From: Candidatus Omnitrophota bacterium
Lineage (GTDB): Bacteria; Omnitrophota; Omnitrophia; Omnitrophales; Aquincolibacteriaceae
Direction of reading: 5' to 3'
NCBI GenBank assembly: GCA_903819565.1
Contig: CAIJDY010000137.1
Span: forward strand, 1-37,601
Length of the DNA: 37,601 nt
Of the stretch, positions 1 to 37,601 are shown in pieces. The position numbers and the translations under genes are program-made. The notes under the pieces were generated by a model, which saw only the letters and a list, made by a program, of their open reading frames with translations, had not been told where the DNA came from and did not search any database. Numbering within the stretch: position 1 is the stretch's first letter; each line of letters opens with the position of its first letter.

Positions 1-62
1 AAGAAAGAACCTTCGGAGGCAGTTCCATGCCAAGCACGCTCCGGTGCTGTAGAGAGTGCAGG

Positions 63-123
63 AGTTCGTCACAGGATCATCCCCGATGATCAGGGGCGGA
101 GCCTTTTCTGTTGACGAACTTTT
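63..123 (+). other. Nested inverted repeat / structured RNA candidate ending in a short T run
   Basis: Outer arms AGTTCGTCA (63-71) and TGACGAACT (112-120) are complementary. Inner hairpin GATCATC-CCC-GATGATC (75-91). Followed by TTT. Confidence 0.4.
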
Positions 124-174
124 AGATAGACGGGGTTGGATTGGGCCCTCGAACAATAATAAGGCGTACAAATA

Positions 175-211
175 AAAAGGGACAGGCAGTTGCTTAATGC
201 CTGTCCCTTTT
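175..211. terminator. Perfect 14-bp inverted repeat with A-tract/T-tract flanks; bidirectional terminator-like or REP-like hairpin
   Basis: AAAAGGGACAGGCA (175-188), 9-nt loop, TGCCTGTCCCTTTT (198-211). Lies downstream of the minus-strand 109-aa ORF. Confidence 0.6.
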
Positions 212-276
212 CAAAGTATTTCAACCCCATGTCCACCTCGAAGGTGGACGCGGGTCAGGTTCCTCGACTGCTGCGC

Positions 277-606
277 TTATTTCTTTTCGTTCGTTTCCTT
301 CTTCTCGAGTCCTGTCGCGGCGTCTTTGCCGAGCTTCGCGGTGGGCTTCACGATCTCGCCCGTTTGTTCCACGACCGTCTTACTGATGTCCACGACAGCG
401 GTCCCGGTATTGAGGACCGTGTTACCGATCGCCTTGCCTGTCGCCACGGTTCCTTTTCCGATGCCTTCACCCGCCTTCTTGGAAGCATCAACGATCTTCT
501 CGCCGGCTTCTTTCGCGGTCTGCTGTTCCGCCATCACGGCGCCACAGGAAAAACTAAAGATCAAGGCCACTGCCAACAACATGCTCAAAAACTTAACCAT
601 TTGCAC
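277..606 (-). CDS. Small secreted protein (109 aa) with N-terminal signal peptide and Ala/Lys/Gly/Thr-rich repetitive body
   Basis: MQMVKFLSMLLAVALIFSFSCGAVMAEQQ is a typical signal peptide, followed by a low-complexity, helix-prone mature region. Confidence 0.65.
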   Translation of the reverse strand: MQMVKFLSMLLAVALIFSFSCGAVMAEQQTAKEAGEKIVDASKKAGEGIGKGTVATGKAIGNTVLNTGTAVVDISKTVVEQTGEIVKPTAKLGKDAATGLEKKETNEKK

Positions 607-809
607 TTCCTCCTTGGGTTTTTACTTTTCGAGGGATACGGCTGGGCAGGACGGGAAAAAGTCCTGTTGTTGAAGCCCGCTACCGCTCATCCATTCGTTA
701 CTTGCCGGATATGATAACCGCAAAGGGACAATATGGAAAGGAAAGAACAAGGGGGCCGCTGAGGGCGTCCCTAGACCTCCAGTCAACCCAAAGGCTGGAC
801 CGGGGCCTG

Positions 810-1589
810 CTACTTCTTTTCTTTTGCCTCAATCTCACATTTGCGGATCGCGGCAATGATCGCATCGTCATTTTCAGGCCGGCCGATGTATTGATCCGCT
901 CCGTCCGCGAGGCACTTTTCCCGATAGTCCATGCCTGAATAGGTGTAACCAATGACCGGAACCTTCGGGGATGGCGTTCCCGCGTCAGCCTTAGGAGCAA
1001 GCTTTTCCTTAATGGTCCGAATGAAACGGGGGCTCGCCTTTTCCGCCATCGCGTATTCCACGACCACGAAATCGGGCCGGTTCCCCGCGGCTAGTTCCCG
1101 CTCAAAGGCCGCTAGGTCAACGGTAAAGGCCACGCGGTACCGTTCCCTGCGGAGAGCTTCGGCGACCTTGGAAACGCGGGAAAGCCCTTCGCTGTCCACG
1201 AGGAAAACCGTTTTTTCCTTCTTCTTGCTAAAGATCGTTTCAACCTCTTTTAATAGTCTCGAGATCATGAAGGGCTTCGTAAGAAATCCCTCCGCCTCCA
1301 GCTCCCTGAAAAGGGGTTCCAGCTCCCCACGCGCCGTAATGACCAGAACGGGAAGTTTGGCCCGGCCGTGGGCGGTGGAGATTTCGCGGTAAAACTGCAG
1401 TCCGTCCATGTGGGGCATGTTCACGTCCATGATCACGAGGTCGGGACGCAAGTTACCGACGATCTTGAGACCCGCTTCACCGTCGCAGGCGGTCAATACG
1501 TGATAGCCCGCCTCCCCGAGGAACTGCCTCAGAATCTCCACGTACTCGGGCTCATCATCCATGACCAGGATGGTTTTTGTTTCTTTCAT
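810..1589 (-). CDS. Dual receiver-domain response regulator (REC-pseudoREC), no output domain
   Basis: REC1: ILVMDDEPEY, LVIMDVNMPHMDG, VLVITARG, FLTKPF. REC2 repeats the fold (TVFLVDSEG, FVVVEYAMA, VPVIGYTYSG, YIGRPE) with altered key residues. Confidence 0.85.
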   Translation of the reverse strand: MKETKTILVMDDEPEYVEILRQFLGEAGYHVLTACDGEAGLKIVGNLRPDLVIMDVNMPHMDGLQFYREISTAHGRAKLPVLVITARGELEPLFRELEAEGFLTKPFMISRLLKEVETIFSKKKEKTVFLVDSEGLSRVSKVAEALRRERYRVAFTVDLAAFERELAAGNRPDFVVVEYAMAEKASPRFIRTIKEKLAPKADAGTPSPKVPVIGYTYSGMDYREKCLADGADQYIGRPENDDAIIAAIRKCEIEAKEKK

Positions 1590-1888
1590 CGCTATTGGGA
1601 CCCCTCCTTATTAAGAATAGTGAGGAATTGCTCCTTTTCCTATCGGCAAAAACAACATTTAGTTAAGGATGGGGGACCTGTTTCCAGTAATGTAAGCTAA
1701 GTATCGGACAACAGATCCCGAAGCTATAAAAGATCGCAACTCTATTAGTTTAAATGACTTGTAACTTTACGTCCCCAATAAATTCCAAGACAAGGGCTTT
1801 GCCGTTTGCTTTTTTGCAAATGCGGGGGTATACTTTTTTAGGAACTTCAAAAAGTCCTTTTTTCGTCGATGGCGGTGTTGTCTTCAAC

Positions 1889-1911
1889 GCTCTTCTGGAT
1901 CGCAGAAGAGC
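1889..1911 (+). other. 8-bp perfect hairpin in the leader of the plus-strand response regulator
   Basis: GCTCTTCT (1889-1896), loop GGATCGC, AGAAGAGC (1904-1911), about 25 nt before the proposed ATG at 1937. Confidence 0.4.
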
Positions 1912-1936
1912 CGGTTTTGAAAAGAAAGACGGAAAT

Positions 1937-2398
1937 ATGACGACCAGCGCAGCAAATGACGTCCCTTACGATGTGGGTCAGAAGGACCTTACCGCCACAC
2001 ACCACTCTCCGGCCCGAAAAAAAAGGGTCCTAATCATCGAGGATGAAGATAGTGCCAGCAAATTCCTCACGCTCCGCTTGACGAAGTTGGGCTTCGACGT
2101 TTCCGCCGCTGCCGACGGAATGACCGGTCTCCAGGAAGTTATGGCCACCCTCCCGGACCTTGTGATCCTGGACCTCATGCTTCCAAAATTGCCCGGAGAA
2201 GAGATCTGCAAGGCGATCCGCGAAAGTTTTGACGACCAGGTCGCAAAAATTCCTGTCATCATGCTTACAGGCAAAGATTCCGTGGTCGACAAAGTCCTCG
2301 GAAAAGTTATCGGCGCCGACGCCTATCTTACAAAACCTTATGACTTCAGCGATCTTCTGGTCGCGATTAGACGTATTATTCCGGAGGTTCCATCATAA
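1937..2398 (+). CDS. Single-domain response regulator (receiver)
   Basis: RVLIIEDEDSASKFL, LVILDLMLPKLPG, VIMLTGKD, YLTKPYD. ATG at 1937 (MTTSAAND) is preferred over the longer ORF from 1754. Confidence 0.85.
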   Translation: MTTSAANDVPYDVGQKDLTATHHSPARKKRVLIIEDEDSASKFLTLRLTKLGFDVSAAADGMTGLQEVMATLPDLVILDLMLPKLPGEEICKAIRESFDDQVAKIPVIMLTGKDSVVDKVLGKVIGADAYLTKPYDFSDLLVAIRRIIPEVPS

Positions 2399-2442
2399 TG
2401 TAACCGGGAAGAACTCCCGGAACTAACAAGGGACGTGGGCTC

Positions 2443-4125
2443 GTGGAAGATGAAAAGTTCCGACAACCCAGGCTAAAGATCCTGCTCGTCGAGGATGATG
2501 CGGAATTCGCCGCAGTCCTGAGAATACGCTTGGGGAAGGAAACGAATCCCCCGCTTGGAATCACCTGCGCTCCCGACCTTCAACAAGCTCTCGAACTCCT
2601 TAACTCACAACGGTTTGACCTGATCCTCCTGGACCTCATGCTCCCCGATTCGAGCGGGATCCAGACCTTCCTGAAGATCCACGCGCAGGTCCGGCACATC
2701 CCTGTAGTGATCCTCACCGGACTGGACAGCGACAACCTCGCCATTGACGCCGTCCGAAAAGGGGCCGAGGACTATCTCGTCAAAGCGGATATCAACACAC
2801 GTCTTCTGCTCCGGATCGTGCACCACGCTATCGACCGCCACCGCATTAAGGAAAAACTCGCGTCGGTCACGGGTCGTCTCCGGGAAACGAACCTGCTCCT
2901 TGAGAAAATGTCGCTCTTGGACCCTCTGACGGAACTCTATAACCGCCAGGGATTCCAGCAGGTCCTGTGCCGGGAGCTCCAGCTTGCTTCGCGCGGAGAC
3001 GGCCAACTCATGGCGGTCGTGATGGACATCGATGACTTCAAGAAGATCAATGATTCCATGGGCCATCCGGTCGGCGACATCCTTTTAAAGGAAGTGGCCA
3101 AAAAGATCCGGGATTCCCTGCGGGTAACGGACTATGTTGCGCGGATCGGGGGGGATGAGTTTGTCCTCCTCCTGCCCAAAACCACTCTGGGAGAGGCCGT
3201 CCAGCTCGCCGAACGTCTGCGGATCGCCGTTTCAAACACGACGATCACCCTTTCAGAGAAAGAAATGATCCGGATCACCGCCAGCCTAGGCCTCATCCCG
3301 GTCCCGGCGAAAACCTCTTCGGTCGACGAACTATTGGCCGTGGCGGATCCGCTTTTAAGACGCAGCAAGGAGAAGGGCAAGAACCGCGTCTCCTTTGAAG
3401 ACCCCGAGGGCCGTGCCCGTCTTCTATCCACCTCGCATGTAACGGACCTGCTCCGGAACGGGAATAATTTTTTCGCGCTCAAGCAGCCCATTTTCCAGCT
3501 TGCGGAACGGAGCGTCATCGGTTATGAGTTCCTTTCCCGTCTCAACCAGGAAACTTTCTATACGCCGGACGAATTTTTCCGGATCGCGCTGGAAAACAAC
3601 ATGCTGACGCTTGTCGACCATCACTGTTTCCGCTCCTGCGCCTCCAAGGCCGGTGAGCTTGCACCCGAAATGCGCCGCCACATCAACCTGTTCCCCGCCA
3701 CCATCATCGATCTTCCGGCCGAAGAGCTGGTCGACAAGCTCGCGGCGAACTGCCCCGCGAGCAATTATTGTTTTGAAATCAGCGAGCAGCAGATCCTGGG
3801 AGACTCTTCCTCGATGATCGGCCCTGTGCAAGCCTTCAAGAATTACGGGATCACGATCGCGGTCGACGATGTCGGTTTCGGCAATACTTGCCTGGAAAGC
3901 CTTATCCTGCTGGAGCCGGACGTCATCAAAATGGATAAGAAATACGTCCGCGGCATCGCGCAAAGCTCGCAAGTAGAACGCTCTTTCCGCCGCGTCCTCA
4001 AGATCGCGGAAGACCTGAACGCGGAGGTCATCGCCGAAGGCATCGAGTCGGAGGAGGATCTCGTCCGCCTGAGGGACCTTGGCGTAAAATACGGCCAGGG
4101 ATTCCACCTGGGGATGCCGGCCTAA
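2443..4125 (+). CDS. REC-GGDEF-EAL response regulator (c-di-GMP turnover)
   Basis: REC: LLVEDD, LILLDLMLPDSSG. Intact GGDEF (RIGGDEFVLLLP) with upstream RVTD I-site. EAL-type: YEFLSR, INLFP, FEISEQ, AVDDVGFG, IKMDKKYV, VIAEGIES. Confidence 0.9.
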   Translation: MEDEKFRQPRLKILLVEDDAEFAAVLRIRLGKETNPPLGITCAPDLQQALELLNSQRFDLILLDLMLPDSSGIQTFLKIHAQVRHIPVVILTGLDSDNLAIDAVRKGAEDYLVKADINTRLLLRIVHHAIDRHRIKEKLASVTGRLRETNLLLEKMSLLDPLTELYNRQGFQQVLCRELQLASRGDGQLMAVVMDIDDFKKINDSMGHPVGDILLKEVAKKIRDSLRVTDYVARIGGDEFVLLLPKTTLGEAVQLAERLRIAVSNTTITLSEKEMIRITASLGLIPVPAKTSSVDELLAVADPLLRRSKEKGKNRVSFEDPEGRARLLSTSHVTDLLRNGNNFFALKQPIFQLAERSVIGYEFLSRLNQETFYTPDEFFRIALENNMLTLVDHHCFRSCASKAGELAPEMRRHINLFPATIIDLPAEELVDKLAANCPASNYCFEISEQQILGDSSSMIGPVQAFKNYGITIAVDDVGFGNTCLESLILLEPDVIKMDKKYVRGIAQSSQVERSFRRVLKIAEDLNAEVIAEGIESEEDLVRLRDLGVKYGQGFHLGMPA

Positions 4126-4129
4126 GCGC

Positions 4130-6412
4130 ATGGAAAAACCTTTCGAAGAAGTTTCCGGAAGGAAAAAGCGGCCGGACCCCGTCATCTTCATCACGAACCT
4201 CCGGCTGGCGCTGACACTCGCGTTCCTGGGGCTCTTCACCCTGGCGAACTTCCTGCTCCAAAATCACCAGGTCAACCTCACCAAAAAAAACATCGCAACG
4301 ATCGCTTTCTTTGAGAACCAGCACCGGCTGACCCAGCAAATCATGTTTTTCACGTCCCTTTACGCCCAGTCCATCGCCGTCCAGGAAAGAAAGGCCTTGC
4401 GGGAAAGCATTCATGACGACTTGTCGGGGCTTCTCGTTTTTGACGAAACAAGCGGCGGCGAAAACCTCTCATCCTCCAAACTTTCCGCGCCGATCGCCTC
4501 GAGGGTCCAGCGTCTTTATCTTAACGCTCAGGCCCCTCTGAACAAGACCGTCCAGGAATATATCGCGTCCATCAAGTCCTTCATGATGAGCGAACCGATC
4601 CGCGTAAGCTCCGAAAATCCGCAGCTCAAAGACCTGCAAAAGCAAAGCGCCCGGCTGATCACGATCTTTCAGGAGGCGGTCCGGGCCTATCAGGAGAAAA
4701 ACCAGAACCGTGTCGATTCGCTCCAGAGGCTTGGCATGGCGCTTTTCGCGATGACTCTTTTCTGCCTCGTCCTGATCGGCCTTTTTATTTTTCTGCCAGC
4801 GTCCCGGAAGATCGCGACCTCCCTGGGACAGCTCAAGACAACGAACGAGGAACTGGAGAAGATCGTCACCGAAAGAACGGACGCCCTCAGGCAAAACGCC
4901 CTGCAGCTTGCAGACTCCAACGAAAAACTCCGCCAGCAGATCGAGGAACGCCTCCGGGCCGAGCAGGAAGTCCGTAAAACCAACACCTTTTTGGACTCCA
5001 TCATCGAAAATATCCCCAACATGATCTTTATCAAGGACGCGGAGGAGCTTCGTTTCGTCCTTTTTAACCGCGCGGGAGAAGAACTTCTCGGCCGGAATCG
5101 GGATGAGATGCTCGGAAAGAACGACTATGATTTCTTCCCGCGGGAGGAGGCTGATTTTTTCACCGAGAAGGACCGGGACACCCTCCGGAAAAACGAGCTT
5201 CTGAACATTCCCGAGGAACCCATTCACACCCGCAAGCGCGGCATGCGCTTTCTTCATACCAAAAAGATCCCGGTCATGGGCCCCGACGGGGCGCCTTCTT
5301 ACCTGCTCGGGATCTCGGAAGACATTACGGAACAGCTTTTCGCAGAACAAAAGATGCGGGAACTTTCCATGGCGATGGAAAACGCCCTGGACGGCGTCGC
5401 GCGTCTCGACCTGAACATGAAATTCCTGAGCGTGAACAAGGCTTACGCCGTCATGCTGGGCTACTCCCAGGATGAGCTCGTGGGTCTTAATTCCATCGCC
5501 ACGGTCTGCCCCGAAGATCACGACAAGATCCGCGACGCGCTGAATGAGGTAGACCTGAAGGGAAAAGCCGAGACAGAAGTCAAGGCCATCAAAAAGGACG
5601 GCTCGATCTTTCACCAGTACGCAGTCTTTGTCCGGGTCCTGGATAAGGACAGAGAACCCGAAGGTCTTTATTTCTTTACGCGGGACGTCTCCGAGCAGAA
5701 ATATAAAGAATCGCTCGAGATCAAGGCCGACCTCATTCAGATGGTATCGCACGAACTGCGCACGCCGATCCATTCCGTGAGAGAGGGGATCAATATCGTG
5801 CTGGAAGGCCTCACCGGGGAACTGAACGAGGAACAAAAGGAGGTGCTGAACATCTCCAAACGCTGCGTCGACCGGCTGGTCCGCCTGATCAACGACGTGC
5901 TGACCTTTCATAAGTTCGAAGCCGGCGTCGTCGTTTTCAACTTTCAAAAAAACGACCTCAACAAACTGCTCCAGGAAACGGCAGAAGCGATGCGACCCCT
6001 AATCAAGACCAAGGAGCTGTCCCTTGAACTGGAGCTCCGGAAGGATCTGCCGGAAATTGAAATGGACCGGGACAAGATCGCCCAGGTCCTCACGAATTTC
6101 CTTCAAAATGCCGTCAAATTCACGGACCGCGGAGGGATCACCCTCGTTTCATCTCTTTGCGGCGAGGGCGTCAGGGTCTCGGTCAAAGATACCGGCGTCG
6201 GAGTGCAACAGGCCGACCAGCCAAAGCTTTTCAGGAAGTTCGGACAGCTCGAGTCGGCGAAACTGATCGCGCCGGGAGGGACCGGCCTGGGTCTCGCGAT
6301 CTCCAAAAAGATCATCGACCAACACCATGGCACAATCGCGTTGGAATCCGTTTACAAGAAAGGCAGCGTCTTCTCGTTCACGCTACCTCTAACACAGGCC
6401 CGCCCGTCCTAA
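4130..6412 (+). CDS. Membrane sensor histidine kinase with PilJ/nitrate-sensor-like extracytoplasmic region, two PAS domains, HisKA-HATPase
   Basis: TM segment LALTLAFLGLFTLANFLL; sensor region with ENQHRLTQQIMFFTSLYAQ; second TM; PAS modules; H-box MVSHELRTPIHSV; N-box LTNFLQNAVKF; G-boxes DTGVGV and GGTGLGLAIS. Confidence 0.88.
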   Translation: MEKPFEEVSGRKKRPDPVIFITNLRLALTLAFLGLFTLANFLLQNHQVNLTKKNIATIAFFENQHRLTQQIMFFTSLYAQSIAVQERKALRESIHDDLSGLLVFDETSGGENLSSSKLSAPIASRVQRLYLNAQAPLNKTVQEYIASIKSFMMSEPIRVSSENPQLKDLQKQSARLITIFQEAVRAYQEKNQNRVDSLQRLGMALFAMTLFCLVLIGLFIFLPASRKIATSLGQLKTTNEELEKIVTERTDALRQNALQLADSNEKLRQQIEERLRAEQEVRKTNTFLDSIIENIPNMIFIKDAEELRFVLFNRAGEELLGRNRDEMLGKNDYDFFPREEADFFTEKDRDTLRKNELLNIPEEPIHTRKRGMRFLHTKKIPVMGPDGAPSYLLGISEDITEQLFAEQKMRELSMAMENALDGVARLDLNMKFLSVNKAYAVMLGYSQDELVGLNSIATVCPEDHDKIRDALNEVDLKGKAETEVKAIKKDGSIFHQYAVFVRVLDKDREPEGLYFFTRDVSEQKYKESLEIKADLIQMVSHELRTPIHSVREGINIVLEGLTGELNEEQKEVLNISKRCVDRLVRLINDVLTFHKFEAGVVVFNFQKNDLNKLLQETAEAMRPLIKTKELSLELELRKDLPEIEMDRDKIAQVLTNFLQNAVKFTDRGGITLVSSLCGEGVRVSVKDTGVGVQQADQPKLFRKFGQLESAKLIAPGGTGLGLAISKKIIDQHHGTIALESVYKKGSVFSFTLPLTQARPS

Positions 6413-6435
6413 GAGCCCCTAATATAACGAGCTTC

Positions 6436-6650
6436 TGTCATCCCCACGCCACCGCATTTTGCGGGGTCCCGCCCGAAGGCGGAAAAAGCGAAGATCCGGA
6501 AAATGGATTCCAGCACTGAACGACCGATTAAATTTATCGAAAATTTAGTGCGGCACTTGCTTTCAATATGGAAGCCAGTGTCGATAAAAACATTTCCGCC
6601 AGACGGCGTCGGCGGATCCGTCCAGCGCCTTGTGGCGGACGGGAATGACA
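6436..6650. repeat. Intergenic palindromic repeat element with imperfect terminal inverted repeats
   Basis: TGTCATCCCC (6436-6445) pairs with GGGAATGACA (6641-6650), 9/10. Interior carries ATGGATTCCAG and the palindrome TAAATTT-ATCGA-AAATTTA. Confidence 0.45.
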
Positions 6651-6722
6651 TTTTGTTGGAAATTCCAATTTCCTAAGAAAAAATCCCGGGGATTAAAAAA
6701 GGAGAGTTTTGTTGCGTCCGAA

Positions 6723-8363
6723 TCAATCCGCGTGACGGATCCCCTGGACGCCGGCGGCATTCAGGCGGACCGTCACCGGAGGATTTTCTTTTTGCGAGGA
6801 GGAACGCAGGGCCCGGATCGAAAGTTGTATCACGGAATTCTCCGACAGCCACTTGGGCTGGAGCTTTACCTCGGACCCGGCTGTTTCCAGATCTGCGATC
6901 TTTTTGTTCCCCGCGCTCACTTCCACGCGGTAAACGGTCCCTTCCCGGGGAACAAATCCGTAAACGACCGCCAGATCCTTGAAAGACAGGACCCCTCCCA
7001 AAAAAGCGAATTGGTCCAGCGGACTGACCCTGGAAAACCAGTACTTCGCGATCATGTCCCGGCGTTCGCTCAAGGTCTTCACGATATAGTCTTCATCGTC
7101 GGGGCGGCTGTATTTCCCGGCCTTGACCATAGCACGGATATCCTCGTCCGAAAAACTCATCATGATCTTGGCGGCCCAAAAACCGTCCGCCCGCGTGATC
7201 ACCCGGAAAGCTTCGTAAGGGAGCAGATCTTTGAACTTCGCGGGATCAAAAAGGTCGTTACTGAAATAGCCGACCGCGGGCGAATATATTTTTTCTCCCG
7301 CGAGGCGCCATTTTTTCTGCCAGGGCTTCTCCCAAAAACCGAGGCCCAGGATCGCCTTGATGCTCTCTCCGTAATCCACCATATGTTCATACCCGAACAT
7401 CGGCTCTTTCGGCCCGTCCGTCGCCGCTCCGAGGGAATTCGTGAAGTCCGTCAGGTAATGTTTGAGAACGGTCCGGCCGTTCTCGGTCACCGCCATATCC
7501 AGCGTATTGCTTTCGAGCATTTCGTGATGGTTCAGCCACGCCGCAAAAACTCCCAGCGCACGGATCTCCCGAAGATCGCGATGGTTCACGATGTCCTGGG
7601 GATTGTTTTTCCCGCGGCCTAAAAAGCTGAATTTTCCCGCCTCCGTCCCTGCCGGGACCTTGGTGGCGGACGCCCGGTAAACCCCGTTCGGCAGCGGCAC
7701 GAACAACAGGTACTCCTGCAGGATCTTTTGGGTCAATTTTTTAACGAAGCCCGTGTTGTCGATCGTAATGGCGTCCGGGGCGGCCATAAGTTGGTCCGCG
7801 GCGAACGACAGGATCGTCGCCTGCGGGACGTTGTATCCGAGCGCGTAGTAAAAGCGGTTACCGATCACTTCCGCCGCAGTATTGAGTTCCGACGCTCCCT
7901 GCGCGTCAAACCGGAGGATGTATTTGTCTTTCTTGACGTCTTCCACGAGGAACCCGTAATGCGCGCCCTGCTGCTCCGCTCCCTGCACACTCAGCGGCTT
8001 GCTGAGGTCCGGTCCGTCGGCAACAAAGGCGCCTTTTTCAAGATCGGCCGCGGAAAGTTTTTGCCGGGCGTGACGGTTCGTGAAAAAAGGAGAATCCGGA
8101 ACTTCATCAAAAATGTTGGTGCTGGCGGACGGGATGGTTTTGCCGGTGATCTTGCGGCCCCACCGCCCCAGATCGAGCTGGTTCATGGCTTCGCCGTAGG
8201 CCGACTGATCGAACGCGTCCTTATAAAGCGTGACCTCGCCTTCACCCATTCTTTCCGTTTCCCCCGCGAAAGATACCACGCCGGCGGCGGCTAGCCCGAT
8301 CACAAGACCGAGGACGGCTCGAAGCGTTAAACTGCTTATTTTTTTCATGGTTTCTCTCGTCAT
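6723..8363 (-). CDS. Secreted protein of unknown function with atypical-kinase-fold-like motifs (HipA/FAM20/CotH-type resemblance)
   Basis: Signal peptide. KYILRFDAQGASELNTAAEVIGNRFYYALGYNVPQ, then REIRALGVFAAWLNHHEMLESNTLDMAV and VLKHYLTDFTNSLGA, in the order seen in kinase-like folds (Lys strand, helix Glu, N/D catalytic loop, D-F/G-like). Confidence 0.6.
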   Translation of the reverse strand: MTRETMKKISSLTLRAVLGLVIGLAAAGVVSFAGETERMGEGEVTLYKDAFDQSAYGEAMNQLDLGRWGRKITGKTIPSASTNIFDEVPDSPFFTNRHARQKLSAADLEKGAFVADGPDLSKPLSVQGAEQQGAHYGFLVEDVKKDKYILRFDAQGASELNTAAEVIGNRFYYALGYNVPQATILSFAADQLMAAPDAITIDNTGFVKKLTQKILQEYLLFVPLPNGVYRASATKVPAGTEAGKFSFLGRGKNNPQDIVNHRDLREIRALGVFAAWLNHHEMLESNTLDMAVTENGRTVLKHYLTDFTNSLGAATDGPKEPMFGYEHMVDYGESIKAILGLGFWEKPWQKKWRLAGEKIYSPAVGYFSNDLFDPAKFKDLLPYEAFRVITRADGFWAAKIMMSFSDEDIRAMVKAGKYSRPDDEDYIVKTLSERRDMIAKYWFSRVSPLDQFAFLGGVLSFKDLAVVYGFVPREGTVYRVEVSAGNKKIADLETAGSEVKLQPKWLSENSVIQLSIRALRSSSQKENPPVTVRLNAAGVQGIRHAD

Positions 8364-8375
8364 CGCGTTGGTACC

Positions 8376-9785
8376 TTAAAAAGCCAGTTTATTCTCGAGA
8401 TAAAATTGCGTTCCCTCGTTCCCGTGAGCCACGTTAAAGCTGAGCAGAACGAGTTGCGAGTGGCTTAAGTGCAACCCTGCCCCGTAGGACTCCCGGAAAC
8501 CGTTGAGACGAAATGTGGCAAAATCCTTGGAAACCTGTCCTTCATCCAGAAAAACGACCGTTTTCAGTTTAAATTCTTTGTACTGCCATACCGTGTAGCG
8601 GTATTCAAGGTTCAGGAGGAGCGCACTCTCGCCAAAAAAACGGTTGTAAACGAAGGCCCGCGACGTCTGGCTCTGACGCGGGAACATCCCGGAACCGCCC
8701 AGCTTCGTCATTTCATAGAAGGGAACGTTCCCGCCGTTCACCCGTTGATTAAACTCCCCGAAAAGACGCGCCGCAAGGATTCTCCGGGGAGAAGCCAGCT
8801 GAAAATATTTCGCCGCGTCAAGCTGGTACGTGAAGTACCGGGCCGGAGAACTTTCGACGCCCTCCGTGTACTTAAAAAGAAGTTTCTGATAGCTGCCTTT
8901 GGTCGCGTCTTCCTTGCTGTCCCGGGTGTCGCGGTCCAAACGGATGGAAAAGTCCAGGAAATCATCGCCGTGGAGGCCCGGAATATTCTCGCCGGCGAAG
9001 ATCTGGGTGATATCTCCCTTCCCTTCATGGGCGCGGTTCTTGATGTTCACATGGCTATAATCCACTTGGGAAGTCAGGTCCAGCGAAGATGAGAATTCAT
9101 AACCGGCTTTCGCACCCACTGTCGTTTTTTCCTCGATAAACGAAGTGCTGTCGCCGCGGCTGGAGTCCGTGCCGAGGCCGTAGAACGTTTCATTCCGACG
9201 GTTCTCATACTCAATAATGCTGGAGGTGTGGAACCCCGTTTCGCCGATCCTCTGGGCCCCGAGTTCGCCGCCGGCCTGGAAATAATTAGTCGGCCCGTGG
9301 TTGATCCAGCCCTTCGCGATGAAATCGGGATAGTTTTCCTTCTGCCGTATGATCCTGACAAGGTCGAATTCGGCGCCGTAGGAAGGGATGCCCGAAAAGC
9401 CCAGAGAATCCAGCCGCGGCTTCACGCCGTAGTCCATGATCCGGTCATAGATCCAAACGGTCTTCTTATCAAGCCGGTAATTTTCCGTCATGACGAGCGA
9501 TTGGTCGATGGGCCATTTCGCAAGCTTAAAGGGCCACTCGATCGCGCGGGACAGGGCGTCCTTTAAAGGGGTTTTGGCCAAGGGCTTCTCGTAAAGGGGC
9601 GCGTAATAATCCGTTTTCTGGTCTTCCGCGCGGCCAGGCGCGGCAAGGGCCAAAAGACAGAGACAAAAAAACAATAAAAATTTTTTCGGTTTCAATTTTT
9701 TCTCGTAAAAAGTTCTAAGTTCGACGCTGAAGCGATCCAGCTCTTCGGGCGGCAGTATTTTGCACTCTTTCGGCAAGATTTTCAA
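8376..9785 (-). CDS. Outer-membrane beta-barrel protein, Omp85/BamA-TamA (bacterial surface antigen)-like
   Basis: Signal-peptide-like KKLKPKKFLLFFCLCLLALAAPGRA; alternating barrel strands; FYGLGTDSS; FxLNGFRESYGAGLHLSHSQLVLLSFNVAHGNEGTQFYLENKLAF C-terminus ending in F. Start proposed at TTG 9785, overlapping the yraN stop; the longer ORF to 10115 would overlap yraN. Confidence 0.75.
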   Translation of the reverse strand: MKILPKECKILPPEELDRFSVELRTFYEKKLKPKKFLLFFCLCLLALAAPGRAEDQKTDYYAPLYEKPLAKTPLKDALSRAIEWPFKLAKWPIDQSLVMTENYRLDKKTVWIYDRIMDYGVKPRLDSLGFSGIPSYGAEFDLVRIIRQKENYPDFIAKGWINHGPTNYFQAGGELGAQRIGETGFHTSSIIEYENRRNETFYGLGTDSSRGDSTSFIEEKTTVGAKAGYEFSSSLDLTSQVDYSHVNIKNRAHEGKGDITQIFAGENIPGLHGDDFLDFSIRLDRDTRDSKEDATKGSYQKLLFKYTEGVESSPARYFTYQLDAAKYFQLASPRRILAARLFGEFNQRVNGGNVPFYEMTKLGGSGMFPRQSQTSRAFVYNRFFGESALLLNLEYRYTVWQYKEFKLKTVVFLDEGQVSKDFATFRLNGFRESYGAGLHLSHSQLVLLSFNVAHGNEGTQFYLENKLAF

Positions 9786-10180
9786 CAGGCATCCTCTTTT
9801 TCTCCGAAGGCATCCGCGAGAAGCCGGACATCGGGCGCCTGTCCTTCCCTCCAGACCACCGCGACCACATCGAACGAGACCGGAACGTCCGGCATCTTTT
9901 TTTCCTTCAGGTACCATGAGGCCAGTTTGAGGAGTTTTTCCCGCTTCCGCGCGTCCACCGCCTCCTGGGGCGTTCCGAACTGCGCGCCGGTGCGGGTCTT
10001 GATCTCGATGAAAGCGAGCCTTCCCTTTCTTTTCGCAACCGCGTCGATCTCCCCCAGCGCGCATTTGTAATTTTTTTCGAGGATCGTGTACCCGTTCTTC
10101 TTCAGGAATTCGCACGCCACGATCTCCCCACGGTCACCCAGGGAAAGACGGAAAGGTTTGGGGTTAGGAGTAAGTCTCAC
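9782..10180 (-). CDS. yraN: UPF0102 / YraN family endonuclease-like protein
   Basis: [53 protein letters not shown] start at 10180 overlaps the rnhB stop (GTGA). Confidence 0.9.
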
Positions 10181-10833
10181 GCGCTTATTCCCAGGGCGGC
10201 CTCGCGGACGGGCGCAAAACTCTGGCGATGCACCGGCGACGGTCCGGCCTCGCAAAGGGCCTTGAGATGCGCGGCGGTTCCGTACCCTTTGTGGTCGGCG
10301 AACGCGTACGCGGGATAGAGCTCATGAAGCTTGCGCATCCAGTGGTCCCGGAAGACCTTCGCCACGATGGATGCCGCGGCAATGCTAAGAGATTTCTGAT
10401 CGCCCTGAATAACGCTCTTTTGTTCAAGGGGAAGGTCCAGACGCATGTTCCCGTCGGTCAGGAGCAGCACCGGGGTATGGGGAAGGTTCAGCACAGCTTT
10501 TTTCATCGCGAGCCGCGTCGCCTCGTAGATATTGATCTCGTCGATCTGCTTCTCGTCCACAACGCCAATCCCGACCAGGCAGGAACGCGCGATCACGCCG
10601 TAGAGTTTTTCTCTCCGGGAAGCGCTGAGCTTCTTGGAATCATTAACACCCAAAAGAGCCTCCGGCTGGAAAACGATCGCGGCGGCGGCGACGACCGGGC
10701 CGGCCAAAGGACCGCGGCCGGCTTCATCCACGCCAGCCATCCAGCCCTTCAAATCTCCGGCTTGGGTCCGGTCAAACGCATGAAGGTCCTGAAGGAGCTG
10801 CACCTTTCGGGTTTCTCGAACGGAAACATCCAC
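10177..10833 (-). CDS. rnhB: Ribonuclease HII
   Basis: [51 protein letters not shown]. Confidence 0.95.
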
Positions 10834-10854
10834 GGGCCCACTCCGGAACGCTGT

Positions 10855-11163
10855 TTAACGGTGCTTCAGATAATAGAGCTTCGCCCGACGCGATCTGCCT
10901 TTGTGGCTGACGACAACCTTTTCCACGATCGGCGAGTAAACAGGGAAAGCCTTCTCGACCTTGTCCCCGTAGCTTTCCTTGAGGACCGTGAAGCTGGCGT
11001 TAATGCCGCGCCCTTTTTTGGCAATGCAGACCCCTTCAAAGAGCTGGGTACGCGTCTTGTCCCCTTCTTTCACGCGGACGTGCACTTTCAGGGTGTCCCC
11101 CACGCGGAACTCCGTGATCTTCTTGGTTCCGATTTCTTTTTCGACAATATCCATTTTATTCAT
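10855..11163 (-). CDS. rplS: 50S ribosomal protein L19
   Basis: FRVGDTLKVHVRVKEGDKTRTQLFEGVCIAKKGRGINASFTVLKESYGDKVEKAFPVYSPIVEKVVVSHKGRSRRAKLYYLKHR. ATG at 11163 preferred. Confidence 0.95.
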   Translation of the reverse strand: MNKMDIVEKEIGTKKITEFRVGDTLKVHVRVKEGDKTRTQLFEGVCIAKKGRGINASFTVLKESYGDKVEKAFPVYSPIVEKVVVSHKGRSRRAKLYYLKHR

Positions 11164-11183
11164 GTTGTTCTCCCGTTTACGTT

Positions 11184-11936
11184 TTAACCAATCCGCGACT
11201 TCCTCGATAATTTCAACAGGTCCGGCCGTTTCTGACGCGTCACCTGCTCGGCGGCCGCTTCGCGCCAAGCCTTCACTTTTTTATGATCCCCCGAGACCAG
11301 GATCTCCGGGACCGTCCAGCCCCGGAACTCCCGGGGCCTGGTGTATTGCGGGTATTCCAAAATTCCGGATTCAAAACTTTCGTGTTCGACCGAAGCGGCG
11401 TTCCCCAGCACGCCGGGGAGAAGCCTCGCAACAGCTTCGATTAGACACAGGGCCGGCGCTTCGCCGCCCATCGTGATAAAATCCCCCACCGAGATCTCCT
11501 GGTCGACCAGACGGTCTTTCACCCGCTGGTCCACGCCTTCATAATGCCCGGCGATCAGCACCAAATGCTGCTTCTTGGCGAGATGCCGCGCCAGCTTCTG
11601 GCTCATGGGTTCGCCCTGGGGATCTAGGAGCACCACCCAGGCTCCCTTGCCGATCGCTTCCACGCATTCAAAGATCGGTTCGGGCTTCATCACCATTCCC
11701 GCCCCGCCGCCGAACGGTTTATCGTCCGCCGTTTTATGACGGTCGTGCGTCCAGTCGCGCAGGTCATGGACCCGGATCTTCACGAGTCCTTTATCCTGGG
11801 CCTTTTTCAACAACGATTCGTTGAGCGGACTTTTAAAAAAATCCCTAAAGAGCGTTACGACATCGATCGTGGGCCCCGTTAAAGGCACAGACCTCTCTTC
11901 CTTGGGCGCTCGGGGACATCTTGAAGCCTTTTTCAT
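11184..11936 (-). CDS. trmD: tRNA (guanine-N1)-methyltransferase
   Basis: HDLRDWTHDRHKTADDKPFGGGAGMVMKPEP, LIAGHYEGVDQRV, DEISVGDFxxxGGE-like VDQEISVGDFITMGGEAPAL. Confidence 0.95.
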   Translation of the reverse strand: MKKASRCPRAPKEERSVPLTGPTIDVVTLFRDFFKSPLNESLLKKAQDKGLVKIRVHDLRDWTHDRHKTADDKPFGGGAGMVMKPEPIFECVEAIGKGAWVVLLDPQGEPMSQKLARHLAKKQHLVLIAGHYEGVDQRVKDRLVDQEISVGDFITMGGEAPALCLIEAVARLLPGVLGNAASVEHESFESGILEYPQYTRPREFRGWTVPEILVSGDHKKVKAWREAAAEQVTRQKRPDLLKLSRKSRIG

Positions 11937-12015
11937 CCGTTCTCACCTTTATTACGCGGCGCGGGCACAGCGCTGACGCCTGCCCAGGCCCGACGGGATG
12001 AGCTGCCTCTTTTGA

Positions 12016-12273
12016 TCAAGCGCTCTTTTTATTTTTTCTTTTTTGGCGACGCAAGAGGCTCTTCAAGGCCACGCTCATCTGCGCCCCCTGCTTCACCCAA
12101 TAATCGAGACGGTCCTGCTTGACGACGAAAATATCTTCTTTGGGAAGAGCGTCATAATAGCCGACTTCCTCGATAAAACGCCCGTCACGCGGCATTTTCG
12201 CGTCGCTGACCACGATGCGCCACTGCGGACGGTTCTTGCTTCCAAACCGCTTCATTCGGATTCTGACTGCCAC
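12016..12273 (-). CDS. rpsP: 30S ribosomal protein S16
   Basis: MAVRIRMKRFGSKNRPQWRIVVSDAKMPRDGRFIEEVGYYDAL. Confidence 0.95.
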   Translation of the reverse strand: MAVRIRMKRFGSKNRPQWRIVVSDAKMPRDGRFIEEVGYYDALPKEDIFVVKQDRLDYWVKQGAQMSVALKSLLRRQKRKNKKSA

Positions 12274-12505
12274 ATTGCCTCCTTAAATGAGCGCATAACT
12301 TACGGAGGGCGATCCCGACATAAGCTCTTTGCGCGAATTGACCCCGCACCCGGCGGTCACCCCAAAACATCGGCCGCCCGAATGTGCGTTGTTTTTGTTC
12401 TTATTTCCCCGCATCCCTAAAAAATCCTTCCCGTGTGCGGGGTAAACTCAGATCCACGACTTCCGTCCCCTGCCTACCGCAGGCGAGCGTAAGTGGTTTC
12501 TTCGT

Positions 12506-13771
12506 TTATTCTTTCTCCCTGCGGATCGAAGCCCCAAGGGACGTGAGTTTTTGTTCGAGGTGCTCATAACCCCGGTCCAGATGATAGACGCGCTGAACTT
12601 CCGTGGCCCCTTCGGCCACAAGCCCCGCGAGCACCAACGCCGCGCTGGCCCTGAGATCGGACGCCATGACCGGCGCTCCGCTCAACTTTTTCACTCCGTG
12701 CACGATCGCGCTCGGCCCTTCCAGATAGACTTTCGCGCCCATACGTCCGAGTTCCGGCACGTGCATAAAACGGTTCGGGTAGATCTTTTCCGTGATCACA
12801 CTGATGCCCGGCGTGACCGCCATCAATGCCATGGCCTGCGCCTGCAGGTCCGTCGGAAAAGCCGGGTACGGAAGCGTCGTGATGTCCATCGGCTTCAGCC
12901 GTCCCGTTTTTCTCACGCGCACGGCGTTCTTGAATTTGTCGACCCTCACGCCCGCCTGCCGCAATTTATCGATGACCGCGTTCAGATGCGTCGGCTCCAT
13001 CTTGCGGATCAGGAGGTCCCCGCCGGTGATCGCCGCAGCGAACATGAATGTCCCCGCCTCGATACGGTCCGGAATCACGCGATAATCGGTCCCGTGGAGT
13101 TTGCGCACGCCTTCGATCTCAAGACGCGGCGAACCTTCTCCCAGGATCTTCGCTCCCATTTTTTTAAGGAAGAGCGCCAGGTCCACGACCTCCGGCTCAC
13201 AGGCCGCGTTCTCGATCACGGTTTTGCCCGCAGCAAGCACCGCCGCCATCATGACATTGCCTGTCGCCAAAACAGATGACCCGTAAGCGCCGCCTAAATA
13301 GATCTCGGCGCCACGCAGTTTTTTGTTGGCCGTGGCCCGCACGTACCCGTGCTGGATGTCGATGGTCGCATTCAGCGCCTCCAAACCCTTCAAATGAAGA
13401 TCGATCGGCCGCGGCCCGATGGCGCACCCGCCGGGGAGCGAAACCTCCACTTCTCCCAACCGTGCCAAAAGCGGCCCCATCACGCAAACTGACGCGCGCA
13501 TGGTCTTGACCAGCTTGTAAGGCGCGAGCGGTTTCAGGTTCTTGCCCGGCTTGACCTTGAGGCAGCCGTTCTCCAGGATCGCTTTTGCACCCAGCGACCG
13601 CAGCAGCTTCACCATGGTGTGCACGTCCCAAAGCGATGGAACATTTTCAATGACCGATTCTTCTTCCGTCAAAAGCGCTGCCGCCATGATCGGCAAAACG
13701 GCGTTCTTCGAACCCGAAACGTCGATTTCGCCCTTAAGGCGCATCCCGCCCTGGATGATGATCTTGTCCAT
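12506..13771 (-). CDS. murA: UDP-N-acetylglucosamine 1-carboxyvinyltransferase
   Basis: GGMRLKGEIDVSGSKNAVLPIMAAALL; LPGGCAIGPRPIDLHLKGLEALNA (catalytic Cys retained); YPAFPTDLQAQAMALM. Confidence 0.95.
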   Translation of the reverse strand: MDKIIIQGGMRLKGEIDVSGSKNAVLPIMAAALLTEEESVIENVPSLWDVHTMVKLLRSLGAKAILENGCLKVKPGKNLKPLAPYKLVKTMRASVCVMGPLLARLGEVEVSLPGGCAIGPRPIDLHLKGLEALNATIDIQHGYVRATANKKLRGAEIYLGGAYGSSVLATGNVMMAAVLAAGKTVIENAACEPEVVDLALFLKKMGAKILGEGSPRLEIEGVRKLHGTDYRVIPDRIEAGTFMFAAAITGGDLLIRKMEPTHLNAVIDKLRQAGVRVDKFKNAVRVRKTGRLKPMDITTLPYPAFPTDLQAQAMALMAVTPGISVITEKIYPNRFMHVPELGRMGAKVYLEGPSAIVHGVKKLSGAPVMASDLRASAALVLAGLVAEGATEVQRVYHLDRGYEHLEQKLTSLGASIRREKE

Positions 13772-13775
13772 AGAA

Positions 13776-14669
13776 TTAGATTAAAATTTCGCCCCTCTTG
13801 GCGGTCACGACCCGTTCTATTCCGGAATAATCCCCAAAGCGCTGGATATTATCATAACCCGCGTCTTGAAGCCACTTTGAAACGGTCCCGGATTGCCCCT
13901 GCCCCACTTCCAAAGCGAGCGTTCCGCCGTGTAAAAGGCGCTCTTTCGCTCCGGCAATAATACGCCTGTAAAAATCCAAGCCGTCTTCCCCGCCATCCAA
14001 GGCTTTCCGCGGCTCCGCTCTAAGCTCCTCCTGAACGGTCCTCCAGTCCGCCGCCGCAAGGTACGGCGGATTTGAAACGATCACGTCCCATTTTTTCGCC
14101 TCTTCGCAGGGAAAATTGAAAATATCGCCCAGAACGAGAGTCGCGCGATCCATCAATCCGTATTTTTCAACATTCACCCGGGCTACTTCGAGTGCCGCAG
14201 AGGAAACGTCAAGAAGGGTGCCTCTGGCGTTCGGACATGTCCGGAGAAGTGCGACAGCGATGGCCCCCGAGCCCGTCCCGATATCTAAAAATGAAAAATT
14301 TTCTCCCGTCTTTGCGCCGAGCGCCTTAAGGGCCTGCTCAACCAGGATCTCCGTCTCGGGACGCGGGATAAGGCAATGTTCGTTCACGAACAGCGTCTCC
14401 TGCCAGAAATGAGCCTCCTGCAAAAGATAAGCGAGCGGGATGCGGCGTTCCCTTCTTTCCAAGATGTCAAAGAACCGATCCCGAATCTCTGGAGCGGTCA
14501 GTTCCGGCGCGTTGAGATGAAGGTCGAGACGCCTACATCCCGAGAGCTTCATAAAAATGCGTTCGCATTCTTCGCGGCCTTCCTCGATCCCCGCGCGAAG
14601 CAGCCGCTCGCGCCCGTATTCGAGCCATTCCAAAACTGTTTCTCCCGCGACTTCCTGAACGGGGTTCAT
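13776..14669 (-). CDS. prmC: Peptide chain release factor N5-glutamine methyltransferase
   Basis: IPRPETEILVEQAL, FLDIGTGSGAIAVAL, VIVSNPPYL. 4-nt overlap with prfA. Confidence 0.95.
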   Translation of the reverse strand: MNPVQEVAGETVLEWLEYGRERLLRAGIEEGREECERIFMKLSGCRRLDLHLNAPELTAPEIRDRFFDILERRERRIPLAYLLQEAHFWQETLFVNEHCLIPRPETEILVEQALKALGAKTGENFSFLDIGTGSGAIAVALLRTCPNARGTLLDVSSAALEVARVNVEKYGLMDRATLVLGDIFNFPCEEAKKWDVIVSNPPYLAAADWRTVQEELRAEPRKALDGGEDGLDFYRRIIAGAKERLLHGGTLALEVGQGQSGTVSKWLQDAGYDNIQRFGDYSGIERVVTAKRGEILI

Positions 14670-15742
14670 AACGCTGTCAGTCTCCGGACCTTTTCGTCTT
14701 CCGCCAGTGCCGCGACGACCGGGTCCAAGTTTCCGTCCAGGATCTGGCTCAGGCTGTGCAGCGTCAAACCGATGCGGTGATCGGTCAACCGGTTGTCCGG
14801 ATAATTATAGGTCCGGATCTTGCCCGACCGGTCTCCCGACCCGACCTGCTCCTTGCGATTCTTGGCGGTCGCGGCTTCCTGCTGCTCGCGTCGGAAATCA
14901 AAAATGCGCGCCCGCAAAATGCGCATCGCCTTTAATTTATTCTTAAGCTGTGACCGTTCATCCTGACAGGCCACCACAAATCCGGTCGGCATATGCGTGA
15001 TGCGCACCGCGGATTCCGTCTTGTTCACATGCTGCCCGCCCGCTCCGGAGGCGCGGTAAACGTCGATCCTCAAGTCGGACGGCACGATCTCGATGTCCTC
15101 TTCCGCGGCTTCGGGAAGGACCGCTACGGTCACCGCGGACGTGTGAATGCGCCCGCTCGCTTCCGTTCTCGGGACACGCTGCACGCGGTGAATGCCGCTT
15201 TCGTATTTGAACCAGTTGTAGGCGTATTGACCGCTGACGCCGAAAATGATCTCTTTGAAACCGCCGATCCCCGTGGGGCTCATGTCCATCACTTCCACCC
15301 GGAGGCCGTGCTTGGAGGCGTGCATGTTGTACATGCGGAAAAGGTCCGCGGCGAAAAGGGCCGCTTCCTCCCCTCCGGTACCCGCGCGGATCTCCACGAT
15401 CACGTCCCGCGAGGCGTTCGGCTCCATGTCCCGCAGGAAAAGGTCCTCGAGCTTGGCTTCTCTTTTGGCCTGTTCGCCTTCGAGCTCCTTGAGCTCGTCT
15501 TCGATCAGCCCCTTCATGGCCTCGTCATCCTGGCTTCCGGACAGGCTATGCCTCAAAGACTCGATCTCTTTCTCGGTCCTTTTGTACTGAAGAAAGCCTT
15601 CGACGATCGGGCGAAGCTGGGCCGTCTCCTTGCCTAGTTTTTGGAACACGTTCCTGTCCCGGACCGCCTGAGGGTCTGCGAGCAGGGTTTCCAGTTCCCG
15701 AAACCGCGCTTCGGTTTTTTCAAGCCGTTCGCGGATCCTCAT
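14666..15742 (-). CDS. prfA: Peptide chain release factor 1
   Basis: [16 protein letters not shown]-type segment, [37 protein letters not shown]. Confidence 0.95.
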
Positions 15743-16062
15743 TTGCCCTGGGCTTTAACCTTTTCTTTCAAAGCCTGCAGTTTTTCCCTGCGGGTGTCCT
15801 CCGCGAACTTCAGTTTGACCGGGGCCTTGGCCGTGACTTTGTGCGCCTTCTGGTTGACGGCCACTTTCCCGTCGAACTTTTTCTTGAAACGGTCGATGCG
15901 TCCGGCCGTGTCCATGAGCTTCTGCTTGCCCGTGAAGAACGGATGGCAGGAGGAGCAAAGGTCCACCTGGATCCGCGGCAAAACGCTCTTGGTCTCGATG
16001 ATGTTCCCGCAGGCGCACTGAATGGTTGAAGGTCCGTAGTTGGGATGTATTTCTTTTTTCAT
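15739..16062 (-). CDS. rpmE: 50S ribosomal protein L31 with C-terminal extension
   Basis: [63 protein letters not shown], then about 40 Lys/Ala-rich residues. Confidence 0.92.
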
Positions 16063-16063
16063 G

Positions 16064-17476
16064 TTATTTCTCCGCTTTGTTCATGTTGAGTAAAAACTCA
16101 GCATTACTTTTCGTTTTTCTGAGACGGTCCACCAACAGCTCCATCGCCTCAGAGGGGTTCAGTTCGTTCAATACTTTCCGAAGGATCCACACACGGCTGA
16201 GTTCTTCAGGCGGCATCAGGAGGTCTTCCTTACGCGTGTTGGACTTCTTGACGTCAATCGCCGGGTAGATCCTGCGCTGGAAGAGGTTGCGGTCGAGCTG
16301 GAGCTCCATATTGCCCGTTCCCTTGAACTCTTCAAAGATGACCTCGTCCATGCGCGAGCCGGTATCGACGAGCGCTGTGGCGATGATCGTGATGCTCCCG
16401 CCTTCCTCCACGTTACGGGCCGACCCGAAGAAACGTTTCGGCTTGTGCAGGGCGTTGGAATCCACGCCGCCCGAGAGGATCTTCCCGGAATGCGGGGCTA
16501 CGGTATTATAAGCGCGCGCCAGACGCGTGATGCTGTCGAGCAGGATCACCACGTCGCGCTTGTGCTCCACGAGCCTCTTCGCTTTTTCGAGCACGATCTC
16601 GGCTACCTGAACGTGACGATCCGCGGGTTCGTCAAAAGTGGAGGCGATGACCTCTCCCTTCACCGAACGCTGCATGTCCGTCACTTCTTCCGGACGTTCG
16701 TCGATCAGCAGCACGATCAGGTAAGCGTCCGGATGGTTCGTCGTGATGCTGTTGGCGATCTTCTGGAGCAGGATCGTTTTGCCGCTGTACGGCTGCGCGA
16801 CGATCATGCCGCGTTGGCCGAACCCGATCGGCGCCAGGAGGTCCATGACCCGCATGGAAGTCTCTTCCTGCGTCGTCTCGAGCACGATGCGCTTGTTCGG
16901 ATAAAGAGGCGTCAGGTTGTCGAACGCGATCTTGTCCTTTGCGCTGTCCGGGTCCTCAAAGTTGATGAGCTCGACCTTGAGCAGGGCGAAATACCGCTCG
17001 CCTTCCTTCGGAGGCCGGATCAACCCGCTCACCACATCGCCGGTCCGGAGATTAAAACGCCGGATCTGGCTCGGGCTGACGTAGATGTCGTCCGGAGACG
17101 GCAGGTAGTTGTAGTTGGGAGAACGCAGAAAACCGAATCCGTCCTCGAGGATCTCCAGCACGCCTTCCCCGAACATGAGGCCGGATTGCTGGGCCTGGCC
17201 CTGCAGGACTTTGAAGATAAGGTCTTGCCGCTTGAGGCCCGCGACGTTCTCGATCTTGAATTTGTGGGCCATCTTCTGAAGCTCGCTGATCTTCATTTTC
17301 TTCAGGCTGACCACGTCGAGCGGTTTTTCGCCGGACTTCTGCTGCTCGAGCGCTTTCTCAAGCGCTTCGCCGTTGGCAGCCGCGTCTTCTTGCATCATCC
17401 GGGGCGGCCGCTTGTTCTGGCCGTCTTCGGTGCGACGGTGGTGCATCGGGGTTCTTTCTCGGATCTCTCTTGTCAT
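16064..17476 (-). CDS. rho: Transcription termination factor Rho
   Basis: [77 protein letters not shown] 17476 overlaps the coaE stop (ATGA) with an AGGAG RBS. Confidence 0.95.
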
Positions 17477-18180
17477 TTTTTTGTTGCTCCTTTTGAGAGG
17501 GATTCGAACTTGTGCCACAGCAGTTCGGCATCCCTTCGGGTTTGATAAATGGATTTCGAATTATCTAAAACAAAATCCGCCTTTTGGGCCTTGAGGGCCT
17601 CGGGCATTTGGGCTCTTTCCCGCGCCCGGATCTCCTCGGTGGTAAAACGCTTTCGGTTGAGTCTTTTCTCCTTCACGCTGAAATTACATTGCACGACCAG
17701 GACCTTGTCGCAGAGGGTTTGGAAACCGGCCTCAAAAAGAAGCGGGATCTCCACGAGGATGATGTTCCGGTCGCTCGACTCGATCTTGTCCTTTAATTTC
17801 TCATAAACGTAAGGATGGATCAGGGCCTCCAGTTGTTTCCGCTTTTGCGGGTCGGTGAAAACGTCTTCCGCGATCTTGTCGCGGTTCAGTTTCTTGCCGT
17901 TCTTCTCACAGGCATCGCTGAAAAGCTCCACAACCTGATCAAAAACCGGGCTTCCCTTTTTAAGGGCATCATGGGAGATCTTGTCTGCGTCCAAAACTTC
18001 GGCGCCAAATTTCCTGAAGAACTGCGCCACCGAGCTTTTTCCCGTACCGAACCCTCCGGTCAAACCCACGACCAACCTGGGAAATGCCGCTTTTTTCGAT
18101 CCTTCGCCCTGAGCGCACTCCCGTATCTTGCGTGATGAGAACGAAACGGTCTGCTGAGATGGCTTCAGTTCTTGAACCAT
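17473..18180 (-). CDS. coaE: Dephospho-CoA kinase
   Basis: [44 protein letters not shown]. Start uncertain because the N-terminus is long. Confidence 0.9.
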
Positions 18181-20873
18181 GTCTCCCCCACAGAAATACC
18201 GACCTTGAGCGGCACTTTCAACTTGTACGCGCCTTCCATTTCTTCTTTCACGAGAGCCGCCAAAGCCTTCGTCTCGCCTTCCGGCGCATCAAAAACCAAT
18301 TCATCGTGCACTTGCATGATCATGAGGCTTTCGCTTTTTTCTTTTTCCAGCCGCGCCTGGATCGCGATCATGGCGACCTTGATAAGGTCCGCCGCCGACC
18401 CCTGGAGCGGCGCGTTGATCGCGGCCCTTTCGGCGTACTGGCGCAATTGCGCGTTCGACGCGCGGATATTCGGAAAATAGGCCCTCCGGCCGAGCAGCGT
18501 GGTCAGAAAACCGTCCTTCTTTGCCTGTTCTTTCTGCGATTCGAGGAATTCTTTGATCTTGGCATACCGGTCAAAGTAATCCCGGATAAACCGGTCCGCT
18601 TCCTGGATCGGAATGTTCAGGTCCTGCGCAAGACCGTAACTGGTCTTTCCGTAAACGATGCTAAAGTTGATGGTCTTCGCGGCGTTGCGCATCTCGCGCG
18701 TCACCTCCGGCTCTTTGACGCCGTAAAGCAGCGTGGCCGTGAAGGCATGAATGTCCCGGTCCTCTTCAAACGCCTTGAGCAGGCTGGGATCCCGCGAAAA
18801 ATGCGCCAGGATCCGCAATTCGATCTGCGAGTAATCCTCCGACAGGATCTTCCCTTTTCCGCGGGACCGTTCCCGGGGAATAAAGGCCTTGCGGATCAGA
18901 TGCCCGGCCTCGGTCCTGACCGGAATATTCTGAAGGTTCGGTTCCGAGCTTGAAAGCCGCCCCGTGTCCGTCGTCGTTTGATTATAAGAAGTGTGCACGC
19001 ACCCGGTTCCGGGATTCACCATCTCCGGCAGCGCGTCCAGATAAGTGGATTTCAGTTTGGTCCGTTCCCGGTATTCCAGGATCTTCCGCGGCAAGGGGTA
19101 TGAAAGCGCGAGCTTTTCAAGAACGCTCGCGTCCGTAGAATAACCGGTCTTGGTTTTCTTGTGTGCCGGCAGTTTCAGCTGCACAAACAGCACCTCGGCA
19201 AGCTGCTTGGGCGAATCAAGATTAAATTCTTTCCCGACTTCTTCATAAATGCTCTTCTCCAAAGCAGCGATCTCTTCCGTGGCTTTTTCCGAAAGCTTCC
19301 GGAGAAAAGGCAGGTCCAGCGTCACGCCGTTCATTTCCATTTTTCCGAGAACTTCCGCAAGCGGCATCTCGATCTTTTTAAAAAGCCCCTGAAGGTCCAG
19401 TGCTTCAAGCTTGTCTCTCAGGGTCGGGACGAGGCGGAAAACGCAGTCCGCGTCCTCGCAAGCGTATTCCGTGATGGCTTCCAGCGGCACCTCCGCCATA
19501 CTGATCTGCTGCGCGCCTTTTCCGATCAGCCTTTCCGTCGGGATCTTTTTCACGTTCAGGTATTCCAGAGAAATGTCGTCCAGGTTGTGATTCCGCTTCA
19601 AAGGATCGATCAGATAGCTCGCGATCATCGTGTCGAACGAAACCCCTGCCAAATGAACGCCTGCCCGCGCCATGACGATCTGGTCGTATTTGATGTTTTG
19701 CCCGTATTTCTGGACCGCGGTGTTTTCAAGGACCGGCTTCAATGCCCTGGTCGCTTCCTCGACCGGCAGCCTTCCTTCGCGGGATTCCCCGCAAGCAACG
19801 GGTACGTAATAAGCCGTGAGGGGTTCCCAGGCAAAGCTCATTCCGACCAATTCCGCGACCATCGGGTCGGTGGATGTCGTTTCGGTATCAAAGCTGAACG
19901 CCTCCGTTTTGCCAAGTGCCTCCGCGAGCGCCTTGAGTTCCTTGCCCGTCCGGATCATTTTGTATTGGCGGTTTACTTCTTCGCTGCCACCCTGCGCCGT
20001 GCTCTTGAGAAGACCGCGGAATTCGTAACGCTTAAAAAATTCTGCCAGGGCCGCCTGGTCGGGCTCGCCCACGCGGATCGCGTCCCAATCGACGGTCAGC
20101 GGCACAGCCGTATCGATCGTCGCAAGCATCCGGGACATTTTGAGGTCTTCGAGGTTCTCCCGGATCTTCTGCCTCTGCTTTTCGGAAGGAAGCCTCTCGA
20201 GATTCCCCAAAAGCTCCTCGACGGAACCGAATTCCTTGACCAGCTTAATGGCGGTTTTTTCACCGATCCCCGGCACGCCCGGAATGTTGTCCGAGGCGTC
20301 GCCCATCAATGCGAGAATATCCACGACTTTTTCGGGCCCGAGACCGTCAAAACGCTCCCGGACTTTCGCTGCGTCATAGACCGGCTCCTCTTTATGCGGC
20401 TGAAAAACCTTGATCTTGTCGTCCACCAGCTGAAAAGCGTCCTTGTCTCCCGTAACAATGAAAACCCGGTGACCTTCCTTTTTCCCGAGGAGGGCCAGCG
20501 TTCCGATCACGTCGTCCGCTTCGTATCCTGCCTTTTCAAAGAGAGCCATATTGGAGAGCCGGCAGAACTCCTTGATCGGCTCGATCTGGCTCACAAGCTC
20601 TTCGGGCATAGGCTTCCGGTGCGCCTTGTATTCCTGGTAGCGCTCGTGGCGGAACGTGGGCTCCTTGCGGTCAAAGCACACGGCCAGGTGTCCTGGTTTC
20701 TGGTCTTCGACGAGCTTCCGGAGCATGGTCACGAATCCATAAACGGCATTGGTCGGTTCCCCTTTGGAATTGGTCAAGGCGGGGATTGCGTAGAAAGCCC
20801 GGTAGCAGAAGGAGTTACCGTCTATCAAGAACAGCGTCTCCCCCTGAACAAGTTGCGGGGTCGCGTTTTTCAT
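18165..20873 (-). CDS. polA: DNA polymerase I
   Basis: 5'-3' exo (LIDGNSFCYRAFYA, GDASDNIPGVPGIGEKTA); 3'-5' exo FSFDTETTS; Pol motifs SEDYSQIELRILAH, RNAAKTINFSIVYGKTSYGLA, MQVHDELVFDAP. Confidence 0.96.
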   Translation of the reverse strand: MKNATPQLVQGETLFLIDGNSFCYRAFYAIPALTNSKGEPTNAVYGFVTMLRKLVEDQKPGHLAVCFDRKEPTFRHERYQEYKAHRKPMPEELVSQIEPIKEFCRLSNMALFEKAGYEADDVIGTLALLGKKEGHRVFIVTGDKDAFQLVDDKIKVFQPHKEEPVYDAAKVRERFDGLGPEKVVDILALMGDASDNIPGVPGIGEKTAIKLVKEFGSVEELLGNLERLPSEKQRQKIRENLEDLKMSRMLATIDTAVPLTVDWDAIRVGEPDQAALAEFFKRYEFRGLLKSTAQGGSEEVNRQYKMIRTGKELKALAEALGKTEAFSFDTETTSTDPMVAELVGMSFAWEPLTAYYVPVACGESREGRLPVEEATRALKPVLENTAVQKYGQNIKYDQIVMARAGVHLAGVSFDTMIASYLIDPLKRNHNLDDISLEYLNVKKIPTERLIGKGAQQISMAEVPLEAITEYACEDADCVFRLVPTLRDKLEALDLQGLFKKIEMPLAEVLGKMEMNGVTLDLPFLRKLSEKATEEIAALEKSIYEEVGKEFNLDSPKQLAEVLFVQLKLPAHKKTKTGYSTDASVLEKLALSYPLPRKILEYRERTKLKSTYLDALPEMVNPGTGCVHTSYNQTTTDTGRLSSSEPNLQNIPVRTEAGHLIRKAFIPRERSRGKGKILSEDYSQIELRILAHFSRDPSLLKAFEEDRDIHAFTATLLYGVKEPEVTREMRNAAKTINFSIVYGKTSYGLAQDLNIPIQEADRFIRDYFDRYAKIKEFLESQKEQAKKDGFLTTLLGRRAYFPNIRASNAQLRQYAERAAINAPLQGSAADLIKVAMIAIQARLEKEKSESLMIMQVHDELVFDAPEGETKALAALVKEEMEGAYKLKVPLKVGISVGETWFKN

Positions 20874-21091
20874 TATGAGATTGAGTTAATGATCTTCCTT
20901 TTGGTTACTCGAGAATTACACGGAAAGAGATAAGTGCGGTCAACTTTCAATATGGAATTGGAGTTCGGTCTCTCTCAAGCGGAGCTTAATCAGCCTTCCC
21001 TGCTCAAAGGCGGGCATAGCATAGCCAACCCCCCTGAAGAGGTCAAGTTTTTATTTCCGGTTTTTGTTGCCGCCCGTATTTACGGCCTCGC

Positions 21092-22174
21092 CTACTTTTT
21101 GTCTTTTCCGGCCGGCTGGATCCTCGAAAGCGCAAGCGCAAGCTCTTTGGGTTCGACCGCCATCTCGAGCGCGGCGTCGAGGCTGATGATCCCTTGGGTA
21201 TAGAGTTGTTTTAAATAGTCATCAAGCATGATCATGCCGTAGCGGGAGCCCGTCTGGATCTCCGAGAGGATCTGGTAGGTCTTGCCCTCGCGGATCAGGT
21301 TCCTGATGGCCGGAGTCGCGAACATAATCTCGAAGCCCGCCACGCGGCCTTTGCCGTCTATGCGCGGGAGCAGCACCTGGGAGATCACCGCCACGAGCGT
21401 CGAGGCCAACTGCACGCGGATCTGGGCCTGCTGGTGCGACGGGAAAACGTCGATGATACGGTCCACGGTCCGCGCCGCGCCGGTCGTGTGGAGAGTCGAG
21501 AACACCAAATGTCCCGTTTCTGCGGCGCGAATGGCGGATTCCATAGTCATCAAGTCGCGCATTTCGCCGATGAGGATCACGTCCGGGTCCTGGCGCAACG
21601 ACTTTACGATGGCCTCGGAGAACGTCGGAACGTCGTCCCCTACCTCACGTTGCGTCACGACGCACTCCTTGTGGGTGTGGACAAATTCGATCGGATCTTC
21701 GGCGGTAATGATATGCCGCGGAAAGTTCTCGTTAATATAGTTAAGCATGGTCGCCAACGTCGTGGTCTTTCCGGATCCCGTAGGGCCCGTCACGAGCACC
21801 AGACCGCGCGGGAGATTGAGGACCTCGATCAGCTGATTGGGCAGGCCGATATCCTTGAAATTATAGAACTTGGACGGCAGGAGACGCAGCACGATGGCGT
21901 AATGGCCCTGCGCTTTAAAGCAGGAGACGCGGAAACGCGCTTTGTCCTTGAAGGAAAACCCGAAATCAATGCCGCCGACCTCTTCGATCTTTTTACGCTG
22001 GGCTTCCGTGGTGATCTGCTTGGCGAAACCTTCCGTGTCCTGAGGCGTAAGGGATTGGGTTCCGATCGACACGAGATCGCCGACCAACCGGTAGGTCACC
22101 GGCCGCCCCGGGGTGATGTGGATATCCGAAGCCTCTCTCGAGACCGCCTCCATCAAGACCTCTTCTATGCCCAC
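21092..22174 (-). CDS. pilT: Type IV pilus retraction ATPase PilT
   Basis: VTGPTGSGKTTTLATMLNYIN, ITAEDPIEFVH, LRQDPDVILIGEMRD, TGHLVFSTLHTTGA, AIRNLIREGK. Confidence 0.93.
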   Translation of the reverse strand: MGIEEVLMEAVSREASDIHITPGRPVTYRLVGDLVSIGTQSLTPQDTEGFAKQITTEAQRKKIEEVGGIDFGFSFKDKARFRVSCFKAQGHYAIVLRLLPSKFYNFKDIGLPNQLIEVLNLPRGLVLVTGPTGSGKTTTLATMLNYINENFPRHIITAEDPIEFVHTHKECVVTQREVGDDVPTFSEAIVKSLRQDPDVILIGEMRDLMTMESAIRAAETGHLVFSTLHTTGAARTVDRIIDVFPSHQQAQIRVQLASTLVAVISQVLLPRIDGKGRVAGFEIMFATPAIRNLIREGKTYQILSEIQTGSRYGMIMLDDYLKQLYTQGIISLDAALEMAVEPKELALALSRIQPAGKDKK

Positions 22175-22246
22175 GGGACTCCTTCCTCTAAAGGGGAAAA
22201 TTTCGGACGACTTCTCCTATTATATTCGACCAGCGGGGGAAAAACC

Positions 22247-22756
22247 TTAGAAAACGTACCGGCCGAGGCCCCACAGGGCAAGGGAAACGAATGCCGCCAA
22301 AAGACAAAAAACGGGCCACCCCTTCACCGGCTCCGGGACGCTTGAAAAAAGAAGCTTGTACCTCAGCCCGAGAAAACCGGTCTGAAATAGCGCGACCCCC
22401 ACGCTCGCAACCCACACCCATGAGAGGTTATAAAAAAAGTCCTCGCGAACAGAAAGAGGCGTGGACGCCAGGGCGATCACGAAAAAAAAGAAAAAATCGG
22501 ATTTTTTCTGGTAACGCGTCAAAAGATAGGCCGTCGCTCCCGTAAGCAGGACCGCGTATTCCCGGACAAAACCCCGGCAGCCGGCAAAACTTGCGGTCAC
22601 CGTGAAAAGAGCCGCGATCAGCCCGAGAGTCAGGAAAAGATCCGTCGCCTCCCGCCAGATCCAAAAAAAGGACGGCACAGGCCTTTGGGAAAAAGCCTGC
22701 CGCGACCCTCGGATCGCGAACAAAAAACCGGCAACGATGATCAGGCTGTAGGACAT
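22247..22756 (-). CDS. Divergent RnfA-like integral membrane protein
   Basis: C-terminal QTGFLGLRYKLLFSSVPEPVKGWPVFCLLAAFVSLALWGL resembles RnfA C-termini (R..L..adVP.pfrG.pi.li.AgllaLaf.G). Hydrophobic throughout, last gene of the Rnf-like run. Confidence 0.6.
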   Translation of the reverse strand: MSYSLIIVAGFLFAIRGSRQAFSQRPVPSFFWIWREATDLFLTLGLIAALFTVTASFAGCRGFVREYAVLLTGATAYLLTRYQKKSDFFFFFVIALASTPLSVREDFFYNLSWVWVASVGVALFQTGFLGLRYKLLFSSVPEPVKGWPVFCLLAAFVSLALWGLGRYVF

Positions 22757-22760
22757 ACGG

Positions 22761-23282
22761 CTACCTTCGAAAGGGCTGGTTTTTCCAAAAGGACGCCAGA
22801 ACGGCGATCAGCAGGAAAAGAACAGCCGGTTGTTGAAATGAAATGCCCCGCCCCCCAAACTCCAAGCCTTTTTGAGCTCCCGTGACGATAAGGACGAAGA
22901 GGATGAACCCGAAGCCCGCGACGGCCCTCTCCCAAAAGTACCTTAAGACCTCCTTTGAAAAAACGCGGGCCCGGCTCGCCCTTTTTTCTTTTTCCATAAA
23001 AGAGAGCGGCGTCAGAAAAAAAACGCTCAACAGCCACAGCGGTTCCAGCTCCGCAAGGGTCCAGACGATTTGCCCCCAGACGAGCAGCCAAAGAAAAAAA
23101 GCCTCCTTCAGGAACCTTTCGGGAAAAAACCTGCGCGTGAACCAGAAAAACAGAAGGGAGATCCAGGAGACGGCCGTGATCAACAGCGCCGTCTGGCAAG
23201 CTCTCGGGGGATCGAACGCATAGGCCATGAGAGGAAGATAAGCCAGGACGCTTCTTGAAAAAAGGCTTTCCGGCAGCTTCAT
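22761..23282 (-). CDS. Divergent RnfE-like integral membrane protein
   Basis: N-terminal SRSVLAYLPLMAYAF occupies the RnfE ..q.LGlCPaLAvt position; GFGFILFVLIVTGAQKGLEFG and FQQPAVLFLLIAVL match RnfE-type C-terminal helices. Synteny after RnfD. Confidence 0.55.
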   Translation of the reverse strand: MKLPESLFSRSVLAYLPLMAYAFDPPRACQTALLITAVSWISLLFFWFTRRFFPERFLKEAFFLWLLVWGQIVWTLAELEPLWLLSVFFLTPLSFMEKEKRASRARVFSKEVLRYFWERAVAGFGFILFVLIVTGAQKGLEFGGRGISFQQPAVLFLLIAVLASFWKNQPFRR

Positions 23283-23425
23283 ACCTTGACGCCCTCCTCG
23301 AAAATTATCCGGGGCCGTTCACGGCCGAACTTTTTGACGCCGTAGAGCACCGCCATCAGCGCGCACACACAAAAGCCGAGGAACAGGTACCTTAAAATTC
23401 TCACTGCGATCTTTTTGACACTCAT
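23279..23425 (-). CDS. 48-aa single-TM protein in the RnfG position (MSVKKIAVRILRYLFLGFCVCALMAVLYGVKKFGRERPRIIFEEGVKV)
   Basis: ATG at 23425 overlaps the rnfD stop (ATGA); its TGA overlaps the start of the next gene (ATGA). Too short for the supplied ORF track. Confidence 0.7.
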   Translation of the reverse strand: MSVKKIAVRILRYLFLGFCVCALMAVLYGVKKFGRERPRIIFEEGVKV

Positions 23426-24276
23426 GATTGACCGCCTGCGTTCACAAGCCCTTCCGCCGCAGAGGGCCGGGGCCTCAACCAGACATCCAGCCAGGGAGTC
23501 AGCAAATTCATGAGAAGGATCGAAAAACCCGCAGCTGCCATCGAAAATCCACGGGGACTCAGTAGCGCACTCAGCAAGGCGGCTCCCGCCACAAACAGGC
23601 GCGTCCCCCTGCGCGTCAACGGCATAGCGACCGGATCCGCCAAAAGGAAAAAAGCCGTCAAAAGAACGCCGCTAAAAAAATTCCCGGGATCGTTCCCCCA
23701 CCGGCCGAGGGCGAAGGTGCAAAAAGAGCAGAGCGTTATATAAAGGAAAGGGGTCTCCCAATAGCCCTGTTTCTGTCTCACGAGGATCAGACCGCCGATC
23801 CCGACCGCCGTCAGGACCCAAAAGCTGCCATGAAGGACCAGGGGTTCCGCCGTCATGCCCGGAAAACTTGCATGAAGAAAAACGCGCGCGAACAACACGG
23901 GATGGAAAAGATATTCTCCCATCCCTCCAAAAAACTCTTTCGCGATGAATACGGCCAAAAAATTCGCTAAAAGGATCGCCTCCGAAGGGCATCCGGGCGG
24001 CATGAGAATCGCCATTAAAACCGCGATCAGGATCGCTTCCCCGTGATGAAGCTTGTCCTTTTTGCCGAAGAGTTTCGCGCCGAGGAGCTCGAAAGCAACG
24101 GCGCTGATCAAGCTTAGAAGAAGCACGTGCAGAAATTCCGTTTTCCCGAAAAAACCGGCCGCAAAAATCACCGGCATTAACGCGGCCAGCTGACCCCAGC
24201 ACCTCTTGGCGACAGTATCCGCGCTGTGGATATAAGGCGCCGGCGTCGCGGAAAACGTCTTCCCGTTCTCAGCCAT
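23422..24276 (-). CDS. rnfD: RnfD-like membrane protein
   Basis: HHGEAILIAVLMAILMPPGCPSEAILLANFLAVFIAKEFFGGMGEYLFHPVLFARVFLHASFPGMT; SGVLLTAFFLLADPVAMPLTRRGTRLFVAGAAL; FSILLMNLLTPWLDVW. Confidence 0.82.
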   Translation of the reverse strand: MAENGKTFSATPAPYIHSADTVAKRCWGQLAALMPVIFAAGFFGKTEFLHVLLLSLISAVAFELLGAKLFGKKDKLHHGEAILIAVLMAILMPPGCPSEAILLANFLAVFIAKEFFGGMGEYLFHPVLFARVFLHASFPGMTAEPLVLHGSFWVLTAVGIGGLILVRQKQGYWETPFLYITLCSFCTFALGRWGNDPGNFFSGVLLTAFFLLADPVAMPLTRRGTRLFVAGAALLSALLSPRGFSMAAAGFSILLMNLLTPWLDVWLRPRPSAAEGLVNAGGQS

Positions 24277-25576
24277 GGTGCGCCCCCGCCGGTTTTGTGC
24301 CGGAGATCCCGAGCTTTTTCTTTGCTGTCCGTATCTTTTCTAGCATTGGCCTTTGGGACGGACAGACATAACCGCAATTGCCGCATTCGATGCAGGCCGC
24401 GGCCCCGAAGATCCCGGCAGTCTCGAGTTCCTGATGGTCCGCCGCGAGCGTGATCATGACCGGCGAGATCCCAGCCGGACATTTATTCACGCAAAGGTTA
24501 CAGCGGATACAGGGTTCTTCCGGCCCTTTTTTCGTGATCTCTTTGGGAAGCGCCAGAACGGCGGCCGTACCTGCCGTGACCGGAACGTTCAGGTCCGCTT
24601 GGGCGATACCGGCCATGGGTCCGTTCATGACGACCCTCTCCGGTTCGCGCATCACCCCTTTGCAGGCGTGGATCGCGTCCTGGAACGAAATCCCCAGCGG
24701 CAGCCAAAGACTTCGCGGCTCCACCACACATTCTCCTCCCACGGTCACGAGCCTTTCATAAAAAGGTTTTTGATGCGCCACGGCTTCATAGGCCGCAAAG
24801 GCTGTCGAGGCCGGAAAGACCACGGCCTTCTCTTTTTCTCCGGGAAACCAGTTCTGAAGCAGCAACCTCTCGGTCCCCTGAGGATAAAGAGAGGGAACCG
24901 CCCGGGCCTCCGCATGGGTCCATTTCAAAAAAAAGATCTTACTTTTGAGGAGTTCCCCGATCTCGAAATTGCAGGTTTCGAACGCGAGCAGGATCTTCTC
25001 CGCGCCCAGCGCTTTTCGAAGTAGCTCGGCGCCTTTCAGGACCTCGACGGGATGCGACAACAAAAGCGTCTGCTCGCAGGTGACATAGGGTTCGGGTTCG
25101 CAGCAATTCACAACCAAGGTAGAGGCCGCCGCGTGTCTTTTGATCTTGGAGTGGACGGGTTCGGCGGAAAGGTCCGTGGTGACAAGTCCCGCACACTGGA
25201 AAGCCGCTTCAAGTTCTCCGGCAGGGATCTGTTCCCATCCTTTACGGATCTCCCAAACCCCGGGGGCCAGTTTAGGTTCCGTGCTTTTCTGAATGACCAC
25301 CCTCACGCTCATGCCGCCCATCGCATCCGGCGCCGCGGCGATCTCCGTGACGGTTCCCGAAATGCTCGCGTGAACCGTCGCTTCTTCGGGATTTTCCGGC
25401 TCGCCGATCCTTTGCCCGATCCGGACCTGCTCCCCGACCCGGACGCAGGGCCGTGATCCTTGACGCAGAGGAACGCAGATCTTTTCCGGAGGATGGAGCC
25501 GCTTAAGGTTCCAGTTCAGCAGGCTCGCGTCTTTTTTTCTTTCGAGGCGGATGCCGACGGGCTTGGGTGCTGCCAA
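24269..25576 (-). CDS. rnfC: RnfC-like iron-sulfur protein
   Basis: N-terminal barrel-sandwich KICVPLRQG..PCVRVGEQVRIGQRIGE; CCEPEPYVTCEQTLLL; two ferredoxin motifs CIRCNLCVNKCP and CIECGNCGYVCP. Confidence 0.85.
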   Translation of the reverse strand: MAAPKPVGIRLERKKDASLLNWNLKRLHPPEKICVPLRQGSRPCVRVGEQVRIGQRIGEPENPEEATVHASISGTVTEIAAAPDAMGGMSVRVVIQKSTEPKLAPGVWEIRKGWEQIPAGELEAAFQCAGLVTTDLSAEPVHSKIKRHAAASTLVVNCCEPEPYVTCEQTLLLSHPVEVLKGAELLRKALGAEKILLAFETCNFEIGELLKSKIFFLKWTHAEARAVPSLYPQGTERLLLQNWFPGEKEKAVVFPASTAFAAYEAVAHQKPFYERLVTVGGECVVEPRSLWLPLGISFQDAIHACKGVMREPERVVMNGPMAGIAQADLNVPVTAGTAAVLALPKEITKKGPEEPCIRCNLCVNKCPAGISPVMITLAADHQELETAGIFGAAACIECGNCGYVCPSQRPMLEKIRTAKKKLGISGTKPAGAHHG

Positions 25577-25623
25577 GATGGGTTCCTTTCAGAATGCCGG
25601 AGACCTGGAAAACCGGGGCCGCT

Positions 25624-26385
<762 letters not shown>

Positions 26386-27741
26386 TTATACGCCCTCCGG
26401 GGTCGCCTCTTCGATCGATTCATAAGTGATATCCAGCAAACGCTCGAGCTCCTTCGCGCTCATCCCAAGCGGCGGCATCAGCACGATCACGGATCCCAGC
26501 GGCCTCAGGATCGCGCCTTTTTTCCTGGCCTGCTCGATCACGCGAACGCCGATCTTTTCCTTGGACCCGAACGGTTCTTTGGTTTCCCGGTCGCGGACCA
26601 GCTCGATCCCGATCATGGTCCCGACCTGCCGGATGTCGCCGACGCATTTCAGTCTGTAGAAATCCCGCAACCTCTCGCGCAAAAACCGGATCTTCGGCTG
26701 CAGCCTCTTGAGAACCTTTTTTGTCCTGAAAAGCTTCAGGTTCGCGACCGCCACCGCGCATGCCAGCGGATTCGCAGTATACGTGTGCCCGTGAAAGAAC
26801 GTCCTGAACTCTTCGTGTTTCCCGAGAAACGCGTCGTAAATTTCTTCCGTAGTCAACGTTACGGCCAGCGGCAAATAGCCGCCGGTGATGCCCTTGGCGA
26901 CCGCCATCAGGTCCGGTGTCACCCGTTCGTGTTCCGCGGCGAACATTTTTCCGGTGCGGCCGAACCCGGTCGCGACTTCATCGAAGATCAGGAGCACATT
27001 ATACTTTTTCGTTAATTGCCGCGCACGGGAAATATAGCCCCCCGGCTGACCAATCATTCCCGCCGCGCCCTGCATGAGCGGTTCCATCACGAGCGCAGCG
27101 ATCTCCTCATGGTGTTTTCTGAAAATATCTTCCATCGCCCTCAGGGATTCTTCCTTCACGCGCTCCGGATCGGAGCCGGTCGGCCACCGGTACACGTACG
27201 GCGACGGCACCGCGAAGGTCTCGAAAAGCAGGGGCCGGTAGGCTTGGTGAAAAAGATCGATGCCGCCGACGCTCACGGAGCCGATCGTGTCCCCGTGATA
27301 CGCGTTCGTCAGGCGGGCGAACTTTTTTTTTCGCGGTTTTCCGCGCTGCTGCCAGTACTGATAAGCCATCTTGATCGCGATCTCCACGGCCTCGGACCCC
27401 GAATCGGAATAAAAAACGCGCGTGAGCCCCCGGGGCGCGATGGCGACAAGTCGTTCCGCAAGTTCGATCCCCGCGGGATGCGTGAGGCCGAGGAACGTGC
27501 TGTGCGCGATTTTCCCGAGCTGCTCTTTGACGGCCGTATCCAGCTCCTTCACCCGGTGGCCGTGGACGTTACACCAGAGCGACGAAACGCCATCGAGGTA
27601 CCTTTTCCCCTTAGCGTCGATGAGATAGCAGCCGTCGCCTCTTTCGATGACCGGCACTTCGTCCGTCTGCCAGTCCCGCATCTGCGTAAAGGGGTGCCAG
27701 AGGTATTTCCTGTCTTTCGCGACCAGTTTCTTGGGGTCCAT
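26386..27741 (-). CDS. bioA: Adenosylmethionine-8-amino-7-oxononanoate aminotransferase
   Basis: HPFTQMRDW, SLWCNVHGHRVKELD, LLIFDEVATGFGRTGKMFA, FFHGHTYTANPLACAVA. Confidence 0.95.
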   Translation of the reverse strand: MDPKKLVAKDRKYLWHPFTQMRDWQTDEVPVIERGDGCYLIDAKGKRYLDGVSSLWCNVHGHRVKELDTAVKEQLGKIAHSTFLGLTHPAGIELAERLVAIAPRGLTRVFYSDSGSEAVEIAIKMAYQYWQQRGKPRKKKFARLTNAYHGDTIGSVSVGGIDLFHQAYRPLLFETFAVPSPYVYRWPTGSDPERVKEESLRAMEDIFRKHHEEIAALVMEPLMQGAAGMIGQPGGYISRARQLTKKYNVLLIFDEVATGFGRTGKMFAAEHERVTPDLMAVAKGITGGYLPLAVTLTTEEIYDAFLGKHEEFRTFFHGHTYTANPLACAVAVANLKLFRTKKVLKRLQPKIRFLRERLRDFYRLKCVGDIRQVGTMIGIELVRDRETKEPFGSKEKIGVRVIEQARKKGAILRPLGSVIVLMPPLGMSAKELERLLDITYESIEEATPEGV

Positions 27742-27744
27742 CGA

Positions 27745-28908
27745 TCAAAGCCCGGTTTTTTTGAAACGGTTAAAAGTCTCGATAAGTTTTTTGATATCCT
27801 CTGCCGTGTGCGCAGCGCTAACGGTAATACGGAGCCGGGCTTTTCCTTTCGGGACCGTGGGATACCGCACGGCGGGTATAAAGATCCCTCCGGATAAAAG
27901 CGCCTCAAACGCGTCCAAGGCTTTCTTTTCATCTCCCAGGATCACCGGCAGGATGGCCGATGCGGCCGACGCCGGGGAAAACCCCGCGGCCTTCAATCCC
28001 TTCTCGACCGTCCGAATATTTTCCCAGAGCTTTTCGCGCAGCGAGGGCTCTTCTTCAATAACGCAAAAAGCTTCCCGGGCGGCTTCGCAAAGCATGGGAG
28101 GAAGCGCCGTCGCGAAAATAAAAGGACGTGCAAAATTAACCAAAGTATCGATTAAAACTTTGTCCGCGGCCACAAAACCGCCGAGCCCGCCGACGGCCTT
28201 GGAAAGCGTCCCCATGATAACATCCACGCCCTCCGCGATCCCTTCAGGCTCGGTGGCCCCGCGACCGCTTTCGCCGACAACGCCCGTGCCGTGCGCGTCG
28301 TCAACGACCAGAAGCGCGCCGTATTTTTCTTTCAGACGAATGAGCTCTCCGAGGTCCGCAAGATCGCCGTCCATGCTGAAAACGGATTCCGTCACGAGGA
28401 TCTTCCGCCGGGCGGTTTTGCTCTTTTTGAGAAGCGCTTCGCATTGCTTGTAATTTTTATGAGGAAACACCCGCAGCGCCGCGCCCGAAAGCCTGGCCCC
28501 GTCCACAAGCGACGCGTGGCACAGTTTGTCCATGATAATGACGTCCCCGGTACCCGCGAAAGCGGTCAGGATCCCAAGGTTGGCGAGAAATCCGGTCGCG
28601 AAAACGACCGCCGCTTCTTTTCTTTTGAATCGCGCGATCTTTTCCTCGAGCTTCCGGTGGGCTTCGGACGTTCCGGAAATAAGCCGCGCCGCCCCAGCGC
28701 CGACGCCGTAGGTTTCAAGCGCTTTGCGGGCCGCATGCACCACGCGGGGATAACGGCTCAGCCCCAGATAATCGTTGCTGCAAAAAAGCAGCAACTCACG
28801 GCCTTCGAACCGCGCGCGGGTGCCTTCGTGATGCTCAAGAACGCGGAGCTTCCGGTAAAGGTTTTTTTCGGAGAGTTGTTTGAGTTCCGTCTGAAAGGAT
28901 TGTCTCAT
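27745..28908 (-). CDS. bioF: 8-amino-7-oxononanoate synthase
   Basis: LLLFCSNDYLGLSRYPRVV, LLVVDDAHGTGVVGESGRGATE, GTLSKAVGGLGGFVA. ATG 28908 overlaps the KAS stop (ATGA). Confidence 0.94.
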   Translation of the reverse strand: MRQSFQTELKQLSEKNLYRKLRVLEHHEGTRARFEGRELLLFCSNDYLGLSRYPRVVHAARKALETYGVGAGAARLISGTSEAHRKLEEKIARFKRKEAAVVFATGFLANLGILTAFAGTGDVIIMDKLCHASLVDGARLSGAALRVFPHKNYKQCEALLKKSKTARRKILVTESVFSMDGDLADLGELIRLKEKYGALLVVDDAHGTGVVGESGRGATEPEGIAEGVDVIMGTLSKAVGGLGGFVAADKVLIDTLVNFARPFIFATALPPMLCEAAREAFCVIEEEPSLREKLWENIRTVEKGLKAAGFSPASAASAILPVILGDEKKALDAFEALLSGGIFIPAVRYPTVPKGKARLRITVSAAHTAEDIKKLIETFNRFKKTGL

Positions 28909-30110
28909 AGTTTCCGGAGCGCGATCGTGGCGACCTGTCCGCCGAAGCCCATCGAGATCTTGATCGCTGTGGCGATCTTGTGCGGGCGCATTTTCAAAGG
29001 AACGTAATCCAGGTCGCATTGCGGGTCCTTTGTTTCCAGACCGGCGGTCGGGGGAATAAAACCTTCCTGCATCCCGAGGAGTGTCGCCATGATCTCGACG
29101 GCGCCCGTCGCCCCGAGCATGTGGCCTGTCATGCCTTTGGTCGAACTCATCGGGATCTTATAAGCCTGATCGCCGAACGCTTCTTTGAGCTCTAGTGTCT
29201 CATAAAGGTCGCCGTGTTTTGTTCCGGTCCCGTGAAGATTGACGTAATCGATCTCCCGCGGGACGATCCCCGTCTTTTTCAGAAGGACTTTCAGCGTGTG
29301 GGATAAGGCATGCTCCTTGGGATCGAATAGAATGGGGTCTTTGCTGTCCTGGCCGTGCGCCGCTTCGAGGATCTCACCGTAGATCCTGACGCCGCGCTTT
29401 TTCGCGCTTTCCAGCGTTTCCAGGAACATGACCCCCGCGCCTTCACCGACCAGGAAGCCGTCCCGGTTCCTGTCGAACGGGCGGAGATCTTTCCGCGCGA
29501 GAGCCTTCATGTTCCGGTAGCCGCCGAGCATCAGCGGCGTGATTGAGGCGTCCGTCGCACCCGCCAGGCAGTATTCCGCCTGGCCTTCCGCGACCATACG
29601 AAAGCCGGCGATCGTCGCAACCGTTCCGGTCGCGCACGCGGCCACGTAGCACTTCGCCGGCCCCTGGATCTTCATGCGCCGTGCGATCCACTGGTCCGCG
29701 AAATTCGGGACCGCACTTGTGTACATCCTTGCTCCGAGGATCGCGCTCGGCGCCCTCTGAAGACGTTCGCTCAAACGGTCGACCGTGCAGACGCCTCCTT
29801 TGCTGGAGCTTACGGAAAGGGAAATACTGAAGGGGTCCGCGGCCTTGATATCGAATTGCGCGTCCGCGACCGCCTGCTCCGCGGCGGCGACCGCGAACTG
29901 GATAAAGGGGTCGAGAAGATGGGTTCCGTATTTTTTCGGGTTAAAATCTTTCAGCCGGAAAAGCGGCGGGAACGAGTGTCCCCCGACCTCCGAAGACTCC
30001 GCCTTCTCTTTGCCGCAGACGCCTTTTCGGAGGCTTTCCAGGAACGCCGCGACCGTATTCCCGATCGGGGAAAGAACGCCCATTCCCGTGACCACAACAC
30101 GCCGGCTCAT
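28905..30110 (-). CDS. FabF-like beta-ketoacyl-ACP synthase embedded in the biotin operon
   Basis: MSRRVVVTGMGVLSPIGN; Cys-His-His triad in VAACATGTVA, NLHGTGTKHGD, STKGMTGHMLGATGA. Confidence 0.9.
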   Translation of the reverse strand: MSRRVVVTGMGVLSPIGNTVAAFLESLRKGVCGKEKAESSEVGGHSFPPLFRLKDFNPKKYGTHLLDPFIQFAVAAAEQAVADAQFDIKAADPFSISLSVSSSKGGVCTVDRLSERLQRAPSAILGARMYTSAVPNFADQWIARRMKIQGPAKCYVAACATGTVATIAGFRMVAEGQAEYCLAGATDASITPLMLGGYRNMKALARKDLRPFDRNRDGFLVGEGAGVMFLETLESAKKRGVRIYGEILEAAHGQDSKDPILFDPKEHALSHTLKVLLKKTGIVPREIDYVNLHGTGTKHGDLYETLELKEAFGDQAYKIPMSSTKGMTGHMLGATGAVEIMATLLGMQEGFIPPTAGLETKDPQCDLDYVPLKMRPHKIATAIKISMGFGGQVATIALRKL

Positions 30111-30191
30111 TGCCTTGAGGTTCCTTTTGGGTGATTTCCGGGCGTTACGCGCCACAATGCCTACCGCCGATCGCCCGGGAATTCATTAGAG

Positions 30192-30210
30192 CCCTGGCAA
30201 AGATCCAGGG
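30192..30210. other. 6-bp hairpin in the SDR-KAS intergenic gap
   Basis: CCCTGG-CAAAGAT-CCAGGG within the about 134-nt gap. Confidence 0.35.
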
Positions 30211-30244
30211 ACTTTTGCGCGTTCGCTCAGGCGGAAATTCTATC

Positions 30245-30973
30245 CTATAACGGGCGGGATTCAAAATGAAAGACTTGGCCCGTCACCTGCCGCATCAGAT
30301 CAGAGGAAAGATAGACCATGAAGTCCGCGACCTCTTCGGGGTCCGAAAAGGTTTTGAGAGGGCTGTCCTGGATATTTTTTTTAAGGACATTTTCCGGCAA
30401 TTTCGCGGTCATGGCGGCTTTCATGAAGCCCGGGTTGATAGCGTTGACAAGGACTTTCTTGCGCCCCAACTCTTTCGCGAGCGATTTTGTCATGGCGATC
30501 AGCCCGCCTTTGGACGCAGCGTAATTTGCGGCGCCGTAAAGGCCGCTCAGGCCCGCGCGGCTTACCAGCATAAAAACCTTGCTGGGTTGCTTCTTGAACA
30601 GAAGCGGCAAAAGCCGCTTGGTCATATAGAAGGGAGCCTTCAGGTTGACACCCACCACGCGGTCCCAATCCTCTTCGGGCATTTTTTCGATGAGCGAGTC
30701 GGCAGTCGCCGCGGCGTTGTGGATCAGCACGTCTAGCTGTTCAGCCTCCTTTTGAAAAGAAACCGCAAAAGCCTCCATGGCCGGGACGCTGGTCAGGTCC
30801 AGCACATAGCCGCGCGCGCCGGATTTTCCCAGTATCTGGGCGATCTCCCCGGACCGGAAATAGGTGAAGAAAACGCGGGCGCCATGGCAAAGGGCCTTGC
30901 GCACAAAGGCCTGTCCCAGTTGGCTGGTGCCGCCGGTGATGAGGATGGTCTTTTCTTTAAGCAGCGGTTCCAA
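30245..30973 (-). CDS. FabG-like short-chain dehydrogenase/reductase in the biotin operon
   Basis: ILITGGTSQLGQAFVRKAL, HNAAATADSLIEKM, MLVSRAGLSGLYGAANYAASKGGLIAMTKSLAKEL. Confidence 0.9.
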   Translation of the reverse strand: MEPLLKEKTILITGGTSQLGQAFVRKALCHGARVFFTYFRSGEIAQILGKSGARGYVLDLTSVPAMEAFAVSFQKEAEQLDVLIHNAAATADSLIEKMPEEDWDRVVGVNLKAPFYMTKRLLPLLFKKQPSKVFMLVSRAGLSGLYGAANYAASKGGLIAMTKSLAKELGRKKVLVNAINPGFMKAAMTAKLPENVLKKNIQDSPLKTFSDPEEVADFMVYLSSDLMRQVTGQVFHFESRPL

Positions 30974-30976
30974 AGG

Positions 30977-32008
30977 TCAGGAGGGGGTTCGTATCGCAGT
31001 GCGTTCCATGCAACAGGTTTTTTCCACGTTATGAGCGGCAAAGCCCGCGTGTTCGAGCATGGCGCGGTCTTCCGCCAGGGGACTTCCGCCGGTCGTGAGG
31101 TACCCGCCGACCACAAGACCGTTGGCGCCGCCGCGCAGGGATTTCTCCTGGAAATAGACCCCGAGATTTAGTTCCCGGCCGCCCGCGAGCTTGATGTTGG
31201 CTTGTGGATGGATAAAACGGAAGATCGCGACGGTTTTCACGATCTCAAAAGGGTCGATGGGCGCCTGGTCCTGAAGCGGCGTGCCCGGCCGCGGGTTCAG
31301 AATGTTGATCGGAAGGCAGTGGAGCGCATAATCCTTCAGTTCGAAAGCGAATTTGACCCGGTCTTCTCGCGTCTCCCCCATCCCGAAAATGCCGCCGGAG
31401 CAGATCTCCACGCCGTTCTCTTTCAGAAAATTCAGTGTTTCCTTCCGCTCATCGTAAGAATGCGTCGTCACGATCCGCGGATAGAACTCCCGCGAGCACT
31501 GCAGGTTATGGTTAAAGCGGCGCATCCCGGCTTCCTTGAGTTTGCGGATCTGTTCCGCGGTCAAATTCCCCAGCGATCCGTCCAAGCGAAGGTTTGTTGC
31601 GGCGCTCAGCCGCCGGAAGGTTTCAAGGATCTGTTCAAACTCCGCGTCGTTCAGGGTTTCGCCGCTCGTAACAACACAAAAGCTCTGGATGTGATCCGCC
31701 TCGCACTGTTTGGCCGCCCGCAACACTTCCCCAGGGCTCAGGAGCGGATATCTTTTGACTCCGGTGTTGAAGCGGGAAGACTGCGAGCAAAAACCGCAAT
31801 CTTCGGAACACAGATAGCTTTTCGCGTTGATCAGGGAACAAAGGTCGGGCTGGGAAGGACGGAAGCGTTTGGTTATTTCATGAGCGGCATTTAAAAGGAG
31901 GTCTCCCGTCGCAGCGTCTTCAATAGCGACAAGCCGGGTCGCTTCGCCGAAAGAGATCGTCCCGCCCGCAAGGGCCCTTTCCTGAAGCTCACGGATGAAC
32001 GCTTTCAT
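30977..32008 (-). CDS. bioB: Biotin synthase (radical SAM)
   Basis: SYLCSEDCGFCSQSSRF, CVVTSGETLND, FNHNLQCSREFYPRIVTTHSYDER, NIKLAGGRELNLG. Start ATG 32008. Confidence 0.96.
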   Translation of the reverse strand: MKAFIRELQERALAGGTISFGEATRLVAIEDAATGDLLLNAAHEITKRFRPSQPDLCSLINAKSYLCSEDCGFCSQSSRFNTGVKRYPLLSPGEVLRAAKQCEADHIQSFCVVTSGETLNDAEFEQILETFRRLSAATNLRLDGSLGNLTAEQIRKLKEAGMRRFNHNLQCSREFYPRIVTTHSYDERKETLNFLKENGVEICSGGIFGMGETREDRVKFAFELKDYALHCLPINILNPRPGTPLQDQAPIDPFEIVKTVAIFRFIHPQANIKLAGGRELNLGVYFQEKSLRGGANGLVVGGYLTTGGSPLAEDRAMLEHAGFAAHNVEKTCCMERTAIRTPS

Positions 32009-32034
32009 GTGCGGTGCTGCGCCGGAATCAAAAC

Positions 32035-33252
32035 CTAGGCCTGCGCGAAGATCTCGCGCGCGACGATGCCGACCACGCCCAAGGCAACGGCGTTCTCGCC
32101 GAAAGCGGACGGAATAATCTTTACTTGCGAGGAGGCTTCTTCCGCCGCCCATTCCTTCACCGTGCTCTTGATCGCGTCAAGAAGCGTTGCGCCGCAATCC
32201 TCGATGCCGCCGCCGATCACCACCACTTCGGGATTAAAGAGGTTCACGATGAACGCGATCTTTTTCCCGAGGTCCTGGCCGGCCTGCTCGACCACCTTCA
32301 GCGTCACCGGATCTTTTTCGCGGACGGCGCGGACAATATCCTTGAACGTCAGCTTGGAAAGATCCCCGCCGACGTACTCTTTTAGCGCGGAGGGCTCCCC
32401 TTTTTCGATCCGCTCCCGCGCGTGACGCAGCATGCCGATGTCCATCTCCCACCGGCCGAGCTGTGTCGCCATTCTCATAAAGGTCTCTTTATTCGAGTGC
32501 GGGCTGGTAATGCCGAGCTCGCCCGCGGCGCCGTTCGCTCCACGATAGATCTCTTCGTTCACGAGGATACCGCACCCGACCCCGGAGAACATGTACACCA
32601 TGTGGCGCACATCCCGGTCCAGTCCGAGCCATTTCTCCCCGAGCACGGCAGCGTTCGCGTCATTTTCGACGATCGTCGGGATATTCAGCCGTTTTTCAAA
32701 CGTATCCTTGATTGAGGAGCAAACCGAAACGTCCTTGTCCCCGAGGCTTTGCGGCCAGCGAATGGTCCGGCCGCGCTCATCAATGATGCCCGGCACGCCG
32801 ACGCCGACGCCGATAATCTTGCTTTTATCGATCTCGGCCTTTTCGATGATCTCTGCCGCAAGATCCACCATGAGGTGAATGACTTTTTCGGAATTTTCGG
32901 GAAGTCTTTCCCTTTTCACTTCCGTGATCACGTTGATCTCGAGGTCCACCAGCACGCCAACCATGCTCATCATGTTCAAGCCCACGCCGACGATGTAACC
33001 GGCTTTCGGGTTCAATTCCACGAGCACGGGCTTGCGGCCGCCGGTCGATTCGTCCAGCTCGCCCTCGATCACGAGTCCTTTCTTGATGTAGTGGCTGACG
33101 TAGTTGGAGACCGTCACGATGTTAAGCTCGGTGAGCTTGGAAATGTCCGTCCTCGAGATCGGTCCGTTTTTGCGGACAACTTCGAGAATGGAAAGATTTT
33201 TTCTTTCCTTGTCCGTTAAAATGCGGTCCTTGAGCATTTGTTTGATCACCAT
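32035..33252 (-). CDS. ROK-family protein with N-terminal winged HTH
   Basis: wHTH ILEVVRKNGPISRTDISKLTELNIVTVSNYVSHYIKKGLVIE; STGGRKPVLVELNP; GVGVGVPGIID; VENDANAAVLGEKWLG; NLFNPEVVVIGGGI. Confidence 0.9.
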   Translation of the reverse strand: MVIKQMLKDRILTDKERKNLSILEVVRKNGPISRTDISKLTELNIVTVSNYVSHYIKKGLVIEGELDESTGGRKPVLVELNPKAGYIVGVGLNMMSMVGVLVDLEINVITEVKRERLPENSEKVIHLMVDLAAEIIEKAEIDKSKIIGVGVGVPGIIDERGRTIRWPQSLGDKDVSVCSSIKDTFEKRLNIPTIVENDANAAVLGEKWLGLDRDVRHMVYMFSGVGCGILVNEEIYRGANGAAGELGITSPHSNKETFMRMATQLGRWEMDIGMLRHARERIEKGEPSALKEYVGGDLSKLTFKDIVRAVREKDPVTLKVVEQAGQDLGKKIAFIVNLFNPEVVVIGGGIEDCGATLLDAIKSTVKEWAAEEASSQVKIIPSAFGENAVALGVVGIVAREIFAQA

Positions 33253-33416
33253 ACGAGCAGTTCTCCTTTCAAAAGTCTTTTTCTATAAAGTGTTTGTCTA
33301 GCGCTATATAAGTGCAACTTTGTGCGCTCATTTTAACTCTTCAATATGCTTTTTCAAAGCATTAGTTTTGCGACATTCTCGGGCGAAGACCGGGGATGGC
33401 TTCTATGAAGAAATTC

Positions 33417-35522
33417 TTATTCCTTGAAGAAATCCTCTTCCCGAAGCAGGTCCACCGCCTTTTTCGCGATGGGATCTCTGTGAAAAAGATCCTGGATGAT
33501 CCCCTTTTTCAAATAGTTCGTTATCGCCACAAAGATCATCCCTTGGTCCAGGGCCAGATACTGGCTGTTTACTTTATTGCCAGGGAAAGTAATGGTGTCG
33601 TAAAAACCATATTCCCCGTAAGTTTTGAATGTCAGCCACTTCCGGATATTTTCAACGGCGTCTTTCGGCAGTGTTTCAAGAGCCAAAAATCCGGGGTAGG
33701 GCGTGATCACGCCTTTGTCCGCATAACCTTTCACGCCCAGTTTTTTACAACCGTATTCGCCGTACGCCCATTGTCTCCCGCTGGCAACCGCCGCCGGCGA
33801 AATCCCCCACAAAGGATACTTTTTCTCCTTCAATGCGTAGTCCCTGTGCAGTTCTGTCGCGATCTTGTCATTGGGACCCAAAGCCTTTTTGCTGTAATTT
33901 TTCTCATCGATCACCAGCGTCGGCATCAGAAATTCAAAGAGGGACCCCCCCCAACTCGGAACGAATTTCTTTCCGCCTCCCTGGTAATAACCCTGAAAAT
34001 AATTCACGCGGTCACGATCCACCCACTTCCCCTGGGGTTTCTGACTTTGCCATTCCCAGGCTTCCGGAGCGGTGCGGTAAAGGTACCACCAATGCTCCCG
34101 CGGCAGGTCCCCCTTCCCGATGGCGAAGAAGCTCATAGCGCGGGCTTCGGTCGCGAGCATTCCGTAGTGGTAGGGCGTTGCGGCCTGGCGCGCCACGTCA
34201 TAGCCGATCACCAGGTGGTTATTTTCCGGATCCAAAAATTCCTGAAAATGCATTTCGTCGATAATGGCCGTGGCGGCTTGCGCGATCTCCCCGGGAAAGG
34301 CCTGGCGAACCACCACCAGCGAGATCGCAAGCCAGGCGTTGTCGATGCTGGAGACGAACTCCCGTGAGACATTAAGCCGGACGGTTTCATAGAAATTGTA
34401 GAAGAAGCCTTTCCATTTTTTAAGGCCTTGTACCGTCCGCAGGATCGCCTGGACGCGCTCGGCCCCTTCTTTTTTCGTAATGATCTCGAGCTCCGTAGCC
34501 CCCACGATCACCAGAAGGTCCATGGCGATGTTCGTGGGGGAGGTGTACATCGCGGCCATCGGAAAATCTCCGGTCTTTAAGTGGTCCGACACAAGGTGGT
34601 TCTCGCGGCTGGCGCCATTTTCGAAGTACCGGAAAGTGTCCTTGGCGATCTCGAGGAGAAGTTTTTTATCGTCTTTGAGCTTCAAAAGTTCCTGCCGCCG
34701 CGCTTCGTCAAAAACGGACTTGGGAAACCCTTTAAGGTTATCGATCGTGCTCTCGAAACCAACCTCGGAATTTCCAAAAAAGGCGATCTCATCGATGCTG
34801 ACCTTCCCGCGGGTCCGGCTTTTTTGCGCAGCCACGCCCACAGTGATCCTTCCCAGCTGGTTAAGATCGATCCCGGAAAAAACGGTCAGCGGCAAGACCG
34901 CCTCATTCCACTGCTTGGTTTCCATACAAGCATCCGTGATATCGCGGATCACGGTTTTTCCCGCCCAGTCCGTCAACGAAACGCTGATCCTGCCCTCAAA
35001 GGGATTTTCCGGCGACGCTTCGACTTTGCATTTCAGCGCCAAAAAATACGCCTGGCTCATGTCCAGCCTCTCGAGCGAGCTTGAAACAGCGAGACGTTCC
35101 CCGCGGCTGAGGTCCATCTTGATATCCAACGAGCCCCCCGGATAAACGTCCCTGGCGTCCTGTTTGCTGCGCTCGATCCGGACCTTTTTTCCTTTCAAAT
35201 CGCCGACGGTCCAGGTCCCGCCTAGCCGGTTCTTGAGATCGCCCGAGGCGAAATCATCGACAACCTTGAACCGCGTGGAATTCATAAGAGGTTTACTGGG
35301 AGGCACCGAGCTGTAAACGTGCATGCTGTCCAGCTTTTCGTCCTCGGGCACAGGGCCGAGCTGCTGGACATAGATTTCTTTGGCGGGGGTCGGTTCCGCG
35401 GGCTTGGAGGTGTTTGCGTCCGCGGGATGTCCCGAAAAAAGAAGCACGGCCAGCGCTAAAAACAAAAAAGCGTTCCGCAATGCCTTCTGGCGTCCTGCGG
35501 AACGCTTTCTCGTCTGCGTCAT
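33417..35522 (-). CDS. Secreted glycoamylase-like protein (PF10091/GH144-type region, NdvB-like) with N-terminal carbohydrate-binding-like domain
   Basis: Signal peptide; YTSPTNIAMDLLVIVGA; FFYNFYETVRLNVSREFVSSIDNAWLAISL; WGGSLFEFLMP; WGISPAA; YGEYGFYDTI; QYLALDQGMIFVAITNYLKKG. Confidence 0.75.
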   Translation of the reverse strand: MTQTRKRSAGRQKALRNAFLFLALAVLLFSGHPADANTSKPAEPTPAKEIYVQQLGPVPEDEKLDSMHVYSSVPPSKPLMNSTRFKVVDDFASGDLKNRLGGTWTVGDLKGKKVRIERSKQDARDVYPGGSLDIKMDLSRGERLAVSSSLERLDMSQAYFLALKCKVEASPENPFEGRISVSLTDWAGKTVIRDITDACMETKQWNEAVLPLTVFSGIDLNQLGRITVGVAAQKSRTRGKVSIDEIAFFGNSEVGFESTIDNLKGFPKSVFDEARRQELLKLKDDKKLLLEIAKDTFRYFENGASRENHLVSDHLKTGDFPMAAMYTSPTNIAMDLLVIVGATELEIITKKEGAERVQAILRTVQGLKKWKGFFYNFYETVRLNVSREFVSSIDNAWLAISLVVVRQAFPGEIAQAATAIIDEMHFQEFLDPENNHLVIGYDVARQAATPYHYGMLATEARAMSFFAIGKGDLPREHWWYLYRTAPEAWEWQSQKPQGKWVDRDRVNYFQGYYQGGGKKFVPSWGGSLFEFLMPTLVIDEKNYSKKALGPNDKIATELHRDYALKEKKYPLWGISPAAVASGRQWAYGEYGCKKLGVKGYADKGVITPYPGFLALETLPKDAVENIRKWLTFKTYGEYGFYDTITFPGNKVNSQYLALDQGMIFVAITNYLKKGIIQDLFHRDPIAKKAVDLLREEDFFKE

Positions 35523-35532
35523 GGCCGGCCGT

Positions 35533-37545
35533 CTAACCGAGCGTGGCTTCGACGCGGTGGGTTTTGCCGTCGCGAAAATCCGGGACGAGATTGGTTTTTT
35601 GTTTTTTTCCGTCTACCAGCAGTTCCTTGACCCCCTGGCCGGTCTGGTCCGGATTTTTCACTTCGATCAGGTACGAGGTTCCGCGGAAAAGGCGTTTCAT
35701 TTTAAAGCCGGGCCATTTTTTCGGGATCACCGGGTCGATCCAAAGACCCTCGGCCGAAGGACGAACGCCCAGGACCCAGTTCATCGCCACAACGGCATAC
35801 CACGCCGCGGAACCCGTGTACCAGGTCCATCCGCCGCGTCCATTGTTCGGTGAATCCGGTCCGTCGACGTTCCCCGGCGTCACGTAAGGTTCGCAATAAT
35901 AAATATCGGGCTCGAGACCGCGCAGCGCCGGATTGAAGCTTTTGTAGACCTGATAGGCCAGATCCCCGTTGCGCATCATGGCTTCCGCCTGGACTGCCCA
36001 GGTCCCGGCGTGCGAGTAGAGTCCTCCGTTTTCACGGACCGACGGCGCGTAGCGGGTGATGTAACCGATCGTCGCGTCTGTTTTATTGTATCCCGGCGTG
36101 AGGAGAAGCGGGCCGTATTTTTTGTAGAGCCACTTCGCGGCCGCGTCCATGGCGATCTTCGCACGTTTTTCGTCCGCGACGCCCGTAATCACCGCCCACG
36201 TCTGGAAGTTCAGGAAGATCTTTCCGGTATCGCATTTCTTGCTGCCGAGCGGCCGCCCGTCATCGCGGGTCGCCCCAAGGTACCATTCCCCGTCCCAGCC
36301 GTGCCGGTTGAGCGCGTCCTTCAGGGACTGGGCGCGGTTAAGATATTCCGCGGCCTTCGTTTTGTCGCCGCGTTTTTCCATGATCGGGGCGATCCGGTTC
36401 AGGATCCCGTAGAGAAAATGTCCCAGCCAGATCGATTCTCCCTTCCATTTAATGCCGACATGGCTCAGCCCGTCGTTCCAGTCGCATTCCCCGATGAGCG
36501 GCAGGCCGCGCGGAGAAAAACGGGTAAAGACCTTGTCGATCGCGCGAAGCATGTGATCGTAAAGCGTTCCGGACGTGACCTCTTTCGTTTTCGGGTCCGG
36601 CAGGAACTTCGCGTCGGTATCGAGGATCGATTCGTCGGCGGTTTCATCCAGGTAATTCAGCGTGATGAAATCGAGCCACAAAAGATCGTCCGAACAATGC
36701 GTGATGGCGCCCATGTTCGTTCCGTGGTGCCACCAGTGATAAACGGTCCCGTCCGGGAACTGCTGTTCGGCGTGCATGAGGATCTGTTTTTTCGCGAGTT
36801 CCGGCCGCGTCGCGAAAAAGATCTGACAATCCTGCAGCTGGTCGCGGAATCCGTAACCGCCGCTGGATTGATAATAAGCGCATTTGGCCCAAAGCCTCCC
36901 GGAGATCGCCTGGTACTTCATCCAGGTGTTCGTCATGAAGTTCATCGACTCGTCCGGCGTCTCGATCTCGCTCGCGTGCACGAAAGAATCCCACAGCGCT
37001 TTAACCCGGTTGAGCTCCACGTCCGCGGCCCTGGGATTCGAATATTTTCCAATGATCCTGTCGCTTTCTTCCGTGTTGCGCGTCGAACCGAGCATGAAGA
37101 TCACGGTCTTGCTTTCTTTCGGCCCGAAGTCCACGTCCACCTGAAGGCTGGCGGAGGCGTCGCCCCACTTCCCCTCGGAATTGCGGCAGCTGCCTTCCAC
37201 GACCGCCGCCGGCGCGTGCGTTTCTCCGTAGCGTCCCAAAAAGGACTCTTTGTCCCCGTCATAGGCCACGGGCTTCGGGCTCGAGGCGTGAAATCCCTGC
37301 AGCGGCCGCTCCGTCATGCCGGTGGAGATAAATCCGGGGACGAGCGGTGCCCGCTTGAGCCCGTGCAGGCAGCCGTTCTTGCGGTCAAAGTGTGTTTCGA
37401 TAAAAGTTTTATGGAATTCGCGATGCGTGTCCAACCAGTTCCCGAGGCACCAGTCGAAATACGAAAAGAGACTGATGCGGCGCTTCTTTTGGGTTTCGTT
37501 CGTCAGAACCACTTTCCAGATCTCGACCGGATCTTCCACGTCCAC
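35533..37545 (-). CDS. GH94-family glycoside phosphorylase-like protein (C-terminal part; frame interrupted by TAA at 37558-37560)
   Basis: DPVEIWKVVLTNETQKKRRISLFSYFDW; YYQSSGGYGFRDQLQDCQIFF; HWWHHGTNMGAITHCSDDLLWL; IGECDWNDGLSHVG; PSAEGLWIDPVIPKKWPGFKMKRLFRGTSYLIEV. GTG at 37545 is only the first possible start after the stop. Confidence 0.85.
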   Translation of the reverse strand: MDVEDPVEIWKVVLTNETQKKRRISLFSYFDWCLGNWLDTHREFHKTFIETHFDRKNGCLHGLKRAPLVPGFISTGMTERPLQGFHASSPKPVAYDGDKESFLGRYGETHAPAAVVEGSCRNSEGKWGDASASLQVDVDFGPKESKTVIFMLGSTRNTEESDRIIGKYSNPRAADVELNRVKALWDSFVHASEIETPDESMNFMTNTWMKYQAISGRLWAKCAYYQSSGGYGFRDQLQDCQIFFATRPELAKKQILMHAEQQFPDGTVYHWWHHGTNMGAITHCSDDLLWLDFITLNYLDETADESILDTDAKFLPDPKTKEVTSGTLYDHMLRAIDKVFTRFSPRGLPLIGECDWNDGLSHVGIKWKGESIWLGHFLYGILNRIAPIMEKRGDKTKAAEYLNRAQSLKDALNRHGWDGEWYLGATRDDGRPLGSKKCDTGKIFLNFQTWAVITGVADEKRAKIAMDAAAKWLYKKYGPLLLTPGYNKTDATIGYITRYAPSVRENGGLYSHAGTWAVQAEAMMRNGDLAYQVYKSFNPALRGLEPDIYYCEPYVTPGNVDGPDSPNNGRGGWTWYTGSAAWYAVVAMNWVLGVRPSAEGLWIDPVIPKKWPGFKMKRLFRGTSYLIEVKNPDQTGQGVKELLVDGKKQKTNLVPDFRDGKTHRVEATLG

Positions 37546-37601
37546 AAAAACCGTTTTTTAAAGCCGGATCCCGTTCAGTTTGCTCGTCAGGATCGAATAT
37601 C

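Follow-up and report, generated by a model that had tools for sequence, protein, structure and literature searches.

An Rnf-derived operon in Omnitrophota that keeps the RnfC iron–sulfur clusters and RnfD and lacks most other redox cofactor sites

A cluster of five genes in a genome of Candidatus Omnitrophota, an uncultured bacterial group, is homologous to the rnfCDGEA genes of the Rnf complex and has lost nearly all electron-carrying sites of that complex save two iron–sulfur clusters; therefore, the encoded complex cannot do what its gene names say. The remaining parts are conserved and under purifying selection, the operon occupies the same chromosomal site in related genera, and its RnfC falls with all other non-canonical sequences on one side of a single branch in the RnfC tree. 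The ferredoxin:NAD+ ion-pumping reaction was probably lost a single time, close to the base of most of the Omnitrophota order studied, and the complex probably has a new job.

Rnf gene names are read as evidence for ferredoxin-based ion pumping. A conserved Rnf complex has been reported in some Omnitrophota classes (PMC10066038), and an Antarctic-lake study lists Rnf for its genera (PMC8542988). Since the RnfC described here passes the rnfC cut-off in a complex devoid of almost every group needed, energy models based on such Rnf annotation would be wrong for the lineages studied.

Genomic locus and operon layout

The DNA analysed, hereafter the window, comprises 37,601 nucleotides and corresponds to contig C137 (CAIJDY010000137.1) of a 2.1 Mb draft genome (GCA_903819565.1; 229 contigs, about 84% complete). 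The wider comparison covered a sample of 58 genomes. Five ORFs, all open and overlapping or nearly abutting, lie on the minus strand from 25576 to 22247 (Table 1), and the gene order on this strand is bioD, rnfC, rnfD, a 48-aa ORF, the RnfE-like gene and the RnfA-like gene, followed by pilT and polA. The original prediction, made from the letters of the window, of an operon with the order and folds of rnfCDGEA and with open, coupled reading frames thus agrees exactly in position with these five ORFs.

Table 1. Features of the Rnf-derived operon and its flanking genes in the window.
Feature	Coordinates	Strand	Observations
RnfC-like, 435 aa	24269..25576	-	Barrel-sandwich, Complex1_51K-like and SLBB domains retained; FMN/NADH glycine-rich loop replaced
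RnfD-like membrane protein, 284 aa	23422..24276	-	Aligns with RnfD over the N-terminal arm and membrane core; periplasmic linker deleted
48-aa single-helix peptide in the rnfG position	23279..23425	-	Probable RnfG membrane-anchor remnant, from position and graded intermediates in relatives
RnfE-like membrane protein, 173 aa	22761..23282	-	Without 2Fe–2S cysteines
RnfA-like membrane protein, 169 aa	22247..22756	-	Without 2Fe–2S cysteines; C-terminal half clearly RnfA
bioD	25624..26361	-	Conserved upstream neighbour, 47 bp before rnfC; synteny anchor, outside the complex
pilT-like ATPase	21092..22174	-	Conserved downstream neighbour; synteny anchor, outside the complex

Cofactor sites retained and lost

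The window RnfC scores 272.6 bits against the rnfC subfamily model TIGR01945 (curated cut-off 245.95) and matches a solved RnfC structure with an E-value of 1e-56. As had been claimed, both 4Fe–4S motifs are kept: all eight cluster cysteines (C356/359/362/366 and C395/398/401/405) are present by alignment, and they are invariant in 39 of 39 full-length sequences, 32 of these being non-canonical. The FMN/NADH site (G.GGA.FPT) is absent, again as predicted, with TTDLSAEPV aligned to the canonical loop GLGGA.FPT. However, this loss is not uniform across the order, where the loop is lost in family f1 and eroded in family f8 (DLGGSG), and the relative L058 still has it intact. L058 already lacks the RnfD flavinylation motif, an indication that flavinylation of RnfD disappeared earlier than the RnfC loop.

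PF03116 is the only family match of the window RnfD (E = 2e-44). Its alignment to the solved RnfD chain 7zc6_D skips chain residues 140 to 190, the linker with the flavinylated Thr, and the segment bearing the covalent-FMN Thr of the (S/T)xATP motif is thus deleted, which is what the original prediction had proposed. The N-terminal arm is retained. The riboflavin pocket, with residue roles of pocket and arm taken from PMC9588780 and PMC11889175, keeps its Asp (D214) and carries His125 in place of Asn; an acidic residue occupies the pocket in 25 of the 28 non-canonical sequences, and the pocket Asn is mostly His. In the Rnf complex of A. woodii, either N123A or D249A is inactivating (PMC11889175). 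In the solved complexes, the riboflavin of RnfD is connected to the FMN of RnfC through the two RnfC clusters (PMC9588780, PMC12174285), and RnfC encloses the N-terminal arm of RnfD (PMC9588780). Given this geometry, the conserved remainder of the window system forms a contiguous RnfC–RnfD piece.

Only the 48-aa peptide stands where rnfG is expected, and no FMN_bind match occurs in the draft genome, in accordance with the claimed absence of the RnfG flavin domain. In relatives, the ORF in this position encodes proteins of 255 aa (L069), 228 aa (L044), 189 aa (L048) and 123 aa (L043), and the 228-aa protein shows a weak FMN_bind match (E = 4e-4) and no flavinylation motif. Because longer proteins are found in graded sizes at the same position, the 48-aa ORF most likely encodes the surviving membrane anchor of an eroded RnfG.

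RnfB is absent from the locus, as had been noted for the cluster and its surroundings, and near-complete relatives agree with the draft genome in this respect. Within the 58-genome search, no ApbE, FMN_bind, above-cut-off PF02508 or RnfB was detected in the window genome or in the genomes of genera g1, g8 and g17. PF04060 matches only three proteins of about 230–250 aa in these genomes, and both of those examined are soluble: the sole match in the window genome (G000), a 234-aa protein encoded beside a cysteine desulfurase and distinct from RnfB, and one in G018 whose gene neighbours encode an ABC ATPase and a HypB-like GTPase. The third match is in G022. The draft genome yielded no RnfB, RnfG or second Rnf/Nqr system elsewhere, and RnfC-like matches on contig C97 were set aside, as they look like a HydABC/Nfn cluster. 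The operon encodes no NqrF FAD/2Fe–2S subunit.

Singly, the RnfE-like and RnfA-like proteins of the window fall below the Pfam cut-off, and family profiles reach RnfE and RnfA of solved structures (E = 0.0016 and E = 7e-10, respectively). For the single-chain AlphaFold2 models (pLDDT about 77), the best-matching folds are NqrD/RnfE and RnfA/NqrE, at weak fold E-values of 0.08 and 0.005; therefore, the RnfE assignment draws jointly on the profile match, the gene position and the fold. By alignment, all four 2Fe–2S cluster cysteines are absent at both sites, as predicted for these proteins, and no Cys pairs lie at or near the cluster sites, which speaks against cofactor residues that are present but displaced. 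A complex without this RnfA/E cluster cannot pump in the way known for Rnf. Cysteines conserved in the core group, C151 of RnfA and C96 of RnfD, were rejected as cofactor sites, since they are not at canonical cofactor positions. The core group also conserves charged or polar membrane residues, namely E80, K113, E114, H125 and D214 of RnfD and a WKNQP motif in RnfE.

The claim of a complex stripped of most cofactor sites can thus be narrowed to a more specific pattern, in which the RnfC clusters are invariant, RnfD is kept and the rest of the electron path is gone.

Distribution, selection and phylogeny

RnfC relatives are present in 49 of the 58 sampled genomes, and several genomes have no RnfC. 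The C-D-(small)-E-A operon, with all frames open, occurs at the same site (bioD...pilT) in two congeners and in genera g8 and g17. By genome, the compact operon is found in G001, G002, G018, G009, G020, G022, G024 and G025, with RnfC 57–75% identical to that of the window; in G026, it is cut by the contig end. Nei–Gojobori dN/dS is about 0.09–0.33 for C, D, E and A and 0.15–0.34 for the small ORF, values that are approximate because dS is often above 1. Moreover, the 30 best-scoring RnfC matches have no internal stops. Isolated pseudogenisation is ruled out by the orthologues in the two congeners, g8 and g17 and by dN/dS well below 1. The original prediction had argued for a repurposed complex rather than random decay: the open orthologous operons and a dN/dS of about 0.1–0.3 support the exclusion of random decay and maintenance under selection, and the repurposing itself is what we infer.

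One branch (100/99) of the RnfC tree splits seven canonical from all 31 non-canonical sequences; provided that the tree is rooted on the canonical side, this split agrees with a single loss of canonical function. Operons of the canonical form rnfCDGEAB-trx persist within the order, in family f5 (L060), and also beyond it. Only C and D precede pilT in L056, L062 and L063, and L059 and L065 have C and D plus a thioredoxin; RnfC and RnfD are the last subunits lost. In G007 and G016, D-E-A is retained and separated from rnfC by an inserted cassette of several kb, and the possibility of an orphan RnfC in these genomes was discarded once D-E-A was found beyond the insertion. The losses are lineage-wide, stepwise and non-uniform across the order, with further gene loss in some families. 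Since E and A are missing in some families and RnfC in several genomes, the Rnf-derived function is reduced or dispensable in places.

Relation to known Rnf and Nqr systems

The window system resembles the Rnf complex (rnfCDGEAB; 7zc6, 9eri, 8ahx) in gene order, in the RnfC fold with both 4Fe–4S motifs, in the RnfD core and in the RnfE and RnfA folds, and it lies at the same chromosomal site as the canonical Rnf of another family in the order (L060). Unlike Rnf, it has no RnfB, RnfG flavin domain, covalent-FMN segment, RnfA/E 2Fe–2S cysteines, RnfC FMN/NADH loop or ApbE. Na+-NQR (nqrABCDEF) is likewise related to Rnf and has no RnfB, and its RnfC homologue has lost FMN and NAD binding (PMC4014512). 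However, NQR kept flavins and the 2Fe–2S cluster and lost the RnfC 4Fe–4S clusters, the reverse of the situation in the window, and the window genome has no FMN_bind, ApbE or above-cut-off PF02508 (NqrD/E) match. Two-subunit Nqr/Rnf-like systems (Meheust 2021, PMC8238504; PMC10979944) are also of a reduced Rnf type in which the RnfD flavinylation site is not conserved, and one-way electron flow has been proposed for them (PMC8238504, PMC10979944). In contrast to the window system, they retain an RnfG-like partner that is flavinylated, and their RnfD is fused to a PF00175 NAD domain, whereas the window keeps RnfC, E and A. Thus, neither NQR nor the two-subunit systems match, as both keep flavinylated subunits. 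No description of the stripped form was found in the open-access papers searched; the earlier suggestion of an undescribed system fits this literature, but reduced Nqr/Rnf-like systems as such are known (PMC8238504, PMC10979944).

The order offers a natural series at one chromosomal site, from intact Rnf through C-D-E-A to C-D alone. This series allows one to ask which Rnf/Nqr parts work alone, a question tied to the origin of NQR from Rnf.

Possible function and alternative explanations

We tentatively favour, at somewhat less than even chances, an Rnf derivative, inherited vertically and no longer engaged in ferredoxin:NAD+ ion pumping, that would be reused as a one-way, iron–sulfur-based electron relay from RnfC to RnfD. 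Selection would have kept a smaller complex, made of an RnfC–RnfD core, an RnfE/A scaffold and the RnfG anchor remnant. RnfC, with both 4Fe–4S clusters and neither an NADH/FMN site nor RnfB, would take single electrons from a cytosolic one-electron carrier, e.g., ferredoxin, and pass them to RnfD in the membrane, possibly via a group adjacent to the conserved Asp, such as a modified flavin. In turn, RnfD would hand the electrons to a membrane or periplasmic acceptor, which might be quinone or thiol–disulfide proteins. A HydABC/Nfn-like cluster, recognized by gene order and size in the window genome, makes a ferredoxin pool likely.

The candidates for thiol–disulfide acceptors are the DsbA-like proteins of seven f1 genomes from sister genera, whose genes lie between rnfC and rnfD. 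They combine a hydrophobic segment at the N-terminus with DsbA-like domains, which number from one to three or more. The window's own genus has no such gene, and a CcdA/DsbD-type gene (DsbD_TM) is present and VKOR absent in its group; therefore, a thiol role is not required, and the idea of RnfD as the only electron route to the periplasm was abandoned. For the sister genera, the DsbD/CcdA transmembrane thiol reductants may provide a functional analogy, and no sequence relation is claimed.

Counted in favour of the relay are the invariant RnfC cysteines, the RnfD arm and acidic residue, C and D kept without E and A, D-E-A kept apart from rnfC, dN/dS, the tree split, the f1 DsbA-like genes, the HydABC/Nfn-like cluster and the NuoH pattern. 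Counted against it are the putative nature of the electron path beyond RnfC, the Asp as the only riboflavin ligand clearly kept in the window, the possibility of structural RnfC clusters, and the loss of E/A or RnfC in places. It is doubtful whether such complexes amount to a third working Rnf/Nqr branch, flavinylation-independent and RnfB-less, in which electrons would enter at the RnfC 4Fe–4S clusters and be delivered one way by RnfD to membrane or periplasmic acceptors (thiol–disulfide proteins in the genera with DsbA-like genes).

The main rival to the relay is a structural, non-redox complex, a rather unlikely reading in which the RnfC/D/E/A scaffold would serve as a membrane channel, transporter or assembly platform with merely structural RnfC clusters. 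RnfD has a urea/ammonium-transporter-like fold. The loss of the known transmembrane redox sites and the conserved charged or polar membrane residues of core-group RnfD and RnfE point in the same direction, and NqrA provides a precedent of an RnfC relative that lost its cofactors and is still a subunit (PMC12174285, PMC4014512). However, structural NqrA lost the cluster cysteines, whereas all eight are invariant here in 32 diverged sequences in which the adjacent flavin site is free to vary.

Slow reductive decay, in which complex I took over, a useless Rnf was lost gene by gene and the window represents a late stage, is improbable. The graded erosion of RnfG (228, 189, 123, 48 aa), the absence of E/A from some f8 genomes and of RnfC from a few genomes, and the coincidence of the loss with NuoH fit this scenario, but purifying selection on every ORF, the uninterrupted frames of the 30 best-scoring RnfC matches, the invariant cluster cysteines and the retention of D-E-A apart from rnfC do not. 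Decay explains part of the wider pattern, but in the window clade it is already largely refuted as far as RnfC and RnfD are concerned. Least probable is a ferredoxin:quinone reductase, a specific form of the relay in which the RnfC clusters would reduce an RnfD flavin and this a membrane quinone, as in NqrB. In its favour, loss of RnfB from an Rnf operon is the proposed origin of NQR (PMC4014512), the riboflavin of NqrB is the electron donor to quinone (PMC12174285) and the complex I subunit present in these genomes points to quinone; against it, the riboflavin ligands are mostly replaced.

That subunit, NuoH, is encoded by the window genome and by every sampled genome that has a stripped Rnf (with a weaker match in G013), and canonical-Rnf genomes have either no NuoH or matches no better than about E = 1e-75. 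This coincidence may represent one evolutionary event, not many.

Genomic context of the rnf remnant

The rnf remnant is embedded in a conserved gene run (window positions 22174-32152), whose order is bioB-fabG-like-fabF-like-bioF-bioA-bioD-(mnmA in relatives)-rnf-pilT-polA. In two genera, rnfC and rnfD are split by an inserted transport cassette encoded on the opposite strand and composed of an ABC ATPase, a permease, and other genes (L070/L113 and L071/L112, loci from relatives' genomes). High-scoring NuoH, a complex I subunit, and canonical Rnf were almost mutually exclusive among the 58 Omnitrophota relatives sampled.

Rnf-associated genes in relatives and in Spirochaetales

The rnf operon of sister genera encodes DsbA-like thioredoxin-fold proteins, in which the number of tandem domains ranges from one to three or more across seven loci. 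Two of these proteins are extended at the N-terminus, and in L045 this additional region is SurA-like. At two further loci, only rnfC-rnfD are left of the operon and a thioredoxin gene follows; likewise, a thioredoxin gene adjoins rnfB in canonical operons of the Omnitrophota phylum. Outside this phylum, Spirochaetales genomes (L106 and L107) harbor rnfC-rnfD pairs standing alone, with no obvious RnfD flavinylation motif, and these genomes also have RnfA/E-type genes elsewhere. Separately, a conserved soluble protein carries the FeS domain PF04060 at its N-terminus. In one genome, its gene follows that of a cysteine desulfurase; in another, the preceding genes encode an ABC ATPase and a HypB-like GTPase.

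Location of Rnf-associated and related features in the loci compared
Feature	Locus and coordinates	Remarks
DsbA-like thioredoxin-fold proteins	L043, L045, L046, L048, L051, L052, L053	between rnfC and rnfD
Thioredoxin gene after reduced rnfC-rnfD	L059:4545-4868	
Thioredoxin gene after reduced rnfC-rnfD	L065:8086-8439	
Stand-alone rnfC-rnfD pair	L106:2482-4963	Spirochaetales
PF04060 soluble protein	L075:1090-1794	~234 aa
PF04060 soluble protein	L076:5003-5704	~234 aa
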